A stretch of DNA of 64,000 nt, taken from contig JAHDXR010000001.1 of NCBI GenBank assembly GCA_023384105.1, forward strand, positions 310,001 through 374,000, in the 5' to 3' direction. Made by a program: the position numbers and the translations under genes. This document shows positions 1-64,000 of the stretch, one piece after another; the stretch's first letter is position 1, and each line of letters opens with the position of its first letter. The notes beneath the pieces are model-generated. The model had not been told where the DNA came from and did no database searches. It saw only the letters and a list, made by a program, of their open reading frames with translations. This DNA comes from Hyphomonadaceae bacterium (GTDB taxonomy: Bacteria > Pseudomonadota > Alphaproteobacteria > Caulobacterales > Aquidulcibacteraceae).

Positions 1-1106
<1,106 letters not shown>

Positions 1107-1115
1107 GTGAACACA

Positions 1116-1141
1116 ACCTCTCCCCCGCGCGGGGGAGAGGT
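1116..1141. repeat. 26-bp perfect palindrome between rpoB and rpoC
   Basis: The sequence acctctcccccgc followed by its exact reverse complement starts 10 bases after the rpoB stop. A GC-only core of the same kind recurs near 27426, so this is a member of a dispersed palindromic repeat family rather than a site unique to rpoBC. It could form a strong hairpin in the rpoB-rpoC message. Confidence 0.75.
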
Positions 1142-1220
1142 CGACGCGCCGGGCGCGTCGGGCGAGGGGAAGCGGTGCGGAAGAAAGTGCTGGCAGCGAT
1201 GAAGCGCTATGTTCTGATCC

Positions 1221-1273
1221 CCGCCCCCTCATCCGGCCCTTTGGGCCATCTTCTCTCCCTCGCGGGGGAGAAG
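1221..1273. repeat. Second palindromic repeat upstream of rpoC
   Basis: This stretch holds two nested inverted repeats, ggccctttgggcc and a ctcccTCGCGggggag-like arm pair, and ends about 30 bases before the rpoC start. Together with the palindrome at 1116 it makes up most of the rpoB-rpoC gap. It resembles the REP/BIME-type composite repeats common in GC-rich alphaproteobacteria; I see no promoter that needs it. Confidence 0.5.
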
Positions 1274-1305
1274 GAAGAAGCGAAATTCGAGGGAGAACTC
1301 CCACT

Positions 1306-5493
<4,188 letters not shown>

Positions 5494-5513
5494 GGCTCGG
5501 AGAGGAAACGCTT

Positions 5514-5551
5514 AAAAAGAAAAGGCCCGGGAGCGATCCCGGGCCTTTTTG
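5514..5551 (+). terminator. Rho-independent terminator after rpoC
   Basis: A perfect 12-bp stem (aaaggcccggga / tcccgggccttt) closes on a GCGA tetraloop and ends in a T run, 20 bases after the rpoC stop. The A run before the stem and T run after it could also end transcription from the other strand. It marks the end of the rpoBC operon. Confidence 0.92.
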
Positions 5552-5622
5552 TGCGGCCGTCCGGTCCAAGCGGGATAGCGCTGCGCTGCGACGCTCTGAA
5601 ACCGATTTGGGAATTGCCCTAA

Positions 5623-6858
<1,236 letters not shown>

Positions 6859-6878
6859 ACGCGCCGAATATCGGACAC

Positions 6879-6923
6879 GGGTGAGAAACGGAAACGCCGC
6901 ATGCCGGCAGGATGCCGGCGCTC
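6879..6923. repeat. Half copy of a GCCGGC palindromic repeat
   Basis: The sequence gggtgagaaacggaaacg...tgccggcaggatgccggcgctc closely follows the inner and right half of the complete element at 50075-50180. It lies between two convergent genes, and its end touches the stop codon of the minus-strand gene. The left arm is missing or decayed. Confidence 0.6.
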
Positions 6924-8139
6924 AGTCCTCCAGCTTGAACGTCAGTCCCGCGCGCGCTTGCAGGCGTGCGATCAGTGCATCGCCCATCGCTGCGGCGGGG
7001 GTCCAGAGTCCGCCCGGCGTCTGTTCGCGCGAGGTCGCGGCGAGGCAGAGCGCGGCTTCGCCGATCATCTTCGAGGTTGAGCCGTAACCGGGGTCCTTGT
7101 CGCCGGCGACGCTGGCGCGCAGCGCGCGGCCGTCGTCGGTCCGTCCGACATAGAGCACGTCGAACATGCCAGTTTCGCGTTCTTCCTTCGACGGTCCCTG
7201 CCCGGGTTTCGGCAGCGCGACCTGGCGCAGCAGCCAGCGCGTCGGCGCAAAGCCGAGCAGCGCCTGCTGCAGCTTCGACTGGCTCAGCGCGGCGCGGGCG
7301 CGCCTCTTGCCGGCGTCGCCGTCGCCCGTCAGCATCATTTCCGAATAGGTGAAATCCTCGCCGTACTGATAGCCGCGCAGCGCGTTCGAGCGGTGCACGT
7401 TCTTGGTGTTGATCGAGGCCATCACGAATGGCGCCGACCAGGAGGGGATGTCGCCGTCGTGCACGACCCCGTCGCCCGAGGGCTGCGCCGCCAGCGTGCG
7501 CGGCGAAAGCGCGAACGGATTGGCGAGCAATCTGGCGATCTCCGGATCGCGCCGGACCGCATCCATGGTCGCCAGCATCGACGCCAGCGTGCCGCCCGAG
7601 AACGTCCCCTTCATCCGGCGCACGCGCCCGCGCACGTCGCGCGCCGGCTTGCCGAAGCGGCGCTTCGCTTCCTGCTGCAGGAACCAAACGCCGCAATCGA
7701 ACGGGATCGAATCGAAGCCGCAGGAGAAGACGATGCGCGCCCCGCTCTCCTTCGCTCGCGTCTCGTACTTGGCGATCATCGCCGCCATCCAGTTCGGCTC
7801 GCCGCAGAGATCGACATAATCCGTGCCGGCGCGGACGCAGGCGGCCAGAAGCGGCTCGCCATGGCGCTGGTAAGGGCCGACCGTGGTGATGATCACGCGC
7901 GCGCGGTGCGCCAGCGCGTCGAGCGCGCCGGAATCGCTCGTCTTCGCTTCGATCAGCGGCAGGCTCATCGGCGCGCCGATCTCGATCGAGACGGCTTTCA
8001 GCTTCTCGCGGTCGCGCCCGGCCATGGCCCAGCGCACCTCGCCGTCGGCCCCGTAAGCGCGCAGCAGGTGCTCGGCGACGAGGCGGCCGGTGAAGCCGGT
8101 CGCGCCATAGACGATGACGTCGAATTCCTGTGCGCTCAT
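6922..8139 (-). CDS. Saccharopine dehydrogenase-like NAD(P)-binding reductase
   Basis: A 405-aa protein whose N-terminus (VIVYGATGFTGRLVAEHLL, residues about 8-26) is the Rossmann nucleotide-binding loop of the saccharopine dehydrogenase-like / trans-acting enoyl reductase family. The stretch GPYQRHGEPLLAACVRAGTDYVDLCGEP is the family's second signature. Members act on lipids (for example the mycobacterial phenolphthiocerol enoyl reductase) or are uncharacterised, and nothing here points to lysine catabolism. It is a single gene, convergent with the aminotransferase and divergent from folB. The substrate is unknown. Confidence 0.82.
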   Translation of the reverse strand: MSAQEFDVIVYGATGFTGRLVAEHLLRAYGADGEVRWAMAGRDREKLKAVSIEIGAPMSLPLIEAKTSDSGALDALAHRARVIITTVGPYQRHGEPLLAACVRAGTDYVDLCGEPNWMAAMIAKYETRAKESGARIVFSCGFDSIPFDCGVWFLQQEAKRRFGKPARDVRGRVRRMKGTFSGGTLASMLATMDAVRRDPEIARLLANPFALSPRTLAAQPSGDGVVHDGDIPSWSAPFVMASINTKNVHRSNALRGYQYGEDFTYSEMMLTGDGDAGKRRARAALSQSKLQQALLGFAPTRWLLRQVALPKPGQGPSKEERETGMFDVLYVGRTDDGRALRASVAGDKDPGYGSTSKMIGEAALCLAATSREQTPGGLWTPAAAMGDALIARLQARAGLTFKLED

Positions 8140-8241
8140 CCACGCCCTCCCGCGGCAAAGTATGGACCGCCGTCGCCCCGCCGGCCAGCGCTATCGTCGC
8201 GGGCGCTGGCCTCATCGCTTTCGCCTGAGTAAGTTCGCGCC

Positions 8242-8607
8242 ATGGCCGACCTGCAGCTCATCCGTATCGACGACGCCAAGGCGCTGGTGCGCGTCGGCGT
8301 GCCCGATCCCGAGCGCGCCAATCCGCAGGAGGTGCGCATCTCGGTGGCGATGGCGCTCGCCGAGCCGCCGGACTTCACCGCGAACGACCGCATCGGCGCG
8401 ACCGTCGACTACGACCGCATCGTCCATTTCATCCGCGACGATCTCGGCGCGCCGGCGCACCTGATCGAAACCCTGGCCGACCGCGTCGCCGGCCATTGCC
8501 TGTCGCTGTCGGCGCGCGCGCGCTGGGTGGAGGTGACGGTGAAGAAGCCGTCCGTGCTGTCGGGCGACGGCGTTGTCGCCGTGAGCATCCGCCGGGAGCG
8601 GCCATGA
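8242..8607 (+). CDS. folB: Dihydroneopterin aldolase family protein
   Basis: A 121-aa protein with the FolB fold pattern: an N-terminal beta strand, VDYDRIVHFIRDDL in place of the usual substrate-site strand/helix, and LIETLADRVAGHCL carrying the conserved LxExLA glutamate. FolB converts dihydroneopterin to 6-hydroxymethyl-dihydropterin in folate synthesis (or epimerises it). The next gene on the strand is a pteridine-reductase-like SDR, which supports a pterin role. The length is normal for FolB. It diverges from the saccharopine dehydrogenase-like gene across a gap of about 100 bases. Confidence 0.85.
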   Translation: MADLQLIRIDDAKALVRVGVPDPERANPQEVRISVAMALAEPPDFTANDRIGATVDYDRIVHFIRDDLGAPAHLIETLADRVAGHCLSLSARARWVEVTVKKPSVLSGDGVVAVSIRRERP

Positions 8608-8620
8608 TAGCGCGCTTGAA

Positions 8621-8650
8621 CTTGGACCGCCGGCGTCCTCGTCGGCGACA
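8621..8650. repeat. Left half of the palindrome found inside carB
   Basis: cttggaccgccggcgtcctcg matches the left arm and centre of the carB-embedded palindrome at 24518-24564 base for base, then diverges. It lies in the folB-SDR gap, so the same element exists here as a decayed half copy. Confidence 0.6.
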
Positions 8651-8689
8651 CCGTCTCTCGCCTCCACGCGCCGCCGCCGGAGGTCGAAG

Positions 8690-9439
8690 ATGAGCTGGGC
8701 GCTGGTCACCGGGGCCGGCAAACGCCTGGGCCGCGCCGTGGCGCTTGAGCTGGCGCGCGCGCACTGGGGCGTCGTCATCCACTACAACCGCTCCGAGCCC
8801 GCGGCGCAGGCGGCGGCGAACGAAGTGCGCGAAGCGGGCGGGGCCGCCGCGCTGGCGCAAGCCAATCTGAGCGACGCCGCCGAACGCGGCGCGCTGATCC
8901 GCAAGGCGATCGAAGCCGCCGGCGCGCCGCTGACGGCGCTGGTCAATTGCGCGGCGATGTTCGAGCACGACACGGTCGAGACGCTGAGCGAAGACCTGCT
9001 GCAGCGCCACATCGCCCTCAACACGTTCGCACCGGTCGATCTCGCGCGCGCGTTCGCGAAGGCGCTGCCGGATGACGGCCGCGGCTCGGTCGTCAACTTT
9101 CTCGATTTCAAGCTGGCGAATCCGTATCCGGACCATTTCAGCTACACGCTCTCCAAGTACGCGCTCGCCGGCGCGACCGAGCTGTTGGCGCGCGCGCTGG
9201 CGCCGCGCGTGCGTGTGAACGCCGTAGCGCCCGGCTATGTGCTGCCGGCGCCTGGGCAGTCGGACGCCGATTACCAGCGCCTGCACGACGACGTGCCGCT
9301 GAAGCGCGGCCCGACGCCGGAGGACGTCGCCCGCGCCGCGCGCTTCCTGATCGAGAGCGAAGCCGTGACCGGCCAGACCATCTATGTCGACAGCGGCCGC
9401 CGCTTCGTCACGTACGAGCGCGACATGGGCTTCATGTGA
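8690..9439 (+). CDS. SDR oxidoreductase, FolM/pteridine reductase-like
   Basis: A 249-aa short-chain dehydrogenase. The nucleotide-binding loop is TGAGKRLGRAVA; the arginine two places before its LG is typical of pteridine reductases (TGxxxRxG) and selects NADPH. NCAAMFEHD takes the place of the usual NNAG, and the catalytic YTLSK (Tyr-x3-Lys) is present. The C-terminal GQTIYVDSGRRF is characteristic of FolM-like dihydromonapterin reductases. Position right after folB fits reduction of dihydropterins to tetrahydro forms. The substrate is inferred from the neighbour and the RLG motif, not proven. The ATG at 8690 follows a ggagg ribosome-binding site. Confidence 0.8.
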   Translation: MSWALVTGAGKRLGRAVALELARAHWGVVIHYNRSEPAAQAAANEVREAGGAAALAQANLSDAAERGALIRKAIEAAGAPLTALVNCAAMFEHDTVETLSEDLLQRHIALNTFAPVDLARAFAKALPDDGRGSVVNFLDFKLANPYPDHFSYTLSKYALAGATELLARALAPRVRVNAVAPGYVLPAPGQSDADYQRLHDDVPLKRGPTPEDVARAARFLIESEAVTGQTIYVDSGRRFVTYERDMGFM

Positions 9440-9455
9440 ACGTCACCTCCGCCGC

Positions 9456-9557
9456 TCCCCGGACGCAGCCCCGGCGAAAGCCGGGGTGCGAGCCGGGGCC
9501 CAGGGGGTGATTTGCCCCCAGGTCCCGGCTCTCCGCTGCGCCGCGGCCGGGAAGCGT
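9456..9557. repeat. Interspersed repeat, family with ccccggctttcgccggggctgcgtccg
   Basis: About 100 bases of nested inverted repeats (ccccggcgaaagccgggg, a cccagggggtg...ccccagg pair and a cggctctccgc...ccgggaagc tail). The same modules occur in the opposite orientation at 61471-61588, and a shorter relative lies at 39584-39682. No gene overlaps it. Its hairpins could end transcription of the SDR gene. Confidence 0.7.
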
Positions 9558-9656
9558 GCGGATCCCCCGTGCCCGGCGTCACAGCGATACGACGAACGGC
9601 CTAGTAGCTTCGTCTCATCGGATCACGGTGATCCGAACTCGGAGATGGAGCTGGAA

Positions 9657-9752
9657 ATGGCCAAGTTTTATTGCCTCGTCGGCGCGCTGGCGGTGTTTGC
9701 CCCGATGGCTTTCGCCACGCTCAACCAAGCCGCGCTGATCGTCGCCGCCTAA
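9657..9752 (+). CDS. 31-aa hydrophobic small protein
   Basis: Too short for the ORF track on its own: ATG 9657 to TAA 9752, preceded by GGAG at a spacing of six bases. An in-frame ATG at 9645 would add four residues. The peptide is one continuous hydrophobic stretch (VGALAVFAPMAFATL) with a single lysine near the N-terminus, which suggests a single membrane-spanning or membrane-lying small protein. A hairpin follows about 75 bases downstream. I do not recognise a family. The good ribosome-binding site, clean reading frame and gene-free surroundings support it as real, but it could be a chance frame. Confidence 0.4.
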   Translation: MAKFYCLVGALAVFAPMAFATLNQAALIVAA

Positions 9753-9826
9753 GTCCGCCGACACGTTTTCCCAGGCCCGAGAGGGCGCAAGAACGTTAGG
9801 CGAGACGATGAGAAGCAAGCATTGCT

Positions 9827-9862
9827 GAAGGGCGTCGGCTCACCCCGGCGTCCTTCGACGTT
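9827..9862 (+). terminator. Probable terminator hairpin
   Basis: gaagggcgtcgg and ccggcgtccttc pair over 12 positions with two G-U pairs, around a six-base loop. The following bases (gacgttattat) are only moderately T-rich. It would end a transcript carrying the 31-aa reading frame. Confidence 0.45.
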
Positions 9863-10027
9863 ATTATACTTTCCATACCCAGAAAACGCGGATACGGCGA
9901 CAAAGGCGTGACAGGCTGGCGATCTAACCGTGAACGCGGTCAGCCCTCGATTTTGGTATTAGGATGCCGCTTTAGGAATTTTATCCAGGACATTGAAATC
10001 ATTTAGAAAAGCGCGCATCGGTTCGGA

Positions 10028-10186
10028 TCAGCCTTGCTCTTTCGGCGGCTTCGCTGGCGGCACGACCTTCCCGAACGTGCGCTCAAACGCCTTTCCGCTT
10101 TCGTCGGCGCCGATCTCGCGCGCGGCTTCCTTGAAGCGCTCGTGCTGCTGCTTGGGGTCTTCAGGCGGGTCTTTCTTCTTTGGCAT
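10028..10186 (-). CDS. 52-aa charged hypothetical protein
   Basis: Below the ORF-track limit. It reads MPKKKDPPEDPKQQHERF from 10186 to a TGA at 10028. It is highly charged, with a lysine-rich start, a predicted helix (HERFKEAAREIGADES) and a proline/lysine tail, and no membrane segment. It starts 9 bases after the stop of the ribbon-helix-helix gene on the same strand, so the two form one short operon. Small proteins of this look (EDPKQ..RF.EAAREIGADE) occur next to RHH genes in other alphaproteobacteria to my recollection; no function is known to me. Coding sense is supported by the uninterrupted, compositionally consistent frame. Confidence 0.65.
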   Translation of the reverse strand: MPKKKDPPEDPKQQHERFKEAAREIGADESGKAFERTFGKVVPPAKPPKEQG

Positions 10187-10195
10187 CGGAGCACT

Positions 10196-10444
10196 TTACC
10201 CTGCTTCGTTCGGATCGTCTGGGTCGCGTGCTGGCACATCGTCCCAAGACGCCAGTGGCGCGCGTGGCAGCCGATCTTCGTCTTGAGATTTTTTCACCAG
10301 CAGCCTGAGGCCATGCCTCACGATCTCCGTGGCGTTGTCGCCGTAGATCACCTGCTTAATCAGTTCGTCGATGAACCACTCATCCCGTTGCGAGAGGCGA
10401 ACGGATGTCTTTTTGCGCCGGGTGATCTTCGGTCGCCGCCCCAT
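10196..10444 (-). CDS. Ribbon-helix-helix DNA-binding protein (CopG/antitoxin-like)
   Basis: An 82-aa protein whose first half (KKTSVRLSQRDEWFIDELIKQVIYGDNATEIVRHGLRLLVKK) follows the RHH pattern: one beta strand then two helices. Such proteins bind DNA as dimers through the strand. The tail is acidic. A 29-bp inverted repeat lies directly upstream and overlaps the only good promoter, which points to autorepression. The neighbour is a 52-aa protein of unknown function, not a recognisable RelE/ParE toxin, so a toxin-antitoxin label is not justified. Confidence 0.75.
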   Translation of the reverse strand: MGRRPKITRRKKTSVRLSQRDEWFIDELIKQVIYGDNATEIVRHGLRLLVKKSQDEDRLPRAPLASWDDVPARDPDDPNEAG

Positions 10445-10450
10445 GGGGCG

Positions 10451-10478
10451 ATCTTAACCACTCATAAACGTACTACAA
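10451..10478 (-). promoter_or_regulatory. Promoter of the RHH operon, possibly leaderless
   Basis: On the minus strand a -35 TTGTAG (10478-10473) and a -10 TAAGAT (10456-10451) are 16 bases apart. The expected start point falls on or next to the ATG at 10444, so the message may be leaderless. Confidence 0.5.
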
Positions 10479-10492
10479 TGTAGTACGTTTAT
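10464..10492. promoter_or_regulatory. 29-bp operator: 14-bp perfect inverted repeat
   Basis: ataaacgtactaca, one central base, then its exact reverse complement. It is strikingly AT-rich for this genome, lies 20 bases upstream of the RHH start codon and covers the -35 hexamer. The inner tgtagtac/gtactaca resembles CopG-type half sites. The natural ligand is the RHH protein itself. Confidence 0.75.
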
Positions 10493-10504
10493 CGGCACAA
10501 GAGA

Positions 10505-10530
10505 GCCCGGCTTTCGCCGGGCGAGTTTTT
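10505..10530 (+). terminator. Hairpin with T run (plus strand)
   Basis: gcccgg, loop ctttcg, ccgggc, then gagttttt. This is a short but standard terminator shape reading rightwards. No plus-strand gene ends here, so it may protect the RHH region from, or be a remnant of, a neighbouring transcript. Confidence 0.45.
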
Positions 10531-10774
10531 CGGGTTCCAGCCCGATCTCAGCCAAGGTGGAGCGCCCACCATGACGAACTCTTGCGCCAGTGTGCGACCG
10601 CAGGCCCCGTCTCTCACCCCCTAGGTGAGCCGTAGCGTCCCACTGCCCTGACGCTATCAGGAATCAATCCTCGCCCTTTCCAAATCCCTAATCGCTAACG
10701 CGCGTTAGCGATGTTTCCGCTTTCGAAATGCAGGGCGTCGTTTTGATCGCCAGCGCGAGCGGCGCCTTTTGCGC
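10531..10774. other. Gene-free spacer beside the transposase
   Basis: I see no convincing gene. It contains a stem tagcgtc...gacgcta (10629-10654 area) and the 22-bp palindrome listed separately. It may be the downstream end of the insertion that brought the transposase, but I could not find matching terminal inverted repeats on the two sides. Confidence 0.4.
10691..10712. repeat. 22-bp perfect palindrome atcgctaacgc|gcgttagcgat
   Basis: A perfect palindrome about 60 bases beyond the transposase stop codon. It is not T-tailed, so it is a poor terminator; it could be a protein-binding site or an end structure of the insertion. Confidence 0.6.
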
Positions 10775-11734
10775 TTAGGCTTCGGCGCCGACTTGCCGAT
10801 TAGCTGGACGATACGTCAGCCGCTTGCCCGTCACGCCTTCTACGATCCGGGTGAAACGAGTGACGTCATCCACGCCGAGCTTGGCCCGGTGGCTGTAGCG
10901 GAAATCAAATTCCGCAGTGTAGCGATGCAAGTGCTGGCGTCCGCAGTGCTGGTAAACGCCTTTCATGCCGCGCTTGAAAACACTGTAGTAGCCTTCGACG
11001 GTGTTCGTGTGGACCCACGGCGCATCCTTGCGGACGTATTCGCCGGCGCCGTGATTGACGGCGCCGTGAAAGGTCTGAAGCGCGCCGGGGCCTTTGTACT
11101 GCTGCGCTTCGTCCGTCATCAAATAAGCTTCGCGCGCCACGTTTTCATTGAAGATGCGCTGCACTTCGTCAGTCGTGAACTCGGTCATGACGAAAGAGCG
11201 AGCCGCGCCGGTGTCGCGGTCGATCAGCGTTAGAACGCGGTTGAAATCCCAAGCGCTGGCGCGCACGTCATCGCCGCGCTCACGGCGGGGATCGACGCCT
11301 TGCAGCGTTTCGTCGGCTTCCACGCCGCCGAAATTGCCGCCGAACATGCCGCCCTTGGTGTCTTTCATCGCCTCGCGGATGCGGTGGGAAAGAAACCAAG
11401 CGCTCTTAAGCGTCACACCGAGCGTGCGCGCGAGCTGGTTGGAGGAAATGCCTTTCTTGCTGGAAGCCAGCAGGAACATGGCCTGAAGCCAAATGTGCAG
11501 CCTGATATGGCTGCTCTCGAAGATCGTGCCGACCTTCACCGTGAACGGCTTGCGGCATTCCCTCTCGTAGCACTTGTAAACGCCGATCCGGGTGGACTTG
11601 CCCTTGAGCGGACCAGAGTGATCGACCACGCCGCAATGGGGGCAGACGCGCCCGTTCGGCCACACGCGGGCTTCAACCCACTTGTAGGCCGCTGCTTCGT
11701 CACGGAAGTGCTTGGCATCTAGAACGCTACCCAT
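10775..11734 (-). mobile_element. IS1595-family (ISXO2-like) transposase gene
   Basis: A 319-aa reading frame with the layout of IS1595 transposases: an N-terminal zinc ribbon (CPHC near residue 32 and a second Cys pair CYEREC), a helix-turn-helix-like section (ISSNQLARTLGVTLKSAWFLSHRIREAM), then the ISXO2-type DDE domain with acidic residues in GGVEADET and LMTDEAQQY and the typical HTNTVEGYYSVFKRGMKGVY. The domains look intact with no frameshift. It would cut and join DNA at the element's ends. I could not identify terminal repeats, so this may be a solitary or decayed element. Confidence 0.9.
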
Positions 11735-11805
11735 ACCCCTAAGATAGTGGGCGATGTAGGGTACGTCAAGTATAATATCGTCCGTCCTTCTTTAATGCGG
11801 AAAAT

Positions 11806-11820
11806 GTTCTTGAAATGTTC
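11806..11820 (+). promoter_or_regulatory. LexA (SOS) box GTTC-N7-GTTC
   Basis: GTTCTTGAAATGTTC is an exact match to the alphaproteobacterial LexA site. It overlaps a -35-like TTGAAA (11810-11815); 17 bases on is a -10-like TATTGT, 8 bases before the ATG at 11846. LexA bound here would block the promoter of the radical SAM gene. Confidence 0.85.
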
Positions 11821-11845
11821 TCATATTCGGATTATTGTCCTATCC

Positions 11846-12919
11846 ATGTCACGCGATCCGCTGCATGGACGCGGCGCCCGCACCAATGCGAGCGGCCGCT
11901 ACGAGCGCTTTGCCCGCGAAGCCTTCGATGACGGCTGGACCGCTGAGGAGCTGAGGCCGCTGGAGACGATCGTCACGCCGGAGCTGGCCAAGACCATCAT
12001 CTCCACCAACCGGAGCCCGGACATCTCGTTCGACCAGTCGATCAATCCGTACGGGGGCTGCGAGCACGGCTGCATCTATTGCTACGCGCGCCCGAACCAC
12101 GCCTATGTCGGCCTCTCGCCGGGGCTCGACTTCGAGACTAGGCTGTTCGTGAAGGCGAACGCCGCCGAACTGCTGGAGCAGGAATTCTCCAGGCCGAGCT
12201 ACCGCCCGCGCACGATCATGATGGGCGGCGTCACCGACATCTATCAGCCGATCGAGCGCGGCTACGGCGTCACCCGTTCGATCCTCGACGTGATGGAGCG
12301 CTGGCGTCATCCGGTGGCGCTGATCACCAAGTCGCAGCTGATAATCCGCGACATCGACATTCTTGCGCGCCTTGCCGAACGCGGGCTGGCGAAGGCGGCG
12401 ATCTCGGTGACGACGCTCGATCGGCGCATCGCGCGGATGATGGAGCCGCGCGCGGCCGCGCCGCACCGGCGCATCGAAGCGATCCGCATGCTGAGCCAGG
12501 CCGGCGTGCCGGTGACGGCGATGGTCGCGCCGATCGTGCCGGCGATCAACGACCGCGAGATCGAGGCCATTCTCGAAGAGTGCGCCAGGGCCGGCGCGTG
12601 CGCGGCGGGCTATGTGGTGCTGCGGCTGCCGCTCGAGATCAAGGATCTGTTCCACGAATGGCTGGAGCAGCATTTCCCCGATCGCGCCGCGCGGGTGATG
12701 GCGCTGGTGCGCCAGATGCGCGGCGGGCGCGACTACGATCCGGAATGGGGCAAGCGGCAGCGCGGCGAGGGCCCGTACGCCAGGCTGATCGCCGACCGGT
12801 TCGCCGCGGCGCTGCGGCGGCTCAGCCTCGACAAGCCCCGATTGCCGCTCGACCATACCCAGTTCCGCCGCCCGCTGGAGGCCGGCGGCCAGCCCGACCT
12901 GTTCGCGGTCAACGATTAG
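11846..12919 (+). CDS. SplB-like radical SAM protein (PA0069 family)
   Basis: The iron-sulfur signature of radical SAM enzymes is plain: GGCEHGCIYCYARP (CxxxCxxC). The rest follows the spore photoproduct lyase-like PA0069 family (SFDQSINPYGGC, ITKSQLIIRDIDIL, AAPHRRIEAIRMLSQAG). I start at ATG 11846 (MSRDPLHGRGARTN, 357 aa), because the 33 extra residues in the ORF track would be encoded by the promoter and LexA box. Spore photoproduct lyase repairs UV-damaged thymine; a repair or nucleic-acid role is inferred for this family, and SOS control strengthens it. The gene is divergent from the transposase. Confidence 0.85.
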   Translation: MSRDPLHGRGARTNASGRYERFAREAFDDGWTAEELRPLETIVTPELAKTIISTNRSPDISFDQSINPYGGCEHGCIYCYARPNHAYVGLSPGLDFETRLFVKANAAELLEQEFSRPSYRPRTIMMGGVTDIYQPIERGYGVTRSILDVMERWRHPVALITKSQLIIRDIDILARLAERGLAKAAISVTTLDRRIARMMEPRAAAPHRRIEAIRMLSQAGVPVTAMVAPIVPAINDREIEAILEECARAGACAAGYVVLRLPLEIKDLFHEWLEQHFPDRAARVMALVRQMRGGRDYDPEWGKRQRGEGPYARLIADRFAAALRRLSLDKPRLPLDHTQFRRPLEAGGQPDLFAVND

Positions 12920-12988
12920 CGGCGCGGGCCATAGCCTAGCGGCGGCTTCGCGCGCTAGGTACGCTGGGGACGCACCCAGGAGGACCTC

Positions 12989-13879
12989 ATGCGTATCGAC
13001 GGCCAGCGGCGTTCGGAAAACTTCGAGGACCGCGGACGCGGCGCGGGCGGCGGCGGTGGTGGCGGCGGCGGCATGTTGTTCGCGCTGCTGAGCCGGCTCG
13101 GCCTGCGCGGCGCGCTTATCGCCGTGATCGTGCTCGGCGCTGTGTACCTGCTGATGCCGGGCATGCGCGCGCCGATGCTCGGCATGCTGGGCATTGGCGG
13201 CGGCGAGGTGCAGACCTCCGGCAGCGTGTGCGACAGCCACGCCCAGGCGTGCGATTTCTCGCGCGCCGTGCTCGCGTCGACGGAAGACGTCTGGCGCGCG
13301 CAGTTCACCCAAGCGCGGCTGCCTTCGTACGGCGCGCGCCCGGGCGCGTATCAGGACCCGACGCTCGTCGTGTTCGCGCAGGCCGTCGCCACCGAGGGCT
13401 GCGGCAACGCTACGTCGGACGTCGGCCCGTTCTACTGCCCCGCCGACCGCAAGCTCTACATCGATCCGTCCTTCTATCAGGTGATGGAGCAGCGGCTGCG
13501 CGCGCCGGGCGATTTCGCGCAGGCGTACGTGATCGCGCACGAAGTCGGCCACCATGTGCAGAACCTCATCGGCGCCAACCAGATCCAGCTTCAAGGCGAG
13601 AACCAGAACCAGACTTCGGTGCGGATCGAACTGCAGGCCGATTGCTTCGCCGGCGTATGGGGACACACCGCCCAGGCGTCGCTGGCGATCGACGAAGCGG
13701 ACTTGCGCGAAGCGCTCAACGCCGCGCACGCCATCGGCGACGACACGCTCGGCGCCCGCGAGAGCCAGTACACCCATGGCGCGAGCGCCCAGCGCGTGCG
13801 CTGGTTCCGCCGCGGCTTCGACAGCGGCGACGCGCGCCAGTGCGATACGTTCGCCGTGCGGGATTACGCGCAGCTGTGA
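12989..13879 (+). CDS. YpfJ-family neutral zinc metallopeptidase
   Basis: A 296-aa protein with the layout of the YpfJ/zinc metallopeptidase family: an N-terminal FEDRG segment, a glycine run (nine in a row, residues about 20-29), one membrane helix (ALIAVIVLGAVYLLMPG), and a periplasmic domain with the zinc motif HEVGHHVQN and the downstream glutamate in ELQADCFAGVWGH. Two cysteine pairs (GSVCDSHAQAC, GC...FYCPADRKLYID) are typical. It is probably membrane-anchored with its active site outside the cytoplasm; the substrate is unknown. An aggagg site precedes ATG 12989. A repeat-bounded four-helix-bundle gene begins 4 bases after the stop. Confidence 0.9.
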   Translation: MRIDGQRRSENFEDRGRGAGGGGGGGGGMLFALLSRLGLRGALIAVIVLGAVYLLMPGMRAPMLGMLGIGGGEVQTSGSVCDSHAQACDFSRAVLASTEDVWRAQFTQARLPSYGARPGAYQDPTLVVFAQAVATEGCGNATSDVGPFYCPADRKLYIDPSFYQVMEQRLRAPGDFAQAYVIAHEVGHHVQNLIGANQIQLQGENQNQTSVRIELQADCFAGVWGHTAQASLAIDEADLREALNAAHAIGDDTLGARESQYTHGASAQRVRWFRRGFDSGDARQCDTFAVRDYAQL

Positions 13880-13883
13880 GCTG

Positions 13884-13921
13884 CAGGTGTCGGGTGTCAG
13901 GTGTCGGGTGTCAGGTGTCAG
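13884..13921. repeat. Tandem repeat, left border of the four-helix-bundle cassette
   Basis: caggtgtcgggtgt occurs twice and is followed by caggtgtcag, that is, alternating 7-mers caggtgt/cgggtgt. It begins 4 bases after the stop of the metallopeptidase gene. The inverted counterpart lies at 14307-14329. Confidence 0.85.
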
Positions 13922-13922
13922 A

Positions 13923-14309
13923 ATGGGCGAGCGACGGGGGAGTGTTGCGCCATCGGTCTGGGATATGCTGGTGTTTCGGAAGGCGTATGACGTTGCGCTT
14001 GAAATTCACCGCATAGCTCAGACCTTCCCGAAGCACGAGCAATACGAGTTGGCGAGCCAATTGCGGAGATCGAGCAAGTCTATCTGCGCCAATCTGGCCG
14101 AGGGACGGGCGCGTCAGCAAGGCTCGACGGCGGAGTTCAGACGGTTTGTGTTGATCGCCCTCGGCGGCGCTGACAAATCCGCGCTTTGGTGCAGTTTCGC
14201 CAAAGACCTCGGTTATCTCACCGACGAACAATACGAGCGCTTAGCAGAGCAATTCAGCGAGATTGCGCGGATGCTCAACGGGTTAGTCGCCAAGCTCAAC
14301 GCGCCCTGA
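13923..14309 (+). CDS. Four-helix-bundle protein (S23 / 23S rRNA intervening-sequence family)
   Basis: About 128 aa from ATG 13923 (MGERRGSV), or 114 aa from ATG 13965 (MLVFRKAYD). The sequence LVFRKAYDVALEIHRIAQTFPKHEQYELASQLRRSSKSICANLAEG is diagnostic for the four-helix-bundle family first found inside intervening sequences of 23S rRNA genes. Family members form pentameric helical bundles; the diversity-generating-retroelement protein Avd is a relative. There is no rRNA gene or reverse transcriptase here. Codon use is less GC-rich than in the neighbours, and the gene is framed by inverted copies of the caggtgtc repeat, both of which suggest it arrived as a unit. The function in free-standing form is unknown. 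Confidence 0.87.
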   Translation: MGERRGSVAPSVWDMLVFRKAYDVALEIHRIAQTFPKHEQYELASQLRRSSKSICANLAEGRARQQGSTAEFRRFVLIALGGADKSALWCSFAKDLGYLTDEQYERLAEQFSEIARMLNGLVAKLNAP

Positions 14310-14329
14310 TACCTGACACCTGACACCTG
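14307..14329. repeat. Right border repeat of the four-helix-bundle cassette
   Basis: tgatacctgacacctgacacctg is the reverse complement of the caggtgtcaggtgtca pattern on the left border. It includes the stop codon of the four-helix-bundle gene and ends 1 base before the stop codon of the LysR gene on the other strand. Confidence 0.85.
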
Positions 14330-14330
14330 C

Positions 14331-15221
14331 TCAAGGCTCCCAATCTTCCGCCTGTTCGATCAGGAACTGGCGGAAGGCGGCGATGCGCTTGGAGCGCTTC
14401 AGGTCGCTCGGATAGATGAAATAGACCTCGAAGCTCGGGCCTTCGAGTTCGGGCAGCACCTTCACCAGGTTCGGGTTCTCGCGCGCCATGTAGTCGGGCA
14501 CGCTGGCGATGCCGAAGCCGCTCTCGACCGCGCGCAGCATGCCGTAGACATTGTTGATCTCCAGCAGCGGCGGGCGCGGCTTGGCGTCCTCGCGGCCCGC
14601 GCGCTGGGCCCAGTCGAGTTCGCGCATCGGCGTCGGCACGCCGGCCTGGTAGGCGATGATGCGGTGATGGTCGAGGTCCTCGACCTGCTTCGGCGTGCCG
14701 TGGCGCTGAAGGTAGGCGGCCGAAGCATAGAGGCTCACGCGCACGTCCAGCAGCTTGCGCTGGATCAGGTCGGCGTGCGTCGCCGCCCACAGCCGGATCG
14801 CGCACTCGGCCTCGAGCTTCAGCAGGTCGTACTCGCGGTCGTCGAGCAGGATCTGCAGCCGCGTTTCCGGATAGGCGTCGGCGAAGGCGCCGAGGCGCGG
14901 CGCGAGCCAGGTGGAGCCGAACGCCACCGGCGCGGTGACTTTCAGATCGCCGATCACCTTCTCGCGCGCGTCCTTCAGCGTCGATTCCGCGATCACCGCC
15001 GCGCCCGCCATTTCGCGCGTGAACTCCCGCAGCGCCATGCCCGGCCCGGTCAGCAGCAGCCCGCGCGCATGCCGCTGGAACAGCGGCACGCCCATGTCGC
15101 TTTCCAGGGCGGCGATCTGGCGGCTGACCGAGGATTGGCTGACGCCCAGCTTCTCGGCCGCCGCGGTGAGGCTTCCGGTCTCGGCGGCGAAGTGAAACGT
15201 CTTGAGTTTGTCCCAGTCCAT
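14331..15221 (-). CDS. LysR-family transcriptional regulator
   Basis: I start at ATG 15221 (MDWDKLKTFHFAAETGSL, 296 aa); the much longer ORF in the track is a read-through of the frame into the neighbouring mscS gene. The N-terminal winged helix-turn-helix (LTAAAEKLGVSQSSVSRQIAALESDMGVPLFQRH) is classic LysR, followed by a two-lobed effector domain (VIGDLKVTAPVAFGSTWLAPRLGAF). The effector is not predictable. It is divergent from mscS across about 108 bases that contain a 14-bp palindrome, so it may regulate itself and possibly the channel gene. Its stop codon abuts the four-helix-bundle cassette. Confidence 0.92.
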   Translation of the reverse strand: MDWDKLKTFHFAAETGSLTAAAEKLGVSQSSVSRQIAALESDMGVPLFQRHARGLLLTGPGMALREFTREMAGAAVIAESTLKDAREKVIGDLKVTAPVAFGSTWLAPRLGAFADAYPETRLQILLDDREYDLLKLEAECAIRLWAATHADLIQRKLLDVRVSLYASAAYLQRHGTPKQVEDLDHHRIIAYQAGVPTPMRELDWAQRAGREDAKPRPPLLEINNVYGMLRAVESGFGIASVPDYMARENPNLVKVLPELEGPSFEVYFIYPSDLKRSKRIAAFRQFLIEQAEDWEP

Positions 15222-15272
15222 CAAGGCGTGGCTGTCCCGGTTCCGTAGGCGCCCAGATGGCGGCCTCCCGCG

Positions 15273-15286
15273 ATGCAATATTGCAT
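15273..15286. promoter_or_regulatory. Palindrome atgcaatattgcat between lysR and mscS
   Basis: A perfect 14-bp palindrome, AT-rich against its background, midway in the divergent promoter region. It is a plausible site for the LysR regulator, although the T-to-A spacing is one base off the usual T-N11-A. Confidence 0.45.
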
Positions 15287-15329
15287 AGCTCGCTTGTCCG
15301 GTCGATAGAGGAGAGACGGGCCAGGGAAG

Positions 15330-16358
15330 ATGCTGAAGCAATTTCAGGAACTGAGCGATTTCGACTTGGCGCGGATCGGCGCCGCGCACGTGACGGTGGG
15401 CAGCATGATCGGCGCGGCGCTGCTGACGCTGGCGTTTCTGGTGGCGGCCTGGCTGGTCGGCCACGCGCTGAAGCGGTTGCGCCAGCGCATGCGCGAAGGC
15501 AGCGCCGCGCTCTACCTGACCGAAAAGCTGCTGAGCTACGGGCTCGTCATGATCGGCCTTATCGCCGGCCTGTCGACGCTGGGGCTCGACCTCTCGTCGC
15601 TTGCGCTGTTCGCCGGCGCCATCGGCATCGGCCTGGGGCTCGGTCTGCAGGGGATCGTGAAGGAGTTCGTCTCCGGGCTGGTGCTGATTTCGGATCGCGC
15701 CGTCCATATCGGCGACTATGTCGAACTGCCCGAAGGCACGCGCGGGGTGGTGCAGGAGATCGGCCCGCGCGCCACGCGCATCCGCAACAACGACAACGTC
15801 TATCTGCTGGTGCCGAACTCGAAGCTGATCGAGAACACCATGATCAACTGGACGCTGCGCGGCGACACGCGCCGCATCCATGTGCCGTTTCGCGTGGCCC
15901 ACGGCGCCGACAAGGAGAAGGTGCGCGACGCCGTGCTCGCGGCCGCGCGCGACGTGCCGTTCACGATGCCCGAAACCGAGAGCCGCCGCACGCAGGTGTG
16001 GATGACCGGCTTCGGCGAATCCTGGCTCGATTTCGAACTGGTGGTGTGGCCGACGCTGGAGGCGGTGAAGCGGCCGAAGGCGATGAACGCCGCCTACACC
16101 TGGGCGATCGACGATGCGCTGCGCAAGGCCGCGATCGAGATTCCGTACCCGCAGCGCGAGCTGCGCGTGCGCGGCTTCTTCGGTCATGAAGGCGAGGACG
16201 CGCTGCGCACGCTGCGGCTGGAAAGCACTGGCGAGGCGGAAGGCGCGCCGGCGGAGACCACCACCAACGACGCCGCCGACGATCTCATGCGCCCGCCGCC
16301 GGAACCCGAGCCCGAAGAGCTGGACTCCGGCGCCGACCGCGCAGCGCGAAAGGCCTAA
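15330..16358 (+). CDS. Small-conductance mechanosensitive channel (MscS family)
   Basis: A 342-aa membrane protein. It shows three membrane helices in the first 115 residues, the third being the glycine-rich pore helix (FAGAIGIGLGLGLQGIVKEFVSGLVL). The MscS beta domain follows (RAVHIGDYVELPEGTRGVVQEIGPRATRIRNND, VPNSKLIENTMINWT), then an acidic, proline-rich cytoplasmic tail. It would open on membrane tension to release solutes under hypo-osmotic shock. The ATG at 15330 follows gaggaga-type purines. Divergent from the LysR gene. Confidence 0.92.
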   Translation: MLKQFQELSDFDLARIGAAHVTVGSMIGAALLTLAFLVAAWLVGHALKRLRQRMREGSAALYLTEKLLSYGLVMIGLIAGLSTLGLDLSSLALFAGAIGIGLGLGLQGIVKEFVSGLVLISDRAVHIGDYVELPEGTRGVVQEIGPRATRIRNNDNVYLLVPNSKLIENTMINWTLRGDTRRIHVPFRVAHGADKEKVRDAVLAAARDVPFTMPETESRRTQVWMTGFGESWLDFELVVWPTLEAVKRPKAMNAAYTWAIDDALRKAAIEIPYPQRELRVRGFFGHEGEDALRTLRLESTGEAEGAPAETTTNDAADDLMRPPPEPEPEELDSGADRAARKA

Positions 16359-16373
16359 GCCACGCCGGGCGCG

Positions 16374-17351
16374 TCAGGCGGCGGCGGTTTTGCCGTGATC
16401 GAGTTCGGCGGCGGCGAGGAAGCGCTCGGCTTCGAGCGCGGCCATGCAGCCGAAGCCCGCCGCCGTCACCGCCTGGCGATAGGTGTCGTCGGCGACATCG
16501 CCGGCGGCGAACACGCCGGGAATGTTGGTCTCGGTCGTTCCCGGCTTCACGATGATGTAGCCGTTGTCCTTCATCGCCACGTGGCCCTTGAACAGCTCGG
16601 TCGCCGGCGCGTGGCCGATGGCGACGAAGACGCCGTCCACGCTGCGTTCCTCGCGCTCGCCGGTGTTCAGGTTCTTGATGACGACGCCTGTGACGCCGAG
16701 CGGATCTTCCGCGCCGACGATCTCCTCGACGGCGCTGTTCCAGACCACTTCGATGCGCGGATGGTTGAGCAGGCGCTCCTGCAGCACTTTCTCCGCGCGC
16801 AATGAATCGCGGCGATGGATCAGCGTCACCTTGCTGGCGAGGTGCGAGAGATAGAGCGCTTCCTCGACCGCGCTGTTGCCGCCGCCGACCACCGCCACGT
16901 CCTTGCCGCGGAAGAAGAAGCCGTCGCAGGTGGCGCAGGCGCTGACGCCGAAGCCCTGGAATTTCTGCTCGCTCGGCAGGCCCAGCCACTTCGCCTGCGC
17001 GCCGGTGGCGATGATCAGCGCGTCGGCGAGATAGACCTGGCCGCTGTCGCCAGTGAGACGGAACGGGCGCTGGCCGAGTTCGGCTTTGACGATGGTGTCC
17101 TCGACGATCTCCGTGCCGACATGCTTCGCCTGCGTGCGCATCTGCTCCATCAGCCATGGACCCTGGATCGCCTCGGCGAAGCCGGGATAGTTTTCGACGT
17201 CGGTGGTGATGGTGAGCTGGCCGCCCGGCTGCAGGCCCGAGATCAGCAGCGGCTTGCGCAGCGCACGCGCGGCGTAGATCGCGGCGGTGTAGCCGGCGGG
17301 GCCGGAGCCGATGACGATGACGGGGGCGTGGCGGGCGGCGGGTTCGGTCAT
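16374..17351 (-). CDS. trxB: Thioredoxin reductase
   Basis: A 325-aa flavoprotein of normal length. The FAD-binding GSGPAGYTAAIYAAR lies near the N-terminus, the redox-active CATC in SACATCDGFFF, the NADPH-binding GGGNSAVEEALYLS in the middle, and the second FAD motif GVFAAGDVADDTYRQAVTAAGFG at the C-terminus. It passes electrons from NADPH to thioredoxin in the cytoplasm, which in turn can serve the LMW-type arsenate reductase encoded downstream. Convergent with mscS, with only 15 bases between the stops. Confidence 0.96.
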   Translation of the reverse strand: MTEPAARHAPVIVIGSGPAGYTAAIYAARALRKPLLISGLQPGGQLTITTDVENYPGFAEAIQGPWLMEQMRTQAKHVGTEIVEDTIVKAELGQRPFRLTGDSGQVYLADALIIATGAQAKWLGLPSEQKFQGFGVSACATCDGFFFRGKDVAVVGGGNSAVEEALYLSHLASKVTLIHRRDSLRAEKVLQERLLNHPRIEVVWNSAVEEIVGAEDPLGVTGVVIKNLNTGEREERSVDGVFVAIGHAPATELFKGHVAMKDNGYIIVKPGTTETNIPGVFAAGDVADDTYRQAVTAAGFGCMAALEAERFLAAAELDHGKTAAA

Positions 17352-17516
17352 GTGTCTGGCCTTGCAGGGATTCGTCAGGGCCCCAATATGGCGGCGTCGC
17401 CCCGGCGCTCAAAGCGCTGCGCCGCATCCGCGGCCACAAGGCTCCTCCGCATCTGCGGACATTGCCCCGGAACCAAAGGGGGATATGGTGCCCGAGCCGC
17501 ACTGAAGGGGCGCTTG

Positions 17517-17873
17517 TTGTCCGACCGGTATAAGATCCTCATCGTCGAGGACGACGCCCTCATCGCCATGGAGCTCGAAGAGCGGCTCCAGGAGATGGGC
17601 TATGACGTGCTCGGCCCCGCAGCGACCGTGGACGAGGCGCGCCAGGCGCTGAACGGCCGCCGGCCCGACGCGGCGCTGCTCGACTCCAACCTCGCCGGCG
17701 TCTCCAGCACCGAACTGGCGGCTGCGCTGGCCGCGGACGGCGTGCCGGTGGCGTTCTGCACGGGCTACGACACCATCAAGAACCTGCCGCCGCAGCTCAA
17801 GCACGCGCCGATCCTGACCAAGCCGATCGCCGACGCCGAGCTGCTGAAGGTGCTGAAGCAGCTGGTCAGCTGA
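17517..17873 (+). CDS. Single-domain response regulator (receiver only)
   Basis: About 118 aa, no output domain. The receiver motifs are complete: acidic pocket VEDDALIAME, phosphoacceptor ALLDSNLAG, switch Thr in FCTGYD, and Lys in LTKPIAD. The long frame in the track reads through trxB antisense; the real start is a TTG at 17517 (or 17514), with AGGGG at a good spacing and no ATG available. Such receivers (often GcrA/LovR/SdrG-like in alphaproteobacteria) act as phosphate sinks or signal through protein contacts. No kinase gene is adjacent, so the partner is unknown. Confidence 0.85.
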   Translation: MSDRYKILIVEDDALIAMELEERLQEMGYDVLGPAATVDEARQALNGRRPDAALLDSNLAGVSSTELAAALAADGVPVAFCTGYDTIKNLPPQLKHAPILTKPIADAELLKVLKQLVS

Positions 17874-17914
17874 GCCGGGCCAAGCCCGCATCACGGTCCT
17901 TGCACCGATAATGA

Positions 17915-17938
17915 TTCGATGTTACTCGAAATATCGAA
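17915..17938 (+). promoter_or_regulatory. ArsR-type operator before arsR
   Basis: ttcgat-N12-atcgaa, an inverted repeat with an additional tcgaa in the middle, ends exactly at the base before the arsR ATG. The TTCGA/TCGAA half sites and the position over the promoter fit autorepression by ArsR. Confidence 0.6.
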
Positions 17939-18271
17939 ATGAAGAGCAAGGACGTCATTGGGGCGCTGAGCGCCTTGGCCAACGAGCATCGGCTCGCCGT
18001 GTTCAGGCTGCTGGTGCAGGCCGGTCCGGAGGGGAAGGCGGCGGGCGAGATCGCCGCTGCGCTGGAGACGCCCGCTTCGTCGCTGTCGTTTCACCTCGCC
18101 CATCTCACCCGCGCCGGGCTCATCAATCAGCGCCGCGAGAGCCGGTCGCTGATCTATTCGGCCGACTTCGCGGCGATGAACGGCCTCGTCGGCTTCCTGA
18201 CCGAGAATTGCTGCGGCGGCGCCTCGTGCGCGCCCGCCGCCGCGTCGCCGAACAAGAGGAAGGCGTCATGA
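17939..18271 (+). CDS. arsR: ArsR-family metalloid-responsive repressor
   Basis: A 110-aa winged-helix protein: LSALANEHRLAVFRLLVQAGPEG (dimer and scaffold helices), the recognition helix ETPASSLSFHLAHLTRAGLI, and the wing (QRRESRSLIYSADF). The cysteines of the C-terminal ENCCGGASC are the likely arsenite ligands, as in the alphaproteobacterial and Acidithiobacillus type of ArsR rather than the E. coli CVC type. It heads a four-gene operon with an ATP-grasp gene, arsC and an aquaporin, and an inverted repeat lies directly in front of the ATG. Binding of As(III) would release it from DNA. Confidence 0.9.
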   Translation: MKSKDVIGALSALANEHRLAVFRLLVQAGPEGKAAGEIAAALETPASSLSFHLAHLTRAGLINQRRESRSLIYSADFAAMNGLVGFLTENCCGGASCAPAAASPNKRKAS

Positions 18272-18280
18272 TGCGTCTGC

Positions 18281-19543
18281 ATGCGCGTGAATAGGGGGTT
18301 CGCCGAGCAGCTCAATCGTGAGTGCCTATGCGTTTCGGTTGATCGCTCGTTGCTGCAGCAGACGTTCCAGCGCGCTTCCAATCATCCGGACGATATTGCC
18401 GACCTCATTGCTGAGCGGCCGCATCTGTTCGCCGATGCGCCGGTGTTTCTGGCGCGCTCCGACGCGGCGGCGATGATGGACGTTGTCGCCGCGATCGAGG
18501 CGGCGGTGCGACTGGACGGCTTTCGTGAGGCGGCGCTGGCGCATGCGCCGGCGATCGCGCGTGCCGATCACGGCCCGGTTGGCGCGTTTATAGGCTACGA
18601 CTTTCACATCACGGCCAGCGGCCCGAAGCTCATCGAAGTCAACACCAATGCCGGCGGCGCCTTTCTCAATGCGTTTCTAGCGCGGGCGCAGCGTGCGTGT
18701 TGTGCGCCGCTCGACGGTTTTTCGGCGGCGCCGCTGGCGGAGACGTTTGAAGCCAACGTCGTAGCGATGTTCGAGGCCGAGTGGCGCAGCCAGCGTCCCG
18801 ACGGGTGCCTCCGCCGCATCGCTATCGTCGATGACGCGCCTTCGGGGCAGTATCTCTATCCGGATTTCTTGCTGGCGCGGCGGGCGCTGACGAACGCCGG
18901 CTATGACGTTGTCATCGCCGATGCGTCGGAACTTGCTCTTGCGGATGGGGCGCTGCGGCACGAGGGCCGTACCGTCGATCTTGTTTACAGCAGGCTGGTG
19001 GATTTTGCGCTGGCGGAGGCGCCGCACTCCGCTTTGCGGGAAGCATATGAAACGGGCGCAGCTGTGGTGACGCCGAACCCGCGCAATCACGCGCTCTATG
19101 CCGACAAGCGCAATTTACTGCTGCTGTCGGATGCGAAGGAGCTGGCGCGATGGGGCCTTTCTCAGCAGCATCTCGACCAGCTGCGGGCGGCGCCGCGTGC
19201 GCTTGAGGTTTCGGCGGTAAATGCCGAGGCGCTCTGGGAGGCTCGCAAGGGATATTTCTTCAAGCCGGCGAGCGGCTATGGGGGAAAGGCTGTCTATCGC
19301 GGCGATAAGCTGACGCGGAGCGCTTGGGATCATGTGCGCGCGGGCGGTTACATCGCGCAGGAGTTCGCCGCGCCGAGCGAGCGCATCGTGCGCGTCGGCG
19401 ACGAAACCCGAATCTGCAAGCTCGATGTGCGGCTGTTCACTTATGACGGCGCGCTGCTGCTGGCGGCTGCTCGCGTCTATCGCGGACAAACCACCAATTT
19501 TCGCACGCCAGGCGGCGGGTTCGCATCCGTTTTGATCGTTTAG
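18281..19543 (+). CDS. ATP-grasp enzyme of unknown product in the ars operon
   Basis: A 420-aa protein. Near the C-terminus it has ATP-grasp features: a lysine in a glycine loop (FFKPASGYGGKAVYRGDK, residues about 326-343), an adenine-hinge-like YIAQEF (357-362), KLDVRLFTYDG (380-390) and TNFRTPGGGF at the end. The expected final magnesium motif (ExNxxxGG) is missing there but occurs early, as LIEVNTNAGGAFLN (117-130), which suggests a circularly permuted ATP-grasp fold. Such enzymes join a carboxylate to an amine or thiol using ATP; glutathione-, glutathionylspermidine- and peptide-ligases are relatives. It lies 9 bases after arsR and 12 before arsC. A role in making or modifying a thiol or amide compound used against arsenic is my inference only. 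Confidence 0.7.
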   Translation: MRVNRGFAEQLNRECLCVSVDRSLLQQTFQRASNHPDDIADLIAERPHLFADAPVFLARSDAAAMMDVVAAIEAAVRLDGFREAALAHAPAIARADHGPVGAFIGYDFHITASGPKLIEVNTNAGGAFLNAFLARAQRACCAPLDGFSAAPLAETFEANVVAMFEAEWRSQRPDGCLRRIAIVDDAPSGQYLYPDFLLARRALTNAGYDVVIADASELALADGALRHEGRTVDLVYSRLVDFALAEAPHSALREAYETGAAVVTPNPRNHALYADKRNLLLLSDAKELARWGLSQQHLDQLRAAPRALEVSAVNAEALWEARKGYFFKPASGYGGKAVYRGDKLTRSAWDHVRAGGYIAQEFAAPSERIVRVGDETRICKLDVRLFTYDGALLLAAARVYRGQTTNFRTPGGGFASVLIV

Positions 19544-19555
19544 GGGGAACTCGTC

Positions 19556-20086
19556 ATGAGCGCGTCGGCATCGCACCGCCCATACAACGTGCTTTTTCTT
19601 TGCACCGGCAACTCAGCCCGCTCGATCCTCGCTGAAGCGATTTTGAATCGTCTCGGCGCCGGCAAGTTCGTGGCGTTCTCCGCCGGTTCGCAGCCGAAAG
19701 GCGAGGTCAATCCGCACACGCTGCGCTTGCTCGAGCGCTTCAACTACAAAATCGGCGACCTCCGCTCAAAGAGCTGGGACGAGTTCGCTCAAGCTGGCGC
19801 GCCGCCGCTCGATTTCGTGTTCACCGTTTGCGACAACGCGGCTGGCGAAGCATGTCCGGTGTGGCCGGGCCAGCCGATGACGGCGCACTGGGGCGTTCCC
19901 GATCCCGCGGCGGTCGAAGGCTCGGATTTTGAGATCGGCAAAGCGTTCGTCGACGCCTACACGCGGCTCAGCAATCGCATTTCGCTGTTCGTCAACTTGC
20001 CGTTCTCGGGATTGGACCGCCTCTCCCTGCAGGCGCGCTTGAGCGATATCGGCCGAACGCCCGACGACGCCGGCCTGAAACAATGA
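19556..20086 (+). CDS. arsC: Arsenate reductase, low-molecular-weight phosphatase type
   Basis: A 176-aa protein. The P-loop NVLFLCTGNSARSILAEAIL is the CX5R phosphatase loop of thioredoxin/glutathione-linked ArsC proteins; the second and third redox cysteines probably lie in FTVCDNAAGEACPVWP. It reduces arsenate to arsenite. The last 30 residues (NRISLFVNLPFSGLDRLSLQARLSDIG) are the usual tail of this alphaproteobacterial subgroup. There is no arsB or acr3 pump in the operon; the following aquaporin gene overlaps by 4 bases and offers the exit route for arsenite. Confidence 0.92.
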   Translation: MSASASHRPYNVLFLCTGNSARSILAEAILNRLGAGKFVAFSAGSQPKGEVNPHTLRLLERFNYKIGDLRSKSWDEFAQAGAPPLDFVFTVCDNAAGEACPVWPGQPMTAHWGVPDPAAVEGSDFEIGKAFVDAYTRLSNRISLFVNLPFSGLDRLSLQARLSDIGRTPDDAGLKQ

Positions 20087-20802
20087 CCTTCGACATGAGG
20101 CGGCGCGCAGCGGCCGAGGCTGCGGGCGCGCTCGTCCTCTCCGCCGTCGTGATCGGCTCCGGCGTGATGGGCGAGCGTCTGGCGGGCGGCAATGACGCCA
20201 TCGCGCTGCTCGCCAATACGCTTGCCACGGCCGCCATCCTGTTCGTGCTGATCGCCGCGCTGGCGCCGGTGTCCGGCGCGCACTTCAACCCCGCGGTGAC
20301 CTTGGTGGCGCTGCTGCGCCGGCAGCTCAAGCGAGGCGATGCGCTGATTTATGTTATTGCTCAGCTTGCCGGCTGCGCCGCCGGCGCCGTGCTTGCGCAT
20401 GCGCTGTTTGAACTCCCGCTGCTGCAGGTCGGCGGGGTTGAGCGTTCGGGGCTGGCGCAGATGGCGTCCGAGTCGGCTGCGACGTTCGCTTTGGTCGGCT
20501 GCATTCTGCTGACGTCGCACGCGCGCCCGCAAGCCACTGCGTCGGCTGTCGCGCTGACGATCGCCGCCGGCTATTGGTGGACCTCCTCCACATCCTTCGC
20601 CAACCCGGCCATCACTTTGGCGCGCGCCTTGAGCGACACGTTCGCCGGCATCCGGATGGCGGATGTTGCTGGCTTCGTGGTGGCGCAGCTGATCGGCGCT
20701 GGCGCAGCGTTGGCCGCGTTCAACTGGCTTTACCGCGCGCGCGCGGACCAGGCGGTGAGCACGGCGGCGGCGGCGCGGTCGGTTTCCAGGAGCGGGGGAT
20801 AG
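20083..20802 (+). CDS. aqpS: Aquaporin, probable arsenite channel (AqpS-like)
   Basis: A 239-aa MIP-family channel with six predicted membrane helices and both half-helix signatures, SGAHFNPAVT and STSFANPAIT. In Sinorhizobium meliloti the ars-operon aquaporin AqpS lets arsenite formed by ArsC leave down its gradient; the same gene partners here suggest the same job. It starts inside the arsC stop (ATGA). The last 20 or so residues (RADQAVSTAAAARSVSRSGG) are antisense to the end of the ELM1 gene and look like read-through to the next stop, so the operon's natural end was probably near 20735. Confidence 0.85.
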   Translation: MTFDMRRRAAAEAAGALVLSAVVIGSGVMGERLAGGNDAIALLANTLATAAILFVLIAALAPVSGAHFNPAVTLVALLRRQLKRGDALIYVIAQLAGCAAGAVLAHALFELPLLQVGGVERSGLAQMASESAATFALVGCILLTSHARPQATASAVALTIAAGYWWTSSTSFANPAITLARALSDTFAGIRMADVAGFVVAQLIGAGAALAAFNWLYRARADQAVSTAAAARSVSRSGG

Positions 20803-21728
20803 GTCCAGCTTTCGAGCACGCCGTTGAAGGGGCGGGCGCAGCCGCGCTTGGCGAGGCTCCGGTGGAACGCGTCGAGCTTGCCGCCCGCGCCGTCGACGGC
20901 GAGCACATGGATCGGCTTGCCGGTCGCCGCCGCTTCCGTCGCCATGTTGACGCTATCGGCGGTGACGAAGATGTGGTCCGCCGCGCCGAGCATCGGGAAA
21001 TACGGGTTCGGCCCTTCGCCTTCGTAGAACACGGCGCTGTGCGGGGCGAGCCAGGTGCGGAACTGCATGCGCGCCGCTTGCCCGGTGCGGCGCGAGAGCG
21101 TCGCCATCAGCGAGCCGCCGGTCTGGCGCTGCACCGAAACCAGCGCGTCGGCGATCGCGCGCGCGCGCCGGCCGGAAATGTCCTGGCGCTTCGACTTGCC
21201 GCCGATCAGCACGGCGAAGCGCGGGCCGGGCAGGTCTTCGAGCGGCGGCGTGAACTCGATCAGCGCCTGGTCCAGCCGCTCCGGCGTCACCCGATGGCAG
21301 GCGCCGACGATCGGCAGCACGTTTGCGCCTTCCAGGCCGTCATGGATCGGCGGGATGACGACGTCGAACTCGCGCGGGTTCACGCGCGGGTCCTGCAGCT
21401 GCACGACGAAGCTCTTGCCGCCCGACCAGTGCTTCACGCCCAAAGCAAACGGGATCGAAGCGCGGCCGCAGCCGATGAAGATGTCCGGCCAGGGCGGCGC
21501 GATCTCGTCGGAGCCGAGCGTGGTGGCGAGCCGCGGCGCCGGCACGAAGCCGGGCGGCAGCCAGCGCCATGGCGTCCGCAGGCTCAGCCGCTTGGTGGCG
21601 AGCTTGATCGGCGCGCGCCGGCCGATCGCCTCGGCGAGGCCAAGCGCCTGGTTCTCGATCCCGGCGCGGCCGTCCGTGACCACCCAGACGTGGATCGGCT
21701 CGGCAGGCTGATAGCCGACGCTTCTCAT
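20730..21728 (-). CDS. ELM1-family protein (DUF1022)
   Basis: A 332-aa protein of the family named after plant mitochondrial fission protein ELM1. Recognisable parts are VWVVTDGRAGIENQALGLAEAI at the start, PDIFIGCGRASIPFAL, the conserved VVQLQDPRV and GANVLPIVGACHRVT, and the glycosyltransferase-B-like end (DHIFVTADSVNMATEAAATGKPIHVL). Bacterial members are uncharacterised, and the fold suggests a nucleotide-sugar-using transferase. It begins with a 4-base overlap with the toxin gene upstream and ends 73 bases inside the aquaporin gene on the opposite strand; its TAA is part of aquaporin codons. Confidence 0.85.
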   Translation of the reverse strand: MRSVGYQPAEPIHVWVVTDGRAGIENQALGLAEAIGRRAPIKLATKRLSLRTPWRWLPPGFVPAPRLATTLGSDEIAPPWPDIFIGCGRASIPFALGVKHWSGGKSFVVQLQDPRVNPREFDVVIPPIHDGLEGANVLPIVGACHRVTPERLDQALIEFTPPLEDLPGPRFAVLIGGKSKRQDISGRRARAIADALVSVQRQTGGSLMATLSRRTGQAARMQFRTWLAPHSAVFYEGEGPNPYFPMLGAADHIFVTADSVNMATEAAATGKPIHVLAVDGAGGKLDAFHRSLAKRGCARPFNGVLESWTYPPLLETDRAAAAVLTAWSARAR

Positions 21729-22096
21729 TGTTCAGCCGGCAGCGGCCTGTAACGGTAGCGCGTCGGCCCGAGCACGACGAAGTTTCCGACCGCTACAGCC
21801 AGCGAAGGCGCCGCGAGCCGTTGCAGCCAGGCGGGCCGCTCGGTCTTGTGCACGAGCGGCGTCATCACAAGCACGACGCCCGCGGGCGGTTTAAGACCGT
21901 CGCGAAAGATCAGATCGCCGAAGTCGGCGTCCTCGGTTACGAGAATTCGGCCAAGCCGCCGCGCGAGGTCCAGAACCTGCTCGTCCGCCGCAGTGGCGTC
22001 GACCCAGTCGGTGATGAACGCGCCTTCCGTCAGCGCAAGAAACGCCGGGGCGACATGTCGTCGATCGACGCACATGTCGAGCAGCAGCGACGTCAC
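21725..22096 (-). CDS. DUF5615 PIN-like toxin
   Basis: A 123-aa protein with the pattern of DUF5615/Mut7-C PIN-like nucleases: the first acidic residue in LLLDMCVD, then ATAADEQVLDLARRLGRILVTEDADFGDLIF with the conserved acidic ED-D cluster. PIN domains cut RNA using these acids. It overlaps the DUF433 gene by 4 bases; DUF433-DUF5615 is a well-known toxin-antitoxin gene pair arrangement. Its own stop overlaps the ELM1 start. All catalytic acids seem present, so it is probably active. Confidence 0.85.
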   Translation of the reverse strand: MTSLLLDMCVDRRHVAPAFLALTEGAFITDWVDATAADEQVLDLARRLGRILVTEDADFGDLIFRDGLKPPAGVVLVMTPLVHKTERPAWLQRLAAPSLAVAVGNFVVLGPTRYRYRPLPAEQ

Positions 22097-22323
22097 GCTG
22101 GAACCAGACCGTCGCTTCTAAGGTAGTCGGCGGCGAAGGCGAGCGCGGCCAGCACATCCTCGCGGGTGAGAAACGGATACGCTGCGAGGACATCGTCGAT
22201 GCTGTCGCCTGCGCCCAGGTACGCCAGGATGTGCTCCACAGGCAGGCGCGTGTCCTTGATGCAGGGTTTTCCGCCCATCACGCCTGGGATCAGGGTCACG
22301 CGAGGATGCCGCTGCAAATCCAT
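22093..22323 (-). CDS. DUF433 antitoxin
   Basis: A 76-aa protein with the DUF433 signature IPGVMGGKPCIKDTRLPVEHILAYLGAG and the helical end TREDVLAALAFAADYL. DUF433 proteins are winged-helix-like and serve as antitoxins to the DUF5615 nuclease encoded directly downstream. A short odd palindrome (taggaaattccta) covers the start codon region, suggesting autoregulation. It heads a three-gene overlapping run with the toxin and ELM1 genes. Confidence 0.87.
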   Translation of the reverse strand: MDLQRHPRVTLIPGVMGGKPCIKDTRLPVEHILAYLGAGDSIDDVLAAYPFLTREDVLAALAFAADYLRSDGLVPA

Positions 22324-22335
22324 AGGAAATTCCTA
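22323..22335 (-). promoter_or_regulatory. Candidate operator of the DUF433/DUF5615 operon
   Basis: taggaa-a-ttccta, a 6+1+6 inverted repeat touching the DUF433 start codon. Its location fits autorepression by the antitoxin complex; it also contains the ribosome-binding site. Confidence 0.4.
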
Positions 22336-22370
22336 CACCAAGCGGGCTCGCCCGAGAATGCGCGGGAGGA

Positions 22371-22844
22371 TCAAAGGTACTTCACCTTGACGATCTCGTA
22401 CGATTTCGGGCCGCCCGGGGCCATGACCTCGACGACGTCGCCTTCCTCCTTGCCGATCAGCGCGCGCGCGATCGGGGAGGTGATCGAGACCTTGCCGGCC
22501 TTCACGTCGGACTCGTCTTCGCCGACGATCTTGTACTTTGATTTCTCGCCGGAATCTTCGTCGATCAGGTTCACGGTCGCGCCGAACTTGATCTGCTTGC
22601 CGGACAGTTTGGACACGTCAATGACCTGCGCGCGGGCGATCTTGTCCTCGATCTCGGCAAGGCGCGTCTCGATGAACGCTTGGCGCTCCTTGGCGGCGTG
22701 ATACTCGGCGTTCTCCGAGAGGTCGCCGTGGGCGCGCGCCTCGGCGATGGCCTGAATCACGGCCGGACGCTCTTCCGTCTTGAGACGCTTCAGTTCAGCG
22801 TCGAGGGCCTGATAACCCTCGGCGGTCATTGGAATTTTTTCCAT
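22371..22844 (-). CDS. greA: Transcription elongation factor GreA
   Basis: A 157-aa protein of normal length. The N-terminal coiled-coil hairpin has the acidic tip motif ([20 protein letters not shown]), and the C-terminal FKBP-like domain is recognised by [23 protein letters not shown]. GreA enters the secondary channel of RNA polymerase and stimulates cleavage of backtracked RNA. It lies 58 bases downstream of carB on the same strand. Confidence 0.97.
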
Positions 22845-22902
22845 GTCAGTGTGTGTAAAGTCCGTCTAGGAGTGAGAAAGGTGTATCCGCCCCGGCCTTG
22901 CG

Positions 22903-26220
<3,318 letters not shown>

Positions 26221-26332
26221 GCGTCTCCGCCCGCTTTTGCGGCGTCAGAATCGATCCAGGAGGGGATCGCGCGTCCTTACTTGAAGGGGGCGGGGCGGAC
26301 AAGGCCCGCGCCTGCGGGGCGCAGACGGGGCG

Positions 26333-27220
26333 TCAGGTTGCCGCTGCCGTTGGCGGCTCTTTCCGTCGCAGCAGCAGCGCCGTCGCCGCCACGCCGAGCG
26401 CCAGCGCGATGAAGCCGCCGGCGCCGACGATGCCGTTCCAGGGGAAGACCGGCTGGCTCACCATGGCGAGCGTCAGCCCGCCGACCGCGTTGAACGCGCC
26501 GTGGAAAACGCCCGCCGCCCAGACCGAACGGCCGCGGTCGCGCACCAGCGTCATCAGCGGCGAGAGCAGCGTGCAGAAGACCGTGAACAGGCCGACGCCG
26601 AGCGCCGGGTTGTGGGGGTAGTTGAGGCCGTAGAGCAGGATCGCCGGCGCGTGCCAGACGCCCCAGACCAGCCCCGTGCCCAGCGACGCGCGCCAGAACC
26701 CGGCCGGCCGCCACAGATCGTGGAGATAGCCGCGCCAGCCGAGTTCTTCGGTGAGCGTGAGGATCGGCGCGTTGATCAGCGCGCCGAGCGTGATCGACAG
26801 CGCGACGATGAAGCCGGTGCTGGTCAGCAGCGGCGGCGCCTGGCTTAGATCCTGCCCCTGCGCCTCGGCCGCCTCCCGCGCAGCCGCGCCGATGTCGACA
26901 TAGGCGCGGTCGGAGAGCAGCAGCGTGAAGATCACCGCGCCGGCCGCGAGCAGGATCGGGATCGCCCAGGCCGCGATCCACCACAGGTTCGGCGTGAAGC
27001 GCAGGCCGAGCGCGTCGACGCGCCGGCCCTTCTCGAATGCGAACGCGCAGATCAGCGCGGCGATGGCCGGTCCCGCCATCATCGCCGTCAGCAGCAGGGC
27101 CGGGCCGGCCAGGCCGAGCGATTGCTTCAAGCCGCTGAAATGGCCGCCGATCGCGATCGTCCAGCTGATGGCGAAGGCAAGACCGAGGAAGATAAGGGAT
27201 TTCTTCGCCGCCGGCATCAT
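26333..27220 (-). CDS. CPBP-family intramembrane metalloprotease
   Basis: A 295-aa membrane protein with about eight hydrophobic segments. The Abi/CPBP catalytic motifs are all visible: LTEELGWRGYL (EExxxR), WGVWHAP (the FxxxH-type second motif) and HGAFN (third motif). Family members cleave substrates within the membrane or process prenylated proteins and peptides. Its start overlaps the end of the RHH gene by 4 bases, making an operon SPFH - RHH - CPBP. The substrate is unknown; a role in membrane quality control with the SPFH protein is inferred from position. Confidence 0.87.
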   Translation of the reverse strand: MMPAAKKSLIFLGLAFAISWTIAIGGHFSGLKQSLGLAGPALLLTAMMAGPAIAALICAFAFEKGRRVDALGLRFTPNLWWIAAWAIPILLAAGAVIFTLLLSDRAYVDIGAAAREAAEAQGQDLSQAPPLLTSTGFIVALSITLGALINAPILTLTEELGWRGYLHDLWRPAGFWRASLGTGLVWGVWHAPAILLYGLNYPHNPALGVGLFTVFCTLLSPLMTLVRDRGRSVWAAGVFHGAFNAVGGLTLAMVSQPVFPWNGIVGAGGFIALALGVAATALLLRRKEPPTAAAT

Positions 27221-27411
27221 TCGCCTCCTTCGTCGTCGCTTACGTTTCTCGGCTTGGGTTCGATTCTGATCCCGCGCGCGCGCAGCGCCTCGCGCAGCAG
27301 GAACTCGATTTCCGCGTTCACGCTGCGCAGTTCCGCGCCCGCCAGCCGGGCGATGGCGTCATGCAGCGCCGGATCGAGCCGCAGCGCGAAGGCTTTGCGT
27401 TCGCTGGGCAT
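27217..27411 (-). CDS. Arc/HicB-like ribbon-helix-helix protein
   Basis: A 64-aa protein, KAFALRLDPALHDAIARLAGAELRSVNAEIEFLLREALRARG, with the beta strand (residues about 6-12) and two helices of an RHH fold of the Arc type. It would bind DNA as a dimer. It lies between the SPFH and CPBP genes, which it joins by a 4-base overlap, so it is likely the operon's own regulator. No toxin of the HicA type is present. Confidence 0.75.
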   Translation of the reverse strand: MPSERKAFALRLDPALHDAIARLAGAELRSVNAEIEFLLREALRARGIRIEPKPRNVSDDEGGE

Positions 27412-27425
27412 CGCCGCCTCTAACG

Positions 27426-27545
27426 CCTCCCCCGCGCGCGGGGGAGGTCGCGACGACCCTGGCGTAAAGCCGGGAGCGTGTGACGGGAAAAGTCCGTCGC
27501 CTCAGTCGGCCTTGCCGACAGCTCCCCCGCGAGCCGGGGAGCAGT
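27426..27545. repeat. Composite palindromic repeat between SPFH and RHH genes
   Basis: It starts with the 22-bp palindrome cctcccccgcg|cgcgggggagg (27426-27447) and ends with ctcccccgcgagccggggag, with tggcgtaaagcc and gtcggccttgccgac hairpins between. The palindrome core is the same as at 1116. It lies inside the presumed SPFH-RHH-CPBP operon and could uncouple expression of the genes on either side. Confidence 0.7.
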
Positions 27546-27559
27546 TCCGCGCATCGCCG

Positions 27560-28465
27560 TCATTGATACAGCGAGCCTGCATTGACGATGGGCTGCGCGT
27601 CGCGGTCGCCGCAGAGCACCACCAGCAGGTTCGACACCATCGCCGCGCGGCGCTCGTCGTCGAGCTTCACGAGGTCGCGCTCGCTGAGCTGTTCCAGCGC
27701 GTGATGCACCATCTCCACCGCGCCCTGCACGATCTTCTGGCGTGCGGCGAGCACGGCCTCGGCCTGCTGGCGGCGCAGCATGGCGCCGGCGATTTCCGGC
27801 GCGTAGGCGAGGTGGCTGAGCTTGGTTTCGTCGACGACGACGCCGGCGACGGCGACGCGTTCTTGAAGTTTCTCCCGCAGCAGGCTGGAGACCTGCTCGG
27901 CGTCGCCGCGCAGCGTCGGCTCTTCGTGCTCGGCGTGATCGTAGGCGAAGTGCGAGGCGATCTCGCGCACGGCGGTCTCGATCTGGATGTCGACGAAGGT
28001 CTGGTAGTCGTCGACGTCGAACAGCGCCTGGCCGGTGTCGGTGACGCGCCAGACCACGACCGCGGCGATCTCGATCGGGTTGCCGCGCTTGTCGTTCACC
28101 TTGAGCTTCTCGCCGGTGACGTTGCGCACGCGCAGGCTGATCTTTTTGCGGCCGTACCAGGGGATCACCCAGCGCAGGCCGGGCGTGCGGTCGGTGCCCT
28201 TGTAGTTGCCGAACAGGGTGATGGCGGCGGCCTCGTTGGGCTGAAGCGTGTAGAAGCCGATCGCGGCGAACGCGCCGACCGACAGCAGCGCTACGTAAAG
28301 GATGATCCGCCCGCCCGCGTCGGCGCCGGCTTCGTCCGCCGCGATGGCGTCGATCAGGCCCCAGAGCAGCAGGGCGTAAGCGGCCAGCAGCAGCAACAGG
28401 ATGAGGCCCCCGTTGGAGGTGCTGGCCCGGCGTTCTTGCGTGTGATTCAGCCCTTGTGCGGCCAC
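27560..28465 (-). CDS. SPFH/Band 7 domain membrane protein
   Basis: A 301-aa protein with two hydrophobic segments near the N-terminus ([39 protein letters not shown]), followed by the SPFH domain ([29 protein letters not shown], the [16 protein letters not shown] core) and a helical C-terminus ([36 protein letters not shown]). SPFH proteins form ring-like membrane scaffolds that bind proteases. It heads the operon with the RHH and CPBP genes. A 10-bp palindrome gtgatatcac lies 25 bases upstream of the ATG. Confidence 0.9.
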
Positions 28466-28489
28466 GGCATACCCTCCTTTGAGATCGAA

Positions 28490-28499
28490 GTGATATCAC
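28490..28499. promoter_or_regulatory. Palindrome gtgatatcac upstream of the SPFH operon
   Basis: An AT-rich 10-bp palindrome in the only non-coding region in front of the operon; it is followed on the minus strand by gatctc and an aggaggg ribosome-binding site. It is a candidate site for the operon's RHH protein. Short palindromes occur by chance, so the call is weak. Confidence 0.35.
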
Positions 28500-28620
28500 A
28501 ATAATAGCAAAATCGTCCTAACGCAACGGAAAATCGGCGCATTCACCAAGTTCCCAAATCGGCCATTAAGGGCGACGGCGTAGGCTCGGCGATCCTTAAA
28601 GGTCCGTTTTGAGGCGGGAA

Positions 28621-30453
28621 ATGTCTGGGCAGAAGGTGGGCGCTTTCGGCTTGCGCAGGTTCGCGCGGTCGCGGCGGGGCAACGTGGCGATGCTGTGGGC
28701 GCTGATGGGCACTGTGCTCATCGGCCTCATCGGTCTGACTGTCGACTTCACCCGCGCGCAGGCGATCCGCGCCCAGTTGCAGAACGCCGCCGACGGCGCG
28801 GCGCTGGTCGCCGAGCGCAACGCCAACCTGCCAGAGGCGGAGCGCATCGCCGCGGCGCAGGCCTTCTTCGAGGCCGAGATGGGCGAGTACGCCGACGAAG
28901 TGACCGAATTCCGCGTCGTGGACATGGGCGAGGTCGGCCACCGCGTCGAGGCCGCCATTCCCATGCCGGTCACGCTGGCGCGCCTGATCCGCAACGAGAG
29001 CTGGACCATCCGGGTCCAGTCCGAGGCCGAGCAGGGCGGGCGCGATATCGAGGTCGCGGTCGTGGTCGACACCACCGGCTCGATGGCCGGCAGCCGGATT
29101 ACCGCGCTGCGCGCGGCCGCCACCGATCTCGTCAACATCATCGTCAGCGACGAGCAGGAGCCGTACTATTCAAAGGTCGCGCTGGTTCCGTACTCGATCG
29201 CGGTCAATCTCGGCTCCTACGCCTCGTCGGCGCGCGGCAGCCTCACCGGTCCCCGCTCGATCAGCGACGCGGCGTGGGCGAGCAGCCCGCAACGCAGCAT
29301 CAGCGGCGCCACACGCGCAAACCCGGTCGTCATCACCGCCAACGGCCACGGCTTCTCCAACGGCGACCGCGTGCGCATCCGCAACGTCAACGGCATGACG
29401 CAGCTGAACAACAACACCTACACCGTGCACGACGCCACGACGAACACGTTCAAGCTGCGCAACGCCAGCGGGCAGAACGTCAACGGCTCGAACTACAACA
29501 ACTATACTTCTGGCGGCAACGTCACGCGCTGCACCCGCACCGATTGCGAAGTCGTCGTCACCGCCAACAGCCACGGCCTGAGCACCAACGACTACGTGTT
29601 CATCACCGGCGTCAACGGCATGACGCAGATCAACAACGGCAACAACGCCGCCTGGCAGGTCACGGTGATCGACTCGAACTCCTATCAGCTCAATGCGTCG
29701 AACGGCCCGAGCTACAGCAACTACACCTCCGGCGGTTCGTCCTATTGCGCGCAGTATGGCTGCGAGTACTTCCGCTTCCTCAATCCGTCGGGTTCGCAGC
29801 GCCGCTACCGCGCCAACAATTGCGTGACCGAGCGCACCGGACAATACGCCTACACCGACGTATCGCCGATGACGGCGCCGGTCGGCATCCATTATCCGGG
29901 CGGCAGCGATCCCTGCGATTCAGTCGAGGTCATGCCGCTGACCTCCGACCGCACGGCGCTCAACGCGCGCATCGCCACGCTCAACGCCGACGGCTATACG
30001 GCCGGCCAGATCGGCATCGGCTGGGGCTGGTACATGCTGTCGCCGACGTTCGGGCAGATCTTCCCGGTCGACAACCGGCCGGCCGACTACGATCCGGACA
30101 AAGTGCTGAAGGTCGCGGTGCTGATGACGGACGGCGAGTTCAACACGGAATACTGCAACGGCGTCGTGGCGCGCGACGCCTCGTCGGTAAGCTCGAACAA
30201 CCGCATCAGCTGCAATGCGTCCAACGGCGACGGCTTCACCCAGGCGCGCGCCATGTGCGACGCCATGAAAGCGCAAGGCATCGTCATCTATTCGGTGGGC
30301 TTCGGCCTCTCCGCCGGCTCGGAGGCGCGCTCGGTGATGGAATATTGCGCCTCCGGCGCGTCGCGCTTCAAGGACGCGTCGAGCGGCGACGAGCTGCGCC
30401 AGGCGTTCCAGCAGATCGCCCGCGCGATCCAGGAGCTGCGCCTCACCCACTAG
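28621..30453 (+). CDS. TadG-like pilus-assembly protein with VWA domain and inserted repeats
   Basis: About 610 aa from ATG 28621, which has ggcggg at good spacing (the track's start is an upstream TTG). The N-terminus is the TadE/TadG type: SRRGNVAMLWALMGTVLIGLIGLTVDFTRA, a membrane segment placing the rest outside. A von Willebrand factor A domain begins at IEVAVVVDTTGSM (MIDAS DxTxS, residues about 150-154) and resumes at LKVAVLMTDGEFN. Between them are two copies of a VVITANGHGF...VNGMTQLNN module (about 234-300 and 309-372) resembling the FCCH-type repeat. It is probably an extracytoplasmic adhesin or Tad-pilus-like protein. No other tad genes are adjacent. Confidence 0.82.
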   Translation: MSGQKVGAFGLRRFARSRRGNVAMLWALMGTVLIGLIGLTVDFTRAQAIRAQLQNAADGAALVAERNANLPEAERIAAAQAFFEAEMGEYADEVTEFRVVDMGEVGHRVEAAIPMPVTLARLIRNESWTIRVQSEAEQGGRDIEVAVVVDTTGSMAGSRITALRAAATDLVNIIVSDEQEPYYSKVALVPYSIAVNLGSYASSARGSLTGPRSISDAAWASSPQRSISGATRANPVVITANGHGFSNGDRVRIRNVNGMTQLNNNTYTVHDATTNTFKLRNASGQNVNGSNYNNYTSGGNVTRCTRTDCEVVVTANSHGLSTNDYVFITGVNGMTQINNGNNAAWQVTVIDSNSYQLNASNGPSYSNYTSGGSSYCAQYGCEYFRFLNPSGSQRRYRANNCVTERTGQYAYTDVSPMTAPVGIHYPGGSDPCDSVEVMPLTSDRTALNARIATLNADGYTAGQIGIGWGWYMLSPTFGQIFPVDNRPADYDPDKVLKVAVLMTDGEFNTEYCNGVVARDASSVSSNNRISCNASNGDGFTQARAMCDAMKAQGIVIYSVGFGLSAGSEARSVMEYCASGASRFKDASSGDELRQAFQQIARAIQELRLTH

Positions 30454-30476
30454 GGCAAGGCGCGGCGTCCGCCGGT

Positions 30477-32144
30477 TCAGTCCGGCGAGCGGAAGCTGAC
30501 CGAGATGCGCGTCTGCGCGCCGACCGCGCTTTGTCCGTTCGAGAGCGTAGCGCTGGCGCGATAGGCGCTCGAGGCGGCGAGCGCGGCGCGGCCGAAGCCC
30601 TCGCCCGTCGGCGTCTCCGAAGCCACCGTGCACGCGACATCGAGCGCCGGCTGCACCACGCAATCCAGTACGACGCGCCCGCCCACGCCTTCGCGCAGCG
30701 CGCGCTGCGGATAGACGTCGGCGATGCGCCGGGCGGAGGGCCGCTGCGCCCAGGACACCGTTCCGGGCGGCGGCGCGCGGACGCTCGCCGACGCCGGCGC
30801 TGCGGCCGGGGCTTCGGTGATTGTCGGCGGCGCCAGCGACACCGGCGCCTGCGTCGCGATGCTTGGCGAAGTCGTCGCCGAGACCGGCGTCGAGGCCGGC
30901 GCGGTCAGCGAGACGGGGCCGCTGCGCGGCTGTTCAGCGATCGTGGCGGTGGGCGGCGGAGGCGGCGACGGCTCACGCGCAGCCAGCTGCTGCTGCCGTT
31001 CGCGTTCGCGCTGCCGCTCGCGCTCGCGTTCCCGCTCGCGTTCGCGCGCCGCAGCGGCGTCGTCGCGGGCGGCGGTCTGCGTGCTGGCCGCGTAATCGGA
31101 GTCAAACACGCCGCCGGCGTCCGCAGACTCGCCCGGCAACGGCGTTTCGCTCGGCGCGCCGAGCGGATCGGCGCCGGCGGTTTGCTCCTGCGAAGCCTGG
31201 GAGTCGCCCTGGTTGAGACCGCCGCCGAAATAGAGGCCGCCCGCCAGCGCGGCGGCCCCCAGCAGCACGACCAGGATAAAAGCGCGCATCGGTCCGCCTT
31301 CTTTGCGCGGCGGATCGCGCAGGTCGGGCCGGTCGTAGCTGCGTTCCGGCGGCGGGCGCCGCGGCGGCTGGACTTCGGCGCGGCGCGGCGCCGCCGCCGC
31401 TTCCGCCCGCCTCGGCGGCGGGGCGGCTTCGCGGCGCGGCGTCTCCACGCGCGGCGCCGGCGCGGGCGCGCGCTGCTGGTCGGCGGTCAGCTGTTTCAGC
31501 CGCAGTTCGGCGACCTCGGCGAACGCGCCCTTGGGGCCGAACTTGGACAGATAGTCCATGAAGTCCGCGGGGTTCTTGCTGTCGCGGATCGCGCGCCAAT
31601 GTTCGGTCTCGACCGTGAGCGGGTCCGCCTCGGGCGCGGGCGCCGGGACGGGCGGGCGGTACGGCGCGGGGTCCGGCGTCGGGGCGAGGCGGGCCTGCGC
31701 GCGCGGCGTGGGCGCCGGGGCCGGGGCCGGCCGCGGCGGCGGTTCGTACTCTTCCGGGCGCGCCGAGGCCGCGCCGACGCGCGCGGAATTCACCATGCGG
31801 TCGACGGCGAAGAACAGCGGATCGAGCGAGGGATCGTTGGGATCGCCGTCCCAATGCGAGAGATCGAAAGCGGGCGAGGCGCCGATACTGGACGCCGGCG
31901 GCGGCTCGATCAGGCTCGCCACAATCGCCTTGTTGGCGTTGATGACGCGCTGCGCCGCGTCCAGGAACGGCCGCGACCGGATCGAGGCCTGCGACCAGAC
32001 CACCACGCCCGCGCCGCTTGAACGCAGCACCGCATCGCTGGACGGCGCGCCGCCGATGGTGAAGCCGGCGGCTTCGAACATTTCTGCGAGGGCCTTCGCC
32101 TGAGGCTCGTCCTCGCGGACACAAACGATGAGTACGTCCGCCAT
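30477..32144 (-). CDS. TIR-like - transmembrane - TonB C-terminal fusion protein
   Basis: 555 aa from ATG 32144, with GGAGA at six bases. Residues 1-95 look like a TIR-type fold (MADVLIVCVREDEPQAKALAEMF, GAGVVVWSQASIRSRPFLDAA). A proline-rich stretch follows, then a WRAIRDSKNPADFMDYLSKFGPKGAFAEVAELRLKQL segment of the kind seen next to caspase-like and TIR effector domains. A single membrane helix is at about 288-306, then an RE-repeat helix (RERERERERQRERER), a Pro/Thr/Ala linker and a TonB C-terminal domain (DVYPQRALREGVGGRVVLDCVVQP, about 470-555). Topology should be TIR inside, TonB domain in the periplasm. The function is unknown; the TIR call rests on pattern only. Confidence 0.7.
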   Translation of the reverse strand: MADVLIVCVREDEPQAKALAEMFEAAGFTIGGAPSSDAVLRSSGAGVVVWSQASIRSRPFLDAAQRVINANKAIVASLIEPPPASSIGASPAFDLSHWDGDPNDPSLDPLFFAVDRMVNSARVGAASARPEEYEPPPRPAPAPAPTPRAQARLAPTPDPAPYRPPVPAPAPEADPLTVETEHWRAIRDSKNPADFMDYLSKFGPKGAFAEVAELRLKQLTADQQRAPAPAPRVETPRREAAPPPRRAEAAAAPRRAEVQPPRRPPPERSYDRPDLRDPPRKEGGPMRAFILVVLLGAAALAGGLYFGGGLNQGDSQASQEQTAGADPLGAPSETPLPGESADAGGVFDSDYAASTQTAARDDAAAARERERERERERQRERERQQQLAAREPSPPPPPTATIAEQPRSGPVSLTAPASTPVSATTSPSIATQAPVSLAPPTITEAPAAAPASASVRAPPPGTVSWAQRPSARRIADVYPQRALREGVGGRVVLDCVVQPALDVACTVASETPTGEGFGRAALAASSAYRASATLSNGQSAVGAQTRISVSFRSPD

Positions 32145-32244
32145 GACGTCTCCTGCGCCCCCTGCATTCAAGTCCCAAATTGGCGCATAGCATGGAACAT
32201 GCCGCGCCGGTACGGGGGTGGCTCAGAATTGGGGTGAATTCGCG

Positions 32245-32853
32245 TCAAACCACCGGTTCGAACGCGCCGGTCGCTGGATTGAGCAGCTCCAGGCCGCCGT
32301 CCGCCACCCCGTAGCGCATGCCGACAAGCTTGAGGCCGCGCTCGCGCACGGCCGCCGCGACGAACGGAAAAGTGGCGAGATTTTCCAGCGTGACGCGGAT
32401 GCTTTCGTATTCGAGCGCGGTGGTCGGGTTTGCGCAGCCGGGCGGCAGGCGCGACTTGGCGGTGTCCAGAAGCCCGATCCAGGTGTCGAGGAAGGAGTGC
32501 GGATCGTGCGGCCGGTCCTGAAGCGCGGCGACGACGCCCCCGCACTGGGCGTGCCCCAGCACGAGGATGGTTTCCACCTTGAGCTGCAGCACCGCGAACT
32601 CGATGGCGGCGCTGACGCCGTGGCGGCCCGTGGCGTCCTCGAACGGCGGCGCGAGGTTGGCGACGTTGCGGACGACGAACAGCTCGCCCGGCTTGGCGTT
32701 GAAGATGGTCGCGGGATCCACGCGGCTGTCGGCGCAGGCGATGATGAGCGTCTTAGGCGCTTGACCGTGCTCGGCCAGGTCCTTGTGCAGCGCGCGCAGT
32801 TCCGGCCAGCGCCGCTGGCGATAGATGCGGTAGCCCTCGATCAAATGCTCCAT
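32245..32853 (-). CDS. Beta-class carbonic anhydrase
   Basis: 202 aa from ATG 32853 (MEHLIEGYRIYRQRRWPE); the track's longer frame runs on into the neighbouring gene's antisense. The zinc ligands are clear: CADSRVDP (Cys and the Asp-Arg dyad) and the HxxC in LGHAQCGGV. It interconverts CO2 and bicarbonate in the cytoplasm, the latter a substrate for carbamoyl-phosphate synthase among others. The length is normal. It is divergent from the DUF1203 gene. Confidence 0.95.
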   Translation of the reverse strand: MEHLIEGYRIYRQRRWPELRALHKDLAEHGQAPKTLIIACADSRVDPATIFNAKPGELFVVRNVANLAPPFEDATGRHGVSAAIEFAVLQLKVETILVLGHAQCGGVVAALQDRPHDPHSFLDTWIGLLDTAKSRLPPGCANPTTALEYESIRVTLENLATFPFVAAAVRERGLKLVGMRYGVADGGLELLNPATGAFEPVV

Positions 32854-33006
32854 GGCGTTCTTCAAGCGAACGCAGCGCCCGAGGGCAACCCCTCTCGTCC
32901 GCCTGGCGGCTGCGTCGGGGGCGCATCGCGCTGCGACCGGCGCAAGGTCCGAAACCGGCCAGCGGCGCGGGCGCTGCTGATGCAGAAGGGCGTCAGGAGT
33001 CGAGCA

Positions 33007-33471
33007 ATGACGTTTCGCATCGTGGGGTTGGACCCCGAACAGTTCCGCCATTTGCACGCGCTGTCCGCCGCCGATCTCGCCGCGCACGGCGCGGAGCGCG
33101 TGCGCATCCAGTCCGTGCACACGGCGCCTTGCCGCGTTTCGCTGGACGATGTGGCGGCCGGCGGCGTCGCGTTGCTGCTCAGCTACGCGCATCAGCCGGC
33201 GCAGACGCCCTATCGCCAGCAGGGACCGGTGTTCGTCAGCGAAGCGGAACGCCGCGCCGAATATCGCGGCGAGATTCCCCCGGCGCTGGCGCGGCGCGTG
33301 CTGTCGCTGCGCGGCTTCGACGCCGCGCACATGATGATCGAAGCCGATTTGACGGAAGGCGCGGAGGCCGCGGCGCTGATCGAACGCGTCTTCGCCAATC
33401 CCGATGTCGCTTACATCCACGCACACTATGCGCGGCGCGGCTGCTTCGCGGCGACGGTCGAGCGCGCCTAG
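33007..33471 (+). CDS. DUF1203 family protein
   Basis: 154 aa from ATG 33007 (MTFRIVGLDPEQFRHLHALS). The family pattern is seen in PCRVSLDDVAAGGVALLLSYAHQPAQTPYRQQGPVFVSE and the end VAYIHAHYARRGCFAATVERA. No biochemical role is known for DUF1203. The protein is soluble, with no signal peptide. Its stop overlaps the stop of the TetR gene on the other strand by 4 bases. Confidence 0.87.
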   Translation: MTFRIVGLDPEQFRHLHALSAADLAAHGAERVRIQSVHTAPCRVSLDDVAAGGVALLLSYAHQPAQTPYRQQGPVFVSEAERRAEYRGEIPPALARRVLSLRGFDAAHMMIEADLTEGAEAAALIERVFANPDVAYIHAHYARRGCFAATVERA

Positions 33472-34049
33472 TGCGGCAAGAGCGCGGCGGCCAGCGCCGT
33501 GATGGCGCGGCAGGCGTTCTTGTGCGGATCGGAGGATTCCTGCGCTTTCGAAATGACGAACGCGCCTTCCATCGCCGCCAGCGTGGCCGAAGCGAAGATC
33601 GCCGCGTTCGCCTCGCTCATGCCGCGCGCGACGGCGGCTTTGCGGATTTCCGCCTCCCAGGACGAGAACGCGACGCGCACCGCGGCCGCCAGCTTCGGAT
33701 TGCCCTCGCCATAGCCGGTGGCGATCGCCGCCATGGGGCAGGAGGCCTTGTAGCGGCGATCCTTGCTTTCCTTGGCGCTGGCCTTGAACACGCGTTCGAT
33801 GAAGGTCTCGATATCGACGCCGCTCTCGTGCAGTTCGCGAAACCGGGTGGCGACCTCGGCCCCGACGCGGGCCACCACTTCGGCGCCGATCTGCTCCTTG
33901 CCGCCGGGGAAATGGAAATAGAGCGAACCGCGCGGCGCCCCGGACTTGGCCAGCAGTTCGGCCACGCCGACCCCCGCATAGCCGCGTTCTCGGAACAGTT
34001 CGACCGCCGCGGAAAGCATGTCCTCACGGGCGGATGTTGGTTTGGCCAT
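33468..34049 (-). CDS. TetR/AcrR-family repressor
   Basis: 193 aa from ATG 34049 (MAKPTSAREDML); a GTG two codons upstream is possible. The N-terminal helix-turn-helix is standard (AAVELFRERGYAGVGVAELLAKSGAPRGSLYFHFPGGKEQ). The C-terminal domain has a single cysteine in KASCPMAAIA, a place where thiol-reactive effectors bind in the related NemR and LfrR-like regulators; this is a suggestion only. It is divergent from a small secreted protein, with a long inverted repeat between them. Confidence 0.9.
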   Translation of the reverse strand: MAKPTSAREDMLSAAVELFRERGYAGVGVAELLAKSGAPRGSLYFHFPGGKEQIGAEVVARVGAEVATRFRELHESGVDIETFIERVFKASAKESKDRRYKASCPMAAIATGYGEGNPKLAAAVRVAFSSWEAEIRKAAVARGMSEANAAIFASATLAAMEGAFVISKAQESSDPHKNACRAITALAAALLPH

Positions 34050-34070
34050 AAACACAAAAATATCATTTGT

Positions 34071-34115
34071 ATGACGATCGGTCTAGTTTATAGGTAAAAA
34101 TAGACCGGTCGTCAT
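34071..34115. promoter_or_regulatory. Divergent TetR operator
   Basis: atgacgatcggtcta (34071-34085) and tagaccggtcgtcat (34101-34115) are inverted copies with one mismatch, 15 bases apart. Each half contains the gaccggtc-like core typical of TetR-family sites. The pair lies between the TetR gene and the secreted-protein gene and could control both. Confidence 0.7.
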
Positions 34116-34151
34116 AGTGGCCGGCGCCCGTCTTCTCCCCGGAGGGTCCAA

Positions 34152-34466
34152 ATGAGAAGTTTCCTGATGTCCGCGCTGGCCTTGGCGGCTTTCGCAGTTC
34201 CCGGCGTCGCCGCCGCGGACGACGTACGCGACCGCACCGAGGCGATCCGCCTGTGCCGCGCCGAAGTGGCTGCGCAGGCCGGCCTCGCCGCCGAGAACGT
34301 GCGCCTCGACCAGGTCCGCGTGCGCGGCTCCTCGATCCGCGTCGATCTCGACCTGTGGCGCAACGGCGCGCTGGAGAACGTGCGCTGCGACGTCGCCCGC
34401 AGCCGCGGCGAACTCACCATCGCCTCGATCACGCCGGCGCTGCAGACCACCGTCGCGGCGGAGTAG
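34152..34466 (+). CDS. Small secreted protein of unknown function
   Basis: 104 aa with a clear signal peptide (MRSFLMSALALAAFAVPGVAAADD, cleavage likely after VAA or AAA). The mature part has two cysteines (IRLCRAEVAAQ and ENVRCDVARS), probably disulfide-linked, and a predicted beta-rich end. ggaggg precedes the ATG. It shares its promoter region with a TetR repressor, so it is probably induced by the repressor's ligand. A strong terminator follows. I do not recognise a named family. Confidence 0.75.
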   Translation: MRSFLMSALALAAFAVPGVAAADDVRDRTEAIRLCRAEVAAQAGLAAENVRLDQVRVRGSSIRVDLDLWRNGALENVRCDVARSRGELTIASITPALQTTVAAE

Positions 34467-34523
34467 CGCCGATCTTTTGCCCGCGTGTCTTTTCAGCCTC
34501 CCGCAAAGACACGTTTACTCCTC

Positions 34524-34557
34524 GCGCTCCCGCTTTGCGGCGGGAGCGCTTTTGTTT
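34524..34557 (+). terminator. Rho-independent terminator
   Basis: gcgctcccgc, loop tttgcg, gcgggagcgc, then ttttgttt: a perfect 10-bp GC-rich stem and T run, about 60 bases after the secreted-protein stop. Confidence 0.9.
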
Positions 34558-34613
34558 GCGCCGGCTGGCGAAAGCGATTGCGCCGGCGCCGCCGCGCGCC
34601 GTAAGCGGCGCGG

Positions 34614-35219
34614 ATGGCCGAGATCGCGACCCTGTTCGTCACCAAGCTCTACCGCGCGGCGGTGGAGGGGCCGGACAACCGCGCTCTGCTCGCCGCCTGC
34701 CGCGCCATCGCCGCCGACGACGAAGCGGGCAGGCGCTGGAGCGAGGAAAAGGGCTATCGCGGCTACACCTCCTACGCCTCGCTTGACGATCTGCCCAGGC
34801 GCGATCCCGACATCGCCGCGCTGAAAGGGCTGCTCGACAAGCACGCCGCCGGGTTCGCGCGCGAACTCAATCTCGACCTCGGCGGCCGGCGGCTGAAACT
34901 GGATTCGATCTGGATCAACGTGCTGGCGCCGGGCGGTGCCCACACCGGCCACATCCATCCGCATTCGGTGCTGAGCGGGACGTATTACGTCGATACGCCG
35001 CCGGGCGCCTCGGCGCTGAAGTTCGAAGACCCGCGCCTGCCGATGATGATGGCGGCGCCGCCGCGCCGCGAAGACGCGCCGGAATCGGAACGCAGCTTCG
35101 TCTACGTCCGGCCGAAGGCCGGCGAGGTGGTGATGTGGGAGAGCTTCATCCGCCACGAAGTGACGCCGAACAGCGCCCGGAAGGCGCGCGTCAGCATCAG
35201 CTTCAATTACGGCTGGTGA
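34614..35219 (+). CDS. 2-oxoglutarate/Fe(II)-dependent oxygenase-like protein (TIGR02466 type)
   Basis: 201 aa. The double-stranded beta-helix iron-binding pattern is visible: GAHTGHIHPHSVLSGTYYVDTP (His with Ser/Thr-rich surroundings), FIRHEVTPN (second His) and RVSISFNYGW (the 2-oxoglutarate-binding Arg and Ser). This matches the TIGR02466 group of putative oxygenases; substrates are unknown, and some are near protein or nucleotide hydroxylases. There is no signal peptide. It follows the terminator of the previous gene, so it has its own promoter. Confidence 0.8.
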   Translation: MAEIATLFVTKLYRAAVEGPDNRALLAACRAIAADDEAGRRWSEEKGYRGYTSYASLDDLPRRDPDIAALKGLLDKHAAGFARELNLDLGGRRLKLDSIWINVLAPGGAHTGHIHPHSVLSGTYYVDTPPGASALKFEDPRLPMMMAAPPRREDAPESERSFVYVRPKAGEVVMWESFIRHEVTPNSARKARVSISFNYGW

Positions 35220-35221
35220 TC

Positions 35222-35422
35222 TCAGCGCCGCAACAGCCACACCAGCGCCGACAGTACGATGCTGACGAGAAGACCGGTGACGACGGGAAAGTAGAAGCTG
35301 AAGTTCTCGCGCCGGATGACGATGTCGCCCGGCAGCCGCCCGAGGCCGAGCTTGGACAGCCACGGCCACGCCAGGCCGATCAGCACGATGGCGATCCCGA
35401 GGACGATAAGAAAACGGGACAT
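35222..35422 (-). CDS. DUF2905 small membrane protein
   Basis: 66 aa: a membrane helix (FLIVLGIAIVLIGLAWPWLSK), the family signature LGRLPGDIVIRRENFSFYFP, and a second helix (VVTGLLVSIVLSALVWLLRR). This is the whole DUF2905 pattern. It is an inner-membrane protein of unknown function. It is convergent with the oxygenase gene (2 bases apart) and downstream of an SDR gene on the same strand. Confidence 0.92.
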   Translation of the reverse strand: MSRFLIVLGIAIVLIGLAWPWLSKLGLGRLPGDIVIRRENFSFYFPVVTGLLVSIVLSALVWLLRR

Positions 35423-35449
35423 CGCTAGTCCGGCGCGCAGAACCGCCGA

Positions 35450-36217
35450 TCAGCGCGCGGTGTAGCCGCCGTCGATCACCAGCTCCGAGCCGGTGACGAA
35501 CTTGGCTTCGTCGGAGGCCAGATAAACGGCGCCCCAGGCGATGTCGTCCGGCTCGCCCATGTGCCCCAGCGGGTGCAGCGCCGCGGTGGCGGCCTTTCCC
35601 TCTTCGAGTTCGCCGGCGCTCTTCAGGTGCGCCTCCACCATCGGCGTCCAGATGAAGCCCGGATGCACCGAGTTCACGCGGATCTTGTCCGGCGCGTAGA
35701 TCATCGCGTCGGTCTTGCTCATCAGCCGCACCGCGCCCTTCGAGGCGTGATAGGGCGGCGTGTCGGGCGCGCCGACCAGGCCGTAGATCGACGACAGGTT
35801 GATGATCGAGCCGCCGCCGGCGCGCTTCATCGCCGGCACGGCGTACTTGGTGCAGAAGAACACGCCCTTGACGTTGATCGCCTGCACGAAATCCCATTCT
35901 TCCTCGGTCAGCTCGTGGGTCGGCTTGTTTGCGCCGGAGACGCCGGCATTGTTCACCAGCACGTCGATGCGGCCGAAATGGTTCTCGACCTCGCCGAATA
36001 CGCGCTTCACCTCCGCCTCCTTGGCGACGTCGCACGGCCAGAAGCGGGCCTTGATCCCCGCGGCGTCGAGTCTGGCGGCGAGCGCTTCGCCTTCGGCGCC
36101 GTGCAGGTCGAGCAGAGCGACCGCGGCGCCTTCCTCGCCCAGCCGGCGCGCCGTCGCCGCGCCGATGCCGAGCGCCGCGCCGGTGATGACGGCGACTTTA
36201 TCCTTGAGCCTGTTCAT
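35450..36217 (-). CDS. Short-chain dehydrogenase/reductase
   Basis: 255 aa, classical SDR. TGAALGIGAATARRL is the cofactor loop, NNAG lies in VLVNNAGVSG, the catalytic set is Ser in NLSSIYG and YHASK, and the C-terminal SELVIDGGYTAR is typical. The aspartate in ALLDLHG suggests NAD+ preference. It resembles glucose/alcohol/3-oxoacyl dehydrogenases of the GolD-like group, too broad to name a substrate. Confidence 0.9.
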   Translation of the reverse strand: MNRLKDKVAVITGAALGIGAATARRLGEEGAAVALLDLHGAEGEALAARLDAAGIKARFWPCDVAKEAEVKRVFGEVENHFGRIDVLVNNAGVSGANKPTHELTEEEWDFVQAINVKGVFFCTKYAVPAMKRAGGGSIINLSSIYGLVGAPDTPPYHASKGAVRLMSKTDAMIYAPDKIRVNSVHPGFIWTPMVEAHLKSAGELEEGKAATAALHPLGHMGEPDDIAWGAVYLASDEAKFVTGSELVIDGGYTAR

Positions 36218-36323
36218 GGGACGCCTCCTTTAGGGGCAAGGTAGGCGGCGCGCGCGGCGCGGCAATTGATCTGGCGCAGAGATGCAGCCGGGTGTGGGCG
36301 ATGAAACGGGGCGCCGTCCGTAT

Positions 36324-37250
36324 TCAGGCTTCGGAGGCCTTCGAGTAGGTGAAGCCTGGGCGGCCGTGCCAGAAGCCGTTGGCGAGCGCGGGAATGGCGT
36401 TCAGCGCCATGAGCTGCTCGTGCGCCGCTTCCGCCGCCATGCGACCGTCGGCCGTGTCGCGGAACAGCTGGGCGACCTTCACCATGTCCAGCGAATGCGG
36501 CGACAGGCGCAGGTCGGTCACGCCCATCGCCGCCAACTCGGGCAGTTCGTCCAGCATGCACAGATAGGCGTGCGACATGGTCTGGATGCCGTTGACGGCG
36601 AGCCACGGTTCGCCCTCGATCGTGCGCAGTTCCATGCCGTCGGAATCGTGCTCGCAGACGAACTGGCAATTGTCCTTGGTGCGGGCGTGGGCGCGGGCGT
36701 GATAGCAGCGGGCCGAGAGCGCGAGCGAGGCGCGGCCGAACACCTGCACCTCGACGCCCGCGCCCAGTTCGCGCGCCGTTTCGGCGAGCAGGCGCACGGC
36801 GCTCCGCGGCAGTTCCGACGGCAGCGCGAAGTGCATGGCGCCGCGGGATGCGAGGTGGCGCATGGTTTCTTCGTTATAGGTGTTGAACAGCGCGCCGATC
36901 CGGTGCGGACGCCCGGCGAGCTTGCGCAGCGCCGAGGCGTCGTTCACCTCGACTTCAAGCTCGGAGTCGGCGAGCGCCGCCGTCATCGCGCGCTCGCGCC
37001 GCAGCATGACCTCCGCCAGCGACGACAGCACCACAGTCTTGCCGGCGCCCTGCAGCCGCTCGATCAGTTCCGGCAATAGCGGTTCGGAGAACGGGGCGCG
37101 CTTCGAACAGATCACTTCGCCGAGATAGACCGTGTCGACCGGCGCTTCGTCGGCGATGCGGAAATAGAAGTCGCGCCGGCGTTCGGCCGGCCAGTGAAAC
37201 AGCAGCGGGCCGAGCGTGAGCCGCGGCGCCGGCGTGCGATCGGTCGTCAT
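36324..37250 (-). CDS. ubiV: Ubiquinone biosynthesis protein UbiV (oxygen-independent)
   Basis: 308 aa from ATG 37250; the longer track ORF reads through ubiU. It is a U32-peptidase-like protein (LGPLLFHWPAERRRDFYFRIADEAPVDTVYLGEVICSKRAPF). The four 4Fe-4S cysteines are apparently in VICSKR, SARCYHARAHARTKDNCQFVCE. With UbiU it forms the complex that hydroxylates the ubiquinone ring without O2, using prephenate as oxygen donor, as shown in E. coli. It starts with a 1-base overlap with the ubiU stop (TGATG). Confidence 0.92.
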   Translation of the reverse strand: MTTDRTPAPRLTLGPLLFHWPAERRRDFYFRIADEAPVDTVYLGEVICSKRAPFSEPLLPELIERLQGAGKTVVLSSLAEVMLRRERAMTAALADSELEVEVNDASALRKLAGRPHRIGALFNTYNEETMRHLASRGAMHFALPSELPRSAVRLLAETARELGAGVEVQVFGRASLALSARCYHARAHARTKDNCQFVCEHDSDGMELRTIEGEPWLAVNGIQTMSHAYLCMLDELPELAAMGVTDLRLSPHSLDMVKVAQLFRDTADGRMAAEAAHEQLMALNAIPALANGFWHGRPGFTYSKASEA

Positions 37251-38248
37251 CAGCGCCAGGCCTTTGTCTTGAACGCGCCTTCGGTCTGCTTCTGGCCCTC
37301 CGTCAGCGCGACCAGATCGGCGATTTGAGGCTCGCGGCCGGCGAGCACGGCGTCGATGGCTTTGCGGAACTGGCCGACGACGGCGCGCACATAGGCGCGC
37401 GAGCGCTGCCGGCCCTCGATCTTGAAAGCGTGCACGCCGGCGCGGATCAGGTCCGGCAGCATTGCCGCGAGATTGAGGCTGACCGGCTCCTCGAACGCAT
37501 AATAGGGATCGGGCCGCACCGGCGCGCGGTAGCGGCCTTTGCAGATGGTGGGATAGCCGGCCTTGTCCTCGCTGGCGAAGCAATCGATCGCGTGCGTGCC
37601 GAGCCGGCTGACCATTGCCCCGTCGCGCTGCTCTTCGAACCGCACCTGCGCCGCCGGCGAGCAGACGCCGTCCATGTTGGTCGACACGCCGGTGGCGTAA
37701 TTGGTGAGCGCGCAGCGGCCTTCGAGCATCAGGCCGTGATTGCCGAAGATGAAGGTCTCGATCTCGCACGGGATCTCGGCGGCGATGGCCTTGATCTCGG
37801 GCACGGTCAGCACGCGCGGCAGCACCACGCGCTTGATCCCGAATTCGTGGCAATAATAGCCGATGGCGTCGGGGCTCGACGCCGACGCCTGCACCGACAG
37901 ATGCAGCCGCTGCTGCGGATGCGCGCGCGCGGCGTAGGCGGCGACGCCGATGTCGGCCACGATCAGCGCGTCCGCGCCCATAGAGGCGCCGGCGTCGACC
38001 GCCTCGCGCCACAGCCCGAACTTGCCGGCGGGCGGAAAGGTGTTGAGCGCGAGCAGCACCTTCGCGCCGTGCTTGTGCGCATAGTCGAGGCCGTCGCGGA
38101 ACTCGTCGAGCGTGAAGTTGAGCCCGGGGAAGTTGCGCGCGTTGGTGGCGTTCTGGAAGCCGCAATAGACGCTGTCGGCGCCCGCATCGACGGCGTCGCG
38201 CAGGGCCGTCGGCGTGCCCGCCGGGCAGACGAGGTCGGGGCGGATCAT
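37250..38248 (-). CDS. ubiU: Ubiquinone biosynthesis protein UbiU (oxygen-independent)
   Basis: 332 aa from ATG 38248. It has a U32 fold with LVCPAGTPTALRDAVDAGADSVYCGFQNATNARNF and the signature FIFGNHGLMLEGRCALTNYATGVSTNMDGVCSP; this segment plus DCFASEDKAGYPTICKGRY supplies the iron-sulfur cysteines. It is the partner of UbiV in anaerobic ring hydroxylation. It starts inside the ubiT stop (ATGA) and ends in the ubiV start. Confidence 0.94.
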   Translation of the reverse strand: MIRPDLVCPAGTPTALRDAVDAGADSVYCGFQNATNARNFPGLNFTLDEFRDGLDYAHKHGAKVLLALNTFPPAGKFGLWREAVDAGASMGADALIVADIGVAAYAARAHPQQRLHLSVQASASSPDAIGYYCHEFGIKRVVLPRVLTVPEIKAIAAEIPCEIETFIFGNHGLMLEGRCALTNYATGVSTNMDGVCSPAAQVRFEEQRDGAMVSRLGTHAIDCFASEDKAGYPTICKGRYRAPVRPDPYYAFEEPVSLNLAAMLPDLIRAGVHAFKIEGRQRSRAYVRAVVGQFRKAIDAVLAGREPQIADLVALTEGQKQTEGAFKTKAWR

Positions 38249-38754
38249 GGCCGGCGCTGGAGCACGCGGCGCGCGACGGCGAGGGCGGCGCGTCCGGGCG
38301 GGCCGTAGACCGAGGCTGCGGCCTCCGAGAGCGGCGTGTCGAGATTGTCGAGCGCGTTGCGCAGGCTGACGACGGCTTCGGTGTCGCCGGAAACCTGCAG
38401 ATCGCGCGAGAAGAACATGGCGTCGCCGTCCTGGTCGCTGTCGATCATGCGCATCAGCCGCGCGAAGCGTCCGGCGATACGGGCGTCGTGCGCCGGCGTT
38501 TCGCGGCGCGAAAACGCGCGCAGTAGCGGCTTGTGCGGGTTGGGCTCGAGATAGAGGCCGAACGGCAGGTCGACCGGGTCGATGACGAAGCGCGCGGCGC
38601 GATGGGCGCCGAGCCGCTCGAACAGCGCCGGATGCTTGCGCGCGATCGTGCCGACGATGCGCGCGAGCGCCGGCTGCAGCAGCGCCAGCGCCAGCGAAGA
38701 AGGCGCCGGCGCCGCGCGGCGCCCCCCGCGCAACGCCTGAACGACATAAGCCAT
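38245..38754 (-). CDS. ubiT: SCP2-domain lipid-binding protein UbiT
   Basis: 169 aa from ATG 38754 (a GTG five codons upstream is in the track). The SCP2 sterol-carrier-like fold is recognised by FVIDPVDLPFGLYLEPNPHKPLLRAFSRRE and DAMFFSRDLQVSGDTEAVVSLRNALDNLD. UbiT carries hydrophobic ubiquinone intermediates in the oxygen-independent pathway. First gene of a tightly overlapped ubiTUV operon, implying growth with low or no oxygen. A degenerate FNR/FixK-like sequence (tttgcacgcatcaa) lies at 38788-38801. Confidence 0.88.
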   Translation of the reverse strand: MAYVVQALRGGRRAAPAPSSLALALLQPALARIVGTIARKHPALFERLGAHRAARFVIDPVDLPFGLYLEPNPHKPLLRAFSRRETPAHDARIAGRFARLMRMIDSDQDGDAMFFSRDLQVSGDTEAVVSLRNALDNLDTPLSEAAASVYGPPGRAALAVARRVLQRRP

Positions 38755-39008
38755 GCGCTCGCCTAGCACGGGGGCGGGCGGGCCCGCTTTGCACGCATCA
38801 AGGCGGGATGCGACGTTTTGTGACGCGCATCGGCGCAGACGCTGCTGATGCGAATGATGATCATGGCGCGGTCCCCCGCGCGGCGGCGGATCGGGTCGCT
38901 GGGACGGTCAATCCTGGCGCGGCGGCCAGGATGGCGCGGCGATGGGCGGCGACGGCTTTGCGGGGTTGTCGCGAAGCTCCAGAATGACGGATTAAGGCGT
39001 GCTTGAGG
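38755..39008. other. Gene-free region between ubiT and the RelE gene
   Basis: About 250 bases with no credible gene. It must hold the ubiTUV promoter. On the minus strand ttgat-gcgt-gcaaa (38801-38788) keeps one perfect and one poor half of an FNR/FixK box. Nothing else stands out. Confidence 0.4.
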
Positions 39009-39293
39009 TCAGCGAGGCCGCCGCTGAAGACTGTGCCAAACGCGCGTTATAATAATTGTATCATCGATGATTTGATAGCGCACGACGTAAGCCGACCTGC
39101 CGAACTTGATGAAGAGTTCGCGGAAACCGTCTTGGCGTTCGACGCCCTTGAACGGCTGCTCCGCCAGTGACAAAATGCGGCTCGTCACGAGATTGAACAT
39201 GCGCAGCGCAGCGCGCGGGCTGTGCCGGTTCAGCGAGTGTTCGAAGCGAAGCAGGTCGCGCCGGGCGGCAGGGCGCAGCTCCACACGCCTCAT
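39009..39293 (-). CDS. RelE/ParE-family toxin
   Basis: 94 aa with the RelE/ParE pattern: RRVELRPAARRDLLRFEHSL, then RMFNLVTSRILSLAEQPFKGVERQDGFRELFIKFGRSAYVVRYQIIDDTIIITRVWHSLQRR, ending in the typical strand and basic tail. Such toxins cut mRNA on ribosomes or poison gyrase; which applies here cannot be told. It overlaps the antitoxin gene by 4 bases. Confidence 0.88.
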   Translation of the reverse strand: MRRVELRPAARRDLLRFEHSLNRHSPRAALRMFNLVTSRILSLAEQPFKGVERQDGFRELFIKFGRSAYVVRYQIIDDTIIITRVWHSLQRRPR

Positions 39294-39553
39294 TTACGCG
39301 GCGCGGCGCGCGCTTCGAGGCGGGTGCGGATTTCAGCGAAGATTTCTTCGGCCGGGACGTCGGCGCCAGGCTCTTCGAGACGGCGCAGGTCCTCATCCCA
39401 ACTCAAATCATTATATTCGGCCTCGAAGGCGAGGTCGTCGGCGATCTGTTGGCGGACATAGTCCTCCGGCGTCAGCCCCCGCGCCTCGGCCGCGGCGCGG
39501 ACTTCCTCCGCGAGCGGGCCGGTGAGGGAGATGGTGAGGGTGTCGATGGACAT
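39290..39553 (-). CDS. Antitoxin of the RelE/ParE pair (ribbon-helix-helix type)
   Basis: 87 aa: DTLTISLTGPLAEEVRAAAEARGLTPEDYVRQQIADDL is an RHH strand-helix-helix, followed by an acidic toxin-binding tail (SWDEDLRRLEEPGADVPAEEIFAEIRTRLE) of the ParD kind. The antitoxin-first order with ATGA overlap is standard. An interspersed repeat lies just upstream. Confidence 0.85.
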   Translation of the reverse strand: MSIDTLTISLTGPLAEEVRAAAEARGLTPEDYVRQQIADDLAFEAEYNDLSWDEDLRRLEEPGADVPAEEIFAEIRTRLEARAAPRK

Positions 39554-39583
39554 GGGCGACTTCTAGCACAACTCGCCTGCATC

Positions 39584-39682
39584 GTCATTCCGGGGCTCAG
39601 CGCAGCTGAGAACCCGGCACCCAGGGCGCCCGGCGCATCGTTTGCCCTGGGTCCCGGATCGCGCTTCGCGCGTCCGGAATAA
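39584..39682. repeat. Interspersed inverted repeat (related to 9456 and 61471)
   Basis: Outer arms cattccgg...ccggaat, inner cccagggcgcc...gccctggg and gagaacccggc...gtcccggatc. It fills the gap between the toxin-antitoxin promoter and rpoD. The modules (ctgagaacccggcacccaggg / ccctgggtcccgg) are related to those of the 9456 and 61471 copies. Confidence 0.65.
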
Positions 39683-39708
39683 CGGCTGAAAATTGCTTTT
39701 CGAGCGCA

Positions 39709-39744
39709 TCAATTATCCAAGAAGCTCCGCAGCTTCCGGCTTCT
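39709..39744 (-). repeat. Second, synonymous copy of the rpoD 3' tail
   Basis: Read on the minus strand, the 36 bases after the rpoD stop encode [11 protein letters not shown] plus TGA, exactly the last 11 residues of RpoD, but in a different frame and with different codons at 10 of 11 positions or nearly so. The first copy occupies 39744-39779, so the two are tandem and share one base. Both copies also carry an actgagaag direct repeat. Confidence 0.85.
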
Positions 39745-41789
39745 CAGTTGTCCAGGAAACTTCTCAGTTTTCTGGAGCGGCTGGGGTGCTTCAGCTTGCG
39801 CAGCGCCTTCGCTTCGATCTGGCGGATGCGTTCGCGGGTGACGCTGAATTGCTGGCCGACTTCTTCGAGCGTGTGGTCGGTGTTCATGCCGATGCCGAAG
39901 CGCATGCGCAGGACGCGCTCTTCGCGCGGGGTGAGCGAGGCGAGCACGCGCGTCGTGGTTTCGCGCAGGTTGGACTGGATCGCGGCGTCGACCGGCAGGA
40001 TCGCGTTCTTGTCTTCGATGAAATCGCCGAGATGCGAATCCTCCTCGTCGCCGATCGGCGTTTCGAGGCTGATCGGCTCCTTGGCGATCTTCATCACCTT
40101 GCGCACTTTTTCCAGCGGCAGGCCGAGCTTTTCGGCCAGTTCTTCCGGCGTCGGTTCGCGGCCGATCTCGTGCAGCATCTGGCGGGAGGTGCGCACCAGC
40201 TTGTTGATGGTCTCGATCATGTGGACCGGGATGCGGATGGTGCGCGCCTGGTCGGCGATCGAGCGGGTGATGGCCTGGCGAATCCACCACGTCGCGTAGG
40301 TGCTGAACTTGTAGCCGCGGCGGTACTCGAACTTATCGACCGCCTTCATCAGGCCGATATTGCCTTCCTGGATCAGGTCGAGGAATTGCAGGCCGCGATT
40401 GGTGTATTTCTTGGCGATGGAGATGACGAGGCGCAGGTTCGCTTCGACCATTTCCTTCTTGGCCTGGCGCGCTTCGCGTTCGCCTTTTTGAACGGCGTGG
40501 ACGATGCGGCGGTATTCGTCGATCGGCACGCCGGTTTCCTGCGCCAAGACGCCGATCTCCTGGCGCAGCTCGGCGATCTCGTCGGTTTCGGCGCTGACGA
40601 ACTTGGCCCAGGCCTTGGACTTCACGGCGACCTTCTCGGTCCATTTCGGATCGAGTTCGTGGCCCTGATAGGCTTCGAGGAACTGGCTGCGCGGCACGCC
40701 GTTGGACTCGGCCAGCCGCATCAGCTTGCCTTCAAGCTGAATGAGCTTGCGGTTGATGGCGTAAAGCTGCTCGACCAGGCTTTCGATCCGCGCATTGTTG
40801 AGCTTCAGCTTCTTCAGCTCTTCGATGATCGTGTTCTGCGCGCCGTCATAGGCTTCCGCTTGCGCGGCGGGCAGGGACTTGCCCTTGAGGCGCAGGTCGA
40901 TGCGCTTTTCCTGCAGCTTGCGGAACTGGCCGAACGCTTCGGCGATGGCGTCGAGCGTCGACATCACGCCTTCTTTGAGTTCGGCTTCCATCGCCGACAT
41001 CGAGATGGCCTGTTCGTCGTCGAACTCGCTGTCGCTGTCGGCTTCGGCGGCGGCTTCGCCCGGATCGCGCTCTTCGCCGTCCTCGTCGGTGCGCGGCTTG
41101 TTGCGCGCGGCGGCGGCTTCGGCCTTCTTGCGCTCCTGCTCGGCGATCTCGGCCTTGGCGGCCTCGGGATCGACCAGGCCGTCGGCGTTCACGCCGGGCG
41201 CCGATTGCGGGACGATGCCCATCTCGGCGCCGTACGTGGCTTCGAGGTCGATGATGTCGCGCAGCAGAATCTTCTGTTCGCGCAGTTCGTCGCGCCACAC
41301 CATGATGGCTTCGAACGTGAGCGGGCTTTCGCACAGGCCGCGGATCATCGCGTCGCGGCCGGCCTCGATGCGCTTGGCGATGGCGATTTCGCCCTCGCGC
41401 GAGAGCAGTTCCACGCTGCCCATCTCACGCAGGTACATGCGCACCGGATCGTCGGTGCGGTCGGCGTCTTCGCGGGTGTTGGTGACGGGCGGCTTGCCGT
41501 CCTCGCGGGTGGCGACGGTCTTGTTGGCGGCTTCCTCTTCGGCCGCTTCGCCTTCCTCTTCATTGTCGACGACATTGATGCCCATCTCGTTGAGCTGGGA
41601 CATCACGTCTTCGATCTGCTCGGAGGAGAATTCTTCGCTCGGCAGGACCTTGTTGAGTTCTTCGTGGGTGACGAAGCCGCGCGTCTTCGCGGCCTTGATC
41701 ATCTTCTTCACGGCGGCGTCGGAAAGGTCGAGGATCGGGCCGTCCGGGGCTTCCTTTTCTTCCGTCGCGGTCTCTTCGGTCTTGCTCAT
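39744..41789 (-). CDS. rpoD: Primary sigma factor (sigma-70, RpoD)
   Basis: 681 aa from ATG 41789 ([17 protein letters not shown]). All sigma-70 regions are present: the 1.1 domain, 1.2 ([22 protein letters not shown]), a long acidic non-conserved region, 2.1-2.4 ([49 protein letters not shown]), region 3, and 4.2 ([26 protein letters not shown]). It directs RNA polymerase to housekeeping promoters. It lies 39 bases downstream of dnaG in the macromolecular-synthesis order. The extreme 3' end is duplicated (separate entry), and the last codons (AGA, AAA, AGA, AGT) are unusually AT-rich for this genome. Confidence 0.97.
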
Positions 41790-41828
41790 CAGAACTTTGC
41801 TCTTCCCAGTGGAAATAGGCATCAAACG

Positions 41829-43724
41829 TCAGGCGACTAGGCCGTCGGCTTCGTCCGTATCTGTGGTCGTGTCCTTCGCTTCGCGGGCGCGCGCCTCGAT
41901 GGCGCGGGCTTCGCGGCTCAGGGCCTGGAAGCGGACAAACGCGGCGTCATCCCCCTCGGCCGCGGCGTGTTTCAACTCCGCCAATTCCTCCCTGATCGCC
42001 GGCAGCACCACCTCGCGCGTCGCGAGCGCCAGCCATTCGGCCTCCAGCTCGCCGTCGTCCGCCGCGGGACGCGGCTTTGGCCACCGCGATAGGCGCGCCG
42101 CCGCGCGTTCCTGACCCGATCGGGTCAGATGGAGGCTGAGGCGGTTCCGGTCAATGCCGGAAAGGGTGGTTTCGGCGCCGAATTCGGCGTCCGAGAGCTG
42201 CAGAAGGGCGCTCCGGATGGCTTCGAGGTCGGGATCGTCCATGTGCAGGCGTTCGATCCAGTCGGCGAAGCGTCCCAGGATGCCGGGATAGTCGACCGCG
42301 GCCCGGAGGAAGTTCTCGGCCGCCGGGCGCGGGCGCGGGGCGGCGGCGATGGCCTTGAGTTCGGCGGTGGCCGGGGCTGGAGCGCTGCGCTGATAGGCGC
42401 CGCCCGGCTGGCGCGGCTGCCAGGGCTGGCGCGGCGGGCGCAGCGCCTCGTTGGCGCGGCGCATCAGCTCCGAGAAGTAGGCCCGCTGGGTGTCCTTGTC
42501 GGCGATCCGGTTGGCTGCATCCCTCAGCGCGGCCTGGAACGCGGCGCGGGCTTCGGGGGTGTCGAGCGGGCGGCGGTTCTTCTCGCGCTCGAACAGCGCG
42601 TCGGAGGCGGGAGAGGCCGCCGCGATCAGCGCGGCCAGCGCTTCGGCGCCGCCGCTGCGGAAGATGTCGTCGGGATCCTGGCCGGCGGGGGCGTGGGCGA
42701 TGCGCACGGTGCGGGTCGGCGAAAGATGCGGCAGCGCCAGGTCGAGCGCCCGCGCGGCGGCGCGCTGGCCGGCGCTGTCGCCGTCAAAGCAGAGCGTGGG
42801 CTCGCCGCCGGCGCGCCAGAGCAGCTGCAGCTGGTCTTCCGTCAGCGCCGTGCCGCACGGCGCGACCGCGGCGACGCCGGCGCGTTCGAAGGCGATGACG
42901 TCGAGATAGCCCTCGCCGACGACGAGGCCGGGCGCTTTCGTTTTCGCCAGCAGCTCGCGCGCCTGCTTCAGGCGGTAGAGCACGCGGCTTTTCGAGTAGA
43001 GCGCGGTCTCGGGCGAGTTGATATACTTGGCCGCCTTTGCGTTGGGATCGAGCAGACGGCCGCCGAAGCCGATCGCTTTTCCCGCCGTATCGGTGATTTC
43101 GAAGGTGATGCGGCCGCGGAAGGTGTCGATCGCGCGCTTGCCTTCATCGCCCTCGCGGGCGACGCCGGCGGCGACGATCTCCTCCAGCGTGAAGCCTTCG
43201 GCCTTCAGCTTGTCGATGGTCCAGGTCCATTCGTCGGGCGCGAAGCCGATGCCGAAGCGCTCCCATTCCTCTGGACCGAGGCCGCGGCCCTGCAGGTATC
43301 TGCGCGCCTCGGCCCCGCCGGAGGAGCGCAGCGCGCCGGCGAACAGCTTCGCCGCGCCCGCCGTCACCGCGTAGAGGCGCTTGCGGCGATCGTTTTCGCC
43401 GCGATCCTCGTACTCGTCCTTCGGCAGCTGAACGCCGGCGATGTCGGCGAACTTTTCCACCGCTTCCGGAAACGAAAGCCCTTCGAGCTTCATCGCCAGC
43501 GTGAAGACGTCGCCCTTCTCGCCGCAGCCGAAGCATTTGAAGAGGCCCTTCTGGTCCAGCACGTGGAAGGAGGGGCTTTTCTCCTGGTGGAACGGACAGC
43601 AGGCCCAGTAATCGCCCGCGCTGGGGCGGCTCTTCTGCTTGTGCCAGGACAAGCGTTTGCCGGCATAATCCGCAATCGAAACCCGATCGCGCACCTGACG
43701 GAGCAAGGTGTCGGAAAACCGCAT
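41829..43724 (-). CDS. dnaG: DNA primase
   Basis: 631 aa, normal length. The CHC2 zinc finger (CCPFHQEKSPSFHV...FKCFGCGEKGD) is at the N-terminus, the TOPRIM core is shown by LVVGEGYLDVIAFERAGVAAVAPCGTALT and FDGDSAGQRAA, and a helicase-binding C-terminal domain follows. It makes RNA primers at the replication fork. It is followed by rpoD, as in most proteobacteria, though rpsU is absent. Confidence 0.97.
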   Translation of the reverse strand: MRFSDTLLRQVRDRVSIADYAGKRLSWHKQKSRPSAGDYWACCPFHQEKSPSFHVLDQKGLFKCFGCGEKGDVFTLAMKLEGLSFPEAVEKFADIAGVQLPKDEYEDRGENDRRKRLYAVTAGAAKLFAGALRSSGGAEARRYLQGRGLGPEEWERFGIGFAPDEWTWTIDKLKAEGFTLEEIVAAGVAREGDEGKRAIDTFRGRITFEITDTAGKAIGFGGRLLDPNAKAAKYINSPETALYSKSRVLYRLKQARELLAKTKAPGLVVGEGYLDVIAFERAGVAAVAPCGTALTEDQLQLLWRAGGEPTLCFDGDSAGQRAAARALDLALPHLSPTRTVRIAHAPAGQDPDDIFRSGGAEALAALIAAASPASDALFEREKNRRPLDTPEARAAFQAALRDAANRIADKDTQRAYFSELMRRANEALRPPRQPWQPRQPGGAYQRSAPAPATAELKAIAAAPRPRPAAENFLRAAVDYPGILGRFADWIERLHMDDPDLEAIRSALLQLSDAEFGAETTLSGIDRNRLSLHLTRSGQERAAARLSRWPKPRPAADDGELEAEWLALATREVVLPAIREELAELKHAAAEGDDAAFVRFQALSREARAIEARAREAKDTTTDTDEADGLVA

Positions 43725-43784
43725 CAGAACCTGAAGGAAACCGCTCAGCGCTATTATACAGCGATTCGCCGCAACGATTCGGCG

Positions 43785-43937
43785 TTAGCCGCGCTTTGGC
43801 GGTTCCCGGTAGACGGCGGGCGGGTCGCTCGCGGGGAAGCTTTCGTCCGAAGCTTCGTCAACCTCGTCCCATCCTTCGGGCGGGTTCGCCATCGCTTCGG
43901 GGCCCGCGTCGCGGACCTCCGGCAAGGGCTTTGTCAT
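43785..43937 (-). CDS. 50-aa protein with DESFPASDPPA motif
   Basis: Below the ORF-track limit. It reads MTKPLPEVRDAGPEAM from ATG 43937 (an in-frame ATG at 43949 would add MAQA) to TAA 43785. It ends in ASDESFPASDPPAVYREPP. The next minus-strand gene, 47 bases upstream, ends with the same pattern (VRDAGAENM...DERSDESFPASDPPATY), so the two are tandem paralogues; this one lacks the membrane anchor. Soluble, acidic. The matching motif with its conserved spacing argues strongly that it is translated. Function unknown. Confidence 0.7.
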   Translation of the reverse strand: MTKPLPEVRDAGPEAMANPPEGWDEVDEASDESFPASDPPAVYREPPKRG

Positions 43938-43983
43938 CGCTTGAGCCATGCCCCTGAGATGGGGCCGCGGGCGGCCGCCGCAA

Positions 43984-44232
43984 CTAGTAGGTGGCGGGGG
44001 GATCGCTGGCCGGAAAGCTCTCGTCGGAACGCTCGTCGGTGCGCGACCAGCGCCGCGGGGGCGTTTTCATGTTTTCCGCGCCCGCATCGCGCACCGGCGG
44101 CATCGGGTGGGCCTGCAAGTGCTCGCTTTGCTGCTCGCTCTGGCGCTGTTCCTTGCGTTTTTGCATGGCGCGATAGGCCAGCACGCCCGCGCCGACCAGA
44201 GCCGCTGCGCCGATCCATCTGCCGACTTTCAT
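43984..44232 (-). CDS. 82-aa membrane-anchored protein with DESFPASDPPA motif
   Basis: A short N-terminal membrane segment (MKVGRWIGAAALVGAGVLAYRAM), a basic/glutamine-rich helix (QKRKEQRQSEQQSEHLQ), then PPVRDAGAENMKTPPRRWSRTDERSDESFPASDPPATY. The C-terminal half is shared with the 50-aa protein downstream. ggaga precedes the ATG. I recall the DESFPASDPPA ending in many small alphaproteobacterial proteins of unknown function. Likely co-transcribed with its paralogue. Confidence 0.75.
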   Translation of the reverse strand: MKVGRWIGAAALVGAGVLAYRAMQKRKEQRQSEQQSEHLQAHPMPPVRDAGAENMKTPPRRWSRTDERSDESFPASDPPATY

Positions 44233-44384
44233 GGGACGTCTCCTGAGTTGTCCGAGGAGGAACGCGGCGCGGGCGCATCAGTTCGTGTTCAAGTTCGCGC
44301 GAGCAGCGCAAAACAGCGCCGCTTGCCGTAAATTCGCCGCGCCTGTCAGGCCGTTCATGCGGCGAAAGTAATGGAGTTGAGGAC

Positions 44385-45122
44385 ATGCGATTGATCAAAG
44401 CGGCGGCGGCGTTCGCCGTGATGGCGGCCTTCGCCACCCCGCAGCCGGCCCAGGCGCAGCAGCCGCAGCCGGAAGCGCACATGATGCACGGCGGCGTACA
44501 GGGGACGCTGCTGAGCATCAGCGCGGAGGGCTCGTCCGAGGCGCGGCCCGACATGGCGACGATCAATCTCGGCGTCACCACGCAAGGGCAGACGGCGCAG
44601 GCTGCGCTGCAGGAGAACGCGCGCCGGATGACGGCGCTGACGCAAGCGCTGCGCCGCGCCGGCATCGCCGAGCGCGACATCCAGACCGCCAACGTCTCGG
44701 TCTATCCGCAGCAGCAGTATCGCGAGAACGAACCGCCGCTCATCACCGGCTACCAGGCCAACAACACGGTGACGGCCAAGGTCCGCAACGTGAACAATGT
44801 CGGGCGCGTGATCGATGCGGCCGTGGCCGCCGGCGGCAACACCGTTCACGGCGTCTCGTTCTCGCACGCCGATCCCGAAGCCCAGCTCGACGCCGCGCGG
44901 CGCGACGCGATCGCCGAGGCGCGCCGCCGCGCCGAGCTGTACGCCAATGCGCTGGGCATGCGTGTCCATCGCATTGTCGCCGTGCAGGAAGGCGGCGGCT
45001 ATTCGCCGCCGATTCCCGTGCCGGTGATGGCGCGCATGGAAGCCGCCGACGCCGCGACGCCGGTGTCGCCCGGCGAGATCGAAACCCGCGTCAGCGTCAA
45101 CATCACGTTCGAACTGCGCTGA
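44385..45122 (+). CDS. SIMPL-domain (DUF541) periplasmic protein
   Basis: 245 aa with a signal peptide (MRLIKAAAAFAVMAAFATPQPAQAQ). The SIMPL pattern follows: ISAEGSSEARPDMATINLGVTTQGQTAQAALQENARRMTALTQALRRAGIAERDIQTANVSVYPQ, ITGYQANNTVTAKVRNVNNVGRVIDAAVAAGGN and DAIAEARRRAELYANALG. Relatives include E. coli YggE, linked to oxidative stress, and BP26 of Brucella, which forms channel-like oligomers. Exported to the periplasm. A good terminator follows the stop. Confidence 0.92.
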   Translation: MRLIKAAAAFAVMAAFATPQPAQAQQPQPEAHMMHGGVQGTLLSISAEGSSEARPDMATINLGVTTQGQTAQAALQENARRMTALTQALRRAGIAERDIQTANVSVYPQQQYRENEPPLITGYQANNTVTAKVRNVNNVGRVIDAAVAAGGNTVHGVSFSHADPEAQLDAARRDAIAEARRRAELYANALGMRVHRIVAVQEGGGYSPPIPVPVMARMEAADAATPVSPGEIETRVSVNITFELR

Positions 45123-45136
45123 GCGTGCGCCGAGAC

Positions 45137-45172
45137 AGGGCGGCGGAGCGATCCGCCGCCCTTCGTGTTTGT
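45137..45172 (+). terminator. Rho-independent terminator after the SIMPL gene
   Basis: agggcggcgga, loop gcga, tccgccgccct, then tcgtgtttgt: a perfect 11-bp stem with a modest T-rich tail. Confidence 0.85.
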
Positions 45173-45174
45173 CG

Positions 45175-45414
45175 TTATGGCGTCGCCGGTTCGGGCTCTG
45201 CGCTTGGCGGCGTCTGCGGCGCGGGCGGCGGCGACGGCAACTCGATGTCCGGCGGCGGGATTTTCGTCTCCGGCAGATTGACCTCGAACTCGGCGGTGCG
45301 CTGCGGCTGCAGGCCGCCGGTGTAGGCGACCACGCCGAACGCGATCACCGCCACAAGCACGATCCCCGCCAGGAACGCGATCCACGGCGCTCCACCGCCT
45401 TCTCTGTTCGCCAT
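45175..45414 (-). CDS. 79-aa single-pass membrane protein
   Basis: From ATG 45414 (MANREGGGAPWIAFLAG); the track's ATG at 45429 adds five residues. One membrane helix (IAFLAGIVLVAVIAFGVVAYTGG) is followed by a proline-rich extracytoplasmic tail (PPPDIELPSPPPAPQTPP). No family recognised. It is convergent with the SIMPL gene at its terminator and lies upstream of nothing on its own strand, so it is probably monocistronic. Confidence 0.7.
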   Translation of the reverse strand: MANREGGGAPWIAFLAGIVLVAVIAFGVVAYTGGLQPQRTAEFEVNLPETKIPPPDIELPSPPPAPQTPPSAEPEPATP

Positions 45415-45491
45415 TGTTCCATTCTCCATCCAGGCCCCCGCAGGTCAAAGCGGGCGCCCGGATGAAGGTTCCCCGGCGCGGGACGACGCCG

Positions 45492-45593
45492 CTATGGAGC
45501 GCCGGCGTCCCGCCGGCATGCGCCCGATCGAACAAACGCCGACGCTCGTCGGTAGCTGTCGCGCCCTGCCGGCGGGACGCCGGCGCTCCATAG
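45492..45593. repeat. Palindromic repeat with 27-bp perfect arms
   Basis: ctatggagcgccggcgtcccgccggca (45492-45518) and its exact reverse complement (45567-45593) enclose 48 bases. It is intergenic and ends 9 bases before the stop of the hydroxyacid dehydrogenase gene. Same family as 50075-50180, with related half elements at 6879 and 8621. Confidence 0.9.
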
Positions 45594-45601
45594 ACGGCGC
45601 T

Positions 45602-46510
45602 TCAGGGCAGCGGCGTCAGCAGCTCTTCGCCGGCGTGGAAACGCCGCAGGTTCTCGAGCACGTTCTGCGCGCCTTCGCGCAGCGCTTCGCGCGTGCCGCC
45701 GCCAAGATGCGGCGTCAGCGTCGTATTGGGAACGTCGGCCCAGCGCGAGACGGGCGTCGGCTCTTCCGCGAACACGTCGAGCCCCGCGCCGCCGAGCGCG
45801 CCGCTCTTCAGCGCCGCGATCAGCGCGTCCTCGTCGACCACGCTGCCGCGCGATACGTTGACCAGCACGCCGTCGGGCCCGAGCGCCCTGATCGCATCGG
45901 CGTCGACGAGGTTTTCCGTGGTCCTGTCGCCGCGCGCCGACACGATCAGCACCTCGGCCCATTCGGCGAGCTTTATCAGTTCGGGTTCGTAAGCGTAGCC
46001 GATCTCCGGCTTCGGCCGCGGGCCGTTCCACCTGATCTCCAGCCCGAACGCCGCGGCGCGCTGGGCGACGGCCCGGCCGATCGCGCCCATGCCGACGATG
46101 CCGAGCTTGCGCCCGCGCAGCCGCTTCTGCGGCGGCGTCGCCATCGGCGGCGTCCACTTGCCTTCGCGCAGCGTGCGTTCGCCTTCCGTGAGATAGCGCA
46201 GACGCGCGATCATCAGGCCGATCGCGACATCGGCGACATCCTCGTGATTGATCTCGCGGCCATGCGTGACGGCGACGCCGCGCTGCCGGCAGTGCGCCAG
46301 GTCCAGCCCATCGACGCCGACGCCGAAGCACACGATGCAGCGCAGCTCCGGCAGCGCGTCGATCATCGCGTTGGAGAGGCCGACATGGCCGATGACGACG
46401 GCGGCGCGGATGTCTTTGCGCTCGGTGGGCCAATGCACGACGTCGTAATCGCCGAGGCGGCGCTCGAACTGGCCGAGCGGGGGATGCACGAGGAGGGCGG
46501 GTTTGTTCAT
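45602..46510 (-). CDS. D-2-hydroxyacid dehydrogenase (glyoxylate/hydroxypyruvate reductase-like)
   Basis: 302 aa from ATG 46510 (an ATG three codons upstream is possible). The NAD-binding core GRKLGIVGMGAIGRAVAQRAAAFG, the catalytic Arg in VNVSRGSVVDEDAL, the Glu in GGAGLDVFAEEP and the His in TLTPHLGGGT are all present. The loop after the second strand (RWNGPRPKPE) lacks the acidic residue of strict NAD users, so NADP(H) is likely. It reduces 2-keto acids such as hydroxypyruvate or glyoxylate. It lies downstream of carA on the same strand, 65 bases apart. Confidence 0.9.
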   Translation of the reverse strand: MNKPALLVHPPLGQFERRLGDYDVVHWPTERKDIRAAVVIGHVGLSNAMIDALPELRCIVCFGVGVDGLDLAHCRQRGVAVTHGREINHEDVADVAIGLMIARLRYLTEGERTLREGKWTPPMATPPQKRLRGRKLGIVGMGAIGRAVAQRAAAFGLEIRWNGPRPKPEIGYAYEPELIKLAEWAEVLIVSARGDRTTENLVDADAIRALGPDGVLVNVSRGSVVDEDALIAALKSGALGGAGLDVFAEEPTPVSRWADVPNTTLTPHLGGGTREALREGAQNVLENLRRFHAGEELLTPLP

Positions 46511-46575
46511 GGGCCGCATGTGTGACGGCGACGCGCCGTTGCGCAACCCCGCGGAGCGGGGGAGGGCTTGCGCGT

Positions 46576-47766
46576 CTAAGCCGCCTTGCCTTTTTTCTTC
46601 ATCAGCTCGGCGAAGCGTTCGAACAGGTAGTGGCTGTCCTGCGGGCCGGGCGAGGCTTCGGGGTGGTGCTGCACCGAGAACACCGGCTTGCCTTCGAGTT
46701 CGATGCCGCAATTGGAGCCGTCGAACAGCGAGACGTGCGTTTCCTTCACGCCCTTCGGCAGCGTCGCGGCGTCGATGGCGAAGCCGTGGTTCATCGACAC
46801 GATCTCGACCTTGCCTGTGCTCTTGTCTTGCACCGGATGGTTCGCGCCGTGATGGCCTTGCGCCATTTTCTTGGTCTTGGCGCCGAGCGCGAGGCCCAGC
46901 ATCTGGTGGCCGAGGCACACGCCCATCACCGGCACGCCGCTGTCGACCAGCTTCTTGATCTCGGGGGCGGCGTACTTGCCGGTGGCGGCCGGATCGCCGG
47001 GGCCGTTCGAGAGCAGGACGCCGTCCGGCTTGTGCGCGAGCGCTTCTTCCGCCGTCGCCGTGGCCGGCAGCACGACGCAGCGCGCGCCGACGTCGCCGAG
47101 CGCGCGCAGGATGTTGCGCTTCACGCCATAGTCCATGACCACGACGGTGAACTTGGGCTTCTTCACCTCCGTCACGCCGTCCGGCCATCGCCAGCGGCCT
47201 TCGCTGACGACGTAGCTCTGCGCCGTCGTCACCTCTTTCGCGAGATCGAGGCCGTCGAGCCCGTGCCAGGCCTTGGCGCGCGCGTGCAGCTTGTCGAGAT
47301 CGAATGCGCCGTCCGGCGCGTGCGCGATCACCGCGTTCGCCATGCCGTGCTCGCGGATGCGCCGCGTCAGCGCGCGCGTGTCGACGCCGGCGAGTGCGAT
47401 GACGCCCCGCGTCTTCAGCCAGCTGTCGAGATCGCCTCCGGCGCGCCAGTTGGAAGGCGGCGTCGGCCGGGCCCGGAACACCGCGCCGCGCGCGGCCGCG
47501 GCGGCGGCCGGCGAGGAGGTTTCGACATCCTCGTCGTTGGCCCCGACATTGCCGATGTGCGGAAAGGTGAAGGCGACGATCTGGGCGGCGTAGGAAGGGT
47601 CGGTCAGGATTTCCTGGTAGCCGGTCATCGCCGTGTTGAAGCAGACCTCGCCATCGGCCGCGCCGACGGCGCCTAGGCCTTCGCCCAGGAAAACGGAACC
47701 ATCGGCGAGCACAAGCGCGCCGGTGGCGGCGGGAGGATGAGTCGGTTTGGCCAAAGCGGCAGTCAC
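46576..47766 (-). CDS. carA: Carbamoyl-phosphate synthase small subunit
   Basis: About 396 aa from GTG 47766 ([20 protein letters not shown]). The N-terminal domain ([35 protein letters not shown]) and the class I glutaminase are complete: nucleophile in [15 protein letters not shown], catalytic His and Glu in [14 protein letters not shown]. It supplies ammonia to CarB. The exact start is uncertain, since a promoter-like TTGACA-17-TATGTG overlaps the GTG. carA and carB are about 20 kb apart here rather than in one operon. Confidence 0.94.
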
Positions 47767-47792
47767 ATAGGGCGCGCCGTACAGGGTGTCAA
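47764..47792 (-). promoter_or_regulatory. Sigma-70-like promoter at the carA start
   Basis: On the minus strand TTGACA (47792-47787), 17 bases, TATGTG (47769-47764). The -35 and spacing are ideal. The -10 covers the assumed GTG start codon, so either the message is near-leaderless with a start further in, or the true promoter is elsewhere. Confidence 0.4.
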
Positions 47793-47903
47793 AATGCGCC
47801 GTCCACCGCCAAAGCGCGGCGGCGCCCAACCCCTGCCGTAAAGGTGAACTCCATGTCAGCCATCCGCGTTTGCCGGGGCATGACGAACCTGTAAGGTTTT
47901 GGA

Positions 47904-50072
47904 GTGGGGTTTAGAAGGACGAGATATTGGGCCGGGGCGCTTGCCCTGGGGCTAGCGGCGGTGGCCGCCGCGTGCGGCCAGCAGGCCGCGCGGATGCCCG
48001 CGCCTGCGCCCGACCAGCCGCCGCTGATCGCCCGCGCCGACCTGTTCGGCGATCCCGTCCGCCATGGCGGCCAGCTTTCGCCCCGCGGCGACCGGGTGGC
48101 CTTCCTCGCCCCGCGCGACGGCGTGCAGAACCTCTGGGTGCTGTCGGTCGACGCCATGGACGAGGCGCGCCCGGTCACGGACGACCGCGTCCGCGGCATC
48201 CGCCGGTTCTTCTGGGCGCAGGACAATTCCACGCTGCTCTACCTCCAGGACGAGCAGGGCGACGAGGTGTGGCGGCTCTATGCGGTCGACGTCGCCCGCG
48301 GCTTTCCGCGCGCGCTGACGCCGCCTGGGATCAGCGCCGAGGTGATCGGGCTTTCGCCGAGCGATCCCGGCGGCGTCATCGTCACGCTCAATCAGCGCGA
48401 CCGGGCCTGGCCGGACGCCTACCGCATCGACATCGCCAGCGGCGAGCGCACGCTGCTCCAGCGCAATCACGGCTGCGCGCGGTTCGTGGCCGACCGCGAA
48501 AACCGCGTGCGCCTGTGCGTGCGGCCCCAGCCCGACGGCGGCGCCGAGATCGCCTCGTTCGACACGCGCGGGCGTTTGCACACGCTGCTGGACATTCCGT
48601 TCGAGAGCGCCGCGCCCTCGCAGGTGCTCGGCTTCACCTATGACGGCCGCGCTTTCCTGATGTTCGACTCCACCGGCCGCGAGCACACGGCGCTGGTGCG
48701 GGTGGAGGCCGAGTCCGGGTTGAAGACGGTAGTCGGCGAGAACGAGCGCGCCGACGTCGTCGACGTCTGGCTCGATCCTTCGACGTCGGCGCCGGAAGCG
48801 TTCGCGACGGAGTATCTGCGCCGCGAATGGCGCGCGCTCGATCCCGAGACGCAGGCGGACCTGGATTTTCTCGATCGTCAGCTCGCGGGCGATTTCACCG
48901 TCTCCTCGCGCAGCGCCGACGATGCGCGCTGGATCGTTGTCGAGGAGGGGCCGACGACGGCGGGGCGTTCGTATCTCTACGATCGCGCCGACCGCTCCGG
49001 CCGGCGCATCACCTCGCTTTTCCGCCATCGTCCCGAACTCGATGCCGCGCCGCTGCAGCCGATGACGCCGGTCGAGATTCCGACCCGCGACGGGCTGACG
49101 CTCGTCTCCTATCTCACGCTGCCCGCCGGGTCCGACACCGACGCCGACGCGCAGCCGGATCAGCCCGCGCCGCTGGTGATCGTTCCGCACGACGGGCCGT
49201 GGGCGCGCGATTCCTACGGCTTCAATCCAACCCACCAGTGGCTCGCCAATCGCGGCTATGCGGTGCTCAGCGTGAACTATCGCGGTTCGGCCGGTTTCGG
49301 TACGGCCTTCCTCAACGCCGGCAACCGGGAGTGGGGCGCCCGCGCGCATCAGGACTTGGTCGATGCGGCGCAGTGGGCGATCGCCAACCGGATCGCCGCC
49401 GATGACCGCGTCGCCATTATCGGCGCCGGTTTCGGCGGTTACGCCGTGCTCGCCGGACTCACCTTCGCGCCGGAGCAGTTCCGCTGCGGCGCGGCCTTCA
49501 ACGGGCAGGCCAACCTGTTCGCGTATCTCGACACCGCCCCGCTCAGCGCGCGCGCCGAGCTTTATCAGCGCGTCGCCGACGCGCGCGCCCCGGACGGGCG
49601 GCAGATTCTGCGCCAGCAATCGCCGCTGTTCTACGCCGCGCGCATCCGCGGGCCGCTGCTGATGGGGCTGGGCGGACGTTACGGACGCGGCCTGCGCAGC
49701 GAGGCGGACCAGATCGCCCAGGCCGTGCGCGCGCGCCGCGGCAGTCTCACCTATCTTGTGTTTCCCGACGAGGGCCGCGAACTGGTGCGGCCCGCCAACC
49801 GGCTCTCCTATCTGGCGGTGCTCGAGCATTTTCTCGGCGATTGCCTCGGCGGACGCATCGAGCCTGTCGGCGCGGCGTTCGAGGGCGCGGCGATCAATGT
49901 CTATGACGGCGCGGTGAACGTGCCGGGGCTCAGCGCCTTCGCCCGCCGCCCGGCGCCGCCGCAGCCGCGCGAAGAGCTGCCCGCGCCGGACGCCGACGAA
50001 GGCGCGGGCGGGCCCGAAATTGAAACGATGCCGCCGTTCGATGCGGAGGCGGCTGCGCCGGCCGAGTTCTGA
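47904..50072 (+). CDS. S9-family (prolyl oligopeptidase-like) protein lacking the catalytic triad
   Basis: 722 aa from GTG 47904. The lipoprotein signal peptide ([12 protein letters not shown], Cys about 24) places it in the envelope. A beta-propeller half is followed by an alpha/beta-hydrolase half recognisable by [34 protein letters not shown]. The nucleophile motif reads [17 protein letters not shown] where active S9 peptidases have GxSxGG, so Ser is Gly. The acid loop reads [10 protein letters not shown] instead of a GxxD motif, and [11 protein letters not shown] has Arg for the catalytic His. It is probably an inactive binding protein. The tail is acidic and proline-rich. Upstream it is divergent from carA. 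Confidence 0.85.
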
Positions 50073-50074
50073 AC

Positions 50075-50180
50075 GCCGCTTCGGAGCGCCGGCTTCCAGC
50101 CGGCAACCCCGTTTCATCCTGCAGGCGGGTGAGAAGCTGAAACGTCGTGTGCCGGCTGGAAGCCGGCGCTCCGAAGCGGC
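50075..50180. repeat. Palindromic repeat with 31-bp perfect arms
   Basis: gccgcttcggagcgccggcttccagccggca (50075-50105) and its exact reverse complement (50150-50180) enclose 44 bases that contain an inner gtttca...tgaaac pair. It starts 2 bases after the S9 stop codon. Same family as 45492-45593 and the half copy at 6879. Confidence 0.92.
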
Positions 50181-50244
50181 GATGTGGGCGCGAGATTTGA
50201 ACGGTTTACCGGCTTGAGAGTGAACCGGTCCGGTGTTGCGTTCG

Positions 50245-51198
50245 TCAGCCCTGCGGGTGGATCGAGCGCACGCGCGCCTTGCGCTTGGTGAAGCTGTCCC
50301 ACACCAGCGTTTCGACGTGCGCGTGCGGGCCTTCGAAGTGAACGCCCTCGAACATCGATCCGTGCGTCACGCCGGACGCGGCGAACACCACGTCGCCCGG
50401 CACCAACTCGTCGAGCGTGAGCTTGGCGTAGACGTCGCGGCCCATCGCGCGGGCGCGCTGCTCTTCCTGCTCGTTCTCGGGCTTGAGCCGCGCCTGCATC
50501 TGGCCGCCGGCGCAGCGGATCGCCGCCGCCGCGAGCACGCCCTCGGGCGCGCCGCCGGAGCCGAAATAGATGTCGACGCCCGAGCGCAGCGCCTCCGTGG
50601 TCCAGAACACGCCGGCGACGTCGCCGTCCGGGATCAGGCGGATGCCGGCGCCGAGGCTGCGCAGTTCCTCGATGATGTGTTCGTGGCGCGGGCGGTCGAG
50701 CAGGCAGGCGCGGATCGCGTTCACCGGCACGTCTCTCGCCTTGGCCAGCCGCTTCACGTTCTCGCTCGGCGAGAGGTCGAGATCGATGATCCCCTGCGGA
50801 TAGCCGGGGCCGATCGCGAGCTTGTCCATATACATGTCCGGCGCGTGCAGCAGGCCGCCGGTCGGCGCGAGCGCGACGACGGTCATCGCGTTCGGCGCGT
50901 CGGAGGCGCAGAGCTTGGTGCCTTCGAGCGGATCGACGGCGATGTCGGTCTTCAGCCCGCCGGCGCCCAGCTCTTCGCCGATATAAAGCATCGGCGCCTC
51001 GTCGATCTCGCCCTCGCCGATCACCACCTTGCCCGAGAAGGGCGCGGTCTCGAACGAGCGCCGCATCGCGTCCACCGCGGCCTGGTCGGCGTCGTTCTTG
51101 CGGCCGAAGCCGCGCAGCCGGGCCGAAGCGATCGCCGCCGCTTCGGTGGCGTGCTGCGCGATCTGGGAAAGGATCAAACCGGTCGTAACGTCGCCCAC
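50245..51198 (-). CDS. glpX: Fructose-1,6-bisphosphatase class II
   Basis: About 317 aa from GTG 51198 (VGDVTTGLILSQIAQ), which has GAGG at six bases; the track's TTG at 51252 is possible but less well supported. The class II signature is complete: VVIGEGEIDEAPMLYIGEELG, DIAVDPLEGTKLC (metal-binding Asp/Glu set) and DIYFGSGGAPEGVLAAAA. It removes the C1 phosphate of fructose-1,6-bisphosphate in gluconeogenesis. Confidence 0.93.
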   Translation of the reverse strand: MGDVTTGLILSQIAQHATEAAAIASARLRGFGRKNDADQAAVDAMRRSFETAPFSGKVVIGEGEIDEAPMLYIGEELGAGGLKTDIAVDPLEGTKLCASDAPNAMTVVALAPTGGLLHAPDMYMDKLAIGPGYPQGIIDLDLSPSENVKRLAKARDVPVNAIRACLLDRPRHEHIIEELRSLGAGIRLIPDGDVAGVFWTTEALRSGVDIYFGSGGAPEGVLAAAAIRCAGGQMQARLKPENEQEEQRARAMGRDVYAKLTLDELVPGDVVFAASGVTHGSMFEGVHFEGPHAHVETLVWDSFTKRKARVRSIHPQG

Positions 51199-51271
51199 GT
51201 CGCCCTCGAATGTTGGATTGGGGTGTCTTATCTCCTTCCGCTCACGGGGCAAGGGCAGGAGGAGTTGCAGG

Positions 51272-51772
51272 CTAGTCGAGCGTCAGCAACTCGCCGCATA
51301 TGGCTTCAAGGCCGGCCCGGTCGATCCCGTCGAAGGCGTTGAACCCAGTGGAATCGACATCGAGCACCGCCGCCAGCGCGCCGGTCCGGTCGAATACCGG
51401 CGTCACGATTTCGGAATTGGAACGGCTATCGCAGGCGATGTGGCCGGGGAAGGCGTGCACGTCCGGCACGACGATGGTTTCGCGCCTGGCCGCCGCCACG
51501 CCGCAGACGCCTTTGCCGAACGGGATGCGCAGGCAGCCGAGCGAGCCCTGATAGGGGCCGACCACCAGTTCGTTCCCTTTGGTCTCGTCGACCAGATAGA
51601 AGCCGGTCCAGAAGAAGCGGCCGGGAAAGGCGCCGGCCAGCAGCGACGCGGCGGTGGCGTAGCGCGCGGTGCGCGAGGGTTCGCCGGCGATCACCGCAGC
51701 GATCTCGGCGCGCAGGGCTGCGTAACGCTCGGCCTTGTCCTCCGGCAGCGGCGCGCGGACGGCTTCGGCCAT
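51272..51772 (-). CDS. msrC: Free methionine-(R)-sulfoxide reductase (GAF domain)
   Basis: 166 aa from ATG 51772. The GAF fold shows FFWTGFYLVDE, and the three redox cysteines are in GSLGCLRIPFGKGVCGVAA and HIACDSRSNSEIVTPVFD, the exact fRMsr pattern. It reduces free methionine-R-sulfoxide, a repair step after oxidative stress. It overlaps the 54-aa membrane-protein gene by one base (TAATG), so they are co-translated. Confidence 0.92.
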   Translation of the reverse strand: MAEAVRAPLPEDKAERYAALRAEIAAVIAGEPSRTARYATAASLLAGAFPGRFFWTGFYLVDETKGNELVVGPYQGSLGCLRIPFGKGVCGVAAARRETIVVPDVHAFPGHIACDSRSNSEIVTPVFDRTGALAAVLDVDSTGFNAFDGIDRAGLEAICGELLTLD

Positions 51773-51936
51773 TACTGGTTGGACTTCCGGTGCTTCAGCG
51801 CGCCGGACGCCTTGAGCGCCGTGATCTTCTCCTGGCGCGACCGCTGGCCGCCGCGCGGCCCCGACAGCGACTTGCCGATCACCACCGAGGCGCCGACGAT
51901 CACGGCGGCCAGAATCAGAATCCAAACCCAGAACAT
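51772..51936 (-). CDS. 54-aa single-pass membrane protein
   Basis: Below the ORF-track limit. ATG 51936 follows AGGAG at six bases and the frame ends in TAA at 51772, inside the fRMsr start. A hydrophobic N-terminus (FWVWILILAAVIVGASVVIG) is followed by a strongly basic tail (RGGQRSRQEKITALKASGALKHRK). It is anchored with the tail probably in the cytoplasm. No family recognised; translational coupling to the methionine-sulfoxide reductase makes it a real gene. Confidence 0.75.
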   Translation of the reverse strand: MFWVWILILAAVIVGASVVIGKSLSGPRGGQRSRQEKITALKASGALKHRKSNQ

Positions 51937-52269
51937 CGCGTTCTCCTGGCGTCTTGATAGCGTTGCGGTCCGGAGGCGGCAATCATTGTATAACGAACAG
52001 CCTATGCCTCTTGGCCTATATCACGCATGTAAAGCTGCCGCGCGAAGCGCCAGCTGCGCATGCGTCGTGTTTGTGCAGCTTAGTTAGCGCCTTGGAAAGG
52101 ATGTGCCGACTTTTCTCGCTGGGGGGAGCCAAAACCGCAATTGCCGGCACTTTTCCGAGGTTAGTGCAAACGATCTACGACCTCAGACGTAACGGCAAAT
52201 GCAGTCTGCTCAACAAGACGTTTACGCGCGCGGCGGTTGTCTGCGTGCGCAAATAGGGCGGGGACATCG
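51937..52269. other. AT-richer control region upstream of the chemotaxis operon
   Basis: About 330 bases, noticeably less GC-rich than the surroundings. It should contain the promoter of the chemotaxis operon and, near 51950, that of the minus-strand pair. A 100-codon frame (51954-52256) exists but has mixed, cysteine-rich composition and no recognisable family; I do not call it. I could not find a convincing sigma-54 or sigma-28 site. Confidence 0.45.
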
Positions 52270-53922
52270 ATGAGTTCGAGCAAGCTGGCTGAGCGGATCG
52301 ATTTTTTGCAGATCGACGCGGCCGGGCGCAGCGCGATGCAAAACGCGCGCGCGCCTGTCGAGCGCGGCGTGTCCAGCGGTCTGGACAAGCTCTACGCCCG
52401 CATCCGCGAGAGGCCGGAACTGAGCCGCATGTTCGGCGGCGACGCGAAGATCAACGAGGCCCGCGCGCTGCAGACGCAGCACTGGACGCGCATCGCCAGC
52501 GGCGAATTCAGCGACGACTTCCACGACAATGCGCGCCGCATCGGCGCAGCGCACGTGCAGGCGGGACTGAAGCCGCAATGGCATGTCGCCGGCTATGGCG
52601 TCGTCCTCGATCAGGTGATCCGCGCCATCGTCGCGGAGAAAACCAGCCGCCGGGGCCTGTTCGGCAGGACCGACGGCCAGGATCTGGCCGAGACCCTCGC
52701 CACCGTGGTGAAAGCCGCGATGGTCGACATGGACATCGCCATCACCAGCTATGTCGATCACTGGGAAGAAGCGCACGCCGAGCAGGAGCGGAAGATGCGC
52801 GCGGCGACGGAGATGCAGCGCGCGGTGGTGACGGCGCTGGCGGACGGCCTGTCGCAACTCGCCGGCGGCGGCTTGACGTTCCGCATCGGCGAGGCCTTTC
52901 CCGGCGAATACGAGCACCTGCGCGCCAACTACAACGCGGCGCTGCAGCAGCTGCAGGCGGCGATGCGCGACGTCGTCGCCATCGCGCAAGGCATCCGCAC
53001 CGGCGCCGGCGAGATCGCCCACGCCGCCGACGATCTGTCGCGCCGCACCGAGCAGCAGGCGGCGAGCCTCGAACAAACCGCCGCGGCGCTCGATGAAGTG
53101 ACCGCGACCGTGCGCAAGACCGCTGAAGGCGCCGCCCAGGCCAACGCGCTCGTCAGCACCACCAGCGCCGACGCCGAAGCCAGCGGCAAGGTGGTGCGCG
53201 AAACCGTGGCGGCGATGTCCGAGATCGAGAAGTCCTCGCAGCAGATTTCGCAGATCATCGGCGTGATCGACGAGATCGCGTTCCAGACCAATCTGCTCGC
53301 GCTCAACGCCGGCGTCGAAGCCGCGCGCGCGGGCGATGCGGGCCGCGGCTTCGCCGTGGTCGCGTCCGAAGTGCGGGCGCTGGCGCAGCGGTCGTCGGAA
53401 GCGGCCAAGGAGATCAAGGGGCTGATCTCAACCAGCTCGCAGCACGTCGAGACCGGCGTCGAACTGGTCGGTGAAGCCGGCAAGGCGCTGCAGCAGATCG
53501 CCGGGCGCGTCGCTGAAATGAGCACGCTGATCAGCGAAATCGCCGCCTCCGCCCAGGAGCAGGCGACGGCGCTGGCGCAGGTCAACACCGCCATCAACCA
53601 GATGGACCAGGTCACCCAGCAGAACGCGGCGATGGTGGAGCAGTCCACCGCCGCCAGTCACGCGCTGGGCCAGGAAGCCGGCAGCCTGCTGGGCCTGGTC
53701 TCGCGTTTCGACGCCGGCGAGGCGGCGCCCGCGCCGCCGAAGCCGCGCGCATCGGCGCCGCCCGCCGCCGCTAAACCGGCGTCCGCGCCGGCCAGGCCGC
53801 AGCCCGCGCCGCCGCAAGCCAAGCCGCAGCCGGTCACGATGCAGCGCCAGCGCGTCGCCGCTTTCGCGGCGAGCCAAGGACTGCCGATGACTCGGCCGGA
53901 AGATGATTGGGAGGAATTCTGA
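52270..53922 (+). CDS. Globin-coupled methyl-accepting chemotaxis protein
   Basis: 550 aa from ATG 52270 with ggcgggga upstream. There are no membrane segments: the N-terminal protoglobin domain (residues about 1-170) has the proximal haem histidine H95 in RRIGAAHVQAGLKPQWHVAGYG. A HAMP-like linker (ALADGLSQLAGGGLTFRIGEAFPGEYEHLRANYN) follows, then the signalling coiled coil with the hairpin tip EIAFQTNLLALNAGVEAARAGDAGRGFAVVASEVRALAQRS. A long Pro/Ala-rich linker ends in DDWEEF, which matches the xWxxF tether that docks CheR/CheB in E. coli receptors. It is likely a cytoplasmic oxygen sensor. Overlaps the next gene by one base. Confidence 0.92.
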   Translation: MSSSKLAERIDFLQIDAAGRSAMQNARAPVERGVSSGLDKLYARIRERPELSRMFGGDAKINEARALQTQHWTRIASGEFSDDFHDNARRIGAAHVQAGLKPQWHVAGYGVVLDQVIRAIVAEKTSRRGLFGRTDGQDLAETLATVVKAAMVDMDIAITSYVDHWEEAHAEQERKMRAATEMQRAVVTALADGLSQLAGGGLTFRIGEAFPGEYEHLRANYNAALQQLQAAMRDVVAIAQGIRTGAGEIAHAADDLSRRTEQQAASLEQTAAALDEVTATVRKTAEGAAQANALVSTTSADAEASGKVVRETVAAMSEIEKSSQQISQIIGVIDEIAFQTNLLALNAGVEAARAGDAGRGFAVVASEVRALAQRSSEAAKEIKGLISTSSQHVETGVELVGEAGKALQQIAGRVAEMSTLISEIAASAQEQATALAQVNTAINQMDQVTQQNAAMVEQSTAASHALGQEAGSLLGLVSRFDAGEAAPAPPKPRASAPPAAAKPASAPARPQPAPPQAKPQPVTMQRQRVAAFAASQGLPMTRPEDDWEEF

Positions 53923-54197
53923 TGTCGGGGAACGCAACGCTGCGCCTTCCCGCCGTGCTCGATCTCGCCGCGGCGACGCCGTTGAAGGCGAGCCTCGCCG
54001 CGGTGCGCGGCGGCTCCGTCGAGGTCGACGGCGCCGATGTCGAGCGGATGGGCGCGCTGTGCCTGCAGGTGCTCGCGGCGGCGCGCACGGCCTGGCGCGC
54101 CGACGGCCGCGAATTGCGCATCGTCAATGCGTCGGAGGCGCTTTCCTCCGCCGCCGCACTCATGGGCGGCGCAGAGCACCTGGGGCTGACCGCATGA
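53922..54197 (+). CDS. STAS-domain protein of the chemotaxis operon
   Basis: 91 aa from ATG 53922 (MSGNATLRLPAVLDLAAATPL). The short STAS fold is visible in VEVDGADVERMGALCLQVLAAARTAWRADGRELRIVNASEAL; the usual phosphorylatable Ser/Thr after the D-xx segment is replaced by a Met-Gly. A STAS gene occupies the same position in the Caulobacter cheI operon. Overlaps the receptor stop by 1 base and the cheY start by 4. Confidence 0.85.
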   Translation: MSGNATLRLPAVLDLAAATPLKASLAAVRGGSVEVDGADVERMGALCLQVLAAARTAWRADGRELRIVNASEALSSAAALMGGAEHLGLTA

Positions 54198-54559
54198 GCA
54201 AGACGATCCTCACTGTCGACGATTCCCGCATGATGCGGGAAATGCTGCTCAAGGTGCTGAGCGAGGCCGGCTTCAACGTGGTGCAGGCGGAAGACGGCGT
54301 CGCCGGTCTCGAAGCGCTCGCGGCCGCGGCGCCCGACGTCATCATCACCGACATCAACATGCCGCGCATGGACGGCTACGGTTTCATCGACGGTGTCCGC
54401 CGCGAAGGCCGCCATCGCGCCACCCCGATCCTGGTGCTCTCCACCGAAAGCTCGGCGGAGAAGAAGCAGCGCGCGCGCGAAGCGGGCGCCACCGGCTGGA
54501 TCGTGAAGCCGTTCAAAGCCGAGAGCCTGATCGAAGCGATCCGGCGGGTGTCGAGCTAG
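54194..54559 (+). CDS. cheY: Chemotaxis response regulator CheY (first copy)
   Basis: 121 aa from ATG 54194. Receiver motifs: TVDDSRMMREML (acidic pocket), IITDINMPRMDGYGF (phosphoacceptor Asp), LVLSTESSAEKKQ (switch Thr/Ser) and IVKPFKAESLI (Lys). It would carry the signal from CheA to the flagellar switch. Starts in the ATGA overlap with the STAS gene and precedes cheA. Confidence 0.94.
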   Translation: MSKTILTVDDSRMMREMLLKVLSEAGFNVVQAEDGVAGLEALAAAAPDVIITDINMPRMDGYGFIDGVRREGRHRATPILVLSTESSAEKKQRAREAGATGWIVKPFKAESLIEAIRRVSS

Positions 54560-54571
54560 GGAGACGCCGCC

Positions 54572-56692
54572 ATGGATGCGATGGACGCCATCAAGGTCAC
54601 TTACTTCCAGGAATGCGACGAGCTGTTGCAGGAGCTGGAGCAGGGTCTGCTCGCGCTCGAAGCCGGCGAGGGCGACGGCGAGACGATCAACGCCGTGTTC
54701 CGCGCCGTGCATTCGGTGAAAGGGGGCGCCGGCGCGTTCGGATTCGATGCGCTGGTGGCGTTCGCGCACGTGTTCGAGACGGTGCTGGACGAGATGCGCT
54801 CCGGCCGGCTCGACGCCGACCTCGACATCGTCAAGCTGATGCTGCGCGCGTCCGACGTGCTTACCGACCTGCTGCAGGCCGCCAAAGGCGAAGGCTCGGT
54901 CGATCAGGCGCGCGCCGATGCGATGGCGGCCGAACTCGAAGCGCTGACGAAGGAAGACGCCGCCGCCGAAGCGCCGGCCGTCGCCGCAGGCGAGGCGCCG
55001 GCGGCGGACGAATGGGGCTTCACTCCGCTGCGCATGCAGATCGACGAGCCGTCGGCGGCGCAACAGGGCGACTGGCGGCTGGCGCTCAAGCCGACGACCG
55101 CCGCCTACGCCAAGGGCCATGACGCCGCCGTGCTGCTGCGCGAACTGGCGCGCCTCGGCCAGATCGAATCGCGCTGCGATTTCTCGGCGCTGCCGGACTT
55201 CGGCGCGCTGGCGCCCGAACAGGCCTATCTCAGCTGGGACGTGCGCGTGCCGGGCGGCGTCGACGAAACGGCGATCCGCGAGATTTTCGATTTCGTCGGC
55301 GATGATTGCCCGATCGAGCTCGCCCGCGAAGAATGGGCGATCGAAGCGCCGCCGCCGGCGATCGATCCGCCGGGCGAGACCGATATTTCGGCGCTGATCG
55401 CGCGGGTGCAGGACTCGCAGCCGCGCGAAGCGTCGCCCGCCGCCGACGACGCCGGCGCCGCCAAGGGCCAGCGCGCCGAGGGCGCCGCCAGCCCGACCAT
55501 CCGCGTCGGCCTCGATCGGGTGGACCGGCTGATCAATCTGGTCGGCGAACTCGTCATCAACCAGGCGATGCTGACCCAGCGCGTCGCCGAAAGCGGCCTT
55601 GCGCGCTCCTCCACGGTCGCCATCGGCCTCGACGAACTCGAACAGCTGACGCGCGAGATCCAGGACAGCGTGATGGCCATCCGCGCGCAGCCGGTGAAGT
55701 CGGTGTTCCAGCGCATGCCGCGCCTGGTGCGCGAGATCGCCGGTTCGACCGGCAAGCAGGTGCGCCTCGTCACCGAAGGCGAGAATACGGAAGTCGACAA
55801 GACCGTCGTCGAACGGCTGTCCGATCCGATCACGCACATGCTGCGCAACGCCATCGATCACGGGCTGGAAAGCCCGGAAGAGCGCGTCGCCGCCGGCAAG
55901 GGGCCGGAGGGCACGGTGCGCCTGGCGGCGCTGCACCGCTCCGGCCGCATCGTCATCGAGGTCTCCGACGACGGCAAGGGCATCAACCGTCCGCGCGTGC
56001 GCGAGATCGCCGTCAACAAGGGCCTGATCTCGCCGGACGCCCAGCTCAGCGACGACGAAATCGACAACCTGATCTTCCTGCCGGGCTTCTCCACCGCCAG
56101 CTCCATCTCGAACATTTCCGGCCGCGGCGTCGGCATGGACGTGGTCAAGCGCTCGATCCAGGGCCTGGGCGGGCGCATCTCGATCAGCTCCGCGCCGGGC
56201 AGGGGCTCGACCTTCACGCTCTCGCTGCCGCTGACGCTCGCCGTGCTCGACGGCATGGTGGTGAGCGCGGGCGAGCACACGCTGGTCGCGCCGCTCACGG
56301 CGATCGTCGAGACGCTGCAGCCCAAGCCGGGCGACGTGCGCGCGCTCGGCCCGCGCAGCTCGGTGCTCACCGTGCGCGGCGGCCACGTGCCGCTGATCGA
56401 TGTCGGCATGGCGCTGGGCTGGCGCGACCATCCGATTGATCCGAGCGAAGGCGTGGTGCTGCTGATCGAGAGCGAGGGCGGGGGCCGCGCGGCCATCGTC
56501 GTCGACGCGATCCAGGGCCAGCGCCAGGTCGTGATCAAGAGCCTGGAAGAGAACTATCAGCGCGTCGACGCCGTGGCCGCGGCCACCATCCTCGGCGACG
56601 GCCGCGTCGCGCTGATCCTCGACCTCGACGCGCTGGTGAACAGCCAACGCACCGAACGTTTCGATTCACCCCTCCTTGCTGAAGCGAGCTGA
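54572..56692 (+). CDS. cheA: Chemotaxis histidine kinase CheA
   Basis: 706 aa with the complete CheA order: the Hpt domain with phosphorylated H47 in FRAVHSVKGGAGAFGF, an uncertain P2 region, the dimerisation helices (IRVGLDRVDRLINLVGELVINQAMLTQ), the kinase domain with N box HMLRNAIDHGLE, G1 VSDDGKGI and G2 GRGVGMDVVKRS, and the CheW-like regulatory domain (GGHVPLIDVGMALGWRDH). The active site looks intact. Confidence 0.97.
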   Translation: MDAMDAIKVTYFQECDELLQELEQGLLALEAGEGDGETINAVFRAVHSVKGGAGAFGFDALVAFAHVFETVLDEMRSGRLDADLDIVKLMLRASDVLTDLLQAAKGEGSVDQARADAMAAELEALTKEDAAAEAPAVAAGEAPAADEWGFTPLRMQIDEPSAAQQGDWRLALKPTTAAYAKGHDAAVLLRELARLGQIESRCDFSALPDFGALAPEQAYLSWDVRVPGGVDETAIREIFDFVGDDCPIELAREEWAIEAPPPAIDPPGETDISALIARVQDSQPREASPAADDAGAAKGQRAEGAASPTIRVGLDRVDRLINLVGELVINQAMLTQRVAESGLARSSTVAIGLDELEQLTREIQDSVMAIRAQPVKSVFQRMPRLVREIAGSTGKQVRLVTEGENTEVDKTVVERLSDPITHMLRNAIDHGLESPEERVAAGKGPEGTVRLAALHRSGRIVIEVSDDGKGINRPRVREIAVNKGLISPDAQLSDDEIDNLIFLPGFSTASSISNISGRGVGMDVVKRSIQGLGGRISISSAPGRGSTFTLSLPLTLAVLDGMVVSAGEHTLVAPLTAIVETLQPKPGDVRALGPRSSVLTVRGGHVPLIDVGMALGWRDHPIDPSEGVVLLIESEGGGRAAIVVDAIQGQRQVVIKSLEENYQRVDAVAAATILGDGRVALILDLDALVNSQRTERFDSPLLAEAS

Positions 56693-56695
56693 CAC

Positions 56696-57157
56696 ATGGA
56701 CGCCGATCATCATACCGAAACCGTCGAGCTGATCTCGTTCCGGATCGACTCGCAGGAATTCTGTCTCGACATCATGGCGGTGCGCGAAATCCGCGGCTGG
56801 ACCGCGGCGACGCCGCTGCCGCATTCGCCGCCGTTCGTGCGCGGCGTGATCAATCTGCGCGGCGCGGTGCTGCCGATCCTCGATCTCAAGGCGCGGCTCG
56901 GGCTGGGCGACGCTGAGCCGAGCGCGCGCAGCGTCATCATCGTCGTGCAGGTCGGCAAGCGCCTTGTCGGCCTTCTGGTCGACGGCGTGTCCGAAATCCT
57001 CGCCGCCGATCCGAACACGGTGCAGGCGACGCCGAATGTCGGCTGCGACGTAGTGACCCGCTTCGTGCGCGGCATCATCACGCTGGAGGGGCGGATGATC
57101 TCCTGGATCGCGCTCGACGACATCCTGCCGCCGGAAGAGACCGCCGAAGCCGCATGA
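56696..57157 (+). CDS. cheW: Chemotaxis coupling protein CheW
   Basis: 153 aa. The SH3-like pattern is clear: [58 protein letters not shown] and [12 protein letters not shown]. It links CheA to receptors at the cell pole. It starts 3 bases after cheA and ends in a 4-base overlap with cheR. Confidence 0.96.
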
Positions 57158-58020
57158 GCGCAGCGGCGAACCTGCGACCCCGCGACGAGCGGCTGGTGGA
57201 TGGGGAGTTCGTCTTCACGGGCGAGAACTTCCGCCGCATCGCTACGCTCATGCGCAGCGAGACGGGCATCCATTTGCCGGAAGCGAAAGCGACTTTGGTC
57301 TATTCGCGCCTGGCCAAGCGGCTGCGCCAGCTCGGGCTGCCCAATTTCGATGCCTATTGCGAACTGATCGCCTCCGACCGGGGCGAAGCCGAGCGTAACG
57401 CCATGGTCGCGGCGCTGACCACCAACGTCACCCGTTTCTTCCGCGAGCCGCACCACTTCGAGCATCTGCGCGACCGCGTGCTGCCGGCGCTGGCGGAGGC
57501 GGCGCGGCGCGGCGCGCGGGTGCGGATGTGGTCGTCGGCGTGCTCCAGCGGCGAAGAGCCGTACTCGATGGCGCTGACGCTGCTCGCGCTGATGCCGGAG
57601 GCGGCCAGGTTCGACGTGCGCATCCTGGCCACCGACATCGACCCCAACGTCGTCGCCACGGCCAAGGCCGGCGCCTACAGCGACCACGCGGTCGAGCCGA
57701 TTCCGGCGCCGCTGCGCGAACGCTGGATGACGCGCGTCGACGGCAAGTGGCGCGCGGGCGAGGAGATGCGCGCGCTGGTGCGCTTCAACACGCTCAACCT
57801 GATCGGCGCCTGGCCGATGAAGGGGCGCTTCGACGTCATCTTCTGCCGCAATGTCGTGATCTATTTCGAACAGGAGACGCAGGACCTGATCTGGCAGCGT
57901 TTCCAGAGCGTGCTGGCGCCCAACGGGCGGCTCTATGTCGGCCACTCCGAGCGGGTGGATTCGCCCGCCTACGCCAGCGACGGCCTCACCATCTATCGCC
58001 TGCGCGGAGGCGCCGCATGA
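57154..58020 (+). CDS. cheR: Chemotaxis protein methyltransferase CheR
   Basis: 288 aa. The N-terminal helical domain ([36 protein letters not shown]) and the SAM-binding domain ([59 protein letters not shown]) are standard. It methylates glutamates on receptors. The insert of the beta-subdomain that binds receptor tails is present in length terms, which fits the DWEEF tail on the operon's receptor. Confidence 0.96.
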
Positions 58021-59024
58021 GCGTGCGCGTTCTCATCGTCGACGATTCCGCCACCATCCGCAGCCTGATCCGGGCGGAGCTTTCGCGCGATCCGGAGATC
58101 GAGATCGTGGGCATGGCCGGCGATCCGCTCGAAGCGCGCGAGGCGATCAAGGCGCTCAATCCCGACGTCATAACGCTCGATGTCGAGATGCCGAAAATGA
58201 CCGGCCTCGAGTTTCTCGAGAAGATCATGCGGCTCAGGCCCATGCCGGTCGTGATGGTGTCGACGCTGACGCAAGCGGGCGCCGCGATCACGGTCGAGGC
58301 GCTCGAAATGGGCGCCGTCGATTGCGTCGGCAAGCCGGACTTCGAGGGGCTGGCGGAGAAGGTGAAGGCGGCCTCGCGCGCCCAGGTGCGCGCGCTCGGC
58401 GACCGCCCGCCGCCGCCGCGCGCGGACACCGCGCCGTTCCGTCCGTCCAACAAGGTGCTGGCGATCGGCGCCTCGACCGGCGGCGTCGAAGCATTGATCG
58501 CCATGCTCTCGGTGTTTCCGGAGAACTGCCCGCCCACGCTCATCACCCAGCACATGCCGGCGACGTTCACGCCGAGCTTCGCCGCTCGGCTCGACCGCGT
58601 GTGCAAGCCGCATGTGGAAGAGGCCAGCGCCGGCGCGCCGCTGAAGCTCGGCTGCATCTATCTCGCCCCCGGCGGCGTGGCGCATCTGACCGTTTCCAAC
58701 GGCGTCTGCCGCCTCGAAAACACCGACCCCGTCAATGGCCACCGCCCGTCTGTCGACGTGATGTTCCATTCGATGGCGCGCGAGTTCGGCCGCCGTGGCG
58801 TCGGCGTGATCCTCACCGGCATGGGCCGCGACGGCGCCGCCGGCCTCAAGAGCATGCGTGACGCCGGCGCCCACACGCTGGGCCAGGATGAAGCCAGCTG
58901 CGTCGTCTACGGCATGCCGCGCGTGGCGTTCGAGATCGGCGGCGTCGAACGGCAGGTGAGCCTGGGCGGCATCGGCAGCGCCGCGCTGGATTTGTGTTCA
59001 TCAGAAAAGAGGGGAGCCGCCTGA
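58017..59024 (+). CDS. cheB: Protein-glutamate methylesterase CheB
   Basis: 335 aa from ATG 58017. The receiver domain ([41 protein letters not shown]) is joined to the esterase domain with the Ser-His-Asp triad in [33 protein letters not shown] and [12 protein letters not shown]. It removes methyl groups from receptors when phosphorylated by CheA. It overlaps cheR by 4 bases and the next gene by 1. Confidence 0.97.
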
Positions 59025-59413
59025 TGCCCGCCGCTTCCACGATCAAGGTGCTGATCGTCGACGACCAGCTCACCATGCGTGCGCTGATCCGCTCGGCGCT
59101 GCAGGAGATCGGGTTCAAGGACATCACCGACGCCGGCGATGGCGAGGAGGGGCTGAAGGCCCTCATCACCCAGCCCGCGCACCTGGTGATTTCCGATTTC
59201 AACATGCCCAAGCTCGACGGGCTCGGCCTGCTGCGCGCGATCCGCGCGCACGAGCCGATCCGCAAGACCGCCTTCATCATGCTCACCGGCCGCGCCGACA
59301 AGGAACTGGTGCAGGCGGCGATGCAGTTCGGCGTCAACAACTACGTCACCAAGCCGTTCTCGCCCGCGACGCTGCGCGGCAAGATCGAAGACGTGTTCGG
59401 CCCGCTCACGTGA
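59024..59413 (+). CDS. Chemotaxis response regulator CheY (second copy)
   Basis: 129 aa from ATG 59024 ([21 protein letters not shown]). Phosphoacceptor in HLVISDFNMPKLDGLGLL, switch Thr in FIMLTGRADKELVQ, Lys in YVTKPFSPATL. It occupies the cheYII position of the Caulobacter cheI operon. A multi-CheY cluster suggests one is the motor-binding regulator and the others compete or act as phosphate sinks. Confidence 0.93.
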   Translation: MPAASTIKVLIVDDQLTMRALIRSALQEIGFKDITDAGDGEEGLKALITQPAHLVISDFNMPKLDGLGLLRAIRAHEPIRKTAFIMLTGRADKELVQAAMQFGVNNYVTKPFSPATLRGKIEDVFGPLT

Positions 59414-59970
59414 CCGCGGCCGCATCCCCCGCGCCGATGCAGCGCCCCGAACGCATGCTTCATGTGGTTCAGGGCGAATACGCGATCACGGCCGAGCCGG
59501 ATGCGGTCCTGACCACGATCCTGGGCTCGTGCGTGGCCACTTGCCTTTACGATCCGATCGCCCGCGTCGGCGGCATGAACCACTTCCTGCTGCCGGGCGA
59601 CACCGGCGCCGCGAGCGAAGGGATGAAGTACGGCGTCAACGCCATGGAACTGCTGATCAACGGCCTCCTGCAGCGCGGCGCGATGCGCGGCCGGCTCGAG
59701 GCCAAGCTGTTCGGCGGCGCGGCGGTGATGAGCAATCTCTCCGACATCGGCTCGCAGAACGCCGCCTTCGCCAGGCGCTTCCTGCAGACCGAAGGCATAC
59801 AGGTCGTGGGCGCCAGCCTCGGCGGCGACCGCGCCCGGCGCGTGCGCTACTGGCCGACAACGGGGCGCGCCACGCAGCTTTGGATCGACCGCAACGACGT
59901 CTTCACCGCCGAGCGCCGCGCCAGGCCCGCCGCGCCGCCGCCCCAGGCGGGCGACGTCGAACTGTTCTGA
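59410..59970 (+). CDS. cheD: Chemoreceptor glutamine deamidase CheD
   Basis: 186 aa from GTG 59410, which overlaps the upstream stop. The catalytic Cys and His are in ILGSCVATCLYDPIARVGGMNHFLLP, and the Thr/Ser-containing region follows. KLFGGAAVMSNLSDIGSQNAAFARRFLQTEGI is family-typical. It deamidates receptor glutamines and may interact with CheC-like partners. The C-terminal tail is rich in Ala/Pro. Confidence 0.95.
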   Translation: MTAAASPAPMQRPERMLHVVQGEYAITAEPDAVLTTILGSCVATCLYDPIARVGGMNHFLLPGDTGAASEGMKYGVNAMELLINGLLQRGAMRGRLEAKLFGGAAVMSNLSDIGSQNAAFARRFLQTEGIQVVGASLGGDRARRVRYWPTTGRATQLWIDRNDVFTAERRARPAAPPPQAGDVELF

Positions 59971-59980
59971 GGACCGCCCG

Positions 59981-60358
59981 ATGAGCCCTGCCGCCAAGAG
60001 TGCGCACATTCCCGCGCCGCAGCTGATGACGACGCTTGCGGGCGAACTCGAACGCATGCGCGAGATCGGCACGCGCATCGAGATCTCGCTCTGCCAGCTC
60101 GCCAGCAGCGCCGCCGATCAGGGCGAATGGCTGGACGACGTGCAGCAGCTCGACCTGTTGCTGCAGCAGCTGGCGGCGCTGCGCGACTTCGTCGGCGCGG
60201 CCGCCTGCGCCGAAGGCGCCGCGCAGGCCTCGTTCGCCATGGGCGAAGCGCTCGACCAGGTGCTGCTGCACGATCTGCGCGCGCGCCTCAGCGGCGAGCA
60301 GGCCGAAGCGCAGGAGAGCGGCGACCTGATGCTGTTCGACGGGGACGGCGCCTCATGA
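59981..60358 (+). CDS. CheU-like hypothetical protein of the chemotaxis operon
   Basis: 125 aa, almost entirely helical by sequence (LMTTLAGELERMREIGTRIEISLCQLASSAADQGEWLDDVQQLDLLLQQLAALRDFVGAA), with an acidic end. The position between cheD and the third receiver is where Caulobacter cheI has cheU, so I call it CheU-like by position; I cannot confirm homology by sequence. It could be a CheC/CheZ-independent regulator of the receivers. Overlaps the next gene by 4 bases. Confidence 0.65.
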   Translation: MSPAAKSAHIPAPQLMTTLAGELERMREIGTRIEISLCQLASSAADQGEWLDDVQQLDLLLQQLAALRDFVGAAACAEGAAQASFAMGEALDQVLLHDLRARLSGEQAEAQESGDLMLFDGDGAS

Positions 60359-60951
60359 CCCACCCGGTTCAGCAGAAGATCAACCTCTCGCTCGCCAGCG
60401 TCCTGGTGATCGACAACAGCCAGCACGTGCTGGACATCCTCACTCAGGTGATGAAGGGGATGGGCGCGCAGGACATACACCGCTGCACGACCGTCGCCGA
60501 CGCCAGCCAGTTTCTGGCGCAAACGCCGGCCGATCTGATCGTGATCGACCCCACGCTGAAGGACGAGGACGGATACGAGTTCATCCGCAGCGTCCGCCGC
60601 TCGTCGTCTTCGACGCAGCGCGTTGCGCCGATCATCTCGATGTCGGGCTATTCGACGGCGGCCACGGTGGCGCGGGCGCGCGATTGCGGCGCCAACTTCT
60701 TCGTCGCCAAGCCGATCACGCCGAAGGTGCTGATCGACCGCCTGATCTTCATCGGCCGCGACAATCGCCAGTTCATCGAGGTCGAGGGCGGCTATTGCGG
60801 CCCCGACCGCCGTTTCAAGTTCGAGGGGCCGCCGCCGGGCTCGCTCGGCCGCCGCGCCGAAGACAAGGCGCCGGTCGGCGACGCCTCCGCGCCCAACATG
60901 TCCCAGGACGAAGTCGACTTCATGATCAAGCCGCAGCGGGTTCAGCTATGA
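60355..60951 (+). CDS. Receiver-domain protein with C-terminal extension (CheYIII position)
   Basis: 198 aa from ATG 60355. Receiver: ASVLVIDNSQHVLDILTQV has D-N instead of the usual D-D/E-D pair, phosphoacceptor in LIVIDPTLKDEDGYEF, Thr replaced by Ser in ISMSGYSTAAT, Lys in FVAKPITPKVL. The extra 75 residues (QFIEVEGGYCGPDRRFKFEGPPPGSLGRRAED) carry a GPDRRF motif found in other two-component proteins. The weakened acidic pocket suggests altered phosphorylation. Corresponds to cheYIII of the Caulobacter order. Confidence 0.82.
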   Translation: MTHPVQQKINLSLASVLVIDNSQHVLDILTQVMKGMGAQDIHRCTTVADASQFLAQTPADLIVIDPTLKDEDGYEFIRSVRRSSSSTQRVAPIISMSGYSTAATVARARDCGANFFVAKPITPKVLIDRLIFIGRDNRQFIEVEGGYCGPDRRFKFEGPPPGSLGRRAEDKAPVGDASAPNMSQDEVDFMIKPQRVQL

Positions 60952-61412
60952 GCCGCATTCGCAAATATCGTCCCGACGTGCGGCTGCGGAGCCTGCTCAA
61001 CCGGCCCGGCGGCGTCTCGATCGAACAGGCGCTGAGCGAGGCCGCGCGCGGCATCGAGACGCTGCGCGCGCAATGCGTCGGCGCGGTCGACGCCAAGATC
61101 GAGGAAATCGCCGCCGCCGCGATCGACGATACGTACTGCGTCCCCGCCGTCTACGCCCTGGCCGACGAGATTTTCGTGCTGGCGGGCACGTTCGGCCTCA
61201 GCGACGTCAGCCGCGCCGCCTACAGCCTGTGTGCGCTGCTGTCGTCGGACGAGGGCGCGCGCAAGGCCGCCGCCGTGCACGTGCACGTCGACGCGCTGCG
61301 CGCCTTGCGCAACCCCGTCGTCGCCAGCGACAGCCTCGCCGCCGCCAAGGTGCTGGACGGGCTCGCCAACGTCACCAAGCGCTACGCTAAGGACGCAGCG
61401 CCAGGGCGCTGA
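60948..61412 (+). CDS. CheE-like hypothetical protein, last gene of the chemotaxis operon
   Basis: 154 aa from ATG 60948. Helical, with a basic N-terminus (SRIRKYRPDVRLRSLLNRPGG) and the central stretch IEEIAAAAIDDTYCVPAVYALADEIFVLAGTFGLSDVSRAAYSLCALL, which recalls an Hpt-like helical bundle without an obvious phospho-His. It stands where Caulobacter cheI has cheE; named by position. It overlaps the previous gene by 4 bases and is followed by an interspersed repeat. Confidence 0.65.
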   Translation: MSRIRKYRPDVRLRSLLNRPGGVSIEQALSEAARGIETLRAQCVGAVDAKIEEIAAAAIDDTYCVPAVYALADEIFVLAGTFGLSDVSRAAYSLCALLSSDEGARKAAAVHVHVDALRALRNPVVASDSLAAAKVLDGLANVTKRYAKDAAPGR

Positions 61413-61758
61413 GCCGCGCGCTCCCGCTTAAGTGCGTCGCGCCGTTAGGTAGCGCACACACAGCTTTCCCCGCTTCCCGGCCGGAGCACAGCGAAGAGCC
61501 GGGACCCAGGAGCAAACGCACCCGCGCTTCATCCCCTGGACCCCGGCTCGTACCCCGGCTTTCGCCGGGGCTGCGTCCGAGGAGCGTGATCCACCGCGTC
61601 CTCCCCGGCCAGGGGGAGCACGGGCGGCTGTGCGAGTGGCCGTACGGCGAGAAGCGGAAACGAGCGGCGACGCCGGGCGCGCGATATCGCGCTTTTCGCG
61701 CAAGCCGTCGCGTCCGTCGCGAACGGCTGCTCGCAGCGGTGATGGCGAGCAAGGACTT
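61413..61758. other. Gene-free region between the che and mrp operons
   Basis: About 345 bases between convergent operons. Its first half is the interspersed repeat at 61471-61588. The rest (cctccccggccagggggag, cgcgcgatatcgcgc) holds short inverted repeats but no credible gene or terminator with a T run. Confidence 0.5.
61471..61588. repeat. Interspersed repeat, inverted relative to 9456
   Basis: cgcttcccggccggagcacagcgaagagccgggacccagg... cctggaccccggctcgtaccccggctttcgccggggctgcgtccgaggagcg. The modules match those at 9456-9557 in reverse orientation, including the ccccggctttcgccgggg hairpin. It follows the end of the chemotaxis operon. Confidence 0.7.
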
Positions 61759-62103
61759 TCAGTCCAGCGGGGGCACCTCTTGGTTGGACTCGGAGCGATC
61801 GCGGTAAAGCGCCGCCCGCACGAGGAGGATGAAGGTGACGGGCGTGGTCAGCAGCACGAAGAGCAGGAGCAGGAGTTCGCGCCCGACCGGCCGCGACTGC
61901 AACACCGAGAAGCAGAGCATTGATCCGGACAGGATCAGCGCCGCGCCGAGGGTGGTTCCGAGCGTCGGGGCGTGAACGCGCTGGTAGAAGGACCGCAGCG
62001 TTGCGAGGCCGACCGCGCCGATCAGGGTGAACGCGGCGCCCCCGACGATGAGAATGCTGGTGAGCAAAGCGGCCCACAGCGGCAGATCGGGCGCCTCGAT
62101 CAT
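61759..62103 (-). CDS. mrpG: Mrp/Pha cation:proton antiporter subunit G
   Basis: 114 aa with three membrane helices and the MnhG/PhaG/MrpG pattern LIVGGAAFTLIGAVGLATLRSFYQRVHAPTLGTTLGAALILSG, ending in a charged cytoplasmic tail. It is the last subunit of the multi-gene Na+(K+)/H+ antiporter. It overlaps mrpF by 4 bases. Confidence 0.92.
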   Translation of the reverse strand: MIEAPDLPLWAALLTSILIVGGAAFTLIGAVGLATLRSFYQRVHAPTLGTTLGAALILSGSMLCFSVLQSRPVGRELLLLLFVLLTTPVTFILLVRAALYRDRSESNQEVPPLD

Positions 62104-62381
62104 TCGATCACTTCACCGCGCATCAGAAACTTCGCCATGGCGACAGTGGAGGCGAACCCCAGCAAGGCGATGACAAGGGCGGCCTCGAAATAGAGCATGC
62201 TTCCGGTCCGTACGCCGAACGTCACGATCATCAGCATCGCGGTCACGTAGAGCGTGTCGAGCCCGAGGACGCGATCCTGCGCGCGCGGGCCCCGGGCAAT
62301 GCGCCACACCGCCATCGTCATCGCCATCGCCAGCATGATTTGCGCGGCAAAGAGGGCTCCGCCAAGAATGAGGACGTTCAC
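62100..62381 (-). CDS. mrpF: Mrp/Pha cation:proton antiporter subunit F
   Basis: 93 aa from GTG 62381, which overlaps the mrpE stop (GTGA); the ATG at 62435 in the track would overlap mrpE by 58 bases and adds an unrelated leader. Three membrane helices with WRIARGPRAQDRVLGLDTLYVTAMLMIVTFG, the MrpF signature (conserved Asp). Confidence 0.9.
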   Translation of the reverse strand: MNVLILGGALFAAQIMLAMAMTMAVWRIARGPRAQDRVLGLDTLYVTAMLMIVTFGVRTGSMLYFEAALVIALLGFASTVAMAKFLMRGEVIE

Positions 62382-62866
62382 TGGAATATCTCCCTCAACA
62401 GCGGTTCGTACCGGCGCTTTACCAAATCTATCCAATCCGCCTCGTCCACAAAATCGAACACGTGCAGGAGTAGGCGGTTCGTCGCCGCGTCGTGCTGCGC
62501 CCAGAGCGTGCCGGGCGTGCTTGTGATGATCACCGCCAGCAGCGCCAAACCGTATCGATTGGTAAGTTCGAGAGGTATGGCGACGAAGCCTGACGTGTGC
62601 GCGTGTCTGGCGCCGCCGAGTATGATCGCGGCGACCGCGAAGTTTGAGCGCACGATGTCGTAGATGACGATGCCTGCGAGTTTGAACAGGGCCACGGCGC
62701 TTCCGATGCGCAATTTCGGGGCTTCAAGCGGGACAAGGCTCCAAGGCGCAACGATCCCGATCAGGACGGCGCCGAGCAAGGTCATCGGGGCCAGCGAATT
62801 ATGCAGCAGCACCCAGAAGGCCGCGAGAGCGAGCGAAAGCCCGGGGTAGGGGAAGAGGCGGCTCAT
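62378..62866 (-). CDS. mrpE: Mrp/Pha cation:proton antiporter subunit E
   Basis: 162 aa. The MrpE pattern is seen in LFPYPGLSLALAAFWVLLHNSL, LFKLAGIVIYDIVRSNFAVAAIILG and LLAVIITSTPGTLWAQHDAATNRLLLHVFDFVDEADW. Membrane subunit. It is joined by 4-base overlaps to mrpD and mrpF. Confidence 0.92.
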   Translation of the reverse strand: MSRLFPYPGLSLALAAFWVLLHNSLAPMTLLGAVLIGIVAPWSLVPLEAPKLRIGSAVALFKLAGIVIYDIVRSNFAVAAIILGGARHAHTSGFVAIPLELTNRYGLALLAVIITSTPGTLWAQHDAATNRLLLHVFDFVDEADWIDLVKRRYEPLLREIFQ

Positions 62867-64000
62867 CGGGACGTCTCGTTCGCCGGCGCTGGCGGGACAT
62901 CGCCGCCGAGCACTGCGCCGATATAGTCCTGCGGACGGGAGAGCCAGGCGACCGTGTCATCCGTGAAGCGGAAGACGGCCGCGCCGTTGACGGTCATGAT
63001 GACGCACGCGGCCAGAAGCCCGGCGATGGCGACGAACTCCACGCCGCGCACGCGCGGCGTCACGCTTTCCTTGGACGCCCAGATCGACTCGATCCCGATG
63101 CGCAGCAATGCGACGACGGCCGTGAAGCTCGAGAGCGTCAGCAAAGCGATGAGCACCCAATCCGCCGCCGTCGCCTGTTCGGACAGGCCGGCCATCATGG
63201 CGAATTTGCCGACGAAGCCGGACAGCGGCGGCAGGCCCGCCAGCAGAAGAGCGCAGAGAATAAAGCCGCCGCTGATGAGCGCTATGGCGGCGGGGATAAC
63301 GACGCCCACCTCGTCACTGGGCGAACCGTCCTCGTAGGGGTCGCGATATTCGTCCTCGAAGACAGGGGGCGGCGAGGCCGGCGCCGTTGTGCCGCGCGCG
63401 CGGTTCAGGAGCTCGACCAGCAGGAAAAAGGCGGCGACGGCGAAGGTCGAGCTGATCATGTAATAGAGCGCGCCGGACAAGGCCCGACCGCCGCCGGCGC
63501 CGACGACGGCAAGGACCGCACCGGAAGAGATCAGAATGGAAAAGCCTGCGATGCGGGAGAACGTGCGCGCCGCCAGCATGCCGGCCGCGCTCATCGCGAT
63601 GGTGAGCGCCCCGCCGAACAAGAGCAGCGGACTGGCGAATCCCGCGGCGTCCCCGGTCTCCGGGCCGAAGAAGAGGAATGTGACGCGCAGCACCGCATAA
63701 ACGCCGACCTTGGTCATGATCGCGAACATCGCCGCCGCCGGCGCGCTTGACGCCGAGTATGTCGGCGGCAGCCAGAAACCGAGCGGCCAGATCCCGGCCT
63801 TGATCAAGAACGCGACGCCGAGCACCGCGCAGCCGATTTCGAACAATGTTCGCTGCGCGCCAGAGAGTTCGGGCAGCCGTCCGGCGAGGTCCGCCATGTT
63901 GAGCGTTCCGGCGACGCCGTAGATCGCGCTGACGCCGAGAAGGAACAACGACGAGGCGCCAAGATTGACCGCAATATAGTGAAGCCCCGCTTTGACCCGT
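62863..64000 (-). CDS. mrpD: Mrp/Pha cation:proton antiporter subunit D (partial)
   Basis: The frame is open to the window's right edge, so the N-terminal part is missing; the start at 63948 in the track is an internal TTG (the frame continues upstream as HYIAVNLGASSLFLLG). About 379 residues are visible. It is a NuoN/MrpD-type proton-pumping membrane subunit: GTLNMADLAGRLPEL, LIKAGIWPLGFWLPPTYSASSAPAAAMFAIMTKVGVYAVLR, with the conserved lysines of the proton path. A loop rich in acids and prolines (TTAPASPPPVFEDEYRDPYEDGSPSDE) is also seen. Confidence 0.93.
   Translation of the reverse strand, partial: RVKAGLHYIAVNLGASSLFLLGVSAIYGVAGTLNMADLAGRLPELSGAQRTLFEIGCAVLGVAFLIKAGIWPLGFWLPPTYSASSAPAAAMFAIMTKVGVYAVLRVTFLFFGPETGDAAGFASPLLLFGGALTIAMSAAGMLAARTFSRIAGFSILISSGAVLAVVGAGGGRALSGALYYMISSTFAVAAFFLLVELLNRARGTTAPASPPPVFEDEYRDPYEDGSPSDEVGVVIPAAIALISGGFILCALLLAGLPPLSGFVGKFAMMAGLSEQATAADWVLIALLTLSSFTAVVALLRIGIESIWASKESVTPRVRGVEFVAIAGLLAACVIMTVNGAAVFRFTDDTVAWLSRPQDYIGAVLGGDVPPAPANETSR

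What the first reader, a model, noticed from the sequence alone, without database searches (positions are those of the whole stretch)
30477..32144. TIR-like domain fused through a membrane helix to a TonB C-terminal domain
Seen: N-terminal TIR-like pattern, a proline-rich linker, a WRAIRDSKNPADFMDYLSKF segment that often accompanies caspase/TIR effectors, one membrane helix, an (RE)n helix and a TonB C-terminal domain. Inference: a cytoplasmic TIR part could be controlled by envelope events sensed through the TonB part, for example phage binding to TonB-dependent receptors, or the protein is an unconventional TonB. The combination is not a standard architecture I know.
Basis: partly seen in the sequence, partly recalled or inferred. 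Interest (0 to 1): 0.65.

Follow-up and report, generated by a model that had tools for sequence, protein, structure and literature searches.

The report
Membrane-spanning pseudo-TIR protein with TonB tail
In a group of Caulobacter-relatives, one conserved protein joins a TIR signalling domain that has lost its NAD-cutting residues to a TonB-type tail on the other side of the inner membrane; it looks like an adaptor linking the envelope to the cell interior rather than a toxin, phage sensor or ordinary nutrient-uptake motor part.

Summary
The architecture is real. The gene is on the minus strand, 32144 to 30477 (ATG, 555 aa): TIR-like domain (1-122), Pro-rich linker, three-helix segment (172-224), Pro/Arg linker, one membrane helix (285-307), variable periplasmic linker, TonB C-terminal domain (462-555). 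TIR homology is solid (hhalign probability 99.2, E 6e-20), but the catalytic Glu is replaced (Ala63 here, never Glu in the homologues aligned) and about 10 residues of the BB-loop/helix-B segment (W-D...G) are missing. So no NADase is expected. The C-terminal model matches solved TonB domains. The gene sits in one syntenic chromosomal locus (carbonic anhydrase, this gene, convergent Tad/VWA gene, band-7, carB) in all adequately complete same-genus genomes and in several sister genera: a vertically inherited core gene, not a defence-island gene. The genome has a separate exbB-exbD-tonB cluster. The TIR-like part is the most conserved (91% mean identity in the genus, 64% for TonB_C). Carriers are TIR-rich genomes. 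I favour a non-catalytic TIR adaptor at the inner membrane with a periplasm-spanning TonB-type sensor or tether. The phage reading is unsupported. I found no earlier description; it is a new variant assembled from known parts.

The parts
30477..32144 (-). Complete gene, 555 aa (ATG 32144, stop 30479-30477)
   Evidence: orthologues of about 540-600 aa in adequately complete same-genus genomes
32150..32154 (-). Likely ribosome-binding site AGGAG
   Evidence: Sequence
31779..32144 (-). Degenerate TIR domain, residues 1-122
   Evidence: hhalign 99.2%, E 6.3e-20 to canonical TIRs; TIR_2 in 11 of 17 homologues; 91% mean pairwise identity within the genus
31956..31958 (-). Ala63, at the position of the TIR catalytic glutamate (FLDAAQR against VREEAR)
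   Evidence: the glutamate is placed by alignment of a canonical TIR of this genome to PdTIR and other solved bacterial TIRs
31632..31778 (-). Pro-rich cytoplasmic linker, residues 123-171
   Evidence: 43% mean identity; low confidence in the model
31473..31631 (-). Three-helix segment (W..IR.S..P.DFMDYL...G.FAEVAELRLKQL), residues 172-224
   Evidence: pLDDT about 93-96; 73% mean identity; no Pfam match
31293..31472 (-). Pro/Arg-rich cytoplasmic linker, residues 225-284
31224..31292 (-). Single membrane helix, residues 285-307
   Evidence: Hydropathy and charge bias; helix 285-305 in the model
30762..31223 (-). Variable periplasmic linker, residues 308-461, with the Arg/Glu run and a conserved GPVSL motif near 409-413
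   Evidence: 31% mean identity; P410 and L413 at least 90% conserved
30480..30761 (-). TonB C-terminal domain, residues 462-555, with invariant Cys495 and Cys505
   Evidence: PF03544, Foldseek to TonB CTD structures, invariant Cys pair
32245..32859 (-). Conserved upstream neighbour, beta-carbonic anhydrase, same strand, 100 bp gap
   Evidence: PF00484 E 6.6e-41; beside the gene in 24 of 25 named loci and in other genera
28609..30453 (+). Conserved convergent neighbour, TadE/G-like VWA protein
   Evidence: synteny

Best explanation
A single-pass inner-membrane adaptor. The N-terminal domain is a TIR fold that has lost catalysis and serves as a protein-protein interaction surface in the cytoplasm, most likely for one of the many catalytic TIR proteins these genomes encode. 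The C-terminal TonB-type domain, on a long flexible periplasmic arm, binds an envelope partner (the TonB box of an outer-membrane protein, or peptidoglycan). The protein thereby couples an envelope state to a cytoplasmic TIR-based complex, or positions that complex at the envelope. Shown by computation: domain identity, loss of the catalytic elements, TonB fold, core-gene inheritance. Inferred: topology, partners and the signalling direction.
For: TIR homology: hhalign 99.2% and profile hits to canonical TIRs. Catalytic Glu replaced (Ala63) and a roughly 10-residue deletion that removes the W-D...G segment, shared by orthologues and by pseudo-TIR paralogues. The pseudo-TIR is the most conserved part, 91% against 64% for TonB_C and 31% for the periplasmic linker, so it is under strong purifying selection and not decaying. 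C-terminal TonB fold. Cys495/Cys505 invariant on neighbouring strands, as in the clade's ordinary TonBs, fitting an oxidising periplasm. Syntenic core gene in all 17 adequately complete same-genus genomes and in sister genera. In 20 other family genomes, carriers have 9-21 TIR_2 domains and non-carriers a median of 1; the genus itself holds 8-25. A relative (L043, G007) has an intact TIR, a membrane helix, SH3_3 and TonB_C in one 793-aa ORF, so a TIR-TonB_C link arose at least twice. In this clade TonB_C also occurs in tandem in proteins with signal-peptide-like N-termini, i.e. as a general periplasmic module.
Against: No partner is identified. The TIR-count association is confounded by phylogeny, and G166 (21 TIRs) and G192 (12 TIRs) lack the gene. 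The AlphaFold model of the TIR part alone is low-confidence (pLDDT 64) and its best Foldseek hits are generic Rossmann-like folds, with MyD88 TIR only at rank 32. Asp62 lies one residue before the catalytic position, so residual activity is not formally excluded.
Confidence: 0.5

Rival explanations
1. An unconventional TonB: an accessory energy transducer for a particular outer-membrane receptor, with the TIR-like part as a regulatory or localisation appendage.
For: TonB CTD fold close to structures solved in complex with BtuB, FhuA and FoxA; long Pro-rich periplasmic arm; ExbB/ExbD are available in the genome.
Against: The genome has a dedicated exbB-exbD-exbD-tonB-exbD-tonB cluster elsewhere (L104) and no exbBD was seen near this gene. 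The membrane helix of the genus orthologues has no Ser/Thr/His in its core, and no strand-like segment follows it, whereas the clade's ordinary TonB carries 'EAVKVEIE' just after the helix, in the place of the D-box of PMC10907165. The TonB_C part is less conserved than the TIR-like part. TonB proteins in general lack a cytoplasmic domain (PMC8262864).
Confidence: 0.2
2. A structural envelope tether (peptidoglycan or outer-membrane anchoring, cell shape or polarity) in which the TIR-like domain is only a localisation handle and no signal passes, comparable to SjdR of Anabaena.
For: SjdR is a TonB-like protein with a cytosolic N-terminal extension that shapes septal peptidoglycan (PMC8262864). 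TonB_C occurs here in soluble tandem proteins. Core-gene distribution.
Against: The strongest conservation is in the cytoplasmic TIR-like domain, which is more than a plain handle needs.
Confidence: 0.2
3. An anti-phage sensor-effector: phage binding to a TonB-dependent receptor triggers the TIR part to deplete NAD+.
For: TIR domains are common effectors of defence, and TonB-dependent receptors are common phage receptors (established knowledge, not tested here).
Against: Catalytic Glu absent and pocket-forming segment missing in all homologues aligned; no PADLOC match; vertically inherited core locus with no defence genes among the neighbours tested.
Confidence: 0.06

Closest known systems
Bacterial TIR domains of the TIR_2 family (PF13676), with PdTIR (3h16) among the solved relatives
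   Same: Homologous by profile-profile comparison; same order of beta/alpha elements in the model; conserved 'DLS.W.GD' at the C-terminal end.
   Different: Catalytic Glu is Ala; the W-D/BB-loop segment is missing; joined to a membrane helix and a TonB domain.
TonB energy transducers (PF03544 / TIGR01352)
   Same: C-terminal domain fold; single membrane helix; Pro-rich periplasmic arm.
   Different: About 284 residues of cytoplasmic part; no polar motif in the helix; no D-box-like strand; not linked to exbBD.
SjdR (Anabaena, TonB-like; PMC8262864)
   Same: Cytosolic N-terminal extension, membrane helix and TonB-like periplasmic region, with a role outside transport.
   Different: Its extension is only about 65 aa and not reported as TIR; its periplasmic part resembles GltJ/AgmX and ZipA.
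Toll-like receptors and TIR adaptors of animals (works-like only)
   Same: Single-pass protein with a cytoplasmic TIR used for assembly rather than catalysis and a sensing part across the membrane.
   Different: Opposite domain order, no LRRs; the TonB domain is a bacterial envelope module; no signalling shown.

Membership tests
TIR domain superfamily | Sequence or profile homology over the TIR domain | tested here: met
   hhalign 99.2%, E 6.3e-20; TIR_2 in 11 of 17 members; profile hit to canonical TIR E 2.9e-14
TIR domain superfamily | TIR fold in a confident structure model | tested here: inconclusive
   Order of elements fits, but pLDDT 64 and no significant Foldseek hit
[quoted passage not shown]
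   Ala63; Asp62 one position before
NADase TIR | BB-loop/helix-B segment with the W-D...G motif | tested here: not met
   About 10-residue deletion in the window protein and orthologues
TonB energy transducer | TonB C-terminal domain fold | tested here: met
TonB energy transducer | N-terminal membrane anchor without a cytoplasmic domain | tested here: not met
   284 residues precede the helix
TonB energy transducer | SHLS-type polar motif in the helix, contacting ExbB | tested here: inconclusive
   Absent here, but the clade's exbBD-linked TonBs also lack a His in the helix
TonB energy transducer | D-box strand just after the helix | tested here: not met
   By inspection: Gly/Gln/Ser-rich, unconserved, low confidence; a local TonB has a strand-like EAVKVEIE there
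TonB energy transducer | Powers TonB-dependent transport | not testable with these tools
   Needs a complementation assay
TIR anti-phage systems (Thoeris and others) | Match to defence-system models | tested here: not met
   No PADLOC match
TIR anti-phage systems (Thoeris and others) | Patchy, mobile, defence-island context | tested here: not met
   Syntenic core locus
SjdR-type TonB-like proteins | Cytosolic extension, membrane helix, TonB-like periplasmic part | tested here: met
   Layout only; homology to SjdR was not tested

The most novel reading that the evidence does not exclude
A Toll-receptor-like layout in Gram-negative bacteria: a membrane-spanning non-catalytic TIR adaptor whose periplasmic TonB-type arm reads the state of an outer-membrane partner and passes it to catalytic cytoplasmic TIR enzymes, as a core cellular pathway rather than phage defence.
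Probability: 0.22. Interest if true: 0.8.

Novelty: new variant of a known kind. Interest (0 to 1): 0.5.

Why it matters
Bacterial TIR domains are discussed mostly as NAD-consuming defence or virulence enzymes, and TonB domains as parts of nutrient import. A conserved core gene that joins a catalytically dead TIR to a TonB arm across the inner membrane, in genomes with 8-25 TIR domains, would point to a housekeeping TIR network connected to the envelope. It gives a concrete gene to delete in a culturable Caulobacter relative.

Tried and rejected
Foldseek on the isolated TIR model: low-confidence model, generic Rossmann-like hits, not used as evidence. Direct PDB sequence search with the whole protein and with the N-terminal profile: only weak hits, to TonB2 and to response regulators. 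Caspase association of the W..I..S segment: looked for in 8 caspase loci of the genus, not found. Class-wide search with the TIR-like profile: the hits outside the own gene are canonical TIR proteins without TonB_C in the fetched stretches, some of which are cut at locus ends. A neighbouring conserved exbBD or defence system: none found. The 1108-aa plus-strand ORF over the same region is read as a GC-rich antisense artefact (GC3 0.87 in the minus frame; conservation follows the minus frame). Literature: no paper found that describes a TIR-TonB_C protein; PMC search only, subscription papers missing.

Full report
What is there. The gene runs on the minus strand from ATG 32144 to the stop at 30477 and encodes 555 residues, with AGGAG 5 nt upstream of the ATG. 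Nearly all orthologues begin at the same MADVL. Residues 1-122 are TIR-like, 123-171 Pro-rich, 172-224 a compact three-helix segment, 225-284 Pro/Arg-rich, 285-307 the only membrane helix, 308-461 a variable arm and 462-555 a TonB C-terminal domain. Charge bias across the helix (Arg before, no K/R in the 30 residues after) gives N-in/C-out.

TIR part. For the window protein alone Pfam TIR_2 is weak (E 0.065 whole protein, 0.0016 isolated domain). Homologues settle it: 11 of 17 hit TIR_2 and no other family recurs; the domain profile finds a canonical TIR of the same genome at E 2.9e-14; profile-profile comparison gives 99.2% and E 6.3e-20. A canonical TIR of this genome aligns to solved bacterial TIRs with the glutamate four residues after the Trp. 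At that column the window protein has Ala63 (S-R-P-F-L-D-A63-A-Q against S-Q-W-V-R-E-E-A-R), and the W-D...G stretch is missing, a deletion of about 10 residues. The homologues aligned share both losses; the residue at the Glu column is Ala in nearly all and never Glu. The survey PMC7075850 states that this glutamate is critical for NADase activity and present in more than 70% of TIRs. I therefore expect no NADase. The structure model of this domain is low-confidence and I do not lean on it.

TonB part. The full-length model is confident at residues 461-555 and Foldseek's best solved matches are TonB C-terminal domains, including those complexed with BtuB, FoxA and FhuA. Cys495 and Cys505 are invariant and also present in the clade's ordinary TonBs. 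In related genomes TonB_C also occurs as tandem domains in proteins with signal-peptide-like starts and in other membrane-anchored proteins, so TonB_C alone does not mean energy transduction here. The genome has its own exbB-exbD-exbD-tonB-exbD-tonB cluster (gene names by my reading of the ORFs). The window protein lacks polar residues in its helix core and lacks a strand like the 'EAVKVEIE' that follows the helix of a local TonB, the position of the D-box described in PMC10907165.

Distribution. Named relatives are Hyphomonadaceae/Caulobacterales MAGs including a Terricaulis sp.. All 17 same-genus genomes in the order-level search carry it (one split at contig ends, one with an apparent frameshift), as do members of five other genera of the family. 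Other families of the order matched over TonB_C only among the matches listed. The neighbours are constant: carbonic anhydrase upstream on the same strand, convergent Tad/VWA gene, band-7 gene and carB downstream, with the anhydrase and/or VWA gene kept beside it in other genera. In family members without the gene, the closest carbonic anhydrase gene found has other neighbours. This is a core gene of one clade, not a mobile defence gene.

Constraint and context. Within the genus, mean pairwise identity is 91% for the TIR-like domain, 73% for the three-helix segment, 64% for TonB_C and 31% for the periplasmic arm. The genus has 8-25 TIR_2 domains per genome. In 20 other family genomes, the 8 carriers have 9-21 and the 12 non-carriers a median of 1 (Mann-Whitney one-sided p 0.001). 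Shared ancestry inflates this and two TIR-rich genomes lack the gene, so it is only suggestive. A different protein in one relative, L043 in G007, joins an intact TIR (glutamate present) to DUF6232, a membrane helix, SH3_3 and TonB_C.

Interpretation. Shown by computation: architecture, loss of TIR catalytic elements, TonB fold, core-gene status. Inferred: topology, an adaptor role for the pseudo-TIR, an envelope partner for the TonB domain, and coupling between them (confidence 0.5). Rivals are an accessory energy transducer (0.2), a structural tether like SjdR of Anabaena (PMC8262864; 0.2) and a phage sensor (0.06).

Novelty. The components are known; the combination with a dead TIR as a clade-wide core gene was not found in the literature held, which lacks most subscription journals. 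I class it as a new variant of a known kind.

Noticed in passing
L043:1020-3401 (G007:C53): 793-aa ORF with an intact TIR (catalytic Glu present), DUF6232, membrane helix, SH3_3 and TonB_C: a second, independent TIR-TonB_C fusion, with a possibly active TIR.
   Followed up: partly
L031, L033-L040, L042 (several same-genus genomes): Paralogues carrying the same degenerate TIR domain without TonB_C; several have a membrane helix and a conserved C-terminal motif like 'VGHRGVEPPSARTVRRA'.
   Followed up: partly
G000:C11:124072-125396 (L122, L145, L152) and same-genus genomes: Widespread tandem pair of canonical TIR proteins, one TIR with a DUF805-like multi-pass part and one TIR with a membrane helix and a C-terminal extracytoplasmic-looking domain.
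   Followed up: partly
whole genus: 8-25 TIR_2 domains per 2-4 Mb genome, against 0-2 in some sister genera.
   Followed up: partly
28609-30453 (+): TadE/G-like VWA protein with two FCCH (E1 ubiquitin-activating enzyme) domain matches (E 1.8e-23), an odd combination.
   Followed up: no
24517-24565, within carB (22903-26220, -): Perfect 19-nt inverted repeat (11-nt loop) inside the carB reading frame, translated as ...[13 protein letters not shown]...; looks like a palindromic element inserted in frame.
   Followed up: partly
residues 409-413 (30906-30920, -): Short GPVSL motif nearly invariant in an otherwise variable periplasmic arm.
   Followed up: no
L170, L175: Proteins with signal-peptide-like starts and two or three TonB_C domains and no membrane anchor: TonB_C used as a free periplasmic module.
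   Followed up: no
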